Assembly: GCF_019145375.1 (NCBI RefSeq)
Contig: NZ_JAHSTX010000001.1
Coordinates: 496,001 to 560,000 of the forward strand
Reading direction: 5' to 3'
DNA from: Pseudomonas triticicola
Lineage (GTDB): Bacteria; Pseudomonadota; Gammaproteobacteria; Pseudomonadales; Pseudomonadaceae
DNA: 64,000 nucleotides
The notes under the pieces are model-generated. The model worked only from the letters and a program-made list of their open reading frames with translations. It was not told where the DNA came from and searched no databases. Positions 1 to 64,000 of this stretch are shown one piece after another (position 1 is the stretch's first letter; each line of letters opens with the position of its first letter). A program made the translations under genes and the position numbers.

Positions 1-413
1 GCCATGTCGCTGAAGCTGTCGATCAGGTGCATCTGCACATCCAGTCCCGGATACAGCAGGAGAAAATCGGCAATCACCGGCGCCAGATGCCGCCGCCCGA
101 AGGCTGCTGGCGCATCGATGCGGATCAGGCCTTCCGGTGCGCTGCTCAATGACACCGCTTCGGCACGCGCCAGTTGCAACTCGGCGATGATCCGTCGCGC
201 CCGCTCGGCAAAGGCCAGGCCGGCCGAAGTCGGCAGCACGGCATGGGTGCTACGCACGAACAGCTGACTGCCGACGGCACTTTCCAGGCTATCGATGCGC
301 CGCGCCACGGCGGATGGTGTCAGCGGATGACGGCGCGAAGCGGCAGAAAAGCTGCCACTCTCCAGCACATCGAGAAACAGGCCGAGCTGATCGGTCAATT
401 GGTTGGGATTCAT
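1..413 (-). CDS. LysR-family transcriptional regulator (N-terminal part, cut by window edge)
   Basis: The reading frame opens at an ATG (reverse strand, 411-413) and runs off the left edge without a stop, so about 137 N-terminal residues are present. They start MNPNQLTDQLGLFLDVLESG and hold a typical LysR winged helix-turn-helix (SFSAASRRHPLTPSAVARRI), followed by the start of the effector domain (EGLIRIDAPAAFGRRHLAPV). LysR proteins bind upstream of divergently placed targets. Here the neighbour is the TauE/SafE exporter, whose start lies about 110 bp away in the opposite direction, so that gene is a possible target (inference). The ligand cannot be told from this fragment. Confidence 0.85.
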   Translation of the reverse strand, partial: MNPNQLTDQLGLFLDVLESGSFSAASRRHPLTPSAVARRIDSLESAVGSQLFVRSTHAVLPTSAGLAFAERARRIIAELQLARAEAVSLSSAPEGLIRIDAPAAFGRRHLAPVIADFLLLYPGLDVQMHLIDSFSDM

Positions 414-521
414 GGAAACCACGGTTGTGCAAAATCGGCATAGCCATTGTGCGTTGCTATGCGTTTCCCCGCTAGGCGTGAGTGCGTAGCATTGGCCGCC
501 TGTCGTTAGAGGATTACCGTT

Positions 522-1271
522 GTGATGGATTTTCTGTTGTACCTGCTGTTCGGCGCCGCCCTGGGCACATTGGGTGGGATCTTTGGCATTGGCGGTGGCT
601 TGATTGCGATTCCGTTGCTTGGCGTGTGGTTTGGGCTTGATCAGCAGATCGCCCAGGGCACGGCGCTGGTGATGGTGGTACCGAACGTGATGCTGGCGCT
701 GTGGCGTTATCACCAGCGCAATCGCATCGAATTGCGCCATGCGCTGCCGCTGGCAGTGATGGGTTTCTGCTTTGCCTGGCTTGGCTCGATCTGGGCGGTG
801 GGCATCGATGCGCAGACCATGCGCATCGGCTTTGTCGCCTTTCTGGTGGCGCTGTCGGCTTACAACCTGTTGAAAATGTTCGGTCCGCGCCCAGCGCCGA
901 CTGCCGAGATGCGCCATTCCTGGCCGTGGTTGGGCGTGCTCGGCGCCGCCTCGGGGACCATGGGCGGTCTGTTCGGCGTCGGCGGCGCGGTGGTGGCGAC
1001 GCCGGTGCTGACCAGCCTGTTCGGCACCAGCCAAGTGGTTGCTCAAGGATTGTCGCTGGCGCTGGCCCTGCCGAGTACCGGCGTGACGCTGGTGACTTAT
1101 GCGGTACACCACGAAGTCGATTGGACGATCGGCTTGCCTCTGGCCGTCGGCGGTCTGCTCAGCATCAGTTGGGGCGTGAAGGTTGCCCACGCCATGCCGG
1201 AAAAACTCCTGCGTGGGCTGTTTTGCGGCTTCCTCGTGCTGTGTGCGGTGATGCTCGCGTTTAAAGTTTGA
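522..1271 (+). CDS. TauE/SafE family sulfite/anion exporter, membrane protein
   Basis: A 249-residue, very hydrophobic protein with about eight membrane segments and the two half-repeats typical of TauE/SafE (old DUF81): GTLGGIFGIGGGLIAIP near residue 16 and SGTMGGLFGVGGAVVATP near residue 145. Family members move sulfite, sulfoacetate or related small organic anions across the inner membrane; the substrate is not readable from sequence. The start may be GTG at 522 or ATG at 525. It is divergent from the edge LysR gene and overlaps the 3' end of the convergent LysR gene by 11 bp. Confidence 0.85.
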   Translation: MMDFLLYLLFGAALGTLGGIFGIGGGLIAIPLLGVWFGLDQQIAQGTALVMVVPNVMLALWRYHQRNRIELRHALPLAVMGFCFAWLGSIWAVGIDAQTMRIGFVAFLVALSAYNLLKMFGPRPAPTAEMRHSWPWLGVLGAASGTMGGLFGVGGAVVATPVLTSLFGTSQVVAQGLSLALALPSTGVTLVTYAVHHEVDWTIGLPLAVGGLLSISWGVKVAHAMPEKLLRGLFCGFLVLCAVMLAFKV

Positions 1272-2142
1272 AGCCCTCGACAATGTGTTCGGCCAGGCAC
1301 TCGGTGATCGGCGACGGGTTGTTCAGATTGCGGATCAGCATGATGCTCGCCTCGGGCAGCAGCGGCAGGTCTTCGGCGGCGCCAAGGATGCGCATGTCCG
1401 GGGTGATCAGACTCTCCAGTTGCGCGGTGATCGCCAGCCCCGCGCTGACTACCGCCATCAGCGCCGACAGGCTGCTGCTGTTGTAGGCGATGCGGTAATC
1501 GCGGCCCATCGCGTCCAGCGCATTGCACGCCCACAGGCGGCAGAAACAATCACTGTTGAACATCGCCAAGGGCAGCGGCGTCTGTTCGTGGGCGCTGAAG
1601 TTCTGCGCCTCGGCCCAGACAAAGCGCTCCTTGCGCAGCAACTGGCCGATCTCGTTGCCCGGCTCACGGGTGACGATCGACAAGTCCAGATCGGTGCGTT
1701 GCAGCAACTGTTTGCTTGACTCGCAATGCACCTCGATCTGGATCAGCGGATAGAACTGCGCGAACCGCGACAGAATCCCCGGCAGAAAACGCATCACGTA
1801 ATCATCCGGCGTACCGATGCGCACGGTGCCGACCATGTGCGGCTCGCGCAGGGTGTTGAACACCTCACTGTGCAGTTTGAGGATGCGCCGCGCGTAACCG
1901 AGCAGCACCTGCCCTTCAGCCGTCAAGCGCACCTGACGGCCATCGCGCTCGAACAGCTGGCGCTGCAACACGTCTTCTTCCAGGCGTTTCATCTGCATGC
2001 TCACCGCCGACTGGGTGCGGTTGACCATCTCGCCGGCACGGGTGAAACCGCCCTGATCGGCAATCGCGACAAAGGTGCGCAGGACATCGGTATCGATACT
2101 GGGGTAGGCGGACAATTGATGAATCTCCGTGATGCATGCCAT
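1261..2142 (-). CDS. LysR-family transcriptional regulator
   Basis: A 293-residue LysR regulator counted from the ATG at 2142 (MACITEIHQLSAYPSIDTDV). An in-frame start at 2208 would add 22 residues lacking family similarity. The HTH reads LRTFVAIADQGGFTRAGEM...TQSAVSMQMKRLEE, followed by a substrate-binding-type effector domain beginning MVGTVRIGTPDDYVMRFLP. It is convergent and overlapping with the TauE gene and divergent from the small DUF1127 gene, with about 70 bp between the starts that could hold a shared control region. The target is unknown. Confidence 0.88.
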   Translation of the reverse strand: MACITEIHQLSAYPSIDTDVLRTFVAIADQGGFTRAGEMVNRTQSAVSMQMKRLEEDVLQRQLFERDGRQVRLTAEGQVLLGYARRILKLHSEVFNTLREPHMVGTVRIGTPDDYVMRFLPGILSRFAQFYPLIQIEVHCESSKQLLQRTDLDLSIVTREPGNEIGQLLRKERFVWAEAQNFSAHEQTPLPLAMFNSDCFCRLWACNALDAMGRDYRIAYNSSSLSALMAVVSAGLAITAQLESLITPDMRILGAAEDLPLLPEASIMLIRNLNNPSPITECLAEHIVEGFKL

Positions 2143-2212
2143 CAGAAACATTCGTTGGATTGATCTTAGCGCCGGCGCGAGACTTGAGCCATCCACAAAA
2201 GGAGGCAAGGCG

Positions 2213-2434
2213 ATGAAAGGTCAAAGAGAGTATGCAAGCGAAGAACAGCTGTCCGGCCATGGCCATATCGTGTCCGATCTGCTGCACAAATTCAGCCGTT
2301 GGTATGAGCTGCATCGTGAACGGGAAATGCTCGCCGGTCTGAGCGATGAGGCGCTGAAGGACATCGGCATCAGCCGCGCCGATGTCGAACACGAAACCGT
2401 GCGGCCGTTCTGGGACGACCCGATGCATAAATGA
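2213..2434 (+). CDS. DUF1127 domain-containing small protein
   Basis: A 73-residue basic protein. The start at 2213 is fixed by a very strong Shine-Dalgarno (AAAGGAGG, about 2200). The middle matches the DUF1127 pattern: FSRWYELHREREMLAGLSDEALKDIGISRADVE, i.e. arginine-rich with the LSDxxLxDIGISRxD ending. DUF1127 proteins in proteobacteria are small, and some have been linked to RNA turnover and phosphate or carbon metabolism; no function can be given for this one. It is divergent from the LysR gene to its left. Confidence 0.85.
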   Translation: MKGQREYASEEQLSGHGHIVSDLLHKFSRWYELHREREMLAGLSDEALKDIGISRADVEHETVRPFWDDPMHK

Positions 2435-2498
2435 TGAGGCTATCGCTACACAAACCCCTTTCAGGTGAGGTAGGTTGCGAGCAGACATGGAGGAATAA

Positions 2499-3725
2499 AT
2501 GCCCGCGACAGTGTCCTTTTCCCTCAAACAGGCGCGACGTCTGGCGCTGGCTGCCCAAGGGTTCAACGGGCGCCAGCCGCCGACCGTCAATGCCAGTCAT
2601 CTCAACCGGCTGATCGTACGGCTGGGCCTGCTGCAAATCGATTCCGTCAATGCCGTGGTGCGCTCGCACTACCTGCCGCTGTTTTCCCGTCTCGGTTCCT
2701 ATACATCTGACTTGCTCGACCAGGCTGCCTGGAGTTCGGGGCGGCGGCGCACGCTGTTCGAATACTGGGGCCATGAAGCGTCGCTGTTGCCGCTGTCGAT
2801 GTACCCGTTGCTGGGCTGGCGTATGCAACGCGCCAAGCGTGGCGAAGACATCTATCAGCAATTGGCGAGGTTTGGTCGCGAACAACAGGAAACCATTCGC
2901 CGCGTGCTGACTGCGGTTGAGGAGCGGGGCGCGCTGGGTGCCGGCAGTCTGTCGACCCGCGAAGACAAGGCCGGGCCATGGTGGGACTGGAGTGCCGAGA
3001 AACATGCGCTGGAATGGTTGTTCGCCGCCGGTGAGGTCACAGTGGCGGGGCGACGCGGTTTCGAGCGCTTGTACGATTTGCCCGAGCGGGTGATTTCTGC
3101 TGCGATCCTGCAACAGCCCACGCCGGATGAGGCCGAGGCGCAACGCGGTTTGCTGTTGCATGCGGCGCAAGCATTGGGCGTTGGTACGGAAAAAGACCTG
3201 CGTGATTACTTTCGCCTGAGCCCTGCGGATGCTCGGCCGCGTCTGGCTGAGTTGGTTGAAGCTGGTCAATTGCAGATGTGTGAAGTCGCCGACTGGCGGC
3301 AGATCGCCTATTGCCTGCCGGAGCCCAAAGTGCCGCGCAAGGTCATTGCCAGTGCGCTGCTGTCGCCGTTCGATTCGCTGATCTGGGAGCGCAGCCGCAC
3401 CGAGCGTTTGTTCGATTTCCGCTATCGCCTGGAAATCTACACACCGCAGCCCAAGCGGGTTTACGGCTATTACGTGCTGCCGTTTTTGCACAACGAGCGG
3501 ATCGCCGCGCGGGTTGATCTGCGCGCCGAACGGGCGGCAGGGCAGTTGGCGGTGCATGCGGTGCACGAGGAAGAACCGGGGCTTGACGAGGAGGGCATGC
3601 TGGCGCTGGCGCTGAATTTGCGGCGGATGGCGCAGTGGTTGGGGTTGGCGCGGGTGGAGTTGAATTGTCAGCGCGAGAGTGCGTGGCGGTTGAGGGTGGC
3701 ATTGGCGCGGATTGAGGTTGCCTGA
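2499..3725 (+). CDS. YcaQ-like winged-helix DNA glycosylase (HTH_42 family)
   Basis: A 408-residue protein of the HTH_42 family (tandem winged helices; AlkZ/YcaQ). YcaQ of E. coli is a DNA glycosylase that unhooks interstrand crosslinks. The family signature LGLLQIDSVNAVVRSHYLPL is at residues 43-62 and contains Gln-Ile-Asp, the Q-x-D catalytic motif of the YcaQ branch rather than the Q-x-Q of AlkZ. A second signature lies near LLSPFDSLIWERSRTERLFD. The start ATG has a good ribosome-binding site (GGAGG, 2489-2493). It stands alone, followed by a REP pair. A role in repair of alkylated or crosslinked DNA is inferred from the family. Confidence 0.83.
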   Translation: MPATVSFSLKQARRLALAAQGFNGRQPPTVNASHLNRLIVRLGLLQIDSVNAVVRSHYLPLFSRLGSYTSDLLDQAAWSSGRRRTLFEYWGHEASLLPLSMYPLLGWRMQRAKRGEDIYQQLARFGREQQETIRRVLTAVEERGALGAGSLSTREDKAGPWWDWSAEKHALEWLFAAGEVTVAGRRGFERLYDLPERVISAAILQQPTPDEAEAQRGLLLHAAQALGVGTEKDLRDYFRLSPADARPRLAELVEAGQLQMCEVADWRQIAYCLPEPKVPRKVIASALLSPFDSLIWERSRTERLFDFRYRLEIYTPQPKRVYGYYVLPFLHNERIAARVDLRAERAAGQLAVHAVHEEEPGLDEEGMLALALNLRRMAQWLGLARVELNCQRESAWRLRVALARIEVA

Positions 3726-3734
3726 GCCGGCCCT

Positions 3735-3799
3735 TTCGCGAGCAGGCTCGCTCCCACAGGGAAACGCATTGCAAATGTGGGAGCGAGCCTGCTCGCGAA
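3735..3799. repeat. REP-like inverted pair (hairpin) between YcaQ-like gene and DAHP synthase
   Basis: Two 24-bp copies of the local REP-like element in inverted orientation (3735-3758 and 3776-3799), perfectly complementary, with a 17-bp spacer. The core is GTGGGAGCGAGCCTGCTCGC. It sits between the stops of two convergent genes and could also act as a bidirectional transcription barrier. Confidence 0.9.
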
Positions 3800-3814
3800 G
3801 GGAGGCGACACGGT

Positions 3815-5161
3815 CTAGCGCCGAACTTGCTTCAGGGTTTCGGCAATCAAAAACGCCAATTCCAGCGACTGGTCAGCATTCATCCGTGGATCGCAGTGGG
3901 TGTGATAACGGTCGGACAAGCCGTCCTCGGTAATCGGTCGGGCGCCGCCGATGCACTCGGTGACGTTCTGTCCGGTCATCTCGATATGAATGCCGCCGGC
4001 ATAACTGCCTTCCGCTTCGTGCACCTGGAAGAACTGCTTCACCTCGCCAAGGATCTGCGCAAAATCGCGGGTCTTGTAGCCGCTGCTGGCCTTGATGGTG
4101 TTGCCGTGCATCGGATCGGAGCTCCACAGCACCTGCTTGCCTTCGCGCTGGACCGCGCGGATCAGTGCCGGCAGATGATCGCCGACCTTGTTCGCACCCA
4201 TCCGCGCGATCAGGTTCAAGCGGCCCGGATCGTTGTCCGGGTTGAGCACGTCGATCAGGCGGATCAGGTCATCAGGATTCATGCTCGGTCCGACCTTGAC
4301 GCCGATCGGGTTGTTCACCCCGCGCAGGAACTCGACGTGCGCGCCGTCGAGCTGGCGGGTGCGGTCGCCGATCCACAGCATGTGCGCCGAGCAATCGTAG
4401 TAATCGTTGGTCAGGCTGTCGCGGCGGACGAAGGCTTCTTCGTAATTCAGCAGCAACGCTTCGTGGGCTGTGAAGAAACTGGTTTCGCGCAGTTGCGGCG
4501 AGCTGTCCATGCCGCAGGCGCGCATGAACGCGAGGGTTTCATCGATGCGGTCGGCGAGGTGGCTGTACTTCTCGGCCAGCGCCGAGTTGGCGATGAAATC
4601 CAGGTTCCACTTGTGCACTTGGTGCAGGTCGGCAAAACCGCCCTGGGCGAAAGCGCGCAACAGGTTCAAGGTTGCTGTGGACTGATGATAGGACTGCAGC
4701 AAACGCTCCGGATCGGGCACGCGGCTCTTTTCGTCGAAGCCGATGCCGTTGACGATGTCGCCACGGTAGGCCGGCAGGGTTACGCCGCCGATGGTTTCGT
4801 CGTTGGCCGAACGCGGTTTGGCGAACTGGCCGGCCATGCGCCCGACCTTGACCACCGGGCAGCCAGCGGCGAAGGTCATGACGATTGCCATTTGCAGCAA
4901 CACTTTGAAGGTGTCGCGGATCTTCGCGGCGGAGAATTCGGCGAAGCTTTCCGCGCAATCGCCGCCCTGCAACAGAAACGCGCGGCCCTGAGTGACTTCG
5001 GCAAACTGCCGGCGCAGCTCGCGCGCTTCGCCGGCGAACACCAGCGGCGGATAGCTGGCCAGGGTTTGCTCGACCTGGCGCAGATGCGCGGCGTCGGGGT
5101 ATTGCGGTTGTTGCTGGATCGGCAGGGCGCGCCAGCTGTCAGGGCTCCACGGTTGGCTCAT
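3815..5161 (-). CDS. Class II 3-deoxy-7-phosphoheptulonate (DAHP) synthase
   Basis: A 448-residue plant/microbial class II DAHP synthase, which condenses phosphoenolpyruvate and erythrose 4-phosphate in the first step of the shikimate pathway. Signature stretches include [52 protein letters not shown] and [15 protein letters not shown]; the Cys of GGDC, His of DPMHGN and Glu of HIEMTG are metal or substrate residues in the family. Length is normal. The start ATG at 5161 follows a less likely in-frame GTG at 5164. It resembles the class II enzyme found next to the deaD region in P. aeruginosa. It could supply secondary metabolism as well as aromatic amino acids (inference). Confidence 0.93.
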
Positions 5162-5312
5162 CACGGTCTCGAAGTTCGTACGCAGGGAAGCGCCATGTTA
5201 GCAGCAATTAGTGCGTGACCTGTTCCCGCCCCATCGCCGACAATCGCCGCTTTGCCACGGCCCCACAGCGGTGCCATCGCGTCACCGCGCCCGGTGACCA
5301 TCAGGAGACGAA

Positions 5313-6068
5313 ATGACTGAGGAGCGCGTCGAGCATCTGCTCGCCGAAGTACAGGATGAGTTCGGCGTGATTCGCGTGCTGGAAGTGGCCGATTACCGCT
5401 TTCTCGAGTTCGGCGATGCGATCGAGCAGAGCTGCGTGTTCACCGCCGACCCGAGCTGGCTGGAGTACGACTACACCCGCGCGATGCTGATCGGCGCGCT
5501 GTGCCACGAGCAGCCGGAGAGCGCGCTGTTTCTCGGTTTGGGCGCGGGCACGCTGACCCAGGCATGCCTGAAGTTTCTGCCGCTGGAAGACGTCGAAGCC
5601 ATCGAACTGCGCCCGGACGTGCCGCGCCTGGCCATTGAATACCTCGGCCTGGATGACGATCCGCGTTTGTACATCCGCGTCGGCGATGCGCTGGAATTGC
5701 TGCCGACTGCCGAGCCGGCGGATCTGATTTTCGTCGACCTCTATACCGATGTCGGTCCCGGTGTCGGGCATCTGGCCTGGAGTTTTCTCGGCGATTGTCA
5801 GAAGCGCCTGAATCCGGGCGGCTGGCTGGTGATCAACCAGTGGGCCACCGACGATGGCAAACCGCTGGGCGCGGCGTTGTTGCGCGGGCTCTATCACCGG
5901 CATTACTGGGAATTGCCGGTGAAGGAGGGCAACGTGATTCTGATTGTCCCGGCGGATCTCGATCAGGCGCTGGACATGCAGGCGCTGAACCAACGGGCCG
6001 AAGCGCTGGCGCCGCAGCTGGGTTATTCGTTGCAGTCGTTGATCAACGCGATTCGCCCGGCGACCTGA
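5313..6068 (+). CDS. Spermidine-synthase-like class I SAM-dependent methyltransferase fold protein
   Basis: A 251-residue cytosolic protein with the Rossmann core of spermidine synthases and methyltransferases: SALFLGLGAGTLTQ (motif I), VEAIELRPDVPRLA (acidic loop), YIRVGDALELL and DLIFVDLYTDVGPG. Genes of this type are often named speE-like, but the polyamine-binding N-terminal domain is short, so the substrate is uncertain. The start ATG has AGGAGA about 7 bases upstream. It is divergent from the DAHP synthase gene (about 150 bp between starts) and ends before a REP pair. Confidence 0.75.
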   Translation: MTEERVEHLLAEVQDEFGVIRVLEVADYRFLEFGDAIEQSCVFTADPSWLEYDYTRAMLIGALCHEQPESALFLGLGAGTLTQACLKFLPLEDVEAIELRPDVPRLAIEYLGLDDDPRLYIRVGDALELLPTAEPADLIFVDLYTDVGPGVGHLAWSFLGDCQKRLNPGGWLVINQWATDDGKPLGAALLRGLYHRHYWELPVKEGNVILIVPADLDQALDMQALNQRAEALAPQLGYSLQSLINAIRPAT

Positions 6069-6086
6069 GCCGGCAGTACCGCCCCC

Positions 6087-6152
6087 TTCGCGAGCAGGCT
6101 CGCTCCCACATTTGAAATGCGTTCGACCTGTGGGAGCGAGCCTGCTCGCGAA
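6087..6152. repeat. REP-like inverted pair after the spermidine-synthase-like gene
   Basis: Two inverted 24-bp copies (6087-6110 and 6129-6152) of the same element as at 3735, with an 18-bp spacer, lying between two convergent stops. Confidence 0.9.
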
Positions 6153-6177
6153 GAGGCCCTGACAGGCAGCAGATTCT

Positions 6178-6969
6178 TCACACCCCTTTGAAGATCCCGG
6201 GCCGCCGCTCCACCAACGATCGCACTCCCTCCCGGGCATCTTCAGTGGCGAGCAACTTCTTCACCAGCGCCGGTAATGCCTGCGCCGCCGCTGTCTCCCC
6301 CTCATAACGCGCCTGTCTCGCTGACATCAAGGTCGCCTGCACGCCCAGCGGTGCCTGCCGGGCAATCCGTTCGGCTAGCTCAATCGCCCTTGGCAGCAAA
6401 TCCTCACTGGCCATCACTTCCTGCACCAAGCCCAGATGCAAGGCATCGTGGGCATCAAATTCATCGCCGGTGAGCAACCAGCGCATCGCGTTGCCCCAGC
6501 CGGCGATCTGCTGGAAACGCAAAGTCGCGCCGCCAAACGGAAAGATCCCACGCTGTACTTCCATCTGCGCGAAGCGAGTGTTGCTCGCGCACAGGTTGAT
6601 GTCCGCCGCCAGCATCAGCTCGATGCCGATGGTCAGGCAGTAACCCTGCGCGGCGACGATGACCGGTTTGCTCACCCGTGGGCCGACGAAAACGCCCCAG
6701 GGATCGCAGCCGCCGCTCGGAACCTGCCAACCTTCGGCCAGCGCCGCGCTGGCATTGACCAGATCGAGCCCGGCGGTGAAGTGTTCGCCATGGCCGAACA
6801 CCACGGCGACCCGCGCTTCGCGGTCGGCTTCGAATTCGCCGTAGGCCAGGCTCAGATCGTTGAGCAGGTCGATATCGAAAGCGTTGCGCTTGGCCGCCCG
6901 ATCGAGGCCGATCAAGTGCACATGACCACGACGTTCTCGGCTGACGCGGCCTGCGCAGGGCTGATTCAT
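6178..6969 (-). CDS. Crotonase / enoyl-CoA hydratase family protein
   Basis: A 263-residue crotonase-fold protein, start ATG at 6969 with TGAGGA upstream (a longer frame to 7041 lacks family similarity). Features: oxyanion-hole region VVFGHGEHFTAGLDL, second-half motif AAQGYCLTIGIELMLAADINLCA, and C-terminal KKLLATEDAREGVRSLVERRPGIFKGV. Family members hydrate, isomerise or hydrolyse acyl-CoA thioesters. The Glu pair of classical enoyl-CoA hydratases is not evident, so the reaction is open. It is the counterpart of the crotonase gene beside deaD in P. aeruginosa and diverges from deaD. Confidence 0.85.
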   Translation of the reverse strand: MNQPCAGRVSRERRGHVHLIGLDRAAKRNAFDIDLLNDLSLAYGEFEADREARVAVVFGHGEHFTAGLDLVNASAALAEGWQVPSGGCDPWGVFVGPRVSKPVIVAAQGYCLTIGIELMLAADINLCASNTRFAQMEVQRGIFPFGGATLRFQQIAGWGNAMRWLLTGDEFDAHDALHLGLVQEVMASEDLLPRAIELAERIARQAPLGVQATLMSARQARYEGETAAAQALPALVKKLLATEDAREGVRSLVERRPGIFKGV

Positions 6970-7163
6970 GGCTAAATCCTCAAGCGGGAAGGGCGGGTGC
7001 GCGGCGCTTTGCCGCAGGTCGGTGAACCGTTTAAGCGTCATCGCCCGCAGGGCCGGGCCTTTGCAAAATAGACCGTTGCGCGATTATCCGCAAAACCCCG
7101 TTACACGGCGGTGACACACGGATAAGGGCGACAAAAAAAGCTCCCTTTTCAGGCGAAATCCGG

Positions 7164-7169
7164 TATAGT
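7164..7169 (+). promoter_or_regulatory. Probable sigma-70 -10 box of deaD
   Basis: TATAGT preceded by CCGG and followed by GC-rich sequence. It is the best -10 element in the 419-bp gap before deaD; no convincing -35 is seen at the proper distance. Transcription would start near 7176, giving a leader of about 210 nt. Confidence 0.45.
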
Positions 7170-7175
7170 GCGCGC

Positions 7176-7391
7176 CGGCCTTTAACCGGGCCGCGTTTAG
7201 GTAGCGCATTTCCCGAAGTCAGCTTCGGCTGCACGTCCGCATTGCGGGCTCTTCCTTGACGATTCATCTTCATTCATTCGTTTTCGCAAATCCCCGCCGA
7301 CAAAGCTGCCAGGGCGACTCTTGAGTCTCAACACGGCATGCGCAGCTTTGGAGCATGGGTCTTTGCGGATGCACTTAGAGGCAGACCCATG
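7176..7391 (+). promoter_or_regulatory. Long structured 5' leader of deaD with start codon inside a stem
   Basis: The leader is rich in inverted repeats. CCGAAG (7213-7218) pairs with CTTCGG (7223-7228). CCGC (7237-7240) pairs with GCGG (7244-7247). CAAAGCTGC (7301-7309) pairs perfectly with GCAGCTTTG (7342-7350) and encloses a GACT-CTTG-AGTC hairpin. CATGGGTCT (7354-7362) pairs perfectly with AGACCCATG (7383-7391), which includes the deaD ATG; the AGAGG ribosome-binding site (7377-7381) lies in its loop. Cold-shock helicase mRNAs such as E. coli csdA are known for long leaders; control of translation by this structure is inference. Confidence 0.6.
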
Positions 7392-9062
7392 ACCCAGGAA
7401 ACCGGCGGATTCGCCGCTTTTAATCTCAACCCGAATATTCTTGCAGCCGTCGCAGCGACTGGCTACGAAGAGCCTTCGGCGATTCAGCAGCAATCGATCC
7501 CGATCATCATGGCCGGCCAGGACATGATTGGCCAGGCGCAAACCGGTACCGGTAAAACCGCCGCGTTCGCACTGCCTATTCTGCACCGCATCGATCCTGC
7601 CAAGCGCGAACCGCAAGCCCTGATCCTGGCGCCAACCCGAGAGTTGGCGCTGCAAGTAGCAACCGCTTTTGAAACCTACGCCAAGCAAATGCCAGGCGTC
7701 ACCGTCGTGGCTGTCTACGGCGGCGCGCCGATGGGCCCGCAACTCAAGGCAATCCGTAATGGCGCACAGATTGTTGTCGCTACTCCGGGGCGTCTGTGCG
7801 ACCACCTGCGTCGCGACGAGAAAGTCCTGTCGACCGTGAACCATCTGGTTCTCGACGAAGCTGACGAAATGTTGAAGCTGGGCTTCATGGATGACCTGGA
7901 AGTCATCTTCAAGGCTCTGCCATCGACCCGCCAGACCGTGCTGTTCTCGGCGACCCTGCCGCAGTCGATCCGCGCCATTGCCGAACGCCACCTGCGCGAT
8001 CCGCAACACGTCAAGATCCAGACCAAGACCCAGACCGTTACCGCGATCGAACAGGCTCACCTGTTGGTTCACGCTGACCAGAAAACCTCGGCCGTACTCA
8101 GCCTGCTGGAAGTCGAAGACTTCGACGCCCTGATCATGTTCGTGCGCACCAAGCAAGCGACCCTGGACCTGGCCAGCGCCCTCGACGCCAAAGGCTACAA
8201 AGCCGCCGCGTTGAACGGTGATATCGCCCAGAACCAGCGTGAGCGCGTGATCGACTCGCTCAAGGATGGCCGTCTGGACATCGTTGTTGCTACCGACGTT
8301 GCTGCTCGTGGTCTCGACGTTCCGCGCATCACTCACGTGTTCAACGTTGACATGCCGTACGACCCGGAATCCTACGTGCACCGTATCGGCCGTACCGGCC
8401 GTGCCGGTCGCGAGGGTCGTGCACTGCTGCTGGTGACTCCACGTGAGCGCCGCATGCTGCAAGTGATCGAGCGCGTAACCGGGCAGAAAGTTGCCGAAGT
8501 ACGCCTGCCAGACGCTCAGGCCGTTCTCGATGCTCGCATCAAGAAACTGACCAACAGCCTGTCGCCGCTGGTTGCTGATGCCGAATCGACTCACGGTGAG
8601 CTGCTCGACCGCCTGACTGCCGACATCGGTTGCACCCCGCGTGCTCTGGCTGCTGCGCTGCTGCGCAAGGCCACCAATGGTCAAGCGCTGAACCTGGCCG
8701 CGATCGAGAAGGAACGTCCACTGGTGCCGAACAACGCACCGCGTGGCGACCGTCCTGAGCGTTCCGGTGATCGTCCTGATCGTGGTGACCGCGAGCGTCG
8801 CGCGCCAATGCCGCTGGGCGAAGGCCGCGCTCGTTGCCGTACCGCGCTGGGTGCGCGTGACGGTATCGCTGCGAAAAACCTGCTGGGCGCCATCCTCAAC
8901 GAAGGCGGTCTGGCCCGTGAAGCGATCGGTCGCATCCAGGTGCGTGACAGCTTCAGCCTCGTCGAGCTGCCGGAAGAAGGTCTGGAAAAACTCCTGACCA
9001 AACTGAAGGACACTCGCGTGGCCGGTAAGCAGCTCAAGCTGCGTCGCTACCGCGAAGATTGA
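7389..9062 (+). CDS. deaD: ATP-dependent DEAD-box RNA helicase DeaD/CsdA
   Basis: A 557-residue cytosolic RNA helicase used in ribosome assembly, mRNA turnover and cold adaptation. Motifs in order: AQTGTGKT (Walker A, near residue 48), PTRELALQ (Ia), TPGRLCDH (Ib), VLDEADEM (II), FSATLPQ (III), ATDVAARGLDVPRITHV (V) and YVHRIGRTGRAGREGRAL (VI). A basic linker (PRGDRPERSGDRPDRGDRER) precedes a C-terminal DbpA-type RNA-binding domain (ARDGIAAKNLLGAILNEGGL to the end). ATG 7389 is chosen because conserved sequence starts there; it is followed by a rho-independent terminator. Regulation may involve the leader described separately. Confidence 0.95.
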   Translation: MTQETGGFAAFNLNPNILAAVAATGYEEPSAIQQQSIPIIMAGQDMIGQAQTGTGKTAAFALPILHRIDPAKREPQALILAPTRELALQVATAFETYAKQMPGVTVVAVYGGAPMGPQLKAIRNGAQIVVATPGRLCDHLRRDEKVLSTVNHLVLDEADEMLKLGFMDDLEVIFKALPSTRQTVLFSATLPQSIRAIAERHLRDPQHVKIQTKTQTVTAIEQAHLLVHADQKTSAVLSLLEVEDFDALIMFVRTKQATLDLASALDAKGYKAAALNGDIAQNQRERVIDSLKDGRLDIVVATDVAARGLDVPRITHVFNVDMPYDPESYVHRIGRTGRAGREGRALLLVTPRERRMLQVIERVTGQKVAEVRLPDAQAVLDARIKKLTNSLSPLVADAESTHGELLDRLTADIGCTPRALAAALLRKATNGQALNLAAIEKERPLVPNNAPRGDRPERSGDRPDRGDRERRAPMPLGEGRARCRTALGARDGIAAKNLLGAILNEGGLAREAIGRIQVRDSFSLVELPEEGLEKLLTKLKDTRVAGKQLKLRRYRED

Positions 9063-9090
9063 TCCGCCCTTGGGCTGATTGATCGAACAT

Positions 9091-9123
9091 AAAAAATCCC
9101 CGACTGGTTCGGGGATTTTTTTT
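9091..9123 (+). terminator. Rho-independent terminator of deaD
   Basis: AAAAAATCCCCGA-CTGG-TTCGGGGA followed by eight T residues, about 28 bp after the deaD stop. The A-run upstream makes it potentially bidirectional. Confidence 0.9.
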
Positions 9124-9140
9124 GCCTGTTCATTGGCTGC

Positions 9141-9164
9141 TGTGGGAGCGAGCCTGCTCGCGAA
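9141..9164. repeat. Single REP-like element
   Basis: One full 24-bp copy of the REP-like sequence, unpaired, between the deaD terminator and the stop of the convergent dioxygenase gene. Confidence 0.85.
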
Positions 9165-9168
9165 GGCC

Positions 9169-9936
9169 TCAACCGAAGCGATAGATATCCATGCCCAGCG
9201 CGCCCATCGTGAAACCCTGATGCGCCACGCTGAAAACCCCGCCAGCACCGCGCGCAAAATACAACGGCAACAAATGCTCATCACTGGGGTGACTGCGCAC
9301 CGCATTTGGCGCCTGCTGGCGATAATCATGCAGCGCCGTTTCATCGTTGGCGGCCAGCTTGTCGATCATCCAGTCACGGAAATCCCGCGCCCACGGTTCA
9401 ATGCTTTCCGGGCCGGCATGCCAGTCCAGCTCGCGGAGATTGTGGGTGATGCTACCGGAGCCGATCAACAGAATGCCGTGTTCGCGCAGGCTCGCCAGCG
9501 CACGGCCAACTCGCGTCTGCAACGCCGGCCCGCCACGACTCGGCAGCGAGACTTGCACCACCGGAATGTCGGCCTGCGGATACATCAACGACAGCGGCAC
9601 CCAGACACCATGATCAAACGGTCGTTGCGGATCGAGCCGCGCCGGCAGGTCATTGGCGTTCAGCAATTCAGCCACTTCGGCGGCCAGTTGCTGATTGCCC
9701 GGTGCCGGGTACTGCACTTCAAACAGCGCACGGGGGAAACCGCCGAAGTCGTGCCAGGTTTCCGGATGCGGGTGGCTGCTGACCAGCAGTTCCTGGCTTT
9801 CCCAGTGCGCCGAGACGATGACGATGGCTTTGGGGCGCGGCAGTTCGGCGCCCATTCGCGCCAGTGCCGGGCCGCTGGCACCGGGCTCCAGCGCGAGCAT
9901 CGGTGAACCGTGGGAGATAAACAGGCTGGGCAACAT
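9169..9936 (-). CDS. LigB-type extradiol ring-cleavage dioxygenase (DODA/YgiD-like)
   Basis: A 255-residue class III extradiol dioxygenase-like protein. Visible metal-binding and active-site candidates are FISHGSP (His9), SAHWE (His44), PFDHGVW and SHPSDEHLLPL, all in family positions. Bacterial and plant relatives act on 4,5-DOPA or other catechols, but the native substrate of the bacterial group is usually unknown. The start ATG begins MLPSLFISHGSPMLAL. It is divergent from the tpm gene, with about 100 bp between. Confidence 0.85.
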   Translation of the reverse strand: MLPSLFISHGSPMLALEPGASGPALARMGAELPRPKAIVIVSAHWESQELLVSSHPHPETWHDFGGFPRALFEVQYPAPGNQQLAAEVAELLNANDLPARLDPQRPFDHGVWVPLSLMYPQADIPVVQVSLPSRGGPALQTRVGRALASLREHGILLIGSGSITHNLRELDWHAGPESIEPWARDFRDWMIDKLAANDETALHDYRQQAPNAVRSHPSDEHLLPLYFARGAGGVFSVAHQGFTMGALGMDIYRFG

Positions 9937-10039
9937 GGACGGGCTCCTGAGCGCTAAGATGAGCCATCTTCAGTCAGATCATCGATCTGAATCCAATATA
10001 AGTTTCTGCGGTTTTTCATCGGTTTTTCGGGAGTGATCC

Positions 10040-10696
10040 ATGCAGCCTGAGTTTTGGTACAAGAAATGGGATTCGAACCAGATCGGCTTTCATCAGTCCG
10101 AGGCCAACCCGTATATGCAGCGCTATTGGCCGGAGCTGGCGATTGCACCGTCAGCACGCGTGCTGGTGCCGCTGTGCGGCAAGAGTCTGGATCTGCTCTG
10201 GCTTGCCGGGCAGGGACATCAGGTGATTGGGGTTGAGCTAGCGGAAAAGGCTGTCGAGGAGTTTTTCAGCGATCATCAATTGCAGCCGCAGATCAGCGAG
10301 AAGGGCCCATTCAAGGTTTATCGCAGTGATGCCATCGAACTGTGGTGCGGGGATTTTTTCGCGCTGACGGCAGAGGATGTTGCCGGTTGCACCGCGCTGT
10401 ATGACCGCGCCGCGCTGATTGCCTTGCCGGACGCGATGCGCCAGCGCTACGCGGCGCATCTGCAGCAGTTGCTGGCGCCAGAGATGAAGGGGCTGGTGAT
10501 TACCCTGGATTACGATCAGACGCAGATTCCGGCGCCGCCGTTTGCGGTGAATGATGATGAGGTGCAGCGGTTGCTGGGCCAGGGTTGGCAACTGGAGAAA
10601 CTGGAAGAGCGAGATATTCTGGCTGAGAGCCCCAAGTTTCTGCAGGGCGGGGTTGAGTGGTTGGTGGAGCGGGTTTATCGGGTTTCTTCCAGATAG
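10040..10696 (+). CDS. tpm: Thiopurine S-methyltransferase
   Basis: A 218-residue TPMT-family enzyme. The N-terminus MQPEFWYKKWDSNQIGFHQ and the SAM-binding block RVLVPLCGKSLDLLWLAGQGHQVIGVEL are diagnostic, with LWCGDFFALT and YDRAALIALP following. Bacterial Tpm methylates selenium or tellurium oxyanions and thiopurines, giving volatile methylated products and tellurite resistance in pseudomonads. Start ATG has GGGAG about 9 bases upstream. Tpm lies near htpX in P. aeruginosa too, which supports the assignment. Confidence 0.93.
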   Translation: MQPEFWYKKWDSNQIGFHQSEANPYMQRYWPELAIAPSARVLVPLCGKSLDLLWLAGQGHQVIGVELAEKAVEEFFSDHQLQPQISEKGPFKVYRSDAIELWCGDFFALTAEDVAGCTALYDRAALIALPDAMRQRYAAHLQQLLAPEMKGLVITLDYDQTQIPAPPFAVNDDEVQRLLGQGWQLEKLEERDILAESPKFLQGGVEWLVERVYRVSSR

Positions 10697-10720
10697 TTTT
10701 CTGTTAGCAGCTCCGGCGTA

Positions 10721-10785
10721 TTCGCGAGCAGGCTCGCTCCCACAAGGGAATGCATTTCAAAGGTGGGAGCGAGCCTGCTCGCGAA
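10721..10785. repeat. REP-like inverted pair after tpm
   Basis: Inverted copies at 10721-10744 and 10762-10785. The second copy has one mismatch at its outer edge (GGTGGG for TGTGGG). Confidence 0.88.
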
Positions 10786-10820
10786 AGGGACTTTGCTGAC
10801 AACCCATGACCTGAAGATAC

Positions 10821-10855
10821 AAAAAAAGGCCCGCATCGCTGCGGGCCTTCTTTTT
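10821..10855. terminator. Bidirectional rho-independent terminator between tpm and htpX
   Basis: AAAAAAAGGCCCGC-ATCGCT-GCGGGCC-TTCTTTTT: a GC-rich 7-bp stem flanked by A and T tracts, placed just downstream of the htpX stop on the minus strand. Confidence 0.9.
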
Positions 10856-10868
10856 CACTTCGGTCAAA

Positions 10869-11756
10869 TCAACCGCGACGACGCAATGCGTCAATACGCT
10901 CTTCCAGCGGTGGGTGGCTCATGAACATGCGGGCGAAGCCCTGTTTGATGCCACCGTTGATGCCGAAGGCGTTCAGGGTGTCGGGCATATGCACCGGCAG
11001 GCCCTGTTCGGCACGCAGACGTTGCAGAGCGCCAATCATCGCGCTGGTACCGGCCAGGCGGGCGCCGGCTTCGTCGGCACGGAATTCGCGCTTGCGCGAG
11101 AACCACATGACGATTGCGCTGGCGAGGATGCCCAGCACCAGTTCGGCGAAGATGGTCGCCACGTAGTAAGCGATGCCCTGGCCTTCTTCGTTCTTGAAGA
11201 TGACCTTGTCGACGAAGTTGCCGATGATCCGCGCGAAGAACATCACAAAGGTGTTCACCACGCCCTGGATCAGCGCCAGCGTGACCATGTCGCCGTTGGC
11301 GACGTGACCGATTTCGTGGGCCAGTACGGCTTTCACTTCATCGGGCGAGAATCGCTCGAGCAGGCCCTGGCTGACCGCGACCAGCGCGTCGTTCTTGTTC
11401 CAGCCGGTAGCGAAAGCATTCGCTTCGTAGGCCGGGAAAATCCCGACTTCAGGCATCTTGATCCCGGCTTCGCGGGACAATTGCTCGACCGTTTGCAGCA
11501 GCCATTGCTCATGACGGGTGCGTGGCTGGCTGATGATTTGCGTGCCGGTGCTCATCTTCGCCATCCACTTGGAGATGAACAGCGAGAACAGCGAGCCGGC
11601 GAAACCAAAGACCGCACAGAAAACCAGCAGCTGACTGAGGTCGAGGTCGACCCCGTTGGCCGCCATGAACCCGTTGAAGCCGAACAGGCTCAGGGTGATG
11701 CTGGCTATCAGCACGACCGCCAGGTTAGTGGCCAAAAACAGCAGGATGCGCATCAT
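10869..11756 (-). CDS. htpX: Membrane-bound zinc metalloprotease HtpX
   Basis: A 295-residue M48 protease of the inner membrane that degrades misfolded membrane proteins. Two N-terminal hydrophobic segments (residues 4-26 and 36-56) precede the zinc motif [16 protein letters not shown] (HEIGH near residue 140); two more hydrophobic segments follow ([35 protein letters not shown]). The third zinc ligand is in [15 protein letters not shown]. Length equals E. coli HtpX (293). The start is ATG ATG with GAGGAG upstream. HtpX is commonly induced by envelope or heat stress. Confidence 0.95.
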
Positions 11757-12059
11757 GGTTGTAGAACTCTCCTCAAGCTAAAGATGTAGCGTACTGCGGG
11801 GTATATAAGGTGCGGCACCGGGCTATTCAACCGAGTGACTATTTCAAACTGTGTCCTACAGCGGTTTCCTGAGCAAAAAGAAAATTCCCACCCTCGATTC
11901 CGACACGGATGACACAGCCTTTCGCCCCGCCGCCATTAGGTCAGATACGTCTGTACGGCTCGCATCGCAAGTGTAGAAGGGCTGCAAAGGCGCGGAACAA
12001 AGATGTGTTGCTGAATCAGACAGTGCGCAACAGCCAATTCGTTGCGCACTGCTGGCCCA
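11757..12059. other. Intergenic region between alaA stop and htpX start
   Basis: About 300 bp without a supported gene. It holds the htpX promoter region (AT-rich around 11770-11890, no consensus I would defend) and the alaA 3' hairpin listed separately. A frame of 108 codons reading into alaA is an overlap artefact. Confidence 0.5.
12021..12051 (-). terminator. Perfect 11-bp stem-loop downstream of alaA
   Basis: CAGTGCGCAAC (12021-12031) and GTTGCGCACTG (12041-12051) form a perfect stem with a 9-nt loop, directly after the alaA stop. There is no U-tract on either side, so it may be a 3'-protecting hairpin rather than an intrinsic terminator. Confidence 0.55.
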
Positions 12060-13271
12060 TTACTGGCGGTAGGACTTGAGGAAGTTGCCGATGCGGCCGA
12101 TGGCCATTTCCAGATCATCGACGCGGGGCAGGGTGACCACGCGGAAGTGGTCCGGCCACGGCCAGTTGAACGCTGTGCCCTGCACCACCAGCAGCTTCTC
12201 GGAAAGCAGCAGATCAAGCACGAATTTCTCGTCGTTATGGATCGGGCACACCTTCGGGTCAATTTTCGGGAACGCGTACAGCGCGCCCATCGGCTTCACG
12301 CAGCTGACGCCGGGAATATCGTTGAGCAACTCCCAGGTGCGATTGCGCTGCTCCAGCAGGCGACCCTGCGGCAGCACCAGATCGTTGATGCTCTGGTAGC
12401 CCCCCAGCGCGGTCTGGATCGCGTGCTGGCTCGGCACGTTGGCGCACAGGCGCATGTTGGCTAGCATGTCGATGCCTTCGATGTAACTCTGCGCGTTGTG
12501 TTTCGGCCCGGAAATGGCAATCCAGCCGGAGCGGAAACCGGCCACGCGGTAGGATTTCGACAGGCCGTTGAAGGTCAGGCAGAGCAGGTCCGGGGCCAGC
12601 GAAGCGGTGCAGATGTGCACGGCGTCGTCATAAAGAATCTTGTCGTAGATCTCGTCGGAGAACACCACCAGATTATGCGCCCGGGCGATTTCCAGCATGC
12701 CCAGCAACACTTCCTTCGAGTACACCGCACCGGTCGGGTTGTTCGGGTTGATGATCACCATGGCCTTGGTGTTCGGGGTGATCTTGGCCTTGATGTCGGC
12801 CAGATCCGGGAACCAGTCGGCGCCTTCGTCGCACAGATAATGCACAGCGTTACCGCCAGCGAGGCTGACGGCAGCGGTCCACAGCGGATAGTCCGGGGCT
12901 GGCACCAGCACTTCGTCGCCGTTGTTGAGCAGCGCCTGCAGCGACATCACGATAAGCTCGGACACACCGTTGCCCAGGTAGATGTCTTCGATGCCGACAC
13001 CTTCAACCTGCTTCTGCTGGTAGTACTGCATCACCGCCTTGCGCGCGCTGAACAGGCCTTTGGAATCGCTGTAGCCCTGCGCGGTCGGCAGGTTGCGGAT
13101 CACGTCCTGGAGGATTTCGTCCGGCGCTTCGAAACCAAACGGCGCCGGGTTGCCGATGTTCAGCTTGAGGATGCGCTGGCCTTCCTCTTCCAGTCGTTTG
13201 GCGTGCTTGAGCACCGGGCCGCGAATGTCGTAGCAGACGTTGGCGAGCTTGTTCGATTTGCTGAACTGCAT
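12060..13271 (-). CDS. alaA: Alanine-type PLP-dependent aminotransferase (AlaA-like)
   Basis: A 403-residue class I/II aminotransferase. The N-terminus MQFSKSNKLANVCYDIRGPV and the stretch LKLNIGNPAPFGFEAPDEI are typical of AlaA, the glutamate-pyruvate transaminase. PLP-binding features: NPNNPTGAVYSKEVL, VVFSDEIYDKILYDD and NGLSKSYRVAGFRSGW, with the Schiff-base lysine in SLSKS-type context (GLSKSYR). It lies between htpX and divergent msrB as in P. aeruginosa. The main role would be interconversion of pyruvate/glutamate with alanine/2-oxoglutarate. Confidence 0.9.
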   Translation of the reverse strand: MQFSKSNKLANVCYDIRGPVLKHAKRLEEEGQRILKLNIGNPAPFGFEAPDEILQDVIRNLPTAQGYSDSKGLFSARKAVMQYYQQKQVEGVGIEDIYLGNGVSELIVMSLQALLNNGDEVLVPAPDYPLWTAAVSLAGGNAVHYLCDEGADWFPDLADIKAKITPNTKAMVIINPNNPTGAVYSKEVLLGMLEIARAHNLVVFSDEIYDKILYDDAVHICTASLAPDLLCLTFNGLSKSYRVAGFRSGWIAISGPKHNAQSYIEGIDMLANMRLCANVPSQHAIQTALGGYQSINDLVLPQGRLLEQRNRTWELLNDIPGVSCVKPMGALYAFPKIDPKVCPIHNDEKFVLDLLLSEKLLVVQGTAFNWPWPDHFRVVTLPRVDDLEMAIGRIGNFLKSYRQ

Positions 13272-13495
13272 GGCGATGTGATCCCGAAAATGAACGATCC
13301 AGGCGGCAAATGGACAACCGTACTGGGATTGCTGCGTCTTCGCACAGGCGGAGGTCTGGCGCTTTAGCGCTCAGAATCCGTTTGAATGCGCCCGGTCTGG
13401 CTGCCAGACTGGCGCGTGACGAGGCGCAATCATACGTGCCGCCCGATCCGTGGAAAAGGTACAGATCGGGCTTTTTCAGCCGCTGAGGTGTGATG

Positions 13496-13891
13496 ATGGA
13501 AAAGTTGCAGAAAACCCTGGAAGAGTGGAAGGCCATGCTCGACCCCGAGCAATACAACGTCTGCCGTCTGAGTGCTACCGAGCGTCCGTTCTCGGGCAAA
13601 TACAACGACACCAAAACCGACGGTGTCTACCACTGTGTCTGCTGCAACGAGCCTTTGTTCGATTCCAAGACCAAATTCGACTCCGGCTGCGGCTGGCCGA
13701 GCTTTTACGCGCCGATCGGCGAAAGCGCGATGACAGAAATCCGCGACACTAGCCACGGCATGATTCGCACTGAAGTGAAATGCGCGCGCTGCGATGCGCA
13801 TCTGGGGCACGTATTCCCGGATGGCCCGCCACCGACCGGCCTGCGTTATTGCATCAACTCGGTGTGCCTGAATCTCGAGCCGCGCGAATAA
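13496..13891 (+). CDS. msrB: Peptide-methionine (R)-S-oxide reductase MsrB
   Basis: A 131-residue enzyme that reduces the R-epimer of methionine sulfoxide in proteins. Zinc is held by two CxxC pairs ([10 protein letters not shown] and [13 protein letters not shown]). The catalytic Cys is in [12 protein letters not shown] near the C-terminus, with substrate-pocket residues in [10 protein letters not shown]. Three start codons are in a row (GTG 13490, ATG 13493, ATG 13496); the last has the best spacing from GAGG at 13485. It is followed by its own terminator, then gpx-ospR, forming an oxidative-damage block. Confidence 0.95.
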
Positions 13892-13898
13892 CCGAAAC

Positions 13899-13921
13899 AG
13901 GCGACATTGCGTCGCCTTTTT
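13899..13921 (+). terminator. Rho-independent terminator of msrB
   Basis: AGGCGAC-ATTGC-GTCGCCT followed by a short T run, 8 bp after the msrB stop. Confidence 0.85.
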
Positions 13922-13942
13922 ATCGAGTAATTAGATTGCACA

Positions 13943-13953
13943 CAATTCAATTG
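13943..13953. promoter_or_regulatory. OhrR/OspR-type operator before gpx
   Basis: CAATT-C-AATTG is a perfect palindrome 43 bp before the gpx ATG, within GCACACAATTCAATTGCTC. It closely resembles the TACAATT-AATTGTA operators of OhrR-family regulators. The regulator gene ospR is the second gene of this transcript, so autoregulation is likely (inference). Confidence 0.65.
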
Positions 13954-13995
13954 CTCGTTATGTTTGCGCCTTCCTCACCATTGCGGAGCCGACCC

Positions 13996-14481
13996 ATGAG
14001 CGACAACCTGCTGAATATCCCGTGCACCACCATCAAGGGTGAGCATAAGACCTTGGCCGATTTCGCCGGCAAAGCGGTGCTGGTGGTCAATACCGCGAGC
14101 AAGTGTGGCTTCACTCCGCAATACAAGGGCCTCGAAGAACTCTGGCAGACCTACAAGGACCAGGGGCTGGTGGTGTTGGGTTTCCCGTGCAACCAGTTCG
14201 GCAAACAGGAGCCGGGCAATGAGGGCGCCATCAGCGAGTTCTGCGAACTGAATTTCGGCGTCAGCTTTCCGCTGTTCAAGAAGATCGACGTCAACGGCGC
14301 CGATGCTCACCCGCTGTTCGTGCAGTTGAAGAAGCGCGCCCCGGGCCTGCTCGGCTCGCAGGGCATCAAGTGGAATTTCACCAAGTTCCTGATCGGCAAG
14401 GATGGCCAGTTGGTCAAGCGTTTCGCCCCGACGACCAAGCCGCAGGACCTGAGCGGCGAGATCGAAGCTTTGTTGAAATGA
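13996..14481 (+). CDS. Glutathione peroxidase family protein (thiol peroxidase)
   Basis: A 161-residue GPx-family peroxidase that reduces hydroperoxides. Motifs: VVNTASKCGFTPQYKGLEEL (peroxidatic Cys36 in place of selenocysteine), GFPCNQFGKQEPG (with the Gln of the catalytic triad) and IKWNFTKFLIGKDG (Trp and Asn). Bacterial Cys-GPx enzymes mostly use thioredoxin. The ATG at 13996 begins MSDNLLNIPC. Its stop overlaps the ospR start by 4 bp (ATGA), so the two are translationally coupled. It corresponds to the peroxidase next to ospR in P. aeruginosa. Confidence 0.93.
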   Translation: MSDNLLNIPCTTIKGEHKTLADFAGKAVLVVNTASKCGFTPQYKGLEELWQTYKDQGLVVLGFPCNQFGKQEPGNEGAISEFCELNFGVSFPLFKKIDVNGADAHPLFVQLKKRAPGLLGSQGIKWNFTKFLIGKDGQLVKRFAPTTKPQDLSGEIEALLK

Positions 14482-14936
14482 GTCAGCCGGGTGATTCGCT
14501 GAAGCTCGACAGCCAGTTGTGCTTCAAGCTGTACGCGGCCTCGCGGGCGGTGATTCGCGCCTACAAGCCGATGCTCGATCAGTTGGGCCTGACCTACCCG
14601 CAGTACCTGGCGATGCTGGTGCTGTGGGAATGGCAGGACGCTGCGCCGGAGCAACCGACGGTCAAGGCCTTGGGCGAACGCTTGGCCCTGGATTCGGGGA
14701 CGTTGACGCCTTTGCTCAAGCGTCTGGAGCAGATCGATCTGGTCCAGCGTCGGCGCTCGGCGCGGGATGAACGCGAAGTTCATTTGAGCCTGACGCCTGC
14801 AGGGCAAGCATTGCGCGAGCAGGTCGGGCCGCTGAAAGCGCGCCTGCTCTGCGACAGTGGCGTTGATCTGGACCGGCTCAATGGTTTGCGCGCCGGCCTC
14901 GATCACTTGCTCGGGCAGATCAAAGGGCTTTCGTAG
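14478..14936 (+). CDS. ospR: MarR/OhrR-family thiol-based redox regulator OspR
   Basis: A 152-residue winged-helix regulator of the OhrR branch. The redox Cys is Cys15 ([12 protein letters not shown]), with [13 protein letters not shown] and the DNA-recognition stretch [16 protein letters not shown] following. A second Cys at 125 ([10 protein letters not shown]) makes it a 2-Cys type; the 110-residue spacing matches my recollection of Cys24/Cys134 in P. aeruginosa OspR. OspR represses the neighbouring peroxidase gene and is released by peroxide oxidation. It is coupled to gpx by an ATGA overlap and overlaps the convergent sagS end by 17 bp. Confidence 0.88.
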
Positions 14937-17283
14937 TCGGCATCCACTGATCGAGCAACGCGGCGAGTTCTTCGCGGCGAAACGGTTTGGCCAGATAGTC
15001 GCTCATGCCCGCCGCGCGGCAGCGTTCGCGTTCCTCGGACATGGCATTGGCGGTCAGCGCGACAATCGGCAGATTCGGCCAGCGCCCGCTCTGGCGAATC
15101 TGCCGACTGGCTTCATAGCCATCCATCACCGGCATGTTGCAGTCCATCAGCACCAGATCGAAATCGGCAAACTCCAGCTGATCCAGCGCCTCGGCGCCAT
15201 GCCCCGCCACCACCACATCGCAGCCAAGCTTGCCAAGCATGCCTTTTGCCACCAGTTGATTGACCGGGTTGTCCTCGACCAGCAGCACCTTGCCCCGACG
15301 CGCGGACGGCGAGGCGTCCGCTTGCGCTTCGGTGAGGGCGGCGACCTCCGGTTGCAGAATCCGTCGCAGATGCTGGTACAGCGCGTTGCGCGCCAGCGGC
15401 CGGGCCTGCTGCTGCAAGGGGGCGAGGGCGGCGGCTTCTTCGCTGGGCAGAAAACTGCCGTAAGCAGTCACCAGCAGAATCGGCGCGGTGATGCTCGGGC
15501 GCAGACCGAACAGGCATTCCGGACAATCGGTGATCAGCACATCCGGATTCAGGCCCAGCAGCGAATCATCAATGGTGCGCTGCGTGTATTCCAGGCCCCA
15601 CACCGGCAACAGGCTTTTCAGCAATTCCGCCAGGCCACTGCTGGCTGCAGTAATGGCGAGGACCTTGCCACGTAACGGCTGCGGAGGGAGGGCGCGAGTG
15701 TGGCAGGGCAGTGGCAGTTCGGCGCAGAACTGGCTGCCGAAGCCGCTTTCGGAACTGATGGTCAGCCGACCCTGCATCGCTTCGCACAGGTTGTACGTTA
15801 GCGCGAGCCCCAGCCCGGTGCCGCCGTACTGACGGGTGATACCAGCGCCGGCCTGGGTGAACGGCTGGAAGATTTTCACCTGCGCTTCCTGGGCGATGCC
15901 GATGCCGGTGTCGCAGACTTCGATGCGCACGCCATTCCTGTGCGCCGACAGACGCACATCGACGCGACCGAAGCGGGTGAATTTCAGCGCGTTGGACAGC
16001 AGGTTGCTGACGATCTGCCGCACCCGGGTCGGGTCGCCCAGCACCAGCGCCGGGAAGTGCGGCTCGATCAGGCAGGTCAGCTCTACGCTCGGCGCGGCGT
16101 TCTGCGAGAGCAGGTTGGCAGTGTCTTCGATCAGCGAGCCGAGGTCGAACGGGATGTTTTCCAGCTCCAGTTGCCCGGCGTCGAATTTCGACAGGTCGAG
16201 AATATCGTTGAGCAGTTCCACCAGCACCTTGCCCGAGTCGTGGGCGATCGACAGTTGTTGCTGCTGCTCGGCGTTGAGCGGGCCGTCCAGCGACAGCGCG
16301 ATCATCCCTAGCAGGCCGTTGAGTGGTGTACGGATTTCATGGCTCATGTTGGCCAGAAACGCCGAACGCGCTTCGGCCATGTCCAGCGCAGTGCGGCGGG
16401 CCACTTCGAGCTCTTCGTTGGATTGACTGAGGCGGGCGTTGATTGCCTTGAGTTCGGCGGTGCGCGCCGAGACGATGTCTTCCAGTTGCGCGAGGTATTC
16501 GGTGAGGCGGTTTTCCGCGGTGCGCCTTTGCTGGATTTCGGTGGCGATGTTTTCGAACTGCTGATTGGCGACTTTGACCAGCACGCCGATTTCATCGTTG
16601 CCGTGGCCGGCGGGGCACTCAAGCGTGGTCGGCTCGGCGCTGCGCGGGTCGCGGCCGCTGAGTTCACGGATGACCCGCACCAGTGGTTTGGTCAGCATCA
16701 CGTAGAACAGCGCCAGGAGAATCCCGGTCAGCAGCAGACTGCGGGCGAAACCGTTGAGCAGGGTGACTTCCGCGCGGCGCAAGAAGCGGCTGCCAAAGGC
16801 GTAAGTGTCGACTTCCAGTTTGAGGACGCCGAGGGATTCGTTGGGCAAATGGTCGAGGTACAGGCGATCTTCGAAATGACGCTTGGCGCCGAACAGGAAG
16901 TCGCTGATCAGCCGATAGCTGCTCTGCAGTTCCGGGCGTTTGACGTTGGCCAGCACGGTGTCGTTGTTGTCGATCAGTTGCGCGGCGATGATCGCCGGCG
17001 AGCGCAGCAGGCCGAGGGTGAGCTCCTGCGCCAGTTCGGCATCGATGTTGTAGGCGATGCGCGAGGCCGGATTGTGGCTGATTTCCAGCAGTGCGAGGAT
17101 TTCCCGGTTGATGGAAGCGTCTTCGCTGGCATAATCGATGCCGATCTGCAGCAGACTGAGCAGGGTGCCCAGAATGAACCCGACCAGCACGGTAAGCCTG
17201 GCTTGCTTGTAAGACAGCCGGTGGGTGAATTTGATATCCATGGGTTGTTGAACCACTTCCGTTTCCCTTCGCTGCTCAAGCAT
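14920..17283 (-). CDS. sagS: Hybrid sensor histidine kinase/response regulator SagS
   Basis: A 787-residue inner-membrane hybrid kinase. TM1 is residues 30-48, followed by a periplasmic sensory region (about 50-180), TM2 183-199, HAMP-like and coiled-coil 200-300, HisKA with FLANMSHEIRTP (His315), an HATPase with ICDTGIGI-like VCDTGIGIA and YGGTGLGLA, a degenerate receiver (540-640) and a true receiver KVLLVEDNPVNQ...LMDCNMPVMDG (Asp714, Lys766). Size and position beside ospR-gpx-msrB match P. aeruginosa SagS, which links surface sensing to the biofilm switch through BfiS and HptB. A start at 17241 (MDIKFTHR) is also possible; neither has a strong ribosome-binding site. Confidence 0.87.
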   Translation of the reverse strand: MLEQRRETEVVQQPMDIKFTHRLSYKQARLTVLVGFILGTLLSLLQIGIDYASEDASINREILALLEISHNPASRIAYNIDAELAQELTLGLLRSPAIIAAQLIDNNDTVLANVKRPELQSSYRLISDFLFGAKRHFEDRLYLDHLPNESLGVLKLEVDTYAFGSRFLRRAEVTLLNGFARSLLLTGILLALFYVMLTKPLVRVIRELSGRDPRSAEPTTLECPAGHGNDEIGVLVKVANQQFENIATEIQQRRTAENRLTEYLAQLEDIVSARTAELKAINARLSQSNEELEVARRTALDMAEARSAFLANMSHEIRTPLNGLLGMIALSLDGPLNAEQQQQLSIAHDSGKVLVELLNDILDLSKFDAGQLELENIPFDLGSLIEDTANLLSQNAAPSVELTCLIEPHFPALVLGDPTRVRQIVSNLLSNALKFTRFGRVDVRLSAHRNGVRIEVCDTGIGIAQEAQVKIFQPFTQAGAGITRQYGGTGLGLALTYNLCEAMQGRLTISSESGFGSQFCAELPLPCHTRALPPQPLRGKVLAITAASSGLAELLKSLLPVWGLEYTQRTIDDSLLGLNPDVLITDCPECLFGLRPSITAPILLVTAYGSFLPSEEAAALAPLQQQARPLARNALYQHLRRILQPEVAALTEAQADASPSARRGKVLLVEDNPVNQLVAKGMLGKLGCDVVVAGHGAEALDQLEFADFDLVLMDCNMPVMDGYEASRQIRQSGRWPNLPIVALTANAMSEERERCRAAGMSDYLAKPFRREELAALLDQWMPTTKAL

Positions 17284-17406
17284 AGTCGATCATGCAGGGA
17301 TACCGAGGTTCCCGAATCGCCTTGTAACAAGGCTTGCTGAGGCGATTTTATCTGTGTGTCGTCGCTGGATCGTCATCATCACTGTGAAAGTGCCCGAGGA
17401 GAAGAC

Positions 17407-18297
17407 GTGGATTCCCGATTGAATGCTTTTCTTGAACGCGCCGAGTCGGTTCTGGCGCGAATCGAACCACTGTTGCCGGCACCGCGCCCCGTCATTGACT
17501 GGAACACATGCCTGGCAGCGCGCTGGCAGCGTGACGGTCGCAGCGGCTACCTGTTGCCGCTGGAAGTCAGCCTCGACATGCGTCTGTCCGACCTGATCGG
17601 CGTCGACCGTCAGCTGGAGCAGTTGGGGCGCAACACCCAACAATTTCTTGATGGCATGCCGGCCAACCACGCCTTGCTCTGGGGCTCGCGCGGTACCGGC
17701 AAGTCTTCGCTGGTGCGTGCGTTGCTGGCCGAGCATGCCGCTGCCGGCCTGCGACTGATCGAGATCGAACGCGATCACCTGGCTGACCTGCCACGGGTGG
17801 TCGAGCAAGTCGCCAAATTGCCGCAACGTTTCGTGCTGTTCTGCGATGACCTGTCGTTCGAATCCGGCGAAGGCGACTATCGCGTGCTGAAGAGCGTGCT
17901 CGACGGTTCGCTTGAGCAGGCCCCCGACAACGTCTTGCTGTACGCCACTTCCAACCGCCGCCACCTGGTGCCGGAAAAGGAAAGCGACAACGAAAACTGG
18001 AAGCGCGTCGACGGCGAACTGCACCCGAGCGAAGCGGTGGAAGACAAGATCGCCCTGTCTGACCGTTTCGGTCTGTGGCTGTCGTTCTACCCGTTTACCC
18101 AGGAACATTTTCTCAACGTCGTCGAGCACTGGATCGGCCAGTTGGCCGCCAAGGCCGGCCTGAGCTGGCAGCGCGACGAAGCACTGGACATCCTCGCCGT
18201 GCGCTGGGCCACCGGCCGCGGTAATCGCAACGGACGTTGCGCGTATCAATTCGCCCGCTACTGGGTGGGACTGAAATTGCTGGAGCACAAGGCATGA
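17407..18297 (+). CDS. DUF815 family ATP-binding protein (AAA-like)
   Basis: A 296-residue cytosolic P-loop ATPase of the DUF815 family. The GTG start at 17407 is preferred because GAGGAG lies 5-10 bases upstream; an earlier ATG at 17356 adds unrelated residues. Walker A is HALLWGSRGTGKSSLVRALL (about residue 93-112) and Walker B FVLFCDDLSF. A sensor-like LLYATSNRRHLVPE and an Arg-rich C-terminus GNRNGRCAYQFARYWVG follow. The biochemical role of DUF815 is not established to my knowledge. Its stop overlaps the start of the methionine-sulfoxide reductase gene (ATGA), so they are made together. Confidence 0.85.
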   Translation: MDSRLNAFLERAESVLARIEPLLPAPRPVIDWNTCLAARWQRDGRSGYLLPLEVSLDMRLSDLIGVDRQLEQLGRNTQQFLDGMPANHALLWGSRGTGKSSLVRALLAEHAAAGLRLIEIERDHLADLPRVVEQVAKLPQRFVLFCDDLSFESGEGDYRVLKSVLDGSLEQAPDNVLLYATSNRRHLVPEKESDNENWKRVDGELHPSEAVEDKIALSDRFGLWLSFYPFTQEHFLNVVEHWIGQLAAKAGLSWQRDEALDILAVRWATGRGNRNGRCAYQFARYWVGLKLLEHKA

Positions 18298-18776
18298 TTG
18301 ATTTGCAACAAAGCGGCCAGGGCCTCGAAGGCTACGGTATGTTGGCCGCGCAACTGGAATCGCTACTGGCGGACGAACGCGACTTCATCGCCAATGCCGC
18401 GCAGTTCTCGGCGTTCCTGTTCAACCAGCTCGATGATCTGAACTGGGCCGGTTTCTACCTCAATCGCAACGAAGAGCTGGTGCTCGGCCCGTTTCAGGGC
18501 CAGATCGCTTGCGTGCGCATCCCGTTCGGGCGCGGTGTGTGCGGCGCTGCTGCTGCCAGCCTGCAAACCCAGCGCGTCGAGGATGTGCATGCTTTCCCCG
18601 GTCACATCGCCTGCGACAGCGCGTCCAACAGCGAACTGGTTGTGCCGTTGGTCAAGGACGGACGCCTGATCGGTGTGCTCGACCTCGACAGCCCGAAGCT
18701 GGCGCGTTTCGGCGCCGAAGATCAGACCGGCATCGAGCAACTGGCGGCGATTTTCCTGCGCCTGACCGACTGCTGA
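18294..18776 (+). CDS. msrC: Free methionine-(R)-sulfoxide reductase (GAF-domain fRMsr)
   Basis: A 160-residue single GAF-domain enzyme that reduces free methionine-R-sulfoxide. The family's three cysteines are visible: IACVRIPFGRGVCGAA (two) and HIACDSASNSELVVP (third, the catalytic Cys). The Trp/Tyr of LNWAGFYL and Asp/Glu substrate ligands (DSASNSE) are also present. The ATG overlaps the stop of the DUF815 ATPase gene. With msrB and gpx 4 kb away it adds to a local set against sulfur oxidation. Confidence 0.9.
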   Translation: MIDLQQSGQGLEGYGMLAAQLESLLADERDFIANAAQFSAFLFNQLDDLNWAGFYLNRNEELVLGPFQGQIACVRIPFGRGVCGAAAASLQTQRVEDVHAFPGHIACDSASNSELVVPLVKDGRLIGVLDLDSPKLARFGAEDQTGIEQLAAIFLRLTDC

Positions 18777-21722
18777 TCAACCGCTGAGGCCAGCCTTGTG
18801 CAACAGGCTGGCCGTATCCACGCTGTCGATTTGCGCGGGATCAAGAAACCGCGTCGCGTACTGCATGTACACACCCTCATTGATGAACAGGCCGAACAGC
18901 GGCGCATCGATGTGCGCTTCACGGCACATGGTCGCCATGATCCCCAGCGCCTCGCTCAACGACTTGGCTTTCTTGTAAGGGCGATCGGCGGCAGTCAGCG
19001 CTTCGAAAATATCGGCAATCGCCATCATCCTCGCCGGCAGGCTCATTTCCTCGCGCTTCAGCCGTTTCGGATACCCGGTGCCGTCCATTTTTTCATGATG
19101 GCCGCCGGCGATCTCGGCAATGCTGTCCAAGTGACCGGGGAAGGGCAGGTGGCTGAGCATCATGATCGTCTGCACCATGTGATGGTTGATGATGTAGCGC
19201 TCTTCGCGGGTCAGCGTGCCACGGGCGATCTTCAGGTTGTACAACTCGCCGCGGTTGTACTTGTACGCGGGTACATCGAGTTTGAAGCCCCAGGGGTTGT
19301 CCTCGGGGATCAGCTCGTTCTTGTCGCGTTCGATCAGATGCTCGGGTTTGTCGGCAAGCAGTCTTTCACTGACGGGCAGTGTCGGCGCCGATGTTTTTGC
19401 CTGGCGGCGGTTTTCTTCCCAGGACACACCGAGGCGATCATCAAGTGTGCGCAGCCATCTGCGTTGCGCGACTTGCTCGAGGCGCAGCAGATCGGCCTCG
19501 GCCATGGCCTCGCCACCGAGATTGCAGCGGGCGACAAAGGCAAAATCGTCATCGAGCATCAGCAACTCACTATCACGGGCGCGGGCCAGCGCCGCTTCAT
19601 CTGCACCGTTCGCCAACGTCTGCCAGTAATTGATCCACACGTCACGCTTGAGCACCTCGAAGCGGGTGCGGATTTCGTGGATGCGATCGTTGATGGTCTC
19701 GAGCTTGGTGGCTTTGTCGACCACGTATTCCGGCGTTGTGACCTTGCCGCAATCGTGCAGCCACGCTGCGATGTGCAACGCCTCCCATTCATCCTCGCTC
19801 GGTTGGTAAGCGCTGAACGCCGGGTCCTGGCTTGCCGCAGCAGCCTGGGCGAGCATCAACGTCAGTTCCGGCACCCGCTGGCAATGGCCGCCGGTGTAGG
19901 GGCTCTTGGCGTCGATCGCGCTGGCGAGCAGTTGGATGAAGGCATCAAGCAGTTGTTTCTGCCGCGCTTGCAGGCGCTGGCTTTCGATGCTCACCGCCGC
20001 CGCGCCGGACACCGCCTGCAAGAAGGCGATACGGTCGGGGCGCAGCTTTTCCAGATCGCCCGGCGCGCCGCTGTCATTGACCAGCAGAACCAGCAGGCCG
20101 ATGGTTTCATTGTGCTGGTTGTGCAGGCGGATGCCGATCAGGTGAATGCGAGGTGATTCCATGGCCAAGAGGATTTTCTGCAAGTCGCCGGCCTGATCGA
20201 AGCCCAGATGGCTGACGGTATTGTTGGCGCTGGCCAATTGCTCGAACCACGCCGGGCCAGTGTTCTTATGCAGCTCGCGTCCCTCAATGTCGAACGCCTC
20301 CAGCTTCTGCGGCACGCCATCGATGACCAGTCCATAAGGCTCCATGCGCGCGCCGTCGGCTTCGCGCAGGTAGATCAGACCGGCCTGCGCCTGAGCGATC
20401 TGCACGGTTTCGAACAGCACACGTTCGAGCAGCGGGGCAAAACGGGTTTCGGCGCAAAGGCTGTCGGTGATGCGGAAGAAACTGCCCAGGGTTTCTTTCA
20501 TCCGCGCCATCGACAGGCTCAACTGATCGACTTCCAGTACGGGCGAGCGGCGCGCCAGCGGAGAACTGAAGTCGAAGCTGCGGATGGCATCGGCTTCCTT
20601 GACCAGGGTATGCAGCGGTTTGACCAGAATCCGCGAAATCACCCAGCCCAATGGCAGGCACAGCAACAGGATGGCGAGGGTGATCAGCGCGCCTTGCCAG
20701 CGCATCCGGAACGCATCCACCAGCAATTCGTCTTCCGGCACCAGCAACGCCAGTTGCAAACCTTTCGGCCCGCCTTCCTCGATGCTGGTGCGCGCGAGGA
20801 TCCATTGCCGGTCGTTTACTTGCAGACGCTTGCCGATAGTGTCGGAGCTGAGCAGCGCGTTCAGCTCAGGGCTGAGATCGGCCGCTCTGGCCAGTCGCGC
20901 GGTGCGGTTATCGACGATCAGGCGGTGGCTGTCGGGGTAGGCCACGGCGTTGCCGTCGGTGTCGTACAACGCGATTTCTGTCGAGGGCGTGACCCGGTGC
21001 TTGCCCAGGGCGGTCGACAGCGAAGCGAGGGTCAGATCGGCGCCGATCACGGCATTCTCGCCGCTGCGCCGGGCCAGCGTGGTGCCGACATTGTGGGTCG
21101 AGAAAAATACATAGGGCTCGGTGGTGATCTGCCCTGCCTGTTGCAGGGCGTCGCTGAACCAGGTCCGGCTGCGCGGATCGTACGGCTCTTGGGGATGCTC
21201 GCGGCGGTTGATCAGTGTCAGGGCCTGATCAAAGAACAGTGATTGCGAGCGTACAGTGCCTTGTGGCTCGTGCTCGATGCTCCAGACCTGATAGGCCGCC
21301 GCTTCAGGCGCCTGAAGCTGTGCCTTCAGAGCCGCAGTGCGCAGCGCGCGCACCATGAAGAAATCGCCATTGGCGTAACCCAGATACAGCGACGCCAGCG
21401 CCGGGTTGTCGGTCAGCGACTGGCTGAAGGGTCTGAGCAACGGCAGGCGTTGTTCCAGACTACTCGCCTGGGCCGCCGGGGTGTCCGCCAGCAGGCTCAG
21501 CAGGTTGCGGATCGGCTGATAGGTTGCCTGCAGATCGAGGCGTACATCCTGCTCGATGCGGTCAAACAGCTTTTCGCTGCTCGACAGGATGATCTGCGTG
21601 GTCTGGTGGTAATTGAACAGGCCCAGCACCACGCCCGTGAGCAATAAAAGAAAGGTGAACATGACGCTGATGTGCACGTGCAGCGGCAACCGGCGTTGCT
21701 CGGGGCGCAGTGGGCTGTGCAT
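18777..21722 (-). CDS. Cache-HAMP-GAF-HD-GYP phosphohydrolase with a large insertion in the HD domain
   Basis: A 981-residue membrane protein. TM1 is residues 18-37; the periplasmic dCache-like sensor 40-340 has ARTSIEEGGPKGLQLALLVPE near its end; TM2 345-362; HAMP 363-415; GAF-like 420-585; HD-GYP 600-970. The metal residues are AAWLHDCGK (656-660), INHHMVQT (847-848), GGHHEKMDGTGYPKRL (875-885) and MAIADIFEALTAADRPYKKAK. HD-GYP domains hydrolyse c-di-GMP, and the HHExxDGxGYP motif is intact. The HD motif and the next conserved His are about 190 residues apart, where a typical domain has under 40. Start ATG has GGAGA upstream. Confidence 0.88.
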   Translation of the reverse strand: MHSPLRPEQRRLPLHVHISVMFTFLLLLTGVVLGLFNYHQTTQIILSSSEKLFDRIEQDVRLDLQATYQPIRNLLSLLADTPAAQASSLEQRLPLLRPFSQSLTDNPALASLYLGYANGDFFMVRALRTAALKAQLQAPEAAAYQVWSIEHEPQGTVRSQSLFFDQALTLINRREHPQEPYDPRSRTWFSDALQQAGQITTEPYVFFSTHNVGTTLARRSGENAVIGADLTLASLSTALGKHRVTPSTEIALYDTDGNAVAYPDSHRLIVDNRTARLARAADLSPELNALLSSDTIGKRLQVNDRQWILARTSIEEGGPKGLQLALLVPEDELLVDAFRMRWQGALITLAILLLCLPLGWVISRILVKPLHTLVKEADAIRSFDFSSPLARRSPVLEVDQLSLSMARMKETLGSFFRITDSLCAETRFAPLLERVLFETVQIAQAQAGLIYLREADGARMEPYGLVIDGVPQKLEAFDIEGRELHKNTGPAWFEQLASANNTVSHLGFDQAGDLQKILLAMESPRIHLIGIRLHNQHNETIGLLVLLVNDSGAPGDLEKLRPDRIAFLQAVSGAAAVSIESQRLQARQKQLLDAFIQLLASAIDAKSPYTGGHCQRVPELTLMLAQAAAASQDPAFSAYQPSEDEWEALHIAAWLHDCGKVTTPEYVVDKATKLETINDRIHEIRTRFEVLKRDVWINYWQTLANGADEAALARARDSELLMLDDDFAFVARCNLGGEAMAEADLLRLEQVAQRRWLRTLDDRLGVSWEENRRQAKTSAPTLPVSERLLADKPEHLIERDKNELIPEDNPWGFKLDVPAYKYNRGELYNLKIARGTLTREERYIINHHMVQTIMMLSHLPFPGHLDSIAEIAGGHHEKMDGTGYPKRLKREEMSLPARMMAIADIFEALTAADRPYKKAKSLSEALGIMATMCREAHIDAPLFGLFINEGVYMQYATRFLDPAQIDSVDTASLLHKAGLSG

Positions 21723-21771
21723 TGCTGGCTCTCCATGAATGTTTAACTCACTGCTCAGCGTCCAAGCATAG

Positions 21772-24700
21772 TTAAGACTCGCTGACTGTGCCTTGATCGG
21801 CCAGGGTCAATTGCTGCTGCAGGGCCTGCGCCAGTTCGAGCATCGCCTGGCTGGTTGCCGCCCAGCGACGCGCCATCTCCTGTGGCGCGAGCGCTTGCTC
21901 GCAAGCGGCCTCAAGCTCATCACAACATTCAATCAGCCGCGAGGCCTGCGCGATGCGTGCTGCGCCCTTGATCTTGTGCGCAACCACTGCCAGCGCTTCG
22001 CGATCATCCTCGGGCGACAGCCTGAGCAGTTCCTCGCGGTCGAGGCGGCTGCTCTTGAGCAGTTCCATCAGCATGCGTCGGGTCTGCGCCGGGTTGTTAC
22101 CGGTCAGCAAGCTCAGACTTTGCAGGTCGAACACCGAGGCCGGTGATGCCGGCGTGATGCTGTCGATCCACTGTCCGAGCAGGGTCAGACTCAACGGTTT
22201 GAACAGGCAGTCGTTCATGCCGGCGAGCTTGCAGCGCTGGACTTCTTCCGGCTGGGCATTGGCGGTGAAACCCAGCACGGTGCACGGCTGGCGATGGTTT
22301 TGCAGTTCAAGCTGGCGAATCCCACGGGTCATGTCATAGTCGTTCATCAAGGGCATGTTGCAATCGACGATCACCAGATCGAAATGATCGGCCTTCCACC
22401 GTTCGAGGCCGCTGCAGCCATCTTCGGCAATGCTGAAGCGATGACCGAGAAACTCCAATTGCTGACACATGAGCAAACGGTTGGCCGGATGATCGTCGAC
22501 AACCAGGACATGTAACGGCGTTGTCGCAGGCTTGATCAACGGTTCGCTTTTCGGCGGATTCGCCTTTGCCGGCAGGCTGTCCAGCGGCAGCGATATGCAC
22601 ACCTGAGTGCCGATGCCGGGCTGGCTGCTCAACTGCAGTTGTCCGCCCATCATTTCGCACAGGTTGCGACTGATCACCAGCCCGAGGCCGGCGCCGTTTT
22701 TTGCCTGCCTACTGCCGTTGTCCGCCTGCGAGAACGGCTCGAACAAGCGCTGTTGATCTTCGGCGCTGATGCCTGAGCCGCTGTCCTGCACGGTCAGTTG
22801 CATCAATGTTCGCCCAGCAGCATCTGCCGGGATCAGGTCGAGGGTGATCCGCACGTGGCCGCTTTCGGTGAACTTGATAGCGTTGCTGACCAGGTTGGAC
22901 AGCACCTGCTTGAAGCGCAGCGGATCCAGATGCACATCCACAGCCGGGTGCGGCGGGTTGAAGACGACTTGCAAGGCAAGGTTTTTCTGCCGCGCGAGGC
23001 CGGCGAAGATACGCGCAACGGAGGTCACCGTGTCGACCAGATTGATCCATTCCGGCGAGAGGCTCAGACGTCCCGACTCAATGCGGGCAATGTCGAGGAT
23101 ATCGCCGATCAGCCCGAGCAGATCCTTGGCCGAATGGTAGGCCGTGTCGATCGATGCGCGATCGGGATGCTGCGGATCGATGCGTCGCAGGGTCAGTTCG
23201 AGCATGCCGATTACGGCGTTCATCGGTGTACGGATCTCATGGCTCATGGTTGCCAGGAAGGTACTTTTGGCCCGGTTCGCCTCGTCCGCCTGTTCTTTGG
23301 CTGCACGCAGTTTTTCAAACAATTGGCGGCGTTCACTGATGTCTATCCAGCCGCCGATAATCCCTTGAACGTCACCGCTGGAGTCGCGATAGGGAAGAAT
23401 CCAGTGGTAAATCGTCAAACGGCGGTTGCCGATGTGCAGGGGCCGGTCGAGGATCAACGGAATGCCTTCGGCAATGACTCTCTGGTAATCGGCCTGGAAT
23501 GCCTCGGCCTCGCAAGCGTTGCTCAGGGTGCCCTGCATCACGCCTTTGCCGATGATGTCCTCGCGTCTGGCGTTGAACGCTTCGAGATAACTGTCGTTGC
23601 AACTTTGCAGCAGACCCTGGCGATCTCGCACGTAGATCGGGTGCGGCGTGCCGTTGACCAGCGAGCGCATGAACTCCAGTTGATCGTTCAGCGCTCGTTC
23701 GGCAGCCTGGCGTTGCTTGATCTGGTGGCGCATGTAGGCGTTCCAGGTCAACAACAGCAGCAGAATCAGGCCGGCGGCCGCGACTACTTGATAGAACAGG
23801 CGCTGGTAGTTTTGCCAGATGTTCTGTGATGCCGTGGAGTAACCGCGCCAGCGGCCGTTGATCACCCCGAGCTCCTCGGGAGCGATGCTCAGCAGTGCCT
23901 TGTTGATGATCGAGGCCAGTTCGGTGTTGTCACGTGCGGTCGCCAGCGAGAAGGCTGCCTGACTGGTGCCGATCGTGGTGGTGATTTGCAGTGGCCGATC
24001 GAATATGCGCGATGAGATGAAATAGTTGGCGATCACCAGCGAGTTCACCGCACCGTCGACATGGTTGTCGGCGAGCATCGACACGGCGCTGAACGTGTCG
24101 GGGGTTTCGATCAGTTCGATGCCCGGAAAATTCTCATGCAAGTAGGCGACCAGCGGATTGCCTTGGGCGATCGCCAGACGCTTGCCTTTGAGTTGGCCCA
24201 GATTGGTCGGGCTGTCGGCGCTTTTGCGGGTCAGCAGCACGTAGGAATTTTCCAGATACGGGCGACTGAAACTCAGGTTTTTTTCACGTTCGGCGCTGGG
24301 CAGCAGGGCGGCAATCAGATCGGCCTTGTGGTTGTCGATCTGCCTGATCATTTCCGCATCGTTGCGGCTGCGCTGAATCTCGAAACGCAGGCCGGTACGC
24401 AAGCGGATCAGCTCGAGCAGGTCGGCACTGATGCCGCGGAAATTGCCGGCGCTGTCGAAGAAGGTCAACGGTGCGTAAGCTTCATTGACCACCACGCTGA
24501 CGACGGGATGCTGCTTGAGCCAGTTTTCCTCACGATCTGTCAGCTGCAGTTTTCTGTCAGTGAGCAGCAGGTCGCTGCCGGCGCTCCAGCGCTTGGCGAT
24601 GTCGTCGCGCTGACTGCTCGGGATCGCTGCGAGCACCGTGTCGATGATGCCCAGCAGCTGCGGATTGCTGCGCCGCACGGCGAAGCTGAAGCCATGGGCT

Positions 24701-25416
24701 TCCTGCTTGCCGAAGTTGGCCATACGGACGTTGTTGAGATAGCCCTTGTTGATCATGTAATGGGTGGAGAGGGTGTCGCCGAGAAACACATCGGCCTGGT
24801 CGAAGGCCACCGCGTTGATAGCGTTCTGATAGGACGGATAGCAGGTGATCAGCGCTTTGGGATACAGCGCCTTGATCTCCGGAAGCGGCAAATAGTGATA
24901 CACCATGCTCAGGCGCAGGCCGGCGAGGCCTTCGGTCAGCGAGCGGGTTTCGTCCTCGCGGGTTACCAGTACCGGCTGATCGACCGCATAGGGTCTGGAA
25001 AGCGCGAGGTTGGCATTGCCTGCTTCGTAGCCATTGGCTGTGCCAAGCAGGTCGATCTGGCCATCGATCAAGGCGCGGATTGCAGCCTCGCGGGAGGGAA
25101 AGCGTTGCACGCGAATCGGCAAACCGGTGGCCTGACCGAGAATCCCTGCGTAATCGGCGGTCAGTCCCTCGTAGTCCTGGCCACTGACGGTCATGTCGAA
25201 TGGCGGGTAATCAGGTGCGGAGGTACCCAGTTTCAGTTCGCTGCGAGTCTGCAGCCATTGCCGTTGTGACGGCTGCAGGACAGTCTGAACGGCCTCGGTG
25301 GCCGAGCGGCTGAGCAATGCATAGTCCGGTGAAGCGCTTGGCGCGGCGAGGGCATTGGCGCTCAGGTACAGAACAGCGCTCAAGGCAATCAGGTAGTCCT
25401 TTACACGGCTGGGCAT
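21772..25416 (-). CDS. BvgS/RocS-like unorthodox sensor kinase with two periplasmic binding domains
   Basis: A large phosphorelay kinase (1214 residues from ATG 25416; 1218 from GTG 25428, which overlaps the upstream stop as GTGA; numbering below uses the longer form). Order: signal segment 10-29; two SBP_bac_3 Venus-flytrap domains (about 60-290 and 305-535); TM 546-562; PAS 580-700; HisKA with ATMSHEIRTPMNAVIG (His730); HATPase with SGSGIS and NGAGLGLVIS; receiver with VDCNMPL (Asp1022); HPt with VVAHKIKGAAR (His1151). This is exactly the BvgS/EvgS/RocS plan. With the LuxR-type regulator upstream and dgt beyond, it is probably the RocS2-RocA2 pair of P. aeruginosa (inference from order and domains). 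Confidence 0.9.
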   Translation of the reverse strand: MPSRVKDYLIALSAVLYLSANALAAPSASPDYALLSRSATEAVQTVLQPSQRQWLQTRSELKLGTSAPDYPPFDMTVSGQDYEGLTADYAGILGQATGLPIRVQRFPSREAAIRALIDGQIDLLGTANGYEAGNANLALSRPYAVDQPVLVTREDETRSLTEGLAGLRLSMVYHYLPLPEIKALYPKALITCYPSYQNAINAVAFDQADVFLGDTLSTHYMINKGYLNNVRMANFGKQEAHGFSFAVRRSNPQLLGIIDTVLAAIPSSQRDDIAKRWSAGSDLLLTDRKLQLTDREENWLKQHPVVSVVVNEAYAPLTFFDSAGNFRGISADLLELIRLRTGLRFEIQRSRNDAEMIRQIDNHKADLIAALLPSAEREKNLSFSRPYLENSYVLLTRKSADSPTNLGQLKGKRLAIAQGNPLVAYLHENFPGIELIETPDTFSAVSMLADNHVDGAVNSLVIANYFISSRIFDRPLQITTTIGTSQAAFSLATARDNTELASIINKALLSIAPEELGVINGRWRGYSTASQNIWQNYQRLFYQVVAAAGLILLLLLTWNAYMRHQIKQRQAAERALNDQLEFMRSLVNGTPHPIYVRDRQGLLQSCNDSYLEAFNARREDIIGKGVMQGTLSNACEAEAFQADYQRVIAEGIPLILDRPLHIGNRRLTIYHWILPYRDSSGDVQGIIGGWIDISERRQLFEKLRAAKEQADEANRAKSTFLATMSHEIRTPMNAVIGMLELTLRRIDPQHPDRASIDTAYHSAKDLLGLIGDILDIARIESGRLSLSPEWINLVDTVTSVARIFAGLARQKNLALQVVFNPPHPAVDVHLDPLRFKQVLSNLVSNAIKFTESGHVRITLDLIPADAAGRTLMQLTVQDSGSGISAEDQQRLFEPFSQADNGSRQAKNGAGLGLVISRNLCEMMGGQLQLSSQPGIGTQVCISLPLDSLPAKANPPKSEPLIKPATTPLHVLVVDDHPANRLLMCQQLEFLGHRFSIAEDGCSGLERWKADHFDLVIVDCNMPLMNDYDMTRGIRQLELQNHRQPCTVLGFTANAQPEEVQRCKLAGMNDCLFKPLSLTLLGQWIDSITPASPASVFDLQSLSLLTGNNPAQTRRMLMELLKSSRLDREELLRLSPEDDREALAVVAHKIKGAARIAQASRLIECCDELEAACEQALAPQEMARRWAATSQAMLELAQALQQQLTLADQGTVSES

Positions 25417-25424
25417 GCGGAGTC

Positions 25425-26051
25425 TCACACGAGTGCGTTACGTTTGGCCATCTCGATAAGTTCTACAAGGGATCTGGCTTTGAGTTTTTGCATCAGACGC
25501 TTTTTATAAGTGCTGACGGTCTTGTTGCTCAGAAACATGCCCTTGGCTATTTCCTTGTTGGTACGTCCCTGAGCAAATAACTGCAATACCATCAGTTCGC
25601 GGTCATTGACGGATTTGAACAGTTCAAGTTCAGCGTATCGAGTGTCGTCGGCGCGCACCGGATTAAGCGCTTGACTGGGGAAATAGTTATAACCGGAAAG
25701 TACCGCTTTGATTGCACTGACCAATTCGCTCAAGTCTTCCTGCTTGCAGACATATCCCGATGCACCGGATTGCATGCAGCGGATACCGAACAGCGTAGGA
25801 CACTGCGCCGTCAGAATCAGAATCTTGAAATTGGAACCCATGGTGTTGAAGCGGGCCAGTACTTCGAGGCCGTCCAGCTTGGGGATGCTGATATCGAGAA
25901 TGACCAGGTCGGGCATGCATTCACGGACCATCTGCATGGCATCGACACCGTTATCGGTCTCACCGACGACCTTGTAGCCTTCATGTTCCAGGAGCATTCG
26001 CACGGCGAGGCGGATGACCGGATGATCGTCCACAATAAAAACGGAGTTCAT
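25425..26051 (-). CDS. LuxR/NarL-type response regulator partner of the BvgS-like kinase
   Basis: A 208-residue BvgA/EvgA/RocA-like regulator. The receiver begins MNSVFIVDDHPVIRLAVRML, with the phospho-acceptor in LVILDISIPKLDGLEV (Asp52-54 region), the switch Thr in ILILTAQ and the Lys in VCKQED. The C-terminal HTH is ELMVLQLFAQGRTNKEIAKGMFLSNKTVSTYKKRLMQKL. The ATG at 26051 is chosen over 26069 since the receiver starts there. The gene is upstream of the kinase and its stop overlaps the kinase GTG, the usual regulator-then-kinase order. It probably controls its own promoter (inference); see the palindromes at 26133-26182. Confidence 0.9.
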   Translation of the reverse strand: MNSVFIVDDHPVIRLAVRMLLEHEGYKVVGETDNGVDAMQMVRECMPDLVILDISIPKLDGLEVLARFNTMGSNFKILILTAQCPTLFGIRCMQSGASGYVCKQEDLSELVSAIKAVLSGYNYFPSQALNPVRADDTRYAELELFKSVNDRELMVLQLFAQGRTNKEIAKGMFLSNKTVSTYKKRLMQKLKARSLVELIEMAKRNALV

Positions 26052-26132
26052 AAATAGAGTCCCATGCAAGCATGAATAAAGCGCGCACCTTAGCTCAGAT
26101 GCGTGAGCACTCGCATGGACTGGTAGTGTCGC

Positions 26133-26182
26133 GACTACGTTATCGGATTAATCCTACGCGTAATGAGGAAAGGGACTACGTT
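26133..26182. promoter_or_regulatory. Direct repeats and palindromes, candidate response-regulator binding region
   Basis: GACTACGTT occurs at 26133-26141 and again at 26174-26182, 41 bp apart (about four helical turns). Between them are two adjacent palindromes, GGATTAATCC (26145-26154) and TACGCGTA (26155-26162). The TCCTACGCGTAATGAGGA stretch loosely resembles the EvgA-type TTCYTACA-TGTARGAA box. Confidence 0.4.
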
Positions 26183-26395
26183 GAAATTAGGATTGCCGTA
26201 AGGAAGCACGGGCGTTCGATTCGCCGAAGATGGAAATTATCCAAGAGCCAATATTGATCTCCAATTATTTACTGGTGTTTAAAGTTGTGTTTAACAAGTG
26301 CAGTTTGTTTTGTTTGGATGCCTGAGTCAGCGCAATCTACCTGACCAGTTTGAAAAACGCATATATCGTTCGTGGCGAGGACACTTACCTGGCAT

Positions 26396-26423
26396 TCAGC
26401 CGGCCAGACCAATGGCCGGCTGA
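26396..26423 (-). terminator. Perfect 11-bp stem-loop downstream of dgt
   Basis: TCAGCCGGCCA (26396-26406) pairs with TGGCCGGCTGA (26413-26423) around a 6-nt loop, 10 bp beyond the dgt stop. There is no clear U-tract, so termination may be weak. Confidence 0.6.
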
Positions 26424-26433
26424 TGCAAGACGA

Positions 26434-27762
26434 TCAATGACTTGAACGCCCGGTCATTTCCAGTGCCATGTCACTGGCGTAACTGTCGGTCATGCCGGCG
26501 ATGAAGTCGATCATGCGCAGAAACGAACTGTGCAGCGAACCCTGCGGATCCGGCGCATTGTTGCCGAGCAGATCGAGAATCCGGCGGCTCTTGAACGACG
26601 GCGTGCGACCGTTGTGCTGCTCCAGCGCGGCGCCGCAGAACGAATTGAGCAGGATCTCCAGCGTCGTGTACGCGCCGATCTCATGCAGGGTCTTGCGCTT
26701 GTCCTGAAAGATTTTCTTGCGCGCGATGTCCTTGGCGTTCAACACGCAGCGCTTCGCCGGCCCGTGCATGTGCTCGACCAGATCGCCATGCAGCGTGCCG
26801 GCCAGCAGGGCGTCCTGCTGTTCGACAAACGCCCGCGCCGCCGCGTTGGTCAAATGCTCGATGGCCTTGCCGCGCAGGATCGCCAGTTTGCGCCGCCGGG
26901 AATCCTGCGGGCCGAGCTGGCGATAGGTTTCCGGCAAGTCGTCACCGACCAGGCCGAGCAGCAGCGACTCGACTTCGGCGTACTCCAGCAGCTCCATCTC
27001 CAGACCATCCTCAAGATCGATCAGCGCATAGCAGATGTCGTCGGCTGCCTCCATCAGATAAACCAGTGGATGGCGTGCCCAGCGCTGGTCTTCGATTTGC
27101 GGCAGACCGAGTTTGTGCGCGATTTGTTCGAGCAATGGCAGTTCGCTCTGATAGCAGCCGAACTTGTGTTTCTTGTAGCCGAGGGAGTCGGCGTGGCGCG
27201 CGGTCCACGGGTACTTCAGGTATGTCCCCAGCGTCGCGTAGGTCAGGCGTGTGCCGCCGTCGAACTGGTGATATTCCAGCTGCGTCAGCACGCGAAAGCC
27301 CTGGGCGTTGCCTTCGAAGTTGAGAAAGTCACCGCGCTCGGCCTCGCTCATGCCGTCCAGCCAGCCACGCCCGGCGGCTTGCTGGAACCAGTGGCGAATG
27401 GCGTCTTCGCCGGAATGGCCGAACGGCGGGTTGCCGATGTCATGCGCCAGGCAAGCCGATTGCACGACCATGCCGAGGTCGGCCGGGTCGCACCAGTCTG
27501 GCAGCGCGCTGCGCAAGGTTTCACCGACACGCATGCCCAGCGAACGGCCGACACAACTGACTTCCAGCGAATGGGTCAGGCGCGTGTGAATGTGATCGTT
27601 GCTGGTGACCGGATGCACTTGGGTCTTGCGCCCGAGGCGGCGGAAGGCCCCGGAGAAAATGATGCGGTCATGGTCTTTGTGAAAAGGGCTGCGGCCGAGT
27701 TCTTGCGGGCTGTGCAGCGGCTTGCCGAGGCGTTCGCGGTTGAGCAGGGTTGGCCAATCCAA
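26434..27762 (-). CDS. dgt: Deoxyguanosinetriphosphate triphosphohydrolase-like protein
   Basis: A 442-residue HD-superfamily dNTPase that releases triphosphate from dGTP and related nucleotides. HD signatures: [38 protein letters not shown] (His-Asp metal pair) and [18 protein letters not shown]. The early block [27 protein letters not shown] is typical. I choose the TTG start at 27762 (reads [14 protein letters not shown]) because CGGAGAG lies just upstream and conserved sequence starts there; a longer frame to 27825 lacks support. It follows the EAL gene with a 69-bp gap and may share its transcript. Confidence 0.9.
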
Positions 27763-27831
27763 GGCTGATTCTCTCCGTCTGGTGACTGATCGCCCTAGCT
27801 TCCCGGTTCGGCTGCGCGCCTGCAAGCGGAA

Positions 27832-28995
27832 CTACAGACCCGCCGCATCGATATCGATCAGCAACAGCCGTTCGCCGTTATCGAAAAACTGCCCCGCAGT
27901 CAGGCAATACTGGTTGGTGGTGGCATCGCGATAGGTGTTGGACAAGGTCAGGCGGCGTTCTTCCCAGCCTTCGGCCAGCAGATGATAGAAGTACGGTCGC
28001 CACGACCAGTTGTGCCCCAGATAGCGGTCATCGGCAAACCAGCCGTCATGGCGCCATTCGAGGTTGGGCGTCAGTTGCGTGCCGTGGCGATCGCACTGAT
28101 AAAAGCGCAGCAGCCAGGGAAACGCCTGCAATTGCGGCAATGCACTGAGCGGGGCGCGGGCCTGCGCCCATTGCTGCAGAATCGCCATCAGCTCGCTGAG
28201 CTGCTGACGCATTTGCATCAGCCGCCCGCGCTCGCTGAGTTTCTGCTTCACGTAGCGTTGCCGCAATTGCGCGAAATGCGCGACGAAGGCATCCGTAGCG
28301 AAGAACTCTTCCTGCGCCCGGGCGAAGAGAAAACCCTGCACGTAGCGCGAACCGCATTCCAAGGCGAAATTCAGCTGCGCTTCGGTTTCGACGCCTTCGG
28401 CGATGATCCAGCAGCCGGTTTTCTCGGCCATCTGCGCGAGCGCTTTGACCACATCGCTGCTCGGCCCGCCAAGGGCCGCTGCTTGGAACAGGCGCATATC
28501 GAGCTTGAGAATGTCCGGTTGCAGGGCCAACACCCGATCCAGCTGCGAATATCCAGCGCCGAAATCGTCGATGGCGATTCTTGCCCCTGCGTCACGGTAG
28601 CGCCCGACCACGTGGGCCAGGCGTTCGCTGTTACCGCCCAGTTCGGTGATTTCGAAAACGATGCGCTGCGGATCAACCTCGTGTCGTGCCAATTGCTTGA
28701 GGCTTGGCAGCGCTTGATCGGCCCGCAGGCGACTGATCCAGCGTGGCGACATGTTCAGGCTGAGAAACCACTCCGCCGGCGCTTCATGCAGGCGGCTGAG
28801 GGCGTGGTCACGGATCTGCCGATCGAGACGGCGCAAAGCGGTGGCCGGCGTGCGCGGATCGGCGAACAATGGCCCGACCGAGGTCAGTTGACCATCGCTC
28901 TGACGCAGGCGACCCAATGCCTCGACGCCTGCGATGCGGCCGGTGGCGGTATCGATGAAAGGCTGAAAACAGGCGAGCGGTTGCCCGTCGATCAC
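27832..28995 (-). CDS. EAL-domain protein with C-terminal YkuI-like sensory domain
   Basis: A 387-residue cytosolic protein. The EAL domain (1-240) keeps the residues needed for c-di-GMP hydrolysis: GVEALGRL, SLNMSPRW, IVFEITELGG, IAIDDFGAGYSQLD, ILKLDMRLF, AEGVETEAQ and VQGFLFA. A charged helix (245-285) follows. The C-terminus has LEWRHDGWFADDRYLGHNWS and RPYFYHLL, the PAS/Cache-like pattern of the YkuI C-terminal domain from Bacillus. There is no membrane segment, so the ligand would be cytosolic. It is likely an active phosphodiesterase (inference) and lies just upstream of dgt. Confidence 0.85.
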   Translation of the reverse strand: MIDGQPLACFQPFIDTATGRIAGVEALGRLRQSDGQLTSVGPLFADPRTPATALRRLDRQIRDHALSRLHEAPAEWFLSLNMSPRWISRLRADQALPSLKQLARHEVDPQRIVFEITELGGNSERLAHVVGRYRDAGARIAIDDFGAGYSQLDRVLALQPDILKLDMRLFQAAALGGPSSDVVKALAQMAEKTGCWIIAEGVETEAQLNFALECGSRYVQGFLFARAQEEFFATDAFVAHFAQLRQRYVKQKLSERGRLMQMRQQLSELMAILQQWAQARAPLSALPQLQAFPWLLRFYQCDRHGTQLTPNLEWRHDGWFADDRYLGHNWSWRPYFYHLLAEGWEERRLTLSNTYRDATTNQYCLTAGQFFDNGERLLLIDIDAAGL

Positions 28996-29115
28996 GGCAA
29001 GTCCTTAATCTTGTTTTTGGTTTGGCCGCGCTTACCGGATAGGCACGCGGGATGGAATCTCCCGATAAGGAGATTCATCCCGGCGCTATTGCAAGAATGT
29101 AGCCAGATGGGCGCT

Positions 29116-29454
29116 TCAGCGTTTGCCCGAGCTGTGCATGACCAGTCTGATCAGCGGCCCAAGCGTCGTGCCCAGACGCAGCAGTCGCGTCAAACCGCCA
29201 CCACTGCTGCGTTTCGAGCCTTTGCCGGTGAGGAAACCCAGCAGCGTCACCGCCGCCACGCCCCACAACGGCGCGTGCTTGATGCCGAAACCGTCCTGCA
29301 CGTTCTGCTTCATGCCACGCATGCGCTGTAACGGTTGCAACACTTGCGCGGTCTCGTGGCGGATTTCCTGACGATGCATTTCCATGCGCAGGCGGATCAG
29401 TGCCTTGCGCATTTCCCGGCGCGAGCTGTTGTGCGGAAGTTCAGGCAGGCTCAT
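29116..29454 (-). CDS. YqjK-like small membrane protein
   Basis: A 112-residue basic protein; only one hydrophobic stretch is clear (APLWGVAAVTLLGFLTG, about 61-77). The N-terminal half is a charged helix rich in Arg and Gln (RREMRKALIRLRMEMHRQEI). It is the third gene of a yqjD-yqjE-yqjK-like row and overlaps yqjE by 4 bp. E. coli YqjK is a poorly known partner of YqjD/YqjE. The identification rests mainly on position and general shape. Confidence 0.6.
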   Translation of the reverse strand: MSLPELPHNSSRREMRKALIRLRMEMHRQEIRHETAQVLQPLQRMRGMKQNVQDGFGIKHAPLWGVAAVTLLGFLTGKGSKRSSGGGLTRLLRLGTTLGPLIRLVMHSSGKR

Positions 29455-29837
29455 GGCAGCAGGCGCTCCCGGTCGTTGGCCAGCTCTTCGAGCGTGCCGT
29501 GGAAAGGCGAGGACTCATCGAAAATCGCCGCTTTGAGGCGCAGGCCGCAGAAGATCGACGCCAGCGTGTAAAACACGCACAGGCCGATGATCGCTGCCAG
29601 GCGGTAGGTGTCCCAGAAGATGATCATCACCAGCGTCGACAGACCTACCAGCAACAACAGGGCAAACACCAGCGCCAGGCCGGCGAACAGCAGCAGGCTG
29701 ACGGTGCGTGATTTCTGCTCCTGCAATTCGATGCCGAACAGCTCGACATGACTGTGCAGCAGGCCCAGAACGGCAGCGCCGAGGCGACGCGTGGAGGAGG
29801 CGGTGCCCGTAGTCGGGCCGGATTCACCGATCGACAT
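29451..29837 (-). CDS. YqjE-like membrane protein (phage holin family fold)
   Basis: A 128-residue inner-membrane protein. After an amphipathic stretch (LHSHVELFGIELQEQKSRTV) there are two strong membrane segments, LLLFAGLALVFALLLLVGLS and LAAIIGLCVFYTLASIFCGL. This is the YqjE/holin-like pattern (Actino/phage holin superfamily III). The start ATG at 29837 is 2 bp from the yqjD stop. It shows no sign of phage origin and is part of the common yqjDEK operon. Confidence 0.8.
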   Translation of the reverse strand: MSIGESGPTTGTASSTRRLGAAVLGLLHSHVELFGIELQEQKSRTVSLLLFAGLALVFALLLLVGLSTLVMIIFWDTYRLAAIIGLCVFYTLASIFCGLRLKAAIFDESSPFHGTLEELANDRERLLP

Positions 29838-29839
29838 GA

Positions 29840-30154
29840 TCAGCGCCGAGTTGCCAGCAGGCCGATCAGAAAGCCGACGCCGGCAGCGATGCCCACCGAC
29901 TGCCATGGGTTGGCCGATACATAGTCTTCAGTAGCGGTGACCGCCGCCTGACCGCGTTCGCGCAGGGTGTCTTCAGTCACTTTCAGGGTTTCCCGGGCAC
30001 GCAGCAGGCTGTCGTGAATCTGGGCACGCAGCTCATCGGCCTGATCACCAGCGAGGGTCTTGGTGTGCTCGAGCAGGCGTTCGGTGTCGGCAACCAGAGT
30101 CTGGAAGTCGTTCATCAGGATTTCTTGAGCAGTCTTTGCCTTGATGCTGGCCAT
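29840..30154 (-). CDS. YqjD/ElaB-family (DUF883) C-tail-anchored membrane protein
   Basis: A 104-residue protein of the DUF883 family. A long helix (MNDFQTLVADTERLLEHTK...ETLKVTEDTLRERGQAA) precedes the conserved YVSANPWQSVGIAAGVGFLI and the terminal RR. E. coli YqjD and ElaB are anchored by this C-terminal segment in the inner membrane and bind ribosomes in stationary phase, usually under RpoS. The ATG at 30154 has GGAGA upstream; it is the first gene of the yqjDEK-like operon. Confidence 0.87.
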   Translation of the reverse strand: MASIKAKTAQEILMNDFQTLVADTERLLEHTKTLAGDQADELRAQIHDSLLRARETLKVTEDTLRERGQAAVTATEDYVSANPWQSVGIAAGVGFLIGLLATRR

Positions 30155-30455
30155 GGGTGGATCTCCGTAGGTGGCTTTGAAGCGTTCGAGTATGAGCCTT
30201 GCGCGAAGGTTCAGTGCAAATGCCTGGTACAACTTTTGCTGTGTCGTGGTGCGTCGCTCGGCGTATGTGCGCTGTTGCCGGGCGTCCTAGCAGAAAAACT
30301 CTAATTCATTTGCCGGCGGTTCGTGTTCGGACATCGATTCATGCGCCAAATCAGTTCATCGACCCTGCCGTTGAATGACTGGTGAGTCGTAATTTGGTGC
30401 ATGAAATGCCCGCATGAACCGCTTTGGTGCCTTTTAGCCTTGGGTCTGCCTCCTC
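30155..30455. other. Intergenic region between yqjD-like operon and amt
   Basis: About 300 bp holding two divergent promoters. I see no convincing consensus box, hairpin or small gene in it. Confidence 0.4.
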
Positions 30456-31664
30456 ATGGAAAATCTGCAAAGCGCTGTGGACACGCTGGTTCACAGCTCC
30501 AACACGTTGTTCATTCTGATCGGTGCGGTGATGGTACTGGCGATGCACGCCGGTTTCGCCTTTCTGGAGGTCGGCACGGTCCGGCAGAAGAACCAGGTCA
30601 ATGCACTGGCGAAAATCCTCAGCGACTTTGCCGTGTCGACCCTGGCCTATTTCTTTATAGGCTATTGGATCTCCTATGGCGTCACCTTCATGCAACCGGC
30701 AGCGGTGCTCACGGCTGACCATGGTTATGGCCTGGTGAAATTTTTCTTTCTGCTGACCTTCGCAGCCGCCATCCCGGCGATCATTTCCGGCGGCATTGCC
30801 GAACGTGCGCGTTTCGTCCCGCAGTTGTGCGCGACGGCGCTGATCGTTGCGTTTATCTATCCGTTTTTCGAGGGCCTGATCTGGAACGGCAACTTCGGCT
30901 TGCAAGGCTGGCTGGCGGCGCAGTTTGGCGCGGCATTCCATGATTTCGCCGGCTCGGTGGTGGTGCATGCCGTGGGCGGTTGGCTGGCGTTGGCCGCTGT
31001 TCTGCTGCTCGGCCCGCGCAATGGCCGCTATCGCGATGGACGCCTGGTCGCGTTCGCGCCGTCGAGCATTCCGTTTCTCGCACTGGGCTCGTGGATCCTG
31101 ATTGTCGGCTGGTTCGGCTTCAACGTGATGAGCGCACAGACCCTGCAAGGCGTCAGTGGCCTGGTCGCGGTCAACTCGCTGATGGCCATGGTTGGCGGTA
31201 CCGTCGCGGCGTTGATCGTCGGGCGCAATGACCCGGGCTTTCTGCACAACGGCCCGCTGGCCGGTCTGGTGGCGATTTGCGCCGGCTCCGATCTGATGCA
31301 TCCGGTCGGTGCGCTGGTGACGGGCGCGATCGCCGGAGCCTTGTTTGTCTGGTGCTTTACCGCAGCGCAAGTCAAATGGCGCATCGACGATGTGCTGGGC
31401 GTATGGCCGCTGCATGGTTTGTGTGGCGTGTGGGGCGGGATTGCCTGCGGCATCTTCGGTCAGTCTGCGCTGGGTGGCCTGGGCGGCGTCAGCCTGATCA
31501 GCCAGTTGATCGGCACTGCGCTTGGCGTCGCGGTCGCGCTGGTCGGCGGCTTCGTTGTCTACGGCGCGATCAAGGCATTGCATGGGCTGCGCCTGAGTCA
31601 GGAACAAGAGTATTACGGCGCCGACCTGTCGCTGCACAAGATCGGCGCGGTGAGTCAGGATTAG
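30456..31664 (+). CDS. Ammonium transporter (Amt/MEP/Rh family)
   Basis: A 402-residue inner-membrane channel with about 11 membrane segments. The signature AGFAFLEVGTVRQKNQVNAL and the twin pore histidines (VVVHAVGGWLAL and WPLHGLCGVWGG) are present, as is the periplasmic-side HDFAGS Asp. It conducts ammonium/ammonia. No signal peptide and no adjacent glnK are seen, so it is not the usual glnK-amtB operon and may be a second, separately controlled transporter. The C-terminal tail is YYGADLSLHKIGAVSQD. It overlaps the convergent antiporter stop by 4 bp. Confidence 0.9.
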   Translation: MENLQSAVDTLVHSSNTLFILIGAVMVLAMHAGFAFLEVGTVRQKNQVNALAKILSDFAVSTLAYFFIGYWISYGVTFMQPAAVLTADHGYGLVKFFFLLTFAAAIPAIISGGIAERARFVPQLCATALIVAFIYPFFEGLIWNGNFGLQGWLAAQFGAAFHDFAGSVVVHAVGGWLALAAVLLLGPRNGRYRDGRLVAFAPSSIPFLALGSWILIVGWFGFNVMSAQTLQGVSGLVAVNSLMAMVGGTVAALIVGRNDPGFLHNGPLAGLVAICAGSDLMHPVGALVTGAIAGALFVWCFTAAQVKWRIDDVLGVWPLHGLCGVWGGIACGIFGQSALGGLGGVSLISQLIGTALGVAVALVGGFVVYGAIKALHGLRLSQEQEYYGADLSLHKIGAVSQD

Positions 31665-33373
31665 ATTTCCTCATCATTGGCTCCGGGGTAGAAGCCGTGC
31701 AGGAGGCGATAGCGATCGATGCGCACCTGATCGACCTTCTCCTGCACTTTGTGCGCGGGCAGGCCGAGCATGATCAGCGCATGTGAAGCGAGCATCAGGC
31801 TCGACTCCAAAAGCTCCGGCACCACCTCGGTGGCGCCGGCGGCTCTGAGTTCCGCCGATTGGCTGTCGTCACGGGTGCGTACCAGAATCGGCACCTGTCG
31901 GTTGAGTCGCCGGGCCTCGCGCAGAATGCGCAAGGCCACATCGCTTTGATCCACGGCAATCACCAATAGCCTGGCGCGCAACAGGCCTACCGCAACAAGC
32001 AGATCGCCACGCGCCGAGTCGCCGTAATGTACGTCGCTTTCCGCAGATGCGGCTTCCTGCACCCGCACCGGATCGTTGTCCAGCGCAACATAGGCTTGCC
32101 CGGCGTTGCCCATGAAGCGGCCGATGGACTGGCCGACGCGCCCGTAGCCGCAGATCACCACGTGCTGGTCGAGGTCGGCGTTGAGCGCGCTGATCTGTTC
32201 GATCTGCGCTTCCTGATTGGGCTTGCGGTGCAGCACGGCGGCGATGCGCGGCGCCGCACGCAACAGCAGTGGCGTGAGCAGCATCGAACAGAACGTTGCC
32301 GCGAGCAGCAGCGCACCCGGCTCGGCCGGCAACAGGCTGTTCTGCTGCATCTGCGCCATCAAGGCAAAACAGAATTCGCCACCCTGGGCCAAGGCGAGAC
32401 CGCTGCGCCATGCGGTTTCGCTGTCACTGCCGCGCCACTTCACCAGCAGCGCGACCACGATGCCTTTGATCAGCATCAGGCCCAGCGTCAGACCGATGAT
32501 CAACAGGCTGTGACTGACGAACAGTTGCAGGTCGATCAGCATGCCGATGCTGACGAAGAACACGCCGAGCAGAATGTCGCGAAAGGGCCGGATATCAGCT
32601 TCGATCTGGTGCCGGTAATGGCTTTCCCCGAGCAACATGCCGGCGAGGAAAGCGCCGAGTGCAGGCGACAGCCCCAACAAATGCGTGAGCCAGGCTGTCA
32701 GCAGCACGATCACCAGCGCCAGCAGGACGAACAGCTCCGCAGAGCGCGAAGCCGCCACCTCATGAAACAGCCGTGGCAATAACCAGCGACTGGCGAGCAG
32801 CAGGCCGAAGAACAGCACCACGGTTTTGCCCAGGGTCAACGGCAAGGCCCAGTACCAGGGCTGCTCGCTGTTCCCGGCGAACACTGGCACCAGTGTCAGC
32901 AGCAATACCGCGACAACGTCCTGAAACAGCAACACGCCGACCGCGTTCTGGCCGTGGCTGCTGAATACTTCACCAAGACTGCCCAGCTCCTTGGTCACGA
33001 TCGCCGTGGATGACAGCGATAACCCTGCACCGAGCAACAGCGCCGGCATCAGCGGCATGCCCAGGCCCATCAACAGTGTGCCGAGCAAGGCTGTGCTGAT
33101 GAGCACTTGCTGACTGCCGAGGCGAAACACCACCTGACGCAGCGCAATCATCTTCGACAGGGAGAACTCCAGGCCTAGCGAAAACAGCAGAAACACCACG
33201 CCCAGCTCGGCGACATCCGGCAGATGTTCGCTCTCGTTGACCCAGTCGAAAGCGTTCGGCCCGACCAGTAATCCCACGCACAGGTAACCCAGCACCGGCG
33301 GCAGTCGCAGGCGCCGGAACAGGGCAATCACCACCAGGGATGAGGCGAGGATGATCAACAGATTTGCAAACAC
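31661..33373 (-). CDS. CPA2-family cation:proton antiporter with TrkA-N domain (KefB/YbaL-like)
   Basis: A 570-residue membrane protein. Residues 1-375 hold about 12 membrane segments with the CPA2 motif VLLFQDVVAVLLL (Asp152). Residues 403-520 are an NAD-binding Rossmann (RCK/TrkA-N) domain, HVVICGYGRVGQSIGRFM. This arrangement is that of KefB/KefC/YbaL, glutathione- or nucleotide-gated K+/H+ exchangers. No KefF/G ancillary gene is beside it. Cation selectivity cannot be read. Confidence 0.88.
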   Translation of the reverse strand: MFANLLIILASSLVVIALFRRLRLPPVLGYLCVGLLVGPNAFDWVNESEHLPDVAELGVVFLLFSLGLEFSLSKMIALRQVVFRLGSQQVLISTALLGTLLMGLGMPLMPALLLGAGLSLSSTAIVTKELGSLGEVFSSHGQNAVGVLLFQDVVAVLLLTLVPVFAGNSEQPWYWALPLTLGKTVVLFFGLLLASRWLLPRLFHEVAASRSAELFVLLALVIVLLTAWLTHLLGLSPALGAFLAGMLLGESHYRHQIEADIRPFRDILLGVFFVSIGMLIDLQLFVSHSLLIIGLTLGLMLIKGIVVALLVKWRGSDSETAWRSGLALAQGGEFCFALMAQMQQNSLLPAEPGALLLAATFCSMLLTPLLLRAAPRIAAVLHRKPNQEAQIEQISALNADLDQHVVICGYGRVGQSIGRFMGNAGQAYVALDNDPVRVQEAASAESDVHYGDSARGDLLVAVGLLRARLLVIAVDQSDVALRILREARRLNRQVPILVRTRDDSQSAELRAAGATEVVPELLESSLMLASHALIMLGLPAHKVQEKVDQVRIDRYRLLHGFYPGANDEEI

Positions 33374-33571
33374 GGGACACTCCGCTGTCAGGGCGTTGGC
33401 CTCTGAAGCGTAGAGGCAAAAAGTCCGCGAGGATGACGCATTTGCAATTTGCGCTGAATGATTTGCGTCAGGATTTTGCGCCGGCAGCGTTCGGGCCTTT
33501 GGGCGGCGCCGGGTCGACGAGGGTTCGGCGGCGTCCTAGAATGGGCTCACCTGTTTTCCGGTAACGCCGTC

Positions 33572-33811
33572 ATGCCTCCAGAATGTCAGCTGTTCGGCAC
33601 CCTCGGGTGTCATCTGTGTGAAGTCGCCGAAGCCGAGCTGATGCCCTTCGTCGAGCATGGTCTGCTGGTAGAACTGGTGGACATTGCCGACGACGAATCG
33701 TGGTTCGAAAAATACGGCTTGCGCATCCCGGTACTGCGGCGCGTTGACACTGGCGCGGAGCTGGATTGGCCCTTCAGCGCCGACCAGGTGGTGGCATTTT
33801 TAGGCTGTTGA
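33572..33811 (+). CDS. Glutaredoxin-like (DUF836) small thiol protein
   Basis: A 79-residue protein of the glutaredoxin-like family with the redox motif GCHLCEVAE (CxxC, residues 13-16) and the cis-Pro loop RIPVLRR. ATG 33572 is chosen because the thioredoxin fold begins directly (PPECQLFGTLGCHLC); the upstream extension is low-complexity. It probably transfers electrons in small-thiol exchange; the partner is unknown. Confidence 0.83.
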   Translation: MPPECQLFGTLGCHLCEVAEAELMPFVEHGLLVELVDIADDESWFEKYGLRIPVLRRVDTGAELDWPFSADQVVAFLGC

Positions 33812-33881
33812 TTTTGCCTTGATCCTTCCGCTGGTCGCAGCAATACATCCTTGCGTTGGCGCTCGCTGACTTCTTCGGTTA

Positions 33882-33897
33882 CTGTATGTCCATACAG
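33882..33897. promoter_or_regulatory. Perfect LexA (SOS) box
   Basis: CTGTAT-GTCC-ATACAG is a perfect palindrome matching the LexA consensus CTGT-N8-ACAG of gammaproteobacteria. It lies 24 bp before the GTG start of the following small gene, where bound LexA would block transcription. Confidence 0.85.
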
Positions 33898-33920
33898 CAA
33901 TCGAGTCAGAGGGATGAACC

Positions 33921-34238
33921 GTGGTCAATGTCGAACAGTTGAAGAGCAGCGTTAACCGGATGTCGGTCGACGTGGTGCGCGAGGCCGTCCTCGAATTGCG
34001 CCTGGACGGGCTGGTCACGGAAGGCAAGACGCCGTTCAACAAGCTGCATTTCAACACCTGCTTTGCCGAGATCGAAGCCCTGTTTCAGCGCGCCGGTTAT
34101 CACAAGCAGCTGGATGTGGTCGGTTATCAGGGCCTGCTGTATGCCTTGTACGATCCGGGTCGCTGGGAGGCGGTCGATGTCTTGCGCTGGCTGAAGGAGT
34201 TCACCGAAGCGGCCGCCCTCAAGTCGATTCCGGCCTGA
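33921..34238 (+). CDS. Small conserved protein of unknown function, probably SOS-controlled
   Basis: A 105-residue soluble acidic protein starting with GTG at 33921 (GAGGG upstream): MVNVEQLKSSVNRMSVDVVR. It contains LELRLDGLVTEGKTPFNKLH, NTCFAEIEALFQRAGYHKQL and a C-terminal YALYDPGRWEAVDVLRWLKE. I recognise no domain. The perfect LexA box 24 bp upstream puts it in the SOS regulon with good likelihood. Its neighbours (glutaredoxin-like protein, pseudouridine synthase) do not point to a pathway. A DNA-damage role is an inference from regulation only. Confidence 0.8.
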   Translation: MVNVEQLKSSVNRMSVDVVREAVLELRLDGLVTEGKTPFNKLHFNTCFAEIEALFQRAGYHKQLDVVGYQGLLYALYDPGRWEAVDVLRWLKEFTEAAALKSIPA

Positions 34239-34308
34239 TCAAACTGCGCTAGGTGGCTTTGCCTCACTGTTGGATAATGCCGGCCTGCATTGAGGAATTC
34301 TGTTTCGT

Positions 34309-35199
34309 ATGACCAGCCCCGTATTTTCCGCTGCGCACAATCAGGCCAGCACCTTGTATCTGCCGCCCGGTCCCTGGCTGACGGTACTCGATTGCCTGTG
34401 CGAGCACTTCAGTGCCATCGGCCGCGAACAGTGGCTCGACCGCATTGCTCGGGGTAGGGTGCTGGATGCTCAGGGCCAGCCGATTGCGCTGGACCTGCGG
34501 TACAAGGAAGGTTTGCGCATTCATTATTTTCGCGAAGTGCCGGACGAGAAACCGATCCCGGTGCTCGAGTCGATTCTCTACGCCGATGAACATCTGGTGG
34601 TGGCCGACAAACCTCACTTTCTGCCAGTCACCCCGGCCGGGGAGTATGTCGAACAAACCCTGCTGCGCCGGTTGATCCGTCGGCTGGACAATCCGCATCT
34701 GGTGCCGCTGCACCGCATTGACCGGCACACCGCAGGGCTGGTGATCTTCTCGGCCAATCCGCAGACCCGCTCGGCCTATCAGTCATTGTTTCCGACCCGG
34801 CAGATCGACAAGCGCTACGAAGCGATTGCCCCGGCGTTGCCCGAGCTGAATTTCCCTTTGGTGCACAAGAGCCGTTTGGTCGATGGCGAGCCGTTTTTCC
34901 GCATGCAAGAAGGGTTTGGAGCCAGCAACACCGAAACGGCGGTCGAGGTGCGTGAGAAGAATGGTGATCTGTGGCGCTATGGTCTGTATCCCGTGACCGG
35001 CAAAAAGCATCAGTTGCGGGTGCACATGACGGCGCTGGGCGCGAGTATTTGCAACGATCCGTTTTATCCGACTGTGTTGAAAGATGTCGAGGACGATTAC
35101 GCCAACCCGTTGAAGCTGCTTGCACAAGGCCTGCGCTTCATTGACCCGGTGACCGGTGAATTACGGGAGTTCGAGAGTCAAATCACCTTGCAGTGGTAA
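34309..35199 (+). CDS. RluA-family pseudouridine synthase
   Basis: A 296-residue RNA-modifying enzyme. The catalytic motif PLHRIDRHTAGLVIF (Asp in HRID) and the earlier ILYADEHLVVADKPHFLPVTP mark the RluA family, and YGLYPVTGKKHQLRVHMTALG matches the third motif (TGRxHQxR). The N-terminal part is S4-like but weak. The target uridine in rRNA or tRNA cannot be assigned. A terminator follows its stop. Confidence 0.88.
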   Translation: MTSPVFSAAHNQASTLYLPPGPWLTVLDCLCEHFSAIGREQWLDRIARGRVLDAQGQPIALDLRYKEGLRIHYFREVPDEKPIPVLESILYADEHLVVADKPHFLPVTPAGEYVEQTLLRRLIRRLDNPHLVPLHRIDRHTAGLVIFSANPQTRSAYQSLFPTRQIDKRYEAIAPALPELNFPLVHKSRLVDGEPFFRMQEGFGASNTETAVEVREKNGDLWRYGLYPVTGKKHQLRVHMTALGASICNDPFYPTVLKDVEDDYANPLKLLAQGLRFIDPVTGELREFESQITLQW

Positions 35200-35227
35200 T
35201 GCTGAAACTGCTTTCCGAGCGCCCATG

Positions 35228-35256
35228 AAAAAGCCCGCATGACCATGCGGGCTTTT
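35228..35256. terminator. Rho-independent terminator after the pseudouridine synthase gene
   Basis: AAAAAGCCCGCATG-ACC-ATGCGGGC-TTTT: an 8-9 bp GC-rich stem with flanking A and T runs, usable from both convergent genes. Confidence 0.88.
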
Positions 35257-35281
35257 CTGTATCCGGTAACGACGCGGAGCC

Positions 35282-35503
35282 TTACAGCTCTTTGACGGTA
35301 CGAACCTGATCCTTGTTGATGCGGGTCTCTTTGCCGTCCAGCTGCTGGAACTCGTAGAAGCCCGAATCATCATCGTATTTCGGGGTGTCGACGGCCTGGA
35401 TTTCGCGACCGTCATTCAAGGTGATCACTGTCGGCGAGGAGCAACCGGCGAGGGTTGCCAGGCCCAGTGCGAGCATGAAAGTGGCGAGGGTCCGTTGAGT
35501 CAT
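35282..35503 (-). CDS. YgdI/YgdR family small lipoprotein
   Basis: A 73-residue lipoprotein. The signal peptide MTQRTLATFMLALGLATLAG is followed by the lipobox LAGC (Cys21). The mature part (SSPTVITLNDGREIQAVDTP...YDDDSGFYEF...LDGKETRINKDQVRTVKEL) is the SH3-like YgdI/YgdR domain. It is likely an outer-membrane lipoprotein, function unknown. It lies beside mobA as in P. aeruginosa. Confidence 0.92.
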   Translation of the reverse strand: MTQRTLATFMLALGLATLAGCSSPTVITLNDGREIQAVDTPKYDDDSGFYEFQQLDGKETRINKDQVRTVKEL

Positions 35504-35581
35504 GAGTGTGTCTCCGAATGGGAAATCTTCTGGTTACTGAGCTTGAGACGTAAACAAGGCGTGAGAGTTCCTTGCATGGTG

Positions 35582-36184
35582 TCAGTCTGACACAGTGTTG
35601 TGCAGATGTAACAATTCCGGGGTGTTGAGGTTGGCCAGTCGCGGGTCGTTGTCAGGACATTGCAATGCAACGGCACCGAGGCTGCGCATCACCCGACCCG
35701 GGCTGCGCTCGCCTGCATTCCAGGCTGCTTCGAATGCCGGCAACAGCGCCACGGGAATCACGCACAGCAGCGGTTCCCAGTGCTCGCCGTGGCGCAACAT
35801 TAAAGGTTTTTCACGTTGCAGATCGGCAGTCATCAGCATGTCTTCGAGCAAGGCCTTGTCGATTCGCGGCACATCACATGGCAACACCAGCAGATGCGCA
35901 TGGCGCGCCGCTTTCAGCCCGGCACGAATACCGGCCAGCGGCCCGGGGAAATCGCCTTCATCATCCATCACCAACTGATCGGCAAACCCGGCATAACGCT
36001 CGCGATTGCGGTTGCACGAGATGATCAGATCGTCGGTCAACGGCCGTACCTTGCGCTGCAGATGCGCTATCAAAGGCTCGCCCAGCCACTCAATAAGCCC
36101 CTTGTCCTGACCGCCCATGCGCTGGCCGCGTCCACCCGCCAGAAGCAGGACGGAGCAGGGCGGCAATTGACTGTTCGACGGCAT
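35582..36184 (-). CDS. mobA: Molybdenum cofactor guanylyltransferase MobA
   Basis: A 200-residue enzyme that attaches GMP to molybdopterin to form the MGD cofactor. The nucleotide-binding loop [21 protein letters not shown] and the later [20 protein letters not shown] and [16 protein letters not shown] (Asp metal ligand) are diagnostic. It is divergent from moaB, with about 80 bp between starts, so the three molybdenum-cofactor genes form a compact group. Confidence 0.94.
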
Positions 36185-36265
36185 GACGACTCTCCAGAGG
36201 GGCGGCGGAAAAATGGGCCGCTGTGATATAACACCGGGCTGTCTCCCCTACAACTGGAAGAGCCT

Positions 36266-36805
36266 ATGAAAGCCAAGGCTGATGTACCTTTCGTGCCGCT
36301 CAATATTGCGGTGCTGACTGTCAGCGACACCCGGACCCTGGAAACCGATACGTCCGGCCAGGTCTTCGTTGACCGCTTGATCGCGGCCGGCCACGCGCTG
36401 GCCGAGCGCGTTCTGCTTAGAGATGATCTCTACAAAATTCGTGCGCAAGTCGCCAACTGGATTGCCGACGATGTGGTTCAGGTCGTGCTGATCACCGGCG
36501 GCACCGGCTTCACCGGGCGTGACAGCACGCCGGAAGCGGTGGCATGCCTGCTCGACAAGCAGGTCGACGGGTTCGGCGAACTGTTCCGCCAGATCTCCGT
36601 GGCCGATATCGGCACTTCGACTGTGCAGTCCCGGGCCTTGGCTGGTCTGGCCAACGGCACGCTGGTGTGCTGCCTGCCGGGTTCGACCAATGCGGTGCGC
36701 ACCGGCTGGGATGGCATCCTCGCTGAGCAACTGGACGCTCGTCATCGTCCGTGCAACTTCGTCACCCACCTGAAGCAGGCGGCGCCTTGTGAATCCCGTG
36801 GGTAA
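36266..36805 (+). CDS. moaB: Molybdenum cofactor biosynthesis protein MoaB
   Basis: A 179-residue MoCF-fold protein that adenylylates or binds molybdopterin. Signatures: NIAVLTVSDTRTLETDTSG, QVVLITGGTGFTGRDSTPEA and LVCCLPGSTNAVRTGWDGIL. Start ATG has GGAAGAG upstream. Its 3' end overlaps the moeA GTG start by 17 bp, which implies coupled translation. Confidence 0.94.
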   Translation: MKAKADVPFVPLNIAVLTVSDTRTLETDTSGQVFVDRLIAAGHALAERVLLRDDLYKIRAQVANWIADDVVQVVLITGGTGFTGRDSTPEAVACLLDKQVDGFGELFRQISVADIGTSTVQSRALAGLANGTLVCCLPGSTNAVRTGWDGILAEQLDARHRPCNFVTHLKQAAPCESRG

Positions 36806-38015
36806 GCCGGGCAAGACCGGCAGTTTGCTGCCTGTCGAAACGGCGCTCGAGCGTTTGCTGGCCATGGCCGATGCGTCGCGCATTGTCGAGCGCGAGCACT
36901 TGCCGCTGGCTCAAGTCGAAGGGCGGGTGCTGGCGGAAGATCTGATCTCGACACTGGATCTGCCGCCGTGGCCGAACAGCGCCATGGACGGCTACGCCTT
37001 GAACCTGGCGGATTGGCAAGGCGAGCCGCTGCCGGTCAGTCAAAAGGTCTTCGCCGGGCAATCTCCACAACCTTTGGAGCCAGGCACCTGCGCACGCATC
37101 TTCACCGGGGCACCGCTGCCGCCGGGCGCCGACTGTGTCGAGATGCAGGAAAACGCTGAAGTTCAGGCCGACGGCCGAGTGCGCTTCCTCGAGCCTTTAA
37201 AGGCCGGGCAGAACATTCGTCCGCAGGGCCAGGAAACTACGGTCGGCGAATTGGTGCTGCAAGCTGGCACCCGGCTCGGACCGATTGAGCAGGGCCTGGC
37301 TGCTTCGCTTGGCTGTGCCGGCCTCAATGTCGTGCGCAAACCTCGCGTCGCTGTTTTGTCCACCGGCGACGAGCTGGTTGAACCCGGCCAGGCATTGGGT
37401 CCGGGCCAGATCTACAACAGCAACCGCGTGCTTCTGTGCAGTTGGCTGCAGCGTCTGGGCTGCGAAGTCATTGATGGCGGAATTCTCCCGGATGATCTGC
37501 CCACCACGCGGGCGCGGTTGGGCGAGCTGCAAAATGTCGATCTGATTCTGTCTACCGGCGGTGTCTCGGTCGGTGAGGCGGATTTCCTCGGCATTGCCCT
37601 GCGTGAAGAAGGCGAGTTGGCCCTGTGGAAGCTGGCCATCAAGCCCGGGAAGCCGTTGACGTTCGGCCATTTTCGCAACGTGCCGGTGATTGGCCTGCCC
37701 GGCAATCCCGCCTCCACGCTGGTGACGTTCGCCCTGCTGACGCGGCCTTATCTTTTGCGTCGCCTGGGTGTGCAAGCCGTCGAACCGCTCAAGTTTGCAG
37801 TGCCAGCAGGCTTTGTCTGGCCGGTGGCCGGCAACCGCCGAGAATATCTGCGCGGGCGTCTGGAGCAGGGCCGCGCAATCATTTATCGCAACCAGAGTTC
37901 GGGTGTGCTGCGCAGCGCCGCGTGGGCCGACGGGTTGGTGGAAGTCCGAGAGGGCCGCACGCTGAGCGAGGGTGATGAAGTGAGCTTCATTCCCCTCAGT
38001 GACCTGCTGGGGTAG
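36789..38015 (+). CDS. moeA: Molybdopterin molybdenumtransferase MoeA
   Basis: A 408-residue enzyme that inserts molybdate into adenylylated molybdopterin. Domains in order: MoeA N (1-150 with LPPWPNSAMDGYAL), MoCF-like (170-320 with VLSTGDELVEPGQ, LILSTGGVSVGEADF, KPGKPLTFGHF and VIGLPGNPASTLVTF) and C-terminal beta domain (330-400). The start is GTG at 36789, inside moaB. moaB and moeA form one transcript divergent from mobA. Confidence 0.95.
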   Translation: MNPVGKPGKTGSLLPVETALERLLAMADASRIVEREHLPLAQVEGRVLAEDLISTLDLPPWPNSAMDGYALNLADWQGEPLPVSQKVFAGQSPQPLEPGTCARIFTGAPLPPGADCVEMQENAEVQADGRVRFLEPLKAGQNIRPQGQETTVGELVLQAGTRLGPIEQGLAASLGCAGLNVVRKPRVAVLSTGDELVEPGQALGPGQIYNSNRVLLCSWLQRLGCEVIDGGILPDDLPTTRARLGELQNVDLILSTGGVSVGEADFLGIALREEGELALWKLAIKPGKPLTFGHFRNVPVIGLPGNPASTLVTFALLTRPYLLRRLGVQAVEPLKFAVPAGFVWPVAGNRREYLRGRLEQGRAIIYRNQSSGVLRSAAWADGLVEVREGRTLSEGDEVSFIPLSDLLG

Positions 38016-38074
38016 CCCATCTTGCCCATGCACGCGTCGGCGGGTAAGCACGGCGCGTGCAACAATTGATTCGG

Positions 38075-38269
38075 TCAGTTGCTGATCAACGTCACCAACT
38101 GGTCGAATCGGCTGTTGGCCACCCAGCCCAGCAGTCCGAGGATGACAGCGGTGGCACCCGCCGAATACGCCAGACGGTGTTTGATCGTCCGGACATCATT
38201 GAGCACTTCGTCCATATCGCGGCGCATGTATTTGAAGTGAGTCTCCAGCTCGCTGACTCGGGGTTCCAT
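38075..38269 (-). CDS. Small coiled-coil membrane protein, unknown
   Basis: A 64-residue protein from the ATG at 38269 with GGAG about 9 bases upstream. The N-terminal half is a charged helix (MEPRVSELETHFKYMRRDMD EVLNDVRT in two parts), followed by one membrane segment (AYSAGATAVILGLLGWVA) and a short tail. The pattern resembles XhlA-like or DUF1640-like helix-plus-anchor proteins, but I cannot name a function. An upstream frame extending to 38443 is less likely. Confidence 0.65.
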   Translation of the reverse strand: MEPRVSELETHFKYMRRDMDEVLNDVRTIKHRLAYSAGATAVILGLLGWVANSRFDQLVTLISN

Positions 38270-38697
38270 ATCAAACTCTCCAGGGGTCTTGGCGCTGTTA
38301 CAGAAGTCTGGCTTCTTGCTGGCACGACTTTCGGCAAGAGCGGCGACCGGGCTCACCGGTGTCTTGGTTTCATGGTTGTGCATGGAAGTTCTCGCCGATC
38401 GTATCAACTGCACGCTTGCTGGTTCTTCCATTGCTCGATTCATGAAAATAAATCGCGGGGTATCCGTTCATTACCGGCACATCCTTGTGTTATTGGGTTA
38501 AAGGTTGATGCTGCCGGCACACGGTGACCCATGGGGTGGGCGGGGTCAATTAAGCCGATTCCTCTTGTTTCGTAAGAAAAAATACCGCTGTGTAGGACAC
38601 CTGCTGTTGGAAGAGGAATTAATTGCCATTCCCGTGGCTTTTTCGAGGCGCGCAGTGGTCAAGATGTTTCAACCGATTCAATTCTTGGAGTGACGTT
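38270..38697. other. Intergenic region before yegS
   Basis: About 430 bp, AT-richer than average. Apart from possible divergent promoters I see no hairpin, repeat or supported small gene here. Confidence 0.4.
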
Positions 38698-39615
38698 ATG
38701 AGTGAACGCCGGGCACTGCTGATCCTGCATGGCAAACAGGCACTCAACGAGGATGTCCGCGCTGCCGTCGAAGCCAGGCGCGAGCAAGGCTGGGAGCTTG
38801 CGGTGCGAGTGACCTGGGAAGCCGGCGACGCCCAGCGTCTGGTTGAAGAAGCGCTGGCAGCGGGTTACACGAAAATCATCGCTGGCGGTGGCGATGGCAC
38901 CTTGCGTGATATCGCCGAAGCGCTGGCTCAGCACCCGAAAAAAGCCAGCCTCGTCTTGCTCCCATTGGGGACCGCCAACGATTTTTCCCGTGCCGCCGGT
39001 ATTTCGCTGGAGCCTGCCGAAGCCCTTGAGCTACTGGACGTTCAGCCCTCGGATATCGACTTGGGCGAAGTGGGCGGGCAGATTTTCCTCAACATGGCGA
39101 CCGGCGGTTTCGGTAGCCAGGTGACCGCCAATACTTCGGAAGACTTGAAAAAGGTCTTGGGCGGCGCCGCTTATCTGTTTACCGGCCTGACCCGGTTCAG
39201 CGAGCTGCATGCCGCTTATGGCGAGTTGCAGGGGCCGGACTTTCATTGGCAGGGTGAGCTGCTGGCGCTGGGCATCGGTAACGGCCGGCAGGCGGGTGGC
39301 GGCCATGTGCTGTGCCCCGAGGCGCAAGTCGACGATGGTTTGCTGGACATCAGTATCCTGCCGGCACCGCAAGAACTGGTCGGCACGCTGAAGAATCTGC
39401 TGAGCGAGGGCTTCGGCCTCGACAACATGTTCGTGCGGGCGCGATTGCCGTGGGTCGAGATCAAGGTCGCCGAAGGGCTGAGCATCAATCTCGATGGCGA
39501 GCCGCTGGAGGGCGACAGTCTGCGATTTGTTGCGAAACCTGCAGCGTTGCAGGTGCACCTGCCAAAGGACTCGCCGTTATTGGGCCAACAGCCCTCAATC
39601 AGTCATCAAGACTGA
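38698..39615 (+). CDS. yegS: Lipid kinase YegS/DAGK family
   Basis: A 305-residue diacylglycerol-kinase-fold protein. The ATG at 38698 has GGAG 8 bases upstream; an upstream frame to 38623 is unrelated. Motifs: KIIAGGGDGTLRDIAEAL (nucleotide-binding GGGDGT), LPLGTANDFSRAAGI, FLNMATGGFGSQVTA and the C-terminal LSINLDGEPLEGDSLRF. YegS phosphorylates phosphatidylglycerol in vitro in E. coli. It overlaps the convergent response-regulator gene by 17 bp. Confidence 0.93.
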   Translation: MSERRALLILHGKQALNEDVRAAVEARREQGWELAVRVTWEAGDAQRLVEEALAAGYTKIIAGGGDGTLRDIAEALAQHPKKASLVLLPLGTANDFSRAAGISLEPAEALELLDVQPSDIDLGEVGGQIFLNMATGGFGSQVTANTSEDLKKVLGGAAYLFTGLTRFSELHAAYGELQGPDFHWQGELLALGIGNGRQAGGGHVLCPEAQVDDGLLDISILPAPQELVGTLKNLLSEGFGLDNMFVRARLPWVEIKVAEGLSINLDGEPLEGDSLRFVAKPAALQVHLPKDSPLLGQQPSISHQD

Positions 39616-40258
39616 TGATCTGCTCACGCACGGCGAACAGCACCAAGCCCGCCACGTCATAGATCTGCAAGCGCTTCATGATCTGTGCGCGGTGGGTTTC
39701 AACGGTCTTGACGCTCAAGCCCAGGCCGTTGGCGATTTCCCGGGTCGATTTGCCGCGCACGATCAGGCGAAGGATTTCCAGCTGGCGCGCGGTCAGATTG
39801 TGCGAATCGGCGACGTCCGGCTGGCTCTTCTGGTTTCGCGTCAGTGCCTGATTGATCACCGTATGAGCAATGGCCGGGCTGAGGTAGCGCTCGTTGTTGC
39901 GCAGGGCCTCCAGCGCATGCTCGAGTTCGGTTGCGGTGGTGTCCTTGAGCAGGTAGCCATGGGCACCGGACTCCAGCGCCTGCATGATCAGTGCCGGATC
40001 GGTGTGCATCGACAGGATCAGCACTTTGCTCTGCGGCCGCACGCGCTTGAGGCGTTGCAGCGCTTCCAGGCCACCGGTTTCTCTCATCGAGATGTCCAGC
40101 AATACGATGTCCGGGCTCAGTTGCTCGACCATTTCAAGCAATTGCGAACCATCACTGGCTTCGCCGATTACCGCGTAACCGGGAATATCCAGTACCAGAG
40201 CGCGCACGCCGGCTCTGATCAGCGAGTGGTCATCCACCAGAAGTAAGTTACAAGTCAA
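39599..40258 (-). CDS. NarL/FixJ-family response regulator
   Basis: A 219-residue regulator: receiver MTCNLLLVDDHSLIRAGVRA with phospho-acceptor in IVLLDISMRETGGLEAL and Lys in YLLKDTTATEL, and LuxR-type HTH LTARQLEILRLIVRGKSTREIANGLGLSVKTVETHRAQIMKRL. It overlaps the kinase gene upstream by 4 bp, forming a two-gene operon. The signal and the targets are unknown. Confidence 0.92.
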   Translation of the reverse strand: MTCNLLLVDDHSLIRAGVRALVLDIPGYAVIGEASDGSQLLEMVEQLSPDIVLLDISMRETGGLEALQRLKRVRPQSKVLILSMHTDPALIMQALESGAHGYLLKDTTATELEHALEALRNNERYLSPAIAHTVINQALTRNQKSQPDVADSHNLTARQLEILRLIVRGKSTREIANGLGLSVKTVETHRAQIMKRLQIYDVAGLVLFAVREQIISLDD

Positions 40259-41148
40259 CGCATAACCTTATTCGTACTGGCCCGTTCGAGCGCTCGCGGC
40301 GCCCAGGGGAAAAGTGCTTCGATTCGAGTACCTTTGCCCGGCTCGCTGATAACGCTCAATGTGCCGCCCAACTGTTCGATACGCTCGGCCATTCCGGCCA
40401 TGCCGCGTTGGCCTTCTCTGGCCGGGTCGGCCGCCGGGGCAAAACCCAGGCCGTCATCACTGATCAACAGCGTCAGACCTTGCGGCAATCGCTGTACCCG
40501 AATCAACAGGTTTTTTGCCTGTGCGTGGCGCAGGATGTTGGTCACCGCTTCCTGGGCGATGCGAAACGCGGCGACGGCCATTTCCTCGGGGATGCCGTTG
40601 AGCCGTTGCTGGCAATCGAGACTCCAGTTGACCGGCGTGTTGGCCAGTGTCTTGAGCAAGTGCGCACGCAGGCTGGCTTCTAGGCCCAGGCTGGTCAATT
40701 GACGTGGATTGAGAATCGCCGAGACGTCACGCACCTTGTTCAGGGTTTCATCCAGCGTGTCGCAGAGCACCTTGCATTGTTCCTGCAGATCCTCCGGCAG
40801 GCGGCGTTTGAGCCAGTCACTTTGCAGCTTGGCGGCAGTGAGCAACTGGCCGATATCGTCGTGCAATTCACGGCTGAGGCGATGACGCTCGTTTTCCTGA
40901 ACTTGCAGAAGTCGATCAGCCAACTCTTGTGGCTGAAACTTGATCGATTTGCGTGACAAGCGATATTGCACCCAGACGCACGCGGTGGCGGCGATGTCGA
41001 GCGCCAGCAATCCCAAAGGAAGGCGTGCGGAAACAACATACGCCAGCAGACTGCCCAAGGTCGCCAGAACACACAGGACAAGTGTGAAGCGCCGGGCGTT
41101 TTCCCGCGAGGGTGGCCATGTGATAAGTGACTTGAGACTGGCGTACAT
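40255..41148 (-). CDS. NarX/DegS-type sensor histidine kinase
   Basis: A 297-residue kinase from the ATG at 41148 (MYASLKSLITWPPSRENARR); a start at 41226 is also possible and neither has a strong ribosome-binding site. Two N-terminal membrane segments (LVLCVLATLGSLLAYVVSA, LGLLALDIAATACVWV) lead to a HisKA_3 dimerisation helix ENERHRLSRELHDDIGQLLT (His in RELHDD) and an HPK7-type ATPase (AFRIAQEAVTNILRHAQA, LLISDDGLGFAP, GQRGMAGMAERIEQLGG). It lacks a large periplasmic sensor, so it may sense membrane or internal cues. Confidence 0.9.
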   Translation of the reverse strand: MYASLKSLITWPPSRENARRFTLVLCVLATLGSLLAYVVSARLPLGLLALDIAATACVWVQYRLSRKSIKFQPQELADRLLQVQENERHRLSRELHDDIGQLLTAAKLQSDWLKRRLPEDLQEQCKVLCDTLDETLNKVRDVSAILNPRQLTSLGLEASLRAHLLKTLANTPVNWSLDCQQRLNGIPEEMAVAAFRIAQEAVTNILRHAQAKNLLIRVQRLPQGLTLLISDDGLGFAPAADPAREGQRGMAGMAERIEQLGGTLSVISEPGKGTRIEALFPWAPRALERASTNKVMR

Positions 41149-41609
41149 AACGGATGGAGCCAATGGATGTTCGCTGCGGGCAGACCGACCGGTGACTGGC
41201 AGATCTCTGTGTGGAAATACTGTCATTTATGTTATTGATTCAAACCGCATTCATTAAGCGATCATTGACTCGCAATAACATCGAAAAGGTAACACTGAAG
41301 TCAGTATGCCATTAACCGGCAGGCAACTAACCGGCGGCATAATACCACTTAACATACCGTTGGTCGCGGGTGCTATATATGTCCATTCAGTCAGGAAATA
41401 GCGGATCGTGGACGCAAGTTCCATATTGGAAAAGTTTGAGTTGTTGTATTTGGGCCACTTCGATGTACCGGGAAGTGCCGCTGGGTCCACACAGGGAAAC
41501 CCTGATGCGGGCACTTGGAAATTAACCGTTGGTCGGGCTGATTATTTGCCCCGGATTGTCGCTTTCAGGCACGAACTATTCATTTACGACAATATTGCGA
41601 CTGACAGGC
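41149..41609. other. Intergenic region upstream of the NarX-type kinase
   Basis: About 460 bp, AT-richer than its surroundings. It should contain the promoter of the leftward kinase. A 73-codon rightward frame (41408-41629) is listed separately at low confidence; its antisense frame has no support. Confidence 0.4.
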
Positions 41610-41629
41610 TCAAGCCTGGCGCGCGGTAA
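41408..41629 (+). CDS. Possible small protein, unknown (low confidence)
   Basis: A 73-codon frame with a GTG start and no clear ribosome-binding site: MDASSILEKFELLYLGHFDV, then GTWKLTVGRADYLPRIVAFR. Amino-acid composition looks protein-like but third-position GC is lower than in its neighbours. It overlaps the end of the convergent gene by 20 bp. It could be a decayed fragment or a horizontally acquired small gene; I see no domain. Confidence 0.25.
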   Translation: MDASSILEKFELLYLGHFDVPGSAAGSTQGNPDAGTWKLTVGRADYLPRIVAFRHELFIYDNIATDRLKPGAR

Positions 41630-42080
41630 AGGGCGAAGAGAGCAAACGTTTGCTCACCACCTTCGGCTCGAACGAGGATTGGCCCATTTGTGCGGCGAAG
41701 GCTTCGAGCAGATCTGTCTGTTCACTTTTATCCAGAGTCAGCTGCCCGGTCTTGTGGTCGACCAGCTCAAGCTGCCATGCCATCAGGGTGAAACAGTCTC
41801 GCAAGGCATCGAGTGCCTGTTCGTGCAGGTCGACGCGATCCTGGGTCAGATTGAGCAGACTGTAGATGTGCAGGGAAAACTCGGAGATTGCTTCCAGTGC
41901 CAAGGCTTCGGCGCGGCCCGCCAGCTTCAGCAGAGTGCCGAGCATGCAGTCGATGGCATCCTTGTCATTGCTGATCAGTTGCAGATGGCTCAGGCATTCT
42001 TCGGACTTGGCGAGAAGCGTTTCGGCCTCGACCAGAAATTCGGGGAAGCGTTGCGCCCAGTCTTTACGGTCGATTGGCAT
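41610..42080 (-). CDS. Degenerate HPt-like helical protein, unknown function
   Basis: A 156-residue soluble helical protein. The start ATG at 42080 has GGTGGAG 7 bases upstream. Residues 14-76 follow the spacing of an HPt four-helix bundle (FLVEAETLLAKSEECLSHLQ then MLGTLLKLAGRAEALALEAI), but the phospho-accepting His would fall at Thr49 (TLLK instead of HTLK). A second helical half continues to about residue 130. It lies between a NarX-type kinase operon and cheV. I cannot give a function; a non-phosphorylated scaffold or inhibitor is one possibility. Confidence 0.65.
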   Translation of the reverse strand: MPIDRKDWAQRFPEFLVEAETLLAKSEECLSHLQLISNDKDAIDCMLGTLLKLAGRAEALALEAISEFSLHIYSLLNLTQDRVDLHEQALDALRDCFTLMAWQLELVDHKTGQLTLDKSEQTDLLEAFAAQMGQSSFEPKVVSKRLLSSPFTARQA

Positions 42081-42405
42081 GTTCATCTCCACCACGTCGT
42101 GTTGGTTGACGGATGGCCGTGTGTGGCGACGATCGTGAATCGTCGGCAGATCGCGCCCGGCGGTGCAGGTGCACGGACCGAGGGGTTCCAGAGGGTGGGT
42201 TGCCACTGAATTGCGATCGCACACAATAGCCTGACTCCGTTCATGCAATGAGAATGGCGTCACAGTAATGGCTATTGGAAATGGCGAATATCAGGTTGGG
42301 CCTGATTGATCCTAGGGGAATCCCTTAGGCGCGGGAACCTAACGTGCAAACCGAGGTCGCGCCGCAATGAATCTAGCAGATGAAATCACGATTGCCAGTA
42401 AAGCA

Positions 42406-42424
42406 TGATGTCAGTGTGACATCA
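42406..42424. promoter_or_regulatory. Perfect 19-bp palindrome upstream of cheV
   Basis: TGATGTCA-GTG-TGACATCA: 8-bp half-sites around a 3-bp spacer, 42 bp upstream of the sigma-28 -35 box. It looks like a transcription-factor operator with TGTCA/TGACA half-sites; the factor is unknown. The rest of the gap 42081-42534 holds nothing else I can name except the promoter below. Confidence 0.5.
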
Positions 42425-42465
42425 ATGGCCGTTTGTGGCATTTTTAGCGGCGCGCTTTACAGCAA

Positions 42466-42492
42466 TCAAGATTAGCTGAATGCAGCCGATAA
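42466..42492 (+). promoter_or_regulatory. Sigma-28 (FliA) promoter of cheV
   Basis: TCAAGATT-N11-GCCGATAA: the -10 is a perfect match to the FliA consensus GCCGATAA, the -35 matches TAAAGTTT at 6 of 8 positions, and the spacing is the canonical 11. It ends 42 bp before the cheV ATG. Confidence 0.8.
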
Positions 42493-42534
42493 ACACCCAT
42501 AGTGAATTCATCAGAACAAGCCCAGGAGTCATTG

Positions 42535-43470
42535 ATGGCCGGCATTCTCGACACGGTAGACCAACGCACGCAACTGGTGGGTGAGAATCGCCTGGAAATC
42601 CTCATGTTTCGCCTGGCCGGACGCCAGCTGTTCGCGATCAACGTGTTCAAGGTTCAGGAAGTGCTGCAGTTGCCCAAGCTGACCCTGATGCCGCAGCGTC
42701 ATCCTTTCGTCTGCGGCGTGGTCAATCTGCGCGGGCAGACCCTGCCGGTGATCGACCTGTCCCAGGCAATCGGCATGCGCCCACTGGTGCCGGGCCCGAA
42801 CAGCACGATCATCGTCACCGAATACAACCGTTCGGTGCAGGCCTTCCTCGTCGGCGGTGTCGACCGCATCGTCAACATGAACTGGGAAGCCATTCTGCCG
42901 CCGCCGACCAGTGCTGGCCGTCAGCATTATCTGACCGCGATCAGCAAGGTCGACGATCAACTGGTGGAGATCATCGACGTCGAGAAAGTCCTCGCTGAAA
43001 TCGTCCCGTACAACGCCAAGGTCTCGCGCGAGAAACTCGACGATCCGGTACTGGAGCGCGCCCGTGGCCGCGAAGTCTTGCTGGTGGACGACTCCAATGT
43101 AGCGCTCTCGCAATTGCGCGATACCCTCGGACAGCTCGGGGTGAAAATGCACATTGCCAGCGACGGTCTGAAAGCCTTGAACATGCTCAAGGCCTGGGCC
43201 GATACCGGCGTGCACATGACCGACAAACTGCTGATGATTTTCACCGACGCGGAAATGCCGGAAATGGACGGTTATCGCCTGACCACGGAGATCCGCAACG
43301 ACCCTCGCCTGCGTGGCCTGTACGTCGTACTGCACACCTCGCTATCGGGCAGTTTCAACGACTCAATGGTGAAGAAGGTCGGCTGCGACAACTTCCTTTC
43401 CAAATTCCAGCCGGACAAACTGGTCGACGTGGTGCGCCAGCGTCTGATGCTCGACGCCGTGCCGGCCTGA
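42535..43470 (+). CDS. Chemotaxis coupling protein CheV (CheW-REC)
   Basis: A 311-residue two-domain protein. The CheW-like domain (1-165) has LEILMFRLAGRQLFAINVFK, VVNLRGQTLPVIDLSQAIG and VDDQLVEIIDVEKVLAE. The receiver (180-305) has VLLVDDSNVALSQLRDTL, the phospho-acceptor in IFTDAEMPEMDGYRLT and the Lys in FLSKFQPDKL. CheV couples chemoreceptors to CheA with phosphorylation-dependent adaptation. ATG 42535 has AGGAG 8 bases upstream. A sigma-28 promoter places it in the late flagellar/chemotaxis class. Confidence 0.95.
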   Translation: MAGILDTVDQRTQLVGENRLEILMFRLAGRQLFAINVFKVQEVLQLPKLTLMPQRHPFVCGVVNLRGQTLPVIDLSQAIGMRPLVPGPNSTIIVTEYNRSVQAFLVGGVDRIVNMNWEAILPPPTSAGRQHYLTAISKVDDQLVEIIDVEKVLAEIVPYNAKVSREKLDDPVLERARGREVLLVDDSNVALSQLRDTLGQLGVKMHIASDGLKALNMLKAWADTGVHMTDKLLMIFTDAEMPEMDGYRLTTEIRNDPRLRGLYVVLHTSLSGSFNDSMVKKVGCDNFLSKFQPDKLVDVVRQRLMLDAVPA

Positions 43471-43490
43471 AACACGCACATTTTGCTTCC

Positions 43491-43579
43491 TGTGGGAGCG
43501 AGCCTGCTCGCGAAAGCGCAGGGTCTGACACATCGATGGTGAATGTGCCGGCCTCTTCGCGAGCAGGCTCGCTCCCACA
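43491..43579. repeat. REP-like inverted pair after cheV
   Basis: Copies at 43491-43514 and 43556-43579 in inverted orientation, with the opposite order to the other pairs (GTGGG ends point outward) and a 41-bp spacer. Confidence 0.88.
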
Positions 43580-43660
43580 GAAGTGCATTTACATTAATGA
43601 CGGCTTTGATTCGGTATTGAAGCTCGTATAGGGTGGCGTTTTTCCATCAGGGAGCTGGCC

Positions 43661-44467
43661 ATGCTGCGTCTGAGCGCGCTTTATCGTTACCCGTTGAAAT
43701 CCGGCAAGGGCGAAATCCTGCAAAGCATTGAGCTGGACAAGCTCGGGCTGGCGGGCGACCGACGCTGGATGCTGGTGGACGAGGCCAGCGGGCGCTTTCT
43801 GACCCAGCGTGCCGAAGCGAAGATGAGTCAGTTGTCGGCGTTATGGAATGCCGGCGGCGGTCTGACCCTCAGCGCTCCAGAGCAGGGTGCTATCGAAGTC
43901 GCGCTGCCCGCTGCCGACGCCGAGCTGCGCGGTGTGACGATCTGGCGTGACACCCTGCGGGTGCCGGACGCCGGTGATCAAGCCGCGCGGTTTGTCAGCG
44001 ACTTCCTCGGCAAGCCGACACGCCTGGTGCAGATGCCGCTGGAGCGGGCACGTACCACGCAAGCGGGTTTCGGCAAGGATGACGATCAAGTGGCGTTCGC
44101 CGACGGTTATCCATTGCTGCTGATCGGCGAAGCCTCGCGGCTGGCGCTCTCGGAAGCGGTAGGGCGAGAGCTGGAGATGCTGCGCTTTCGCCCGAATCTG
44201 GTCATCGAAGGCAGCGCACCTTACGCCGAGGACAACTGGAAACGTATTCGCATCGGCGATATCGAGTTTCGCGTGGTCAAGCCGTGCGCGCGTTGCATCA
44301 TGACCACTGTCGACCCGCAAACCGGTGAGCGCAGCGCCGATCGCGAGCCGTTCGCGACGTTACAGAAACATCGCTCAACCGCCGATGGCGCGATGTTCGG
44401 ACAGAATCTGGTCAACGACGGCAAAGGCCGCCTGGAAGTCGGCATGCCGGTGGAAATCCTCGAATAG
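43661..44467 (+). CDS. MOSC-domain protein with MOSC_N barrel (YcbX-like)
   Basis: A 268-residue protein. The N-terminal barrel starts MLRLSALYRYPLKSGKGEIL, followed by GLAGDRRWMLVDEASGRFLT. The MOSC domain has FRPNLVIEGSAPYAEDNWK and the Cys motif VKPCARCIMTTVDPQTGERS. YcbX/mARC-type proteins bind molybdenum cofactor through this Cys and reduce N-hydroxylated compounds. Molybdenum-cofactor genes lie 6 kb to the left but not in the same operon. A terminator follows. Confidence 0.9.
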   Translation: MLRLSALYRYPLKSGKGEILQSIELDKLGLAGDRRWMLVDEASGRFLTQRAEAKMSQLSALWNAGGGLTLSAPEQGAIEVALPAADAELRGVTIWRDTLRVPDAGDQAARFVSDFLGKPTRLVQMPLERARTTQAGFGKDDDQVAFADGYPLLLIGEASRLALSEAVGRELEMLRFRPNLVIEGSAPYAEDNWKRIRIGDIEFRVVKPCARCIMTTVDPQTGERSADREPFATLQKHRSTADGAMFGQNLVNDGKGRLEVGMPVEILE

Positions 44468-44482
44468 GTTGTCGCTGAAACG

Positions 44483-44519
44483 AAAAATGCCCGGGTCTTT
44501 TGGACACGGGCATTTTTTT
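44483..44519. terminator. Rho-independent terminator between MOSC gene and ppnP
   Basis: AAAAATGCCCGGGTC-TTTTG-GACACGGGCA followed by seven T residues; it serves the MOSC gene and, with its upstream A run, possibly ppnP. Confidence 0.88.
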
Positions 44520-44539
44520 GCGCTGTGAAACCGGCGGGA

Positions 44540-44824
44540 TCAGCCGCGGTATTCGCACAGGTAAGCGGTATCCACTTCGACTTTCAGCTGGAACTTGCTG
44601 TTGGCCGGGACGTTGAACTGGCTGCCGGCGGCGAAGGTTTCCCAGTCGCTGCTGTCTGGCAGTTTTACGCTCAGCGCGCCGGACACCACGTGCATGATCT
44701 CGCGCTGGCTGGTGCCGAATTCGTATTCGCCCGGGGCCATGACGCCAATGGTCGCCGGACCTTCAGCGGTGCCAAAGGCGATCGACTTGACGGTGCCGTC
44801 GAAGTACTCGTTGACTTTAAACAT
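44540..44824 (-). CDS. ppnP: Pyrimidine/purine nucleoside phosphorylase PpnP
   Basis: A 94-residue small cupin-fold enzyme (former DUF1255/YaiE) that phosphorolyses several nucleosides. It starts [20 protein letters not shown] and contains [40 protein letters not shown] and [15 protein letters not shown], all typical. Length equals E. coli PpnP (94). ATG is preceded by GAGGAATCCGCCC. Confidence 0.93.
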
Positions 44825-44895
44825 GGGCGGATTCCTCGAAAAGGGCTTAAAAGGGGGCGGCCAGTATGCACAAGGCTTTTCGCGCCGTCACGCGC

Positions 44896-45438
44896 CTATA
44901 GCGGCAGAACCAATGGCAACAACCGTGCAGTATTGCGGGCATCTTCCAGCGCGCGATGTTGTTGGCCGTTGAACTGCATGCCCGCCAGTTGCAACGCGGC
45001 GTTGAGCCCCAGCGGTCGTTCCAGGCGGCGGGCCTTGGCGAAGCGCTGTTTGAGGTTCATGTGCGGGACTTTGCTCAGGCCGCTGTCGATGTGCAGGCGC
45101 TGCCACTCCTGCAGCAACTGCTGGCGATCGTAACCGCCCCAACTGGCCCAGCCGTCAAGGCGAGCCTGATGCTGTGCCAGCCAACGCTCAAAGGCTGGCC
45201 AGACGTCGCTCAGCGGTTGCGCCGAATCGATATTGGCCTGGCTGATGTGCGTCAGCTCCCGACAGAATGGCGTCAGCAATGGCCGGCGGGTCGGTTTGAC
45301 GAAGCGCTGGAAGTGATCCTGCTCGCGCCCGGCGCGGTCGACCAGGGTCGCACCGATCTCGATAATTTCCATTTCCGTGACCGGCCAGCCACCCTCGTCT
45401 GTGGTGGCTTCCAGATCTATGACCAGCCAATGGGGCAT
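44896..45438 (-). CDS. DEDDh-type 3'-5' exonuclease family protein
   Basis: A 180-residue exonuclease of the RNase T/DnaQ-like superfamily, resembling ERI-1/KapD-type enzymes. Acidic metal ligands: LVIDLEATTDEG (Asp/Glu pair), LDGWASWGGYDRQQLL (Asp) and QHRALEDARNTARLL (His/Asp). The substrate, RNA or DNA, is not determinable here. It lies downstream of atuF in the same direction with about 70 bp between, but is probably a separate unit. Confidence 0.87.
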   Translation of the reverse strand: MPHWLVIDLEATTDEGGWPVTEMEIIEIGATLVDRAGREQDHFQRFVKPTRRPLLTPFCRELTHISQANIDSAQPLSDVWPAFERWLAQHQARLDGWASWGGYDRQQLLQEWQRLHIDSGLSKVPHMNLKQRFAKARRLERPLGLNAALQLAGMQFNGQQHRALEDARNTARLLPLVLPL

Positions 45439-45508
45439 CGCAGGGTTCCTGATTTCCGCGTTCTGATTTATCAGAGCGTAGTCAAACCCCGCGCTTGTGC
45501 CCGGGCGA

Positions 45509-47470
45509 CTACTCGACCTGCAACAGAACCTGACGATTTTTTACCTGATCGCCGACCTTCACTTGCACCCGTTTGAGCACGCCATCGATGCCGGCCTTCA
45601 ACGGATGCTCCATTTTCATTGCCTCCAGCACCACCAGCAATTGACCCTTGCTGACCGTACTGCCTTCGCTGACCAGCACGTCGACAATGGCACCGTCCAT
45701 CGGGGCTTTGAGGGTGCCGGAGGCGACGCTGGTCTGACTGTCGATCGGCGCATGAGTTCGATCCTCCAGGCGCAGGCTGCCCGGATGGGTGAACAGCCAC
45801 AGCTGCTGATCGTGCAGACGATAGGCGTGGCGCTGGCGCAGACCATCAACTTCGATGGTGATCGATTGCGCGGCGTGCTCAATGATTTTCACCTCCACAG
45901 TGCTTTCGCCAGCCTGCACGACCAACTCGCCGGTTTTGCGCGCCAGCACCGACAGCGTCCAGTCCTGTTCGTCACTGCCGAGTCGATAGTGCAACGGCAC
46001 GCTGGCGTTGTTGCGCCAGCCATTCAACGGGGCGCGATGGGGCAGGGCGCTGGCCTGATAGAACAACGCCACGGCAATCGCCAGTTGCGCCGTCGTCGGC
46101 ACATAAGTGTTGAGGCAGGCATGGCTGGAAAAATGTTGCTGGATGAAAGCGGTGCTGAAGTCGCCGCTGATGAACTGCGGATGTTGCAGCAGGCCTTCGA
46201 GCAAGCGTTGGTTGCTTTGCACGCCAAGCAGCACGGTGTCCTGCACCGCTCGCAACAATTTGCGCCGCGCCTCTTCGCGGGTTGCGCCGTGGGCGATCAG
46301 TTTGCCCAGCAGCGGGTCGTAGAACGGGCTCACCGACTGGCCTTCAAGCAGACCGTGATCGATCCGTGCGCCGTGATCCGAAGCCGGTTGCCATGCGGCA
46401 ATTCGGCCGGTTTGCGGAAGAAAATCCGCAGCGGGATCTTCAGCGTAGAGGCGCACTTCCATGGCGTGACCGTCGAGACGGATCTGCTCCTGCGTCAGCG
46501 GTAGCGGCTGGCCCTCGGCAACCAGCAACTGCCATGCGACCAGATCCAGCCCGGTGATCAATTCCGTCACCGGATGCTCGACCTGCAGACGGGTGTTCAT
46601 CTCCAGAAAGTAGAACTGCCCGCACGCGTCGAGGAGGAACTCCACGGTGCCAGCGCCGACGTAATCCACCGCGCGCCCGGCCTTGAGCGCCGCTTCGCCC
46701 ATGGCCTGGCGCAGCTCGGCGGTCATCACCGGGCACGGCGCTTCTTCGATGACTTTCTGATGGCGGCGCTGGATCGAGCAATCGCGTTCGCCGAGGTAGA
46801 CCAGATTGCCGTGCTGGTCGCCGAATAGCTGCACTTCGACATGGCGTGGCTCGACCAACGCTTGCTCGAGAATCAACTCGTCACTGCCGAAACCGTTCAT
46901 TGCTTCGGACCGCGCGGTGCGCAGTTGCGCCGCCAGTTCGCTGGCCTCGTGCACCAGACGCATGCCACGTCCACCGCCGCCGGCGCTGGCCTTGATCATC
47001 AGCGGATAGCCGATGCGTTCGGCTTCGGCCAGCAGCGTCGCGTCGTCCTGCGCTGCGCCTTGATAGCCGGCAATGCACGGCACGCCGGCGTCAAGCATGG
47101 CGATTTTCGACAGGCGTTTGCTGCCCATCAGTTCGATCGCTTCGACGCTGGGGCCGATGAAAGTCAGCCCGGCTTTGGCGCAGGCGCGGGCGAAATCGGC
47201 GTTTTCCGAGAGAAAGCCGTAGCCCGGGTGAATCGCGTCGGCGCCGCTGCGGCGGGCGGCGTCGAGGATCGCCGCAATGTTGAGGTACGACTGCTGCACC
47301 GGCGCCGGGCCGATGTGCACGGCTTGGTCGGCCATTTGCACGTGTAGCGCATCGGCGTCGGCGTCGCTGAACACGGCGACGGTGCGATAACCCAGCGCCT
47401 GGGCCGTGCGCTGGATGCGGCAGGCGATTTCACCGCGGTTGGCGATCAGGATTTTGTGGAGGGTGGGCAT
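45509..47470 (-). CDS. atuF: Geranyl-CoA carboxylase biotin-containing alpha subunit AtuF
   Basis: A 653-residue acyl-CoA carboxylase subunit with biotin carboxylase (1-445: LIANRGEIACRIQRTAQ, IHPGYGFLSENADFA, ASAGGGGRGMRLVHEA, EMNTRLQVEHPVTE), linker, and a C-terminal biotin-carboxyl carrier (VVLEAMKMEHPLKAG, biotinylated Lys). ATG 47470 is preferred; the upstream extension is REP sequence. As the last gene of a row in the exact atuABCDEF order it should be the alpha subunit that carboxylates cis-geranyl-CoA together with AtuC. It is 112 bp from atuE, the only large gap in the operon. Confidence 0.9.
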   Translation of the reverse strand: MPTLHKILIANRGEIACRIQRTAQALGYRTVAVFSDADADALHVQMADQAVHIGPAPVQQSYLNIAAILDAARRSGADAIHPGYGFLSENADFARACAKAGLTFIGPSVEAIELMGSKRLSKIAMLDAGVPCIAGYQGAAQDDATLLAEAERIGYPLMIKASAGGGGRGMRLVHEASELAAQLRTARSEAMNGFGSDELILEQALVEPRHVEVQLFGDQHGNLVYLGERDCSIQRRHQKVIEEAPCPVMTAELRQAMGEAALKAGRAVDYVGAGTVEFLLDACGQFYFLEMNTRLQVEHPVTELITGLDLVAWQLLVAEGQPLPLTQEQIRLDGHAMEVRLYAEDPAADFLPQTGRIAAWQPASDHGARIDHGLLEGQSVSPFYDPLLGKLIAHGATREEARRKLLRAVQDTVLLGVQSNQRLLEGLLQHPQFISGDFSTAFIQQHFSSHACLNTYVPTTAQLAIAVALFYQASALPHRAPLNGWRNNASVPLHYRLGSDEQDWTLSVLARKTGELVVQAGESTVEVKIIEHAAQSITIEVDGLRQRHAYRLHDQQLWLFTHPGSLRLEDRTHAPIDSQTSVASGTLKAPMDGAIVDVLVSEGSTVSKGQLLVVLEAMKMEHPLKAGIDGVLKRVQVKVGDQVKNRQVLLQVE

Positions 47471-47512
47471 GGTGGGGTTCCTGAAATGATAGCGGTGAAT
47501 GGGATGGCCGCA

Positions 47513-47578
47513 TCGCGAGCAGGCTCGCTCCCACATTCGGAATGCATTTCGACCTGTGGGAGCGAGCCTGCTCGCGAA
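47513..47578. repeat. REP-like inverted pair inside the atu operon
   Basis: Copies at 47513-47535 (first base changed, ATCGCG) and 47555-47578, inverted, in the 112-bp gap between atuE and atuF. On mRNA it would form a strong hairpin in the middle of the operon. Confidence 0.9.
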
Positions 47579-47582
47579 GCTT

Positions 47583-48380
47583 TTAGCTGACCCACCGAGG
47601 TTTGCGTTTCTGCATAAAAGCCATGGTCCCCTCGACTCCCTCGCCTCCGGTTACCGCCGCGCTGAACCACTGCGCCGCCTCATCGAGCAATTCACTCGAA
47701 GGCTGCCCGGCGCTGGCCAATAACAATTTTTTCGTCATCGCATTCGCTTCGGGTGCGCAGCGCAGCACCTGTTGCAAGACCTCATCCAGTTGCTCGGCCA
47801 ACGCTTGCGCATCCTGTTCAACGAAATGCACCAGCCCCAAACGATGCGCCTCGTGGCCATCGAAACGCGCTGCGGTCAGGGCCAGTCGGCGGGTTTCGGT
47901 CAGGCCTATCCGTTGCACCACAAACGGTGCGATTTGCGCCGGGATCAGGCCAAGGCTGGTTTCCGGCAAGCCGAACTGCGCCTGGTGATCGCTAATCGCA
48001 ATATCGCTGACGCAAGCCAGGCCGAAGCCGCCGCCGAGCACGGCGCCTTGCAGCACAGTGATCAGCACTTGCGGCGCATGTTGGGCTTGTTCCAGTAACG
48101 CGCCAAACGCCCGGTTCAACTCACGGTAAGCGTCCGCGCCCTGAGCCCGGGCACTGGCCATGTCCTTGATGTCGCCGCCGGCACAAAAATGCCCGCCGGC
48201 ACCGCTGAGCACCAAGGCCCGCACTGTGCGGTCATCGTGCACCGCCGCCAGCACCGCGCGCAGTTCGGCGACCATTTGCAGGCTCATCGCGTTGCGGCTG
48301 TCCGGGCGGTTGAGGGTGATGTGCAGCACGCCGCCATGCAGTTCCAGCAACAGCGTCTGGCAATCGGGCAGGCTGCTCAT
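47583..48380 (-). CDS. atuE: Isohexenylglutaconyl-CoA hydratase AtuE
   Basis: A 265-residue crotonase that hydrates the carboxylated terpenoid CoA ester made by AtuC/AtuF. The ATG at 48380 overlaps the atuD stop by 4 bp. Motifs: ALVLSGAGGHFCAGGDIKDM (oxyanion hole), LQGAVLGGGFGLACVSDIAI, FGLPETSLGLIPAQIAPFVV (Glu in PETSLG) and a C-terminal helix ending KRKPRWVS. It is in the standard atu order. Confidence 0.92.
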   Translation of the reverse strand: MSSLPDCQTLLLELHGGVLHITLNRPDSRNAMSLQMVAELRAVLAAVHDDRTVRALVLSGAGGHFCAGGDIKDMASARAQGADAYRELNRAFGALLEQAQHAPQVLITVLQGAVLGGGFGLACVSDIAISDHQAQFGLPETSLGLIPAQIAPFVVQRIGLTETRRLALTAARFDGHEAHRLGLVHFVEQDAQALAEQLDEVLQQVLRCAPEANAMTKKLLLASAGQPSSELLDEAAQWFSAAVTGGEGVEGTMAFMQKRKPRWVS

Positions 48381-49534
48381 TTCTTTTTCCCCGGCAGGGT
48401 GCCCATCAGTTTGCAGATGATCCCCAGCATGATTTCGTCGGCGCCGCCGCCAATCGATACCAGGCGCACATCGCGATAGGCGCGGGCCACCGGGTTGTCC
48501 CACATGAAGCCCATGCCGCCCCAATATTGCAGGCAGCTGTCGCTGACTTCCCGGCCCAAGCGTCCGGCCTTGAGCTTGGCCATCGACGCCAGGCGCGTGA
48601 CGTCCTGGCCTTTGATGTACTGCTCGGTGGCCTGATAGACCAGTGCGCGCAGGCATTCGATTTCGGTCTGCAATTCGGCGAGGCGGAAGTGGATCACCTG
48701 GTTGTCGATCAGCGCGTTGCCGAAGGTCTTGCGCTCCTTGCAGTACTCGATGGTGCTGTCGATGCAATATTCCAGGCCCTTGATCATGTTCGCCGCGCCG
48801 AACAGGCGTTCTTCCTGGAACTGCAGCATCTGCATCATGAACCCGGCGCCTTCATGGCCGATGCGATTGCGCTGCGGCACGCGCACGTTGTCGAAGAACA
48901 CCTGCGCGGTTTCCGAGCTGCGCATGCCGAGCTTGTCCAGGTGCGAACTGAGGCTGATCCCCGGGGTGTTCATCGGCACCATGATCAGCGACTTGTTGAT
49001 GTGTGGCTTGTCGTCCGAAGTGTTGGCCAGCAGGCAGATGAAATCGGCGCTCGGCGAGTTGGTGATCCACATTTTGCTGCCGTTGATCACATAGTCGTCG
49101 CCGTCCTTGCGCGCAGTGGTTTTCAGCCCGGCGACATCGGAACCGGCGCCGACTTCAGAGACGCCGATGCAGCCGACCTGTTCGCCCGTGATGGCCGGGC
49201 GCAGGAATTCTTCGCGCAATTCATCGGAGCCGAAGCGGGCGAGGGCGGGTGTGCACATGTCGGTCTGCACGCCGATCGACATCGGAATCCCGCCGCAATG
49301 AATGGTGCCGAACTCTTCGGCGGCGACGATCGAATAGCTGTAGTCGAGGCCCATGCCACCGAATTTTTCCGGCTTGGAAATGCCCAGCAGACCCAGTTCG
49401 CCGGCCTTGCGGAAAATCTCGTGGATGGGGAAGCGTCCGGCCTTTTCCCACTCTTCGACGTGCGGGTTGATCTCGTGCGTGACGAACTGGCGGACGGTGC
49501 GGCGCAGGGCTTCGTGTTCCGGGGTGAAGATCAT
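48377..49534 (-). CDS. atuD: Citronellyl-CoA dehydrogenase AtuD
   Basis: A 385-residue FAD-dependent acyl-CoA dehydrogenase that oxidises citronellyl-CoA to geranyl-CoA. Signatures: CIGVSEVGAGSDVAGLKTTA, YVINGSKMWITNSPSADFIC, ERKTFGNALIDNQVIHFRLAEL-type helix and LQYWGGMGFMWDNPVARAYRD with SIGGGADEIML near the end. The catalytic base is expected in the SIGGGADEIM loop. It is 30 bp after atuC and overlaps atuE by 4 bp. Confidence 0.92.
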   Translation of the reverse strand: MIFTPEHEALRRTVRQFVTHEINPHVEEWEKAGRFPIHEIFRKAGELGLLGISKPEKFGGMGLDYSYSIVAAEEFGTIHCGGIPMSIGVQTDMCTPALARFGSDELREEFLRPAITGEQVGCIGVSEVGAGSDVAGLKTTARKDGDDYVINGSKMWITNSPSADFICLLANTSDDKPHINKSLIMVPMNTPGISLSSHLDKLGMRSSETAQVFFDNVRVPQRNRIGHEGAGFMMQMLQFQEERLFGAANMIKGLEYCIDSTIEYCKERKTFGNALIDNQVIHFRLAELQTEIECLRALVYQATEQYIKGQDVTRLASMAKLKAGRLGREVSDSCLQYWGGMGFMWDNPVARAYRDVRLVSIGGGADEIMLGIICKLMGTLPGKKK

Positions 49535-49564
49535 TGTTGTTGTTCTCCGTAGGATCCGTGGCGG

Positions 49565-51181
49565 TCAGAAGCGGCTGACGCCGAAGCTGTTGGGTTGCAG
49601 CGTGCGCATGTCGGCTTCGTGGCAGATATCCAGCAAGTAACCGAGCAGGGTGCGGGTGTCGCGCGGGTCGATCAGGCCGTCGTCCCACAGATTGGCGCTG
49701 CCGTACAGTGCGGTGGATTGGCTGTCGAGTTTCTGCGCGGTCATCTGTTCGAGCATGTCGAGCATTTTCGGATCAGGCTCGATGCCGTCCTTGAGCTGTT
49801 TGGCCTCAGTGACGATGCGCAGAACCTTGCCGGCCTGAGCGCCACCCATCACTGCCGTTCGGCTGTTGGGCCAGGCGAAGATGAAGCGCGGATCGAGCCC
49901 GCGCCCGCACATGGCGTAGTTGCCGGCGCCGTAGGAACCGCCGACGACGATGGTCAGTTTAGGCACCCGTGCGTTGGCCACCGCCTGGATCAGTTTCGAG
50001 CCGTGCTTGATCACGCCTTGCTGTTCCGATTCGGTGCCGACCATGAAACCCGTGGTGTTGTGGAAAAACAGCAGCGGCGTCTGGCTCTGGTCGCACAACT
50101 GGATGAACTGCGCCGCCTTGCTCGCACCTTGCGGGGTGATCGGTCCGTTGTTGCCAATGAAGCCGCAGGCGCGGCCCTGGATTTTCAACTGGCCGCAAAG
50201 GGTTTGCTGATCGAACTCGCCTTTGAATTCGAGAAAGTCCGATTCATCGGCAATCCGCGCGATGATTTCGCGCACATCGTAGGGCTTTTTTGCATCGTCC
50301 GGGATCAGCCCGAGCAGTTCGTCGATGGGGTAGAGCGGTTCTTTGAATTGCGGCTGCGGCAGCCACGGCAGCTGCTCGTTCCAGGGCAACATGCGCATGA
50401 TGTCGCGGACCTGGCGTATGCCGTCAGCGTCGTTTTCGGCGAGATATTCGGCAGTGCCGGCGACCTGCGCGTGCATCTCGGCGCCACCGAGTTCTTCATC
50501 GGTGGCCACTTCGCCGGTCGCCGCTTTGAGCAATGGCGGGCCGGCGAGAAACAGCTTGGCCTTGCCGCGCACCACCACCACGTAATCCGACAACCCCGGT
50601 TGATAGGCGCCGCCCGCCGTGGCCGAGCCGTGTACCACGGTGATCTGCGGCAAACCCATGGCTGACATGCGCGCCTGATTGGCGAAACTGCGCGCGCCTT
50701 CGACAAAAATCTCCGCCGCGTAGTTGAGATTGGCGCCGCCGCTTTCGGCGAGGGTGATCATCGGCAGTTTGTTTTCCCGCGCGATCTGTTGCAGGCGCAG
50801 AGACTTTTTCAGGCCGCTCGGCGAGATCGTGCCGCCCTTGATCGCGCTGTTGTTGGCGACCACCATCGCGCGGATGCCGCAGACATAACCGATGCCGGCA
50901 ATCAGCCCGCCACCGGCCGAACTGCCGTCCTTGTCGTCATGCAATTTGTAGCCGGCGAGGCTGGCCAGTTCGAGGAACGGCGCGCCGGGGTCGAGCAAAA
51001 GGTTCAGGCGCTCGCGGGGCAACAGTTGCCCGCGTTTGCTGAATTTGTCTTTGGCTTCGGCGGCCTTGTTCAGCAGGTTCTGTTCGAGCTGCTGCACCTG
51101 CTCGATGGCGGCGAGCATGGCCGCGCGGTTGCGCGCGAACGCTTCGCTGTGCGGATCGAGTTGCGACTGAATCTGCGCCAT
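49565..51181 (-). CDS. atuC: Geranyl-CoA carboxylase beta subunit AtuC
   Basis: A 538-residue carboxyltransferase with both N-terminal and C-terminal crotonase-like domains. Examples: LLPRERLNLLLDPGAPFLEL, MITLAESGGANLNYAAEIFV, VVHGSATAGGAYQPGLSDYV, GFIGNNGPITPQGASKAAQF, LLFFHNTTGFMVGTESEQQG and VVGGSYGAGNYAMCGRGLDP. It transfers carboxyl from AtuF biotin to geranyl-CoA. It resembles the methylcrotonyl-CoA carboxylase beta subunit (LiuB), but the gene order identifies it as AtuC. It starts 3 bp after atuB. Confidence 0.92.
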   Translation of the reverse strand: MAQIQSQLDPHSEAFARNRAAMLAAIEQVQQLEQNLLNKAAEAKDKFSKRGQLLPRERLNLLLDPGAPFLELASLAGYKLHDDKDGSSAGGGLIAGIGYVCGIRAMVVANNSAIKGGTISPSGLKKSLRLQQIARENKLPMITLAESGGANLNYAAEIFVEGARSFANQARMSAMGLPQITVVHGSATAGGAYQPGLSDYVVVVRGKAKLFLAGPPLLKAATGEVATDEELGGAEMHAQVAGTAEYLAENDADGIRQVRDIMRMLPWNEQLPWLPQPQFKEPLYPIDELLGLIPDDAKKPYDVREIIARIADESDFLEFKGEFDQQTLCGQLKIQGRACGFIGNNGPITPQGASKAAQFIQLCDQSQTPLLFFHNTTGFMVGTESEQQGVIKHGSKLIQAVANARVPKLTIVVGGSYGAGNYAMCGRGLDPRFIFAWPNSRTAVMGGAQAGKVLRIVTEAKQLKDGIEPDPKMLDMLEQMTAQKLDSQSTALYGSANLWDDGLIDPRDTRTLLGYLLDICHEADMRTLQPNSFGVSRF

Positions 51182-51184
51182 GGC

Positions 51185-52069
51185 TTATTCCTTGTCCTTG
51201 AGCACTTCGGGACGCAACACTTCTGGTAAATACGCGCGGTGGAAACCGTTGAACGATTCGCTGTGGCTCGCCTTGTGCAGCGGCCAGGCGCGACTGCCGA
51301 GGCTGGCGGCGCCGTCGATTTTCAATGTGGTGCCGCTGATGAACGCTGCCGCCGGGCTGAGCAGAAACACGATCGCCGCACTGACTTCCGATTCGGTGCC
51401 GATACGCTTGAGCGGCACATGCTCGCGCAGGGTCGGAATCACTGCTTTGAATGCGCCCTCGTAAGTGTCCATGCCGCTGGAGGCGATCCAGCCCGGCGCC
51501 ACCGCGTTGACCCGGACCCCGGCGTAACCCCACTCGAACGCAGCAGTCTTGGTGAAGTTGTCCATGCCTGAACGCGCGGCGCCCGAGTGGCCCATGCCGG
51601 GCATGCCGCCCCACATATCGGCAAGCATGTTGACGATGCTGCCGCCGTGTTTGCTCATCGACTGGTTGAACACTTCGCGGGCCATCAGAAAGCCGCCGAC
51701 CAGATTGGTCCGCAGCACGGTTTCAAAGCCCTTCTGATTGATCGAGGCCAAGGGCGACGGGTATTGGCCGCCGGCGTTGTTGACCAGGCCGTGGATCGGC
51801 CCGTGTTCGGCGATCAGCTCTTTGACCAGTGGCTTGACCGCTTCTTCATCGCGGATATCGCAGGCCTTCCAGTGCGCGCGGCCGCCGTCCTCGGCGATTT
51901 CGGCGGCGACTTTTTCCAGCTTTTCCGGCTTGCGCCCGACCAGCAGCACATTGGCGCCGAGGGCCGCCAGTTCATGGGCGGTGCAGCGACCGATGCCGCT
52001 GCCGCCACCGGTGACAATCAGGTTCTGGCCGCTGAACAGATCGGCGCGAAAAATCGACGCGTAAGCCAT
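51185..52069 (-). CDS. atuB: SDR-family oxidoreductase AtuB without canonical Tyr-x3-Lys
   Basis: A 294-residue short-chain dehydrogenase-like protein. The NAD(P)-binding GGGSGIGRCTAHELAALGAN and NNAGG are normal. The usual YxxxK site is replaced: GMGHSGAARSGMDNFTKT has His for Tyr and Ala for Lys, as in 2,4-dienoyl-CoA or peroxisomal enoyl-CoA reductase relatives. ATG 52069 has GAGG upstream and is preferred over GTG 52078. AtuB is second in the P. aeruginosa cluster and its role there is not settled; reduction of a CoA intermediate is a reasonable guess. It is 12 bp after atuA and 3 bp before atuC. Confidence 0.9.
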   Translation of the reverse strand: MAYASIFRADLFSGQNLIVTGGGSGIGRCTAHELAALGANVLLVGRKPEKLEKVAAEIAEDGGRAHWKACDIRDEEAVKPLVKELIAEHGPIHGLVNNAGGQYPSPLASINQKGFETVLRTNLVGGFLMAREVFNQSMSKHGGSIVNMLADMWGGMPGMGHSGAARSGMDNFTKTAAFEWGYAGVRVNAVAPGWIASSGMDTYEGAFKAVIPTLREHVPLKRIGTESEVSAAIVFLLSPAAAFISGTTLKIDGAASLGSRAWPLHKASHSESFNGFHRAYLPEVLRPEVLKDKE

Positions 52070-52081
52070 GCACACCATCCT

Positions 52082-53866
52082 CTAGTCGAGCTGTTCGGCG
52101 ATGCTCTGCGGCACCGGGATCTGGATTTCCAATAGTTGCTGGGCGAAGGCTTTGCCATGCGGGTCGATGCGCAGACTGGCGACACCGCCACCGCCGAGGG
52201 CGTTTTCCAAAAGAAAGTTGAGGCTGTGGGTGCCGGGCAGATACCAGCGTTCGACACGCCCGAGAAGCGGATCGAGGACGTGGCGCATCCAGTCGACCAC
52301 CACCGAAGGGGTCAGCGCTTCGGCGATCCATGGCAGGTAATCGGGATGGCGCGGCATCACGCCGATATTGCTGTGGTTGCCCTTGTCGCCGGAGCGCGCC
52401 ACCGCCAGTTTCACCAGCGGCACACTGGCATCGGCGCGGCCTTGGGGTTTGGGTGGCTGATGGGCGAGCGGCAAATCTGCGCTGTCGAGGGCCACTGGGT
52501 CGGGTAGGGCGCAAGGATGACGTTCGCCTGCGATGTCGACTTGCAGGGCGCAGGCGCTTTTATCGACGAGGAACGAGAACAAGCGGATGACTGGGTACAC
52601 GGTCGGACGTCCGCCGACAATGCCGGTCAGACCGGGCGCCATACCGGTCGCGGCCTGGGCGATCTCTTTGGAAAACAGCACCAGCGCGCGTTTGTCAGGA
52701 TGGCGTACGGCGATTTTGATCACCACTTCACGGCTGTCGCGGCGCTGGCCGTGGGGGCCGTAGGTGGCTTCGCTGCCGAGCAGTTCGACATGGGTTTCGC
52801 TGTACGGCGCCCAGCCGCGCAGGCTGAACATCTCGGCGGTCTTGTCGATGATCGCCTGACTGACCCGCCGCGCCTTGTCCACCGCGTCGATGCCGGCCAT
52901 CAGGCAACTGGCGGTGCAGCGAAAACCGTCCGGGTACGTGGCGCTGACCTTGTATTTGTCGCTGGGCGGCAGGCCTTTGGCACCGTGCACCTGCACGACG
53001 TTTTTGCCTTGTTGCTGAAGTTTGACCTGAGTGAAATCGCAGATCACATCGGGTAACAGATAGGCCTGCGGATCGCCGATTTCGTAGAGCATCTGCTCGC
53101 CGACGGTCAGCGGCGTGACCAGGCCGCCGGAGCCTTCGGGTTTGCTGACGAGGAACTGGCCATCGGCGCTGACCTCGACGATCGGAAAACCGATGTGCTC
53201 GTAATCCGGCACCTCGCGCCAGTCGGTGAAATTACCGCCGGTGCACTGCGCGCCGCATTCGATGATGTGCCCGGCCAGCGCGGCATGGGCGAGTTTGTCG
53301 TAGTCATGCCACGACCAGCCAAATTCGTGGACCAGCGCCGCGCTGACTACGGCGCTGTCGACCACCCGGCCGGTGATGACAATGTCGGCACCCAGGCGCA
53401 ACGCTTCGACAATTCCCGGCGCGCCGAGGTAGGCGTTGGTCGACACGCACATGCGCGGAAGCGGCGCGCCGCTGAACATTTCGCGGATATCGGCGGGGTT
53501 TTTGAGCTGTCCTTGCAAGTCGTCGCCGAGCAACACGGCGATCTTCAGCTGGACCCCAGCCTGGTCACAGGCCGCTTGCAGGGCCGCCGCGCAAGCCTGC
53601 GGATTGACCCCGCCGGCATTGCTGATCACGCGGATGTTCTGTTCGGCCAGTTGCGTCAGCAGCGGCGCCAGCACTTCAACGAAGTCACCCGCGAACCCGG
53701 CCTGCGGGTCTTTCAGGCGCGCGCCGGCCATCAGCGACATGGTGATCTCGGCCAGATAATCGAACACCAGATAATCCAGGTTTCCGCCGGAGACAAGCTG
53801 GGCGGCAGCAGTGGAAGTGTCGCCCCAAAAAGCACTGGCGCAGCCGATTCGCACGGTGGTTGGCAT
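52082..53866 (-). CDS. atuA: Acyclic terpene utilisation protein AtuA (DUF1446)
   Basis: A 594-residue protein of the AtuA family (DUF1446 N-terminal, AtuA C-terminal domain). Typical stretches: MPTTVRIGCASAFWGDTSTA, NLDYLVFDYLAEITMSLMAG, IRVISNAGGVNPQACAAALQ, VDSAVVSAALVHEFGWSWHD and RSGDKGNHSNIGVMPRHPDY. It is needed for growth on citronellol in P. aeruginosa; its exact reaction is not established. The ATG has GGAGAT upstream. It is the first gene of the atu operon, directly behind the AtuR operators. Confidence 0.93.
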   Translation of the reverse strand: MPTTVRIGCASAFWGDTSTAAAQLVSGGNLDYLVFDYLAEITMSLMAGARLKDPQAGFAGDFVEVLAPLLTQLAEQNIRVISNAGGVNPQACAAALQAACDQAGVQLKIAVLLGDDLQGQLKNPADIREMFSGAPLPRMCVSTNAYLGAPGIVEALRLGADIVITGRVVDSAVVSAALVHEFGWSWHDYDKLAHAALAGHIIECGAQCTGGNFTDWREVPDYEHIGFPIVEVSADGQFLVSKPEGSGGLVTPLTVGEQMLYEIGDPQAYLLPDVICDFTQVKLQQQGKNVVQVHGAKGLPPSDKYKVSATYPDGFRCTASCLMAGIDAVDKARRVSQAIIDKTAEMFSLRGWAPYSETHVELLGSEATYGPHGQRRDSREVVIKIAVRHPDKRALVLFSKEIAQAATGMAPGLTGIVGGRPTVYPVIRLFSFLVDKSACALQVDIAGERHPCALPDPVALDSADLPLAHQPPKPQGRADASVPLVKLAVARSGDKGNHSNIGVMPRHPDYLPWIAEALTPSVVVDWMRHVLDPLLGRVERWYLPGTHSLNFLLENALGGGGVASLRIDPHGKAFAQQLLEIQIPVPQSIAEQLD

Positions 53867-53911
53867 TTTTATCTCCGACTCAGGGACCTGCGACAGAAGT
53901 GTCTGGAGGCT

Positions 53912-53973
53912 ACCAAGCAAGCGCTTGGTTTGTAAACAGGCGAAACATTCTTCTGCCCAAGCGCTTGCTTGGT
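53912..53973. promoter_or_regulatory. Two mirrored AtuR operators between atuA and atuR
   Basis: ACCAAGCAAGCGCTTGG (53912-53928) and CCAAGCGCTTGCTTGGT (53957-53973) are perfect reverse complements of each other, and each holds the palindrome CAAGCGCTTG. The palindrome centres are 40 bp apart. They lie between the divergent atuA and atuR genes; AtuR of P. aeruginosa is reported to bind two inverted repeats in this gap. One overlaps the atuR -35. Confidence 0.85.
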
Positions 53974-53992
53974 GCCCGCGCGCGGCTTAAAT
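53965..53992 (+). promoter_or_regulatory. Possible sigma-70 promoter of atuR overlapping the operator
   Basis: TTGCTT, 16-bp spacer, TTAAAT. The -35 is part of the right-hand operator, which would give autorepression. Confidence 0.45.
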
Positions 53993-54050
53993 TGCGCGCA
54001 ACCCTGCGGTTACAGGGGGCAACACACTGATCGACTGTAGGAGAGAACGG

Positions 54051-54674
54051 GTGGACGAGCAAAAAGCCCTGCGGGTCATGCGCGAACTGGTCGACCAAGG
54101 CCAGTTGACCGACCCGGACAGCGCCCGCGGCAAATTGCTGCAAGTGGCGGCTCACCTGTTTCGCAACAAAGGCTACGAGCGCACCACGGTGCGCGATCTG
54201 GCCAGCGCTGTGGGCATCCAGTCGGGCAGTATTTTTCATCACTTCAAAAGCAAGGATGAAATTCTCCGCGCGGTGATGGAGGAAACCATCCGCTACAACA
54301 CCGCGCTGATGCGCGCAGCCCTGGCCGAAGCCGGTGACGTGCGCGAGAAAGTGCTGGCGCTGATTCGCTGCGAATTGCAGTCGATCATGGGCGGCAGTGG
54401 CGAGGCGATGGCGGTGCTGGTGTACGAATGGCGCTCATTGTCCGAAGACGGCCAGGCTAAAGTCCTTGCTTTACGTGACGTTTATGAAGACATCTGGCTG
54501 CAGGTTCTGGGCGAGGCCAAGGACGCCGGCTATATTCGCGGCGACGTTTTTATTACCCGACGTTTCCTTACCGGCGCACTGTCCTGGACCACCACCTGGT
54601 TCCGTGCCGGCGGCAGTTTGAGCCTCGATCAGCTCGCCGATGAAGCGCTGATTCTGGTCCTCGAAGCGCGTTGA
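54051..54674 (+). CDS. atuR: TetR-family repressor AtuR
   Basis: A 207-residue TetR regulator. The GTG start at 54051 follows AGGAGAG. The HTH lies at KLLQVAAHLFRNKGYERTTV and DLASAVGIQSGSIFHHFKSK, with an all-helical ligand domain after it. It diverges from atuA with two mirrored operators between. AtuR represses the atu operon in P. aeruginosa until a terpenoid acyl-CoA is present; the same is expected here. A perfect hairpin, TTGTCGG-ACCGG-CCGACAA (54679-54697), follows its stop. Confidence 0.92.
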   Translation: MDEQKALRVMRELVDQGQLTDPDSARGKLLQVAAHLFRNKGYERTTVRDLASAVGIQSGSIFHHFKSKDEILRAVMEETIRYNTALMRAALAEAGDVREKVLALIRCELQSIMGGSGEAMAVLVYEWRSLSEDGQAKVLALRDVYEDIWLQVLGEAKDAGYIRGDVFITRRFLTGALSWTTTWFRAGGSLSLDQLADEALILVLEAR

Positions 54675-54678
54675 ACGG

Positions 54679-54697
54679 TTGTCGGACCGGCCGACAA
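54679..54697 (+). terminator. Stem-loop after atuR
   Basis: TTGTCGG pairs perfectly with CCGACAA around ACCGG, 4 bp after the atuR stop, without a T-tract. Confidence 0.5.
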
Positions 54698-54767
54698 ACT
54701 GGCTAAGTCGGCGAAACCGCCTAGCTTGAATGCATTGATCGCTATTTTTTTCGGGGAGTGGGGTGTT

Positions 54768-55565
54768 TTGAAGTCTTCGCCAATTCGGACAGCCGCCGGG
54801 CTGATGCTCGCTGCGCTGGCTGCGTTATGGGTATTGCCCGCTCAGTCAGCGCAATTGGTCCGGGTCGGCGCCGCGCATTTCCCGCCCTACACGATTCGCC
54901 CGGAAAACGGCGCCGATACCGGCCTGTTGCCGCAATTGATCGAGGCGCTGAACCACTCGCAGAGCGACTATCAGTTCGTCCTGGTGCCAACCTCGATCCC
55001 GCGCCGCTTCGGTGATTTCAAGCAGGGCCGCATCGATATGGCGATCTTCGAGAACCCCGAGTGGGGCTGGAAGGACATTCCCCACGACGACGTCGACATG
55101 GGCCTGGAAGACGCCGAGATTTTCGTCGCGCAACGCGAAGACGGCCGCCAGCAAAACTACTTCTCGAGCCTGTCGGGCAAACGTCTGGCGCTGTTCAGCG
55201 GTTATCACTACGAATTCGCCGACTTCAACGCCGACCCGAAATACCTCGCGCACAACTACAACGCCACGCTGACCTATTCCCACGACAGCAACCTGCTGAT
55301 GGTCCTGCGCGGGCGCGCCGACATTGCCCTGGTGACCCGCTCCTATCTGTTCGATTACCTGCTGCGCAACGAGAAGGTCCGCGATGAACTGCTGGCGTCG
55401 CAGCGTACCGATCAGATCTATCACCATTACGCGATTCTGCGGCCAAACGCTCCGATCACCGGCGAAGCCTTCGGCAACCTGTTGCAGCGTTTGCGCGACA
55501 ACGGCGAATTGCTGAGGATTTTCGAGCCCTACAGGATTGCCGTGATGCCGGCGCCTCATCACTGA
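54768..55565 (+). CDS. Periplasmic solute-binding protein (SBP_bac_3 family), solitary
   Basis: A 265-residue secreted protein. The TTG at 54768 is preferred because GGGGAG lies upstream and a clean signal peptide begins there (KSSPIRTAAGLMLAALAALW, cleaved after PAQSA); a TTG at 54726 is the alternative. The mature part (LVRVGAAHFPPYTIRPENGA, GDFKQGRIDMAIFENPEWGW, LLMVLRGRADIALVTRSYLF) is an amino-acid-type binding fold. No permease or ATPase gene is nearby, so it may feed a distant transporter or act as a sensor or an orphan. It has no PvdS-type promoter. Confidence 0.8.
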   Translation: MKSSPIRTAAGLMLAALAALWVLPAQSAQLVRVGAAHFPPYTIRPENGADTGLLPQLIEALNHSQSDYQFVLVPTSIPRRFGDFKQGRIDMAIFENPEWGWKDIPHDDVDMGLEDAEIFVAQREDGRQQNYFSSLSGKRLALFSGYHYEFADFNADPKYLAHNYNATLTYSHDSNLLMVLRGRADIALVTRSYLFDYLLRNEKVRDELLASQRTDQIYHHYAILRPNAPITGEAFGNLLQRLRDNGELLRIFEPYRIAVMPAPHH

Positions 55566-55587
55566 AGCGCTAATTGCCTCTCGCGCT

Positions 55588-55611
55588 TAAATTTCCCCTC
55601 CCGGCTCACGT
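55588..55611 (+). promoter_or_regulatory. PvdS-type (iron-starvation) promoter of pvdYII
   Basis: TAAAT-N16-CGT, an exact match to the PvdS recognition sequence, 39 bp before the pvdYII ATG. Confidence 0.85.
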
Positions 55612-55650
55612 CACTTCGTTGAACTGTCGACGATTACGTGAGCCTGACCC

Positions 55651-56664
55651 ATGTCCAATCTGAATGACCTGACTGCTCTGGCGTTGCCCTCGGGCAGTCA
55701 ATTGATCGCTGATGCTACCGAGAGCCGGCTGAGCCTGAGCCTGGACGGGCAACCGTTGATTCGTCTGCGCCTGGACCGCGAGGCCAATGGCCCGATCCAG
55801 CTTGATGAGCGTTTTGCCCTGCCGCACGGGCAAGCCTTGTGGGCCGCCTGTTATTGGCTGTTCGCCCGTGATCCGGCGTGCCAGCAATTGACCTGGCAAC
55901 TCGATCAGCCGCCGACCGAAGCCTTATTCAGTGGTTTGCTGATCAACACCGAAGTCGCCGGCGAGTATCGCTGCGAGCGCACGCTGTTCTGGCAATTGCC
56001 GCAGCCGTGGCTGGGCACTTCACTGACCGGCAGCTATCCGCAGCAAATGGTCATCAGCCAGGGCAAGCGCCATCCGTTGCGACCGGTGAAGCCGCGCGGT
56101 GAAGTCTATCGGCGTTTCGATGCACGGCTCGGCGCGTGGATTTCCTTGCGTACGCTGGAAATTGAAGAAGATCTGTCGCGCTTCAATCGCTGGCAGAACA
56201 GCCCGCGCGTGGCGAGTTTCTGGCAGGAGGAGGGCAGCCTTGAGCAGCATCGCGACTATCTCAACAAGCTCGATGCCGATCCGCACACGCTGACGCTGAT
56301 CGGCTGTTTTGATGATCAGCCATTCGCCTATTTCGAAGCCTACTGGGCCAAGGAAGATCGCATCGCGCCGTTCTACGATGCCGGCGATTACGACCGTGGC
56401 ATTCACATGCTGGTCGGCGAGGAAAGTCATCGCGGCCCGCACAAAGTGGCGAGCTGGTTATCGGCGCTGGTGCATTACCTGTTTCTCGATGATCCACGCA
56501 CCCAGCGCGTGGTCGCCGAGCCACGTGCCGACAACGCGAAGATGATCGGGCATATGCACAACCAGTGCTTTCACTGCGAGAAGGAATTCGATTTTCCGCA
56601 CAAGCGCGCGGCGCTGATGATTCTGGGGCGGGAGCGGTTTTTTGATCGGTGCCCATTGGCCTGA
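55651..56664 (+). CDS. pvdYII: Siderophore-type N-acetyltransferase (IucB/PvdYII-like GNAT)
   Basis: A 337-residue protein. The C-terminal part (150-337) is the IucB/AlcB-type acyl-CoA acyltransferase: LEIEEDLSRFNRWQNSPRVA, FWQEEGSLEQHRDYL, PFAYFEAYWAKEDRIAPFYD, DRGIHMLVGEESHRGPHKVA and VVAEPRADNAKMIGHMHNQC. Such enzymes acylate N-hydroxylysine or N-hydroxyornithine; PvdYII does this in pyoverdine synthesis. A perfect PvdS promoter upstream and adjacency to pvdS support the name. The N-terminal 140 residues are the usual poorly conserved part. Confidence 0.85.
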   Translation: MSNLNDLTALALPSGSQLIADATESRLSLSLDGQPLIRLRLDREANGPIQLDERFALPHGQALWAACYWLFARDPACQQLTWQLDQPPTEALFSGLLINTEVAGEYRCERTLFWQLPQPWLGTSLTGSYPQQMVISQGKRHPLRPVKPRGEVYRRFDARLGAWISLRTLEIEEDLSRFNRWQNSPRVASFWQEEGSLEQHRDYLNKLDADPHTLTLIGCFDDQPFAYFEAYWAKEDRIAPFYDAGDYDRGIHMLVGEESHRGPHKVASWLSALVHYLFLDDPRTQRVVAEPRADNAKMIGHMHNQCFHCEKEFDFPHKRAALMILGRERFFDRCPLA

Positions 56665-56689
56665 TATCGCATCAAGCAAAAGATCGTCC

Positions 56690-56763
56690 GATCGCGGCCC
56701 GAGCCTTCGGCAGCTCCTACAGAGGAATGCATTCTCATGTAGGAGCCGCCGAAGGCTGCGATC
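56690..56763. repeat. Second type of REP-like hairpin between pvdYII and pvdS
   Basis: An imperfect inverted repeat: GATCGCGGCCCGAGCCTTCG (start 56690) through TCCTACA, and TGTAGGAGCCGCCGAAGGCT (start 56738) through GCGATC, followed by six T residues. It differs in sequence from the main REP family here. Placed between convergent stops, it probably also terminates transcription. Confidence 0.8.
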
Positions 56764-56786
56764 TTTTTTGATCAGACGACGCGGTC

Positions 56787-57341
56787 TCAGCGACGCCCCG
56801 CAATCACCGCATCCCGCCGACTGCCCGAGACCTTGCGGCAGTGCACCAGCGCATCACGAATCATGAAGTTGACCAGGGTGGGTGATACGCCCAGTTCCTT
56901 GGCGATGTCTTTCTGCGGCACGCCGTGCAAGCGGTACATCTCGAAGGCATAACGGGTGCGGCTGGGCAGCTCAGTCAGCGCATCGGCGATGTGTTCGAGG
57001 GTCGAGAAGTTGATGTGCGAAGTTTCCGGCGAAGCGCCCTGAATCACCACGTTCAAGCCTTCCTCTTCCGGGCCTGAGTATTTCTGTTCGAGCGCCTGCT
57101 TGCGGTAGTGATCGATGGCGAGGTTGCGCACGATCTGGAACAGGTAGCTCAGCTGAGCCTTGATCGACGACGTGATCGGCGGCGCCGATTGCAGTCGGAA
57201 AAACGCATCCTGAACCACATCTTCGGCACGAGACCTGCAACCGGTAATGCGGGCTGCAATCTTGACCAGAATCAGTCGATTGTCGACGAATGCCTGAAGT
57301 AGCGGTGAATCGCACCTGCTTGTGGATACTTGTTCCGTCAT
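56787..57341 (-). CDS. pvdS: Iron-starvation extracytoplasmic-function sigma factor PvdS
   Basis: A 184-residue ECF sigma factor directing pyoverdine genes. Region 2 is LILVKIAARITGCRSRAEDVVQDAFFRL-like, with AQLSYLFQIVRNLAIDHYRK. Region 4 is LTELPSRTRYAFEMYRLHGV then PQKDIAKELGVSPTLVNFMI. The ATG at 57341 has AAGGTG 6 bases upstream. It lies between pvdYII and pvdL, which carry PvdS promoters, and its own promoter overlaps a Fur box. Activity is normally limited by the anti-sigma factor FpvR. Confidence 0.95.
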   Translation of the reverse strand: MTEQVSTSRCDSPLLQAFVDNRLILVKIAARITGCRSRAEDVVQDAFFRLQSAPPITSSIKAQLSYLFQIVRNLAIDHYRKQALEQKYSGPEEEGLNVVIQGASPETSHINFSTLEHIADALTELPSRTRYAFEMYRLHGVPQKDIAKELGVSPTLVNFMIRDALVHCRKVSGSRRDAVIAGRR

Positions 57342-57413
57342 GGAAATCACCTTGCTGCCAATAGGTTAGTGGGAGGGCCTCGGGGGACGGCGCCGTCCTA
57401 CACATCGAGCGAC

Positions 57414-57442
57414 AAATTATGTTGAATGATAATGATTGTCAA
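57414..57442 (-). promoter_or_regulatory. Sigma-70 promoter of pvdS overlapped by a Fur box
   Basis: On the minus strand, TTGACA (57442-57437), exactly 17 bp, TAATTT (57419-57414). The Fur 7-1-7 motif TGATAAT-G-ATTGTCA (57427-57441) has one mismatch to TGATAAT-N-ATTATCA and covers the -35 and much of the spacer. Iron-loaded Fur would therefore block pvdS. Confidence 0.85.
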
Positions 57443-57535
57443 ATGAGAAAGAGAGGTATTGCTGTAAGGCGATGTGTTTTGCCAACTGCGACACGCCGCC
57501 GCACCCCAGCCCCGCTGGACGTCGCGCCTGCCGAC

Positions 57536-57559
57536 TAATTATTTCCCTACTCCATCCGT
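57536..57559 (+). promoter_or_regulatory. PvdS-type promoter of pvdL
   Basis: TAATT-N16-CGT, one base from the TAAAT-N16-CGT consensus, about 150 bp before the pvdL start. Confidence 0.75.
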
Positions 57560-57711
57560 TCTCATTGGTGAATGGCCCGGGTGCAGATCCCCGGCCTCAG
57601 CGCATTCCGATGCCCAGCGTGGTCGGCACAGACCGCGCCCCGCACGCCTCTCGACAGGTGTGACGCAGCCACCCGATTCCACTTGCAAGCCGAATTCAGG
57701 CAGGAAACCTC

Positions 57712-60700
57712 ATGACCGACGCGTTCGAACTCCCCAGCACCCTGGTCCATGCCCTCAAGCGTCGCGCGGCCCTGACGCCGGACCGACTGGCCTTGCGTTT
57801 TCTCGCCGAAAACCCGGAGCAGGCTGTGGTGCTTAGCTATCGGGAACTGGATCAACGCGCGCGCACCATCGCCGCTGCGTTGCAGGCTCAGGCTGGATTC
57901 GGTGAGCGTGCGGTGCTGCTGTTTCCCAGTGGCGCGGATTACGTCGCGGCGTTTTTCGGCTGCCTGTATGCCGGTGTGATTGCGGTGCCGGCCTATCCGC
58001 CGGAATCCGCGCGTCGTCATCATCAGGAGCGTTTGCTGTCGATCATCGCCGACGCCGAGCCCACGCTGTTGCTGACCAGCGCCGACCTGCGCGATGCCTT
58101 GCAACAAATCGACGGCGCGCCGCCGCTGTTGTGTGTCGACACCCTCGACAGCGCACTGGCTGAACGCTGGATTGAGCCGAGCCTGCCGCCCGAACACATC
58201 GCCTTTCTGCAATACACTTCCGGCTCCACCGCGCTGCCCAAGGGCGTGCAGGTCAGCCACGGCAATCTGGTCGCCAACGAACTGCTGATCCGTCACGGTT
58301 TCGGCATCGACGTCAACCCGGACGACGTCATCGTCAGCTGGTTGCCGCTGTATCACGACATGGGTTTGATCGGTGGCCTGCTGCAACCGATTTTCAGCGG
58401 CGTGCCGTGCATTCTGATGTCGCCGGCCTACTTCCTCGGCCGGCCGTTGCGCTGGCTGGAAGCGATTGCCGAATACGGCGGCACCATCAGCGGCGGCCCG
58501 GATTTCGCCTACCGTTTGTGCAGTGAGCGGGTCAGCGAATCGGCCCTTGAGCGCCTCGATCTGAGCCGTTGGCGCGTGGCCTATTCCGGTTCCGAGCCGA
58601 TCCGTCTCGATACCCTCGAGCGCTTCGCCGAAAAATTCGCTGCTTGCGGTTTCAGCGACAACAGTTTCATGGCCTCGTACGGTCTGGCCGAGGCGACCCT
58701 GTTTGTCGCTGGCACACCGCGCGGCACCGGCATCCCGGCGTTGCGTGTGGACGATCAGGCGCTGGCGCAAAACCGCGCCGAGCCGGGCGACGGCAGCGCG
58801 GTCATGAGTTGCGGCATCAGCCAGCCTGAGCACGCGGTGCTGATCGTCGAACCCAATACCCTCGAAGAACTCGCCGATAACGCCGTCGGCGAAGTCTGGG
58901 CCGCCGGCCCGAGCATCGCCCACGGTTACTGGCGCAACCCCGAAGCCAGCGCCAAGACTTTTGTTCAGCACGCCGGCCGCACCTGGTTGCGCACCGGCGA
59001 CTTGGGTTTTATCCGTGAGGGCGAACTGTTCGTCACCGGGCGCCTGAAAGATATGCTCATCGTCCGTGGCCACAACCTCTACCCGCAGGACATCGAGCAG
59101 ACCGTCGAGCGCGAAGTCGAAGTGGTGCGCAAGGGCCGCGTGGCGGCGTTCGCGGTCAACCACAACGGCGAAGAGGGCATTGGCATCGCTGCGGAAATCA
59201 GCCGTAGCGTGCAGAAAATCCTTGCGCCAGATGCGCTGATCAAAGCCATTCGCCAAGCCGTGGCCGAGGCGTATCAGGAGGCGCCAAGCGTGGTGGTGCT
59301 GCTCAATCCGGGCGCGTTGCCGAAAACCTCCAGCGGCAAACTGCAGCGCTCGGCGTGCCGCAACCGTCTGGCCGATGGCGGTCTCGACAGTTACGCGCTG
59401 TTCCCTCCGATCACAGCCGCAACGGAAACCGCGACCAGCAGCACTTCGGATCTTGAGGCGTTGATCGGGCAAATCTGGGCCGAGCAACTCAACGTCAAGC
59501 AGGTCAGTGGCGACGACCATTTCTTCCTGCTAGGCGGCAACTCGATCGCCGCCACGCAAGTGGTCGCGCGGGTTCGCGAAGCACTCGGTGTCGAGCTGAG
59601 CCTGCGCCTGCTGTTCGAAGCGCCAACCCTCTCCGCTTTCGCCGCCGGCCTGGCGCAGCAGCAACAGACTGGCGGCAGCGCCCAAGATGCAATCAGCACG
59701 TTGTCGCGCAGTGAGCCGATGCCGCAGTCGCTGGCACAAAACCGTCTGTGGATCACTTGGCAACTCGATCCACAGAGCAGCGCCTACAACATTCCCGGCG
59801 GCCTGCGCCTGCGTGGCGAGCTGGACGAAGATGCCGTGCGCAGCAGCTTCCAGCAACTGATCGAACGCCATGAATCACTGCGCACACGTTTCTTCGAACG
59901 CGACGGTGTGGCATTGCAGCAAGTGCTTGCCGCTGCCGAATTCGACCTGCAACTGATCGACATCAGCGACCTGCCAGCGCCCGAGCGTGAAGCCTGTGCC
60001 GAGCAGATTCGCGAAGACGAGGCGCGCACTCGGTTCGATCTGGAAAAAGGCCCGTTGCTGGCGGTGACACTGGTGCGTCTCGATGATGAAGAGCATCAGT
60101 TGCTGGTGACCCTGCATCACATCATCGCTGACGGCTGGTCGCTGAATATCCTCCTCGACGAATTCTCGCGCCTCTATGCCGCCGCTACCCAAGGTGCAAC
60201 GGCGACGCTGGCAGCGCTGCCGGTGCAATACGCCGACTACGGCAACTGGCAGCGGCAATGGCTGGCGCAAGGCGAGGGCGAGCGGCAACTGGCGTACTGG
60301 AAAGCGCAGTTGGGCGAACAACATCCGCCATTGGAACTGGCTACCGATCACCCGCGCTCGGCCAGACACAACCACAGCGCCGCGCGCCACAGCGTGCGCT
60401 TGAGTAGCAAACTCAGCGAGGCGATTCGCCAGACTGCGCAGGCCCACGAAGCCACGCCGTTCATGCTTCTGCTCGCTGCGTTGCAAAGTTTGCTGCACCG
60501 CTACAGTGGTCAGCGCGACATTCGCATCGGCGTGCCCAACGCCAACCGTCCGCGCCTGGAAACCCAAAGCCTGATCGGCTTCTTCATCAATACCCAGGTG
60601 TTGCGTGCGCAAATCGATTCGCGCCTGACATTTGCCGAGTTGCTGAACCAGACCCGCCAGGCCGCACTCGGCGCCCAGGCCCATCAGGATCTGCCCTTCG

Positions 60701-63700
60701 AACAACTGCTCGAAGCTTTCCCGCAGGCCCGCGAACAGGGACTGTTCCAGGTCATGTTCAACCATCAGCAGCGCGACCTCAGTGCACTCAAGCGCCTGCC
60801 GGGTCTGCTCGCCGAAGAACTGCCGTGGCACAGCCGCGAGGCCAAGTTCGATCTGCAATTGCACAGCGAAGAGGATCGCAACGGCCGCCTGAGCTTGGCG
60901 TTCGACTACGCCAGCGAACTGTTCGATGCTGCGACCATCGAGCGCCTGGCCGAGCATTTCCACAATCTGCTCAGCGAGGTCTGCGAACAGCCACAGCAGG
61001 CCATCGGCGATCTGCGCTTGCCGACCGCCGCCGAGCAGAATCAGCAGAAGGACTGGAGCGTCGCTCCGTGCACCCCGGCGCAACACTGGCTGCCGGAACT
61101 GCTCGAGCAACAATTGCGCAACACCCCGCAACGCACCGCGCTGGTGTGGGACGGCGGTAGTCTGGATTTTGCCGAGCTGCACGCGCAAGCCAACCGCCTC
61201 GCCCATTACCTGCGCGACAAAGGCGTTGGCCCGGACGTGTGCGTGGCCATTGCCGCCGAGCGTTCGCCGCAACTGCTGATCGGTCTACTGGCGATCATCA
61301 AGGCCGGCGGCGCCTATGTGCCGCTTGATCCGGATTATCCGGCCGAACGCCTCGCCTACATGCTCCGCGACAGCGGCGTCGAACTGCTCCTGACCCAGAC
61401 GCAATTGCTCGAGCGTTTGCCGGCCAGCGACGGCGTCAGCGTGATCGCCATGGATGCGCTGCACCTGGATAAATGGCCGAGCCAGGCACCGGGCCTGCAC
61501 CTGCACGGCGACAACCTCGCCTACGTGATTTACACCTCGGGTTCCACCGGGCAACCGAAAGGCGTCGGCAACACCCACGCCGCGCTGGCCGAGCGCCTGC
61601 AATGGATGCAGGACAGTTACCGCCTCGACGAAACCGACGTGCTGATGCAAAAAGCGCCGATCAGTTTCGACGTCTCGGTGTGGGAATGCTTCTGGCCGCT
61701 GATCACCGGCGCGCGTCTGCTGCTTGCCGCCCCCGGCGAGCACCGCGACCCGCATCGCATCGCGCAACGGGTCCAGCAATACGGCGTGACCACGCTGCAC
61801 TTCGTTCCGCCGCTGCTGGCGCTGTTCATCGACGAGCCGCTGAGTGCCGAGTGTACGAGCCTGCGCCGGGTGTTTTCCGGCGGTGAAGCCTTGCCCGCCG
61901 AGTTGCGCAACCGTGTGCTGACGCAACTGCCGGCGGTGCAGTTACACAACCGCTACGGCCCGACCGAAACCGCGATCAACGTCACCCATTGGCATTGCAG
62001 TGCCGCCGATGGCGAGCGCTCGCCGATTGGCCGGCCGCTGGGCAATGTGATCTGCCGCATTCTCGATGCCGATCTCAATCCAGTACCGGCGGGCGTGCCG
62101 GGCGAACTGTGCATCAGCGGCATCGGTCTGGCCCGTGGTTATCTCGGCCGGCCGGCGTTGACCGCTGAACGCTTCGTCGTCGACCCACTGGGCGAGCAGG
62201 GCGCCCGCTTGTACCGCACCGGCGACCGTGCGCGCTGGTCCTCGGATGGCGTGATCGAATACCTCGGCCGTCTCGATCAGCAGGTCAAACTGCGTGGCTT
62301 TCGCGTCGAACCGGAAGAAATCCAGGCGCGACTGCTGGCGCAAAATGGCGTCGCCCAGGCCGTGGTGCTGGTGCGCGAAACCGCTGCCGGTGGACAACTG
62401 ATCGGCTACTTCACGGCGAGCGATCCGCAGGAAAATGCCGACCAACAAATCGCTCGATTGAACAACGCTTTGGCCGCTGAGCTGCCGGAATACATGGTGC
62501 CCGCACAATTGCTGCGCCTTGATGCGATGCCGTTGAGTCCCAGCGGCAAACTCGATCGCCGCGCCTTGCCCGAGCCGCAATGGCAGGTGCGTGAACACGT
62601 CGAACCGGTCAGCGAACTGGAGCAACAAATCGCCGCGATCTGGCGCGAAGTGCTGGGTCTGAAGCAGGTTGGCCTGCTTGATGATTTCTTCGCCCTCGGC
62701 GGTCACTCGCTACTGGCCACGCAAATCATTTCGCGCACACGTCAGGCCTGTGACGTCGAACTGCCGCTGCGCACATTGTTCGAGCACAGCGAATTGGGCG
62801 ATTACGCCGAACAGATTCGCCTGATCCAGGTCAGCGGCCGCACCAACCAACAGTTGCCGATCGGCACAGTCGACCGCAGCCAAGCGGTGCCGCTGTCCTA
62901 TTCGCAGCAGCGCATGTGGTTCCTCTGGCAGATGGAACCGGACAGCCCGGCGTACAACGTCGGCGGCATGGCGCGCTTGCGCGGCGTGCTGCATGTCGAG
63001 CATTTCGAGGCGGCGTTGCAGGCGCTGATCCTGCGCCACGAAACCCTGCGCACCACATTCCCAAGTGTCGATGGCGTCGCCCGCCAACAGGTGCATGCCG
63101 AGACCGGCGTGCGCATGGGCTGGAAGGATTTCTCCAGCCTGCCGGCAGAAGTCCGGGAGCTACAAGTCCAGCAACTGGCCGATGCAGAAGCGCACCAGCC
63201 GTTCAATCTGGAAACCGGACCGCTGCTGCGCGCCTGCCTGGTCAAGACTGCCGAGCACGAGCATTACTTCGTCCTGACCCTGCACCACATCGTCACCGAA
63301 GGCTGGGCGATGGACATCTTTGCCCGCGAACTCAGTGCGCTGTATGAAGCGTTCGTCGATGAGCGCGAATCACCGCTCGCGCCGCTGCCGGTGCAATACC
63401 TCGACTACAGCGTCTGGCAGCGTCAGTGGCTGGAGTCCGGCGAGCGCCAGCGCCAGCTCGATTACTGGACCGCGCAACTCGGTCGCGAACATCCGCTGCT
63501 GGAACTGCCCGGCGACCGTCCGCGTCCACCGGTGCAGAGCCATCAGGGCGAGCTGTTCCGTTTCGATCTGAGCGACGATCTCGCTGCGCGGGTGCGGGCG
63601 TTCAATGCGCAAAACGGTCTGACCCTGTTCATGACCATGACCGCCGCGCTCGCCACATTGCTCTACCGCTACAGCGGCCAGACCGACCTGCGCATCGGCG

Positions 63701-64000
63701 CGCCGGTGGCCAACCGCATCCGCCCGGAAAGCGAAGGGCTGATCGGTGCGTTTCTCAACACCCAGGTGCTGCGTTGCCAGCTCGATGGGCAGATGTCGGT
63801 CGGCGAACTGTTCGAGCAGGTGCGCCACACCGTGATCGAAGGCCAGTCCCATCAGGATCTGCCGTTCGATCATCTGGTCGAAGCCTTGCAGCCGCCACGC
63901 AGCGCGGCTTACAACCCGCTGTTCCAGGTGATGTGCAACGTGCAGCGCTGGGAATTCCAGCAGAGCCGCACGCTCGCTGGGATGACAGTCGAGTATCTGG
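57712..64000 (+). CDS. pvdL: Pyoverdine chromophore NRPS PvdL (N-terminal 2096 residues, cut by window edge)
   Basis: The frame opens at ATG 57712 (AGGAAA upstream) and continues past the right edge. Domains seen: acyl-AMP ligase (1-570, LQYTSGSTALPKGVQVSHGN and GRLKDMLIVRGHNLYPQDIE); carrier (Ser611, GGNSIAATQ); condensation (660-1095, HHIIADGWS at 802); adenylation (1125-1625, YVIYTSGSTGQPKGV and RYGPTETAINVTHW); carrier (Ser1666, GGHSLLATQ); condensation (from 1725, HHIVTEGWA at 1858). This acyl ligase-T-C-A-T-C order is that of PvdL, which loads a fatty acid and builds Glu-Tyr-Dab, the chromophore precursor. The by-eye specificity code is D-V-W-H-F-G-R-I-N; Arg at position 322 would suit a Glu side chain. 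Confidence 0.95.
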   Translation, partial: MTDAFELPSTLVHALKRRAALTPDRLALRFLAENPEQAVVLSYRELDQRARTIAAALQAQAGFGERAVLLFPSGADYVAAFFGCLYAGVIAVPAYPPESARRHHQERLLSIIADAEPTLLLTSADLRDALQQIDGAPPLLCVDTLDSALAERWIEPSLPPEHIAFLQYTSGSTALPKGVQVSHGNLVANELLIRHGFGIDVNPDDVIVSWLPLYHDMGLIGGLLQPIFSGVPCILMSPAYFLGRPLRWLEAIAEYGGTISGGPDFAYRLCSERVSESALERLDLSRWRVAYSGSEPIRLDTLERFAEKFAACGFSDNSFMASYGLAEATLFVAGTPRGTGIPALRVDDQALAQNRAEPGDGSAVMSCGISQPEHAVLIVEPNTLEELADNAVGEVWAAGPSIAHGYWRNPEASAKTFVQHAGRTWLRTGDLGFIREGELFVTGRLKDMLIVRGHNLYPQDIEQTVEREVEVVRKGRVAAFAVNHNGEEGIGIAAEISRSVQKILAPDALIKAIRQAVAEAYQEAPSVVVLLNPGALPKTSSGKLQRSACRNRLADGGLDSYALFPPITAATETATSSTSDLEALIGQIWAEQLNVKQVSGDDHFFLLGGNSIAATQVVARVREALGVELSLRLLFEAPTLSAFAAGLAQQQQTGGSAQDAISTLSRSEPMPQSLAQNRLWITWQLDPQSSAYNIPGGLRLRGELDEDAVRSSFQQLIERHESLRTRFFERDGVALQQVLAAAEFDLQLIDISDLPAPEREACAEQIREDEARTRFDLEKGPLLAVTLVRLDDEEHQLLVTLHHIIADGWSLNILLDEFSRLYAAATQGATATLAALPVQYADYGNWQRQWLAQGEGERQLAYWKAQLGEQHPPLELATDHPRSARHNHSAARHSVRLSSKLSEAIRQTAQAHEATPFMLLLAALQSLLHRYSGQRDIRIGVPNANRPRLETQSLIGFFINTQVLRAQIDSRLTFAELLNQTRQAALGAQAHQDLPFEQLLEAFPQAREQGLFQVMFNHQQRDLSALKRLPGLLAEELPWHSREAKFDLQLHSEEDRNGRLSLAFDYASELFDAATIERLAEHFHNLLSEVCEQPQQAIGDLRLPTAAEQNQQKDWSVAPCTPAQHWLPELLEQQLRNTPQRTALVWDGGSLDFAELHAQANRLAHYLRDKGVGPDVCVAIAAERSPQLLIGLLAIIKAGGAYVPLDPDYPAERLAYMLRDSGVELLLTQTQLLERLPASDGVSVIAMDALHLDKWPSQAPGLHLHGDNLAYVIYTSGSTGQPKGVGNTHAALAERLQWMQDSYRLDETDVLMQKAPISFDVSVWECFWPLITGARLLLAAPGEHRDPHRIAQRVQQYGVTTLHFVPPLLALFIDEPLSAECTSLRRVFSGGEALPAELRNRVLTQLPAVQLHNRYGPTETAINVTHWHCSAADGERSPIGRPLGNVICRILDADLNPVPAGVPGELCISGIGLARGYLGRPALTAERFVVDPLGEQGARLYRTGDRARWSSDGVIEYLGRLDQQVKLRGFRVEPEEIQARLLAQNGVAQAVVLVRETAAGGQLIGYFTASDPQENADQQIARLNNALAAELPEYMVPAQLLRLDAMPLSPSGKLDRRALPEPQWQVREHVEPVSELEQQIAAIWREVLGLKQVGLLDDFFALGGHSLLATQIISRTRQACDVELPLRTLFEHSELGDYAEQIRLIQVSGRTNQQLPIGTVDRSQAVPLSYSQQRMWFLWQMEPDSPAYNVGGMARLRGVLHVEHFEAALQALILRHETLRTTFPSVDGVARQQVHAETGVRMGWKDFSSLPAEVRELQVQQLADAEAHQPFNLETGPLLRACLVKTAEHEHYFVLTLHHIVTEGWAMDIFARELSALYEAFVDERESPLAPLPVQYLDYSVWQRQWLESGERQRQLDYWTAQLGREHPLLELPGDRPRPPVQSHQGELFRFDLSDDLAARVRAFNAQNGLTLFMTMTAALATLLYRYSGQTDLRIGAPVANRIRPESEGLIGAFLNTQVLRCQLDGQMSVGELFEQVRHTVIEGQSHQDLPFDHLVEALQPPRSAAYNPLFQVMCNVQRWEFQQSRTLAGMTVEYL

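Follow-up and report, generated by a model that had tools for sequence, protein, structure and literature searches.

A conserved leader element of deaD mRNA in the Pseudomonadaceae and its possible role as a translational switch

Little is known about how bacteria set the levels of the RNA helicases that they need in the cold. In P. syringae Lz4W, csdA has been described as indispensable for growth at low temperature, and the same study reports the absence of any noticeable motif from the regulatory regions of its helicase genes (PMC10783127). Several described systems come close to the leader presented here. The mRNA of E. coli cspA, a cold sensor, also carries the leader of a cold-related gene, and alternative conformations of this leader have been proposed to set translation (PMC6386945). 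CrhR of Synechocystis offers a parallel as a bacterial, cold-responsive RNA helicase that affects its own expression (PMC3485376). Feedback through the 5'-UTR of rne is comparable in that the conserved mRNA leader of a pseudomonad RNA enzyme is tied to the level of that enzyme, and rne-II is an Rfam family in Pseudomonadales (PMC2864571, PMC11964227). Among 104 candidate structured RNAs, several of which lie upstream of Pseudomonas genes, conserved leaders were recognized, as here, by the comparison of pseudomonads (PMC2864571).

The window analysed, a stretch of 64,000 nucleotides from Pseudomonas triticicola, carries at 7389-9062, on the + strand, a deaD/csdA-like gene for a DEAD-box RNA helicase of 557 amino acids with a DbpA-type RNA-binding domain, assigned with Pfam and NCBIfam. 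The Pfam domains of the product are DEAD, Helicase_C, and DbpA, and its best NCBIfam model is PRK11634 (DeaD/CsdA), with a score of 540.9 bits that lies below the cut-off of 989. All leader features given below are on the same strand. A consensus scan found no promoter before deaD; the -10-like element TATAGT of a presumed promoter, with a start expected near 7176, is located at 7164-7169 and is unchanged across 72 distinct leaders. The 5'-UTR of csdA in P. syringae Lz4W is 227 nt long, according to unpublished transcriptome data of the authors of that study (PMC10783127). Because TATAGT is invariant and the csdA 5'-UTR has this length, the deaD transcript very likely includes both arms of the start-codon stem described below, and a transcription start downstream of 7355, which would leave out the 5' arm, is improbable. 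The ribosome-binding site AGAGG occupies 7377-7381, and its GAGG is nearly invariant among 91 leaders. At the other end of the gene, a terminator-like hairpin followed by a T run is observed at about 9097-9122, and just past it, at 9138-9166, lies a REP-like repeat, ctgtgggagcgagcctgctcgcgaag.

The initial annotation drew attention to a perfect stem that covers the deaD start codon and to a second perfect stem upstream, and both are exact. In the start-codon stem, 7354-7362 (CATGGGTCT) is the perfect reverse complement of 7383-7391 (AGACCCATG), and the loop of 20 nt (7363-7382) contains AGAGG, as had been described. In the second stem, hereafter P1, the arms 7301-7309 (CAAAGCTGC) and 7342-7350 (GCAGCTTTG) are perfect complements. 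When every ATG of the window was considered on both strands, a perfect stem of at least 9 bp over the whole ATG, with the 5' arm within 60 nt, was observed for 6 of 1789. The bare start-codon stem is uncommon, yet unremarkable for one gene among thousands, and alone it is weak evidence; it is notable because of its conservation, not because of the 9-bp pairing.

This conservation is pronounced. Among 80 named Pseudomonas loci, 79 had enough upstream sequence, and they show no variation at 51 of the 52 nt that precede the deaD ATG: the leader is identical to that of the window in 64 loci and differs at a single position in the other 15. Of the fourfold sites of the same deaD genes, only 80 of 339 are invariant, with a mean divergence from the window of 0.227, and the longest invariant run within the coding sequence is 20 nt. 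A DNA query gave matches in 119 of 148 genomes of the family. The covariance model R1, built from 60 leaders, matches 259 of 298 Pseudomonadaceae genomes and 17 of 19 genera, and every matched genome that was listed has one match. The filters were stricter for searches that covered more than 40 genomes, and weak matches are lost by them. The genome of the window itself has a single R1 match at E<=10 and thus no second copy. In an order-wide search of 194 genomes, the eight strong matches (88.5-112.7 bits) all fell within the Pseudomonadaceae. One additional weak match (L256 of G477, 23.5 bits) was rejected as chance because no deaD was present in the surrounding 3 kb read and its score is near that of the antisense of the window's own leader (19.4 bits). 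Phage records contained no match at E<=1e-5. With Rfam 15, no family reached the gathering threshold in the whole window, and 7100-7460 gave two sub-threshold chance matches.

There are 39 R1-negative genomes, and the 20 that were listed comprise 19 of genus g5 and one of genus g19. All ten g5 genomes tested (G252, G268, G281, G291, G302, G309, G316, G323, G330, and G338) were without a DeaD match at E<=1e-150 and without the leader. The helicase is thus apparently lost or strongly diverged in g5, and since the genomes without a DeaD match are also without the leader, the element appears to travel with the gene. In G273, of genus g19, deaD was found and an R1 match was not; its leader was excluded from all statistics. 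Read by eye, this leader (L261) has GGTTGC as a match for GCAACC upstream of the start at 1501, and CATGG as a match for CCATG at the start codon. It seems to retain two X-like pairings along with a P1-like stem, and it may share the architecture with strand X (defined below) altered at every letter.

To describe the fold, 91 distinct leaders were aligned, and sixty of those were realigned over the element. The unguided RNAalifold consensus of these 60 divergent leaders comprises three helices: P1, the hairpin P3 inside it (7316-7327, with 7316-7319 paired to 7324-7327), and a further helix, P0, with the ribosome-binding site and the AUG unpaired. By the shuffle and arm-swap statistics, which treat leaders as independent of kinship, P3 is firmly supported by covariation: all four pairs are changed on both sides, in 13 cells against 1.8 in shuffles, and none of 500 shuffles reaches this. 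For P1, none of 2000 permutations with swapped arms did as well as the cognate arms. Its column-wise covariation is marginal, as the covariation score, the paired cells, and the double-sided changes were reached by 22, 51, and 279 of 500 shuffles, respectively, probably because a bulge shifts position. The view that the leader is structured is correct insofar as it holds a conserved cis element, but the start-codon stem is not its main core; the family-wide features are P1, P3, and the pairing that forms P0.

P0 was absent from the initial annotation. It joins an upstream strand, U (7285-7295, CGCAAATCCCC), to strand X (7354-7368, CATGGGTCTTTGCGG), and it thereby overlaps the start-codon stem, since X is shared between P0, as its 3' arm, and that stem, as its 5' arm. 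Residues 7285-7290 of U pair with 7362-7367 of X, in what we presume to be the open state, and a second part, 7293-7295 with 7357-7359, can form beyond a 2x2 mismatch that separates both parts. The minimum-energy fold of 7180-7450 uses the U-X pairing and not the start-codon stem; this fold is not unusually stable overall (z -0.65, with 48 of 200 shuffles at least as stable). In the 60 leaders, the CGCAAA:UUUGCG part of P0 has 97.8% of cells paired and is nearly invariant, and it is therefore unable to show covariation. In the L146/L173 type, one A and its matching U have both been lost, which counts as one compensatory event. In the arm-swap test of U-X, 62 of 2000 permutations did as well as the cognate arms. 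Pairing to X was weakened at p<0.05 for 14 of 20 U types by a shuffle of all 11 nt of U and for none of the 20 by a shuffle of its last five nt alone, which leaves the CCC:GGG part of P0 (7293-7295 with 7357-7359) without support.

Strand X is invariant in all 79 named Pseudomonas loci, and it is complementary to U and, in most leaders, to strand D, which comprises the spacer and the start codon (7382-7391). The start-codon stem itself, in which 7383-7391 pairs with 7354-7362, shows no covariation beyond that of shuffles in its alignment columns: 85.0% of cells are paired, against 85.0% in shuffles, with one double-sided change. One pair of the nine has double-sided changes in 4 of the 91 cells of the larger alignment, and 38 cells of this pair are unpaired. 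The stem is missing from the unguided consensus fold and has weakened or disappeared in several divergent genera; its arm-swap test was matched by 30 of 2000 permutations. When the best D-X duplex was taken for each leader, complementarity was found to be retained, often via shifted bulges, reaching 12 bp in L137 and L216 and 11 contiguous bp in L142 and dropping to 6-10 interrupted bp in genus g18. Compared with shuffled versions of themselves, 12 of the 21 spacer types pair better with X at p<0.05, covering 68 of 91 leaders, and nine types (23 leaders), including all of genus g18, do no better than shuffles. Against an edit-matched null, just one of 20 spacer types pairs better with X at p<0.05. 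Given these two outcomes, the X-D pairing is likely present in most of the family without being universal, and there is modest evidence that it is maintained by selection.

Based on these observations, we propose that the deaD leader is a family-wide cis-acting translational switch, a reading to which we give a probability of about one half, and that the leader probably sets the amount of helicase made. P1 and P3 would form and place U next to X, so that the two pair as P0, and in this open state P0 would keep the ribosome-binding site and the AUG free of X. D is transcribed later than U, P1, and X, which allows the open state to be the first to form. In the closed state, X would leave U and pair with D, so that the AUG is shut in a hairpin. 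As X is common to P0 and the start-codon stem, the two pairings exclude each other, unless half of each forms in an H-type pseudoknot. What the comparison of leaders brings out is strong conservation, one model match per matched genome, covariation in P3, and matching arms in P1, together with a conserved U-X complementarity and an X-D complementarity in most leaders. That U-X and X-D exchange in the cell, and that this exchange controls initiation, is what the model would add.

For each of the 91 leaders, the modelled ensemble with X-D forbidden was compared directly at 25 C with the modelled ensemble with X-U forbidden, and the two are predicted to lie within 2 kcal/mol in 45 leaders and within 4 kcal/mol in 65. 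The preferred fold is the open one in 30 of 91 leaders, and neither fold is uniformly favoured. When X-D is forbidden, 72 of 91 leaders are predicted to expose the AUG more, and this exposure is incomplete, with a mean of 0.49.

Plentiful DeaD may be what drives the exchange, by unwinding P0 and P1 so that the closed state forms, which would result in negative feedback; slow refolding in the cold may act in addition to DeaD or in its place. Control by DeaD itself is suggested by the known role of the gene. We extend this, tentatively, to a homeostat in which the U-X/P1 fold of the leader would be a substrate of DeaD. Resolving it would hand X to the start codon and shut translation, so that the mRNA would be a direct gauge of free helicase activity and would stay open in the cold or when helicase is scarce. 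No mimicry of the genome's own 16S or 23S rRNA by the leader was found in either sense, as 20, 97, 138, and 174 of 200 shuffles were as good.

An H-type pseudoknot in place of two exchanging folds is possible, although we consider it rather unlikely. CGCAAA:UUUGCG and GGGUC:GACCC (with CAU:AUG) would then coexist, with no nucleotide between the helices on X and with the start codon closed over a loop of 16 nt in which the ribosome-binding site lies, and the structure could serve as the site of a repressor protein or as a ribosome trap. The lack of support for CCC:GGG in any U type would leave GGG free for D while UUUGCG stays with U, and both complementarities are retained together in most leaders. 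However, in several clades (L142, L174, and L216), D reaches into UUU or UUUGC of X, where it would compete with U.

We are more doubtful that X is mainly a candidate site for a trans-acting factor, for instance RsmA/CsrA at the GGA in UGCGGA or a small RNA, with the pairings being secondary. CsrA-type proteins bind GGA in loops, TGCGGA is found in 81 of 91 leaders, and X is conserved beyond the needs of pairing alone. On the other hand, TGCGGA is absent from ten leaders in which P1, P3, and U-X persist, and the covariation of P3 points to selection on a fold.

The initial annotation had favoured a simple inhibitory hairpin over the start codon, melted open by heat or by DeaD, and this now appears improbable. 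The 9-bp stem is indeed perfect, and it is invariant in the species of the window and its relatives, but it is not in the consensus fold, lacks column covariation, and weakens or disappears in divergent genera. Modelling of the window's own leader also runs opposite to a block that melts open. The start-codon stem is predicted to be rare at 5 C (about 0.01) and to become commoner at 42 C, where three of the four lengths give 0.40-0.69 and the shortest just 0.05; at 37 C it is predicted at 0.28-0.46 in three of four lengths and at 0.02 in the fourth. In ROSE- and FourU-type RNA thermometers, the ribosome-binding site lies inside a stem that melts on warming. Such a thermometer was rejected here, as AGAGG is in the loop and the start-codon stem of the own leader rises on warming. 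Only 42 of 91 leaders are predicted to have more X-D pairing at 42 C than they have at 5 C, and because the trend is not more general than this, the suggested temperature switch does not stand as a property of the family, and we make no temperature claim.

Transcription attenuation, in which a terminator-like hairpin in the leader or in the first codons would set read-through, is very improbable. The region 6950-7450 does contain four terminator-like sites, compared with 1.0 (sd 0.9) in shuffles, and on the + strand these are found at 7235-7249 and at 7403-7416, the latter overlapping 7404-7418. Nevertheless, the sites use neither X nor U, their T runs are interrupted, and the conserved block stops at the start codon. 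As separate observations, the terminator-like hairpin at 7403-7418 has a short T run and lies inside the first deaD codons, as a possible attenuator, and in the small hairpin at 7235-7249 the variants of the fluorescens group seem, by eye, to improve pairing (G-U to A-U). Least credible is a coding role of the upstream block, as an N-terminal extension from the ATG at 7338 or as a leader peptide, which we rejected on ATG presence and frame across the 91 leaders: in the window, the deaD frame is open from this ATG, but by the pattern used 45 leaders lack it; of the remaining 46, 27 have it out of frame, 3 have it in frame but followed by a stop, and 16 have it in an open deaD frame, while ATGGGT at 7355 is absent in 36 leaders and occurs in all three frames.

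The deaD leader would therefore be read, in our preferred interpretation as a two-state switch, alongside the systems introduced above. We regard it as a new RNA family, with no match in Rfam and no published description of the element found in open-licence papers, and it can be used as such for genome annotation. With a family-wide leader and named strands, the question of its regulation becomes testable with a handful of mutants of harmless pseudomonads. The deaD leader gives no match to rne-II, and the presumed route at rne is mRNA decay (PMC2864571, PMC11964227). The words 'helicase' and 'deaD' are absent from the main text of the study of 104 candidates (PMC2864571). Compared with cspA, the deaD leader has another sequence and belongs to another gene, and its preference for the cold is predicted in the window's own leader, not family-wide (PMC6386945). 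For CrhR, the effects described are on the stability of the transcript and of the protein (PMC3485376), whereas the deaD leader would act as a switch at the start codon.
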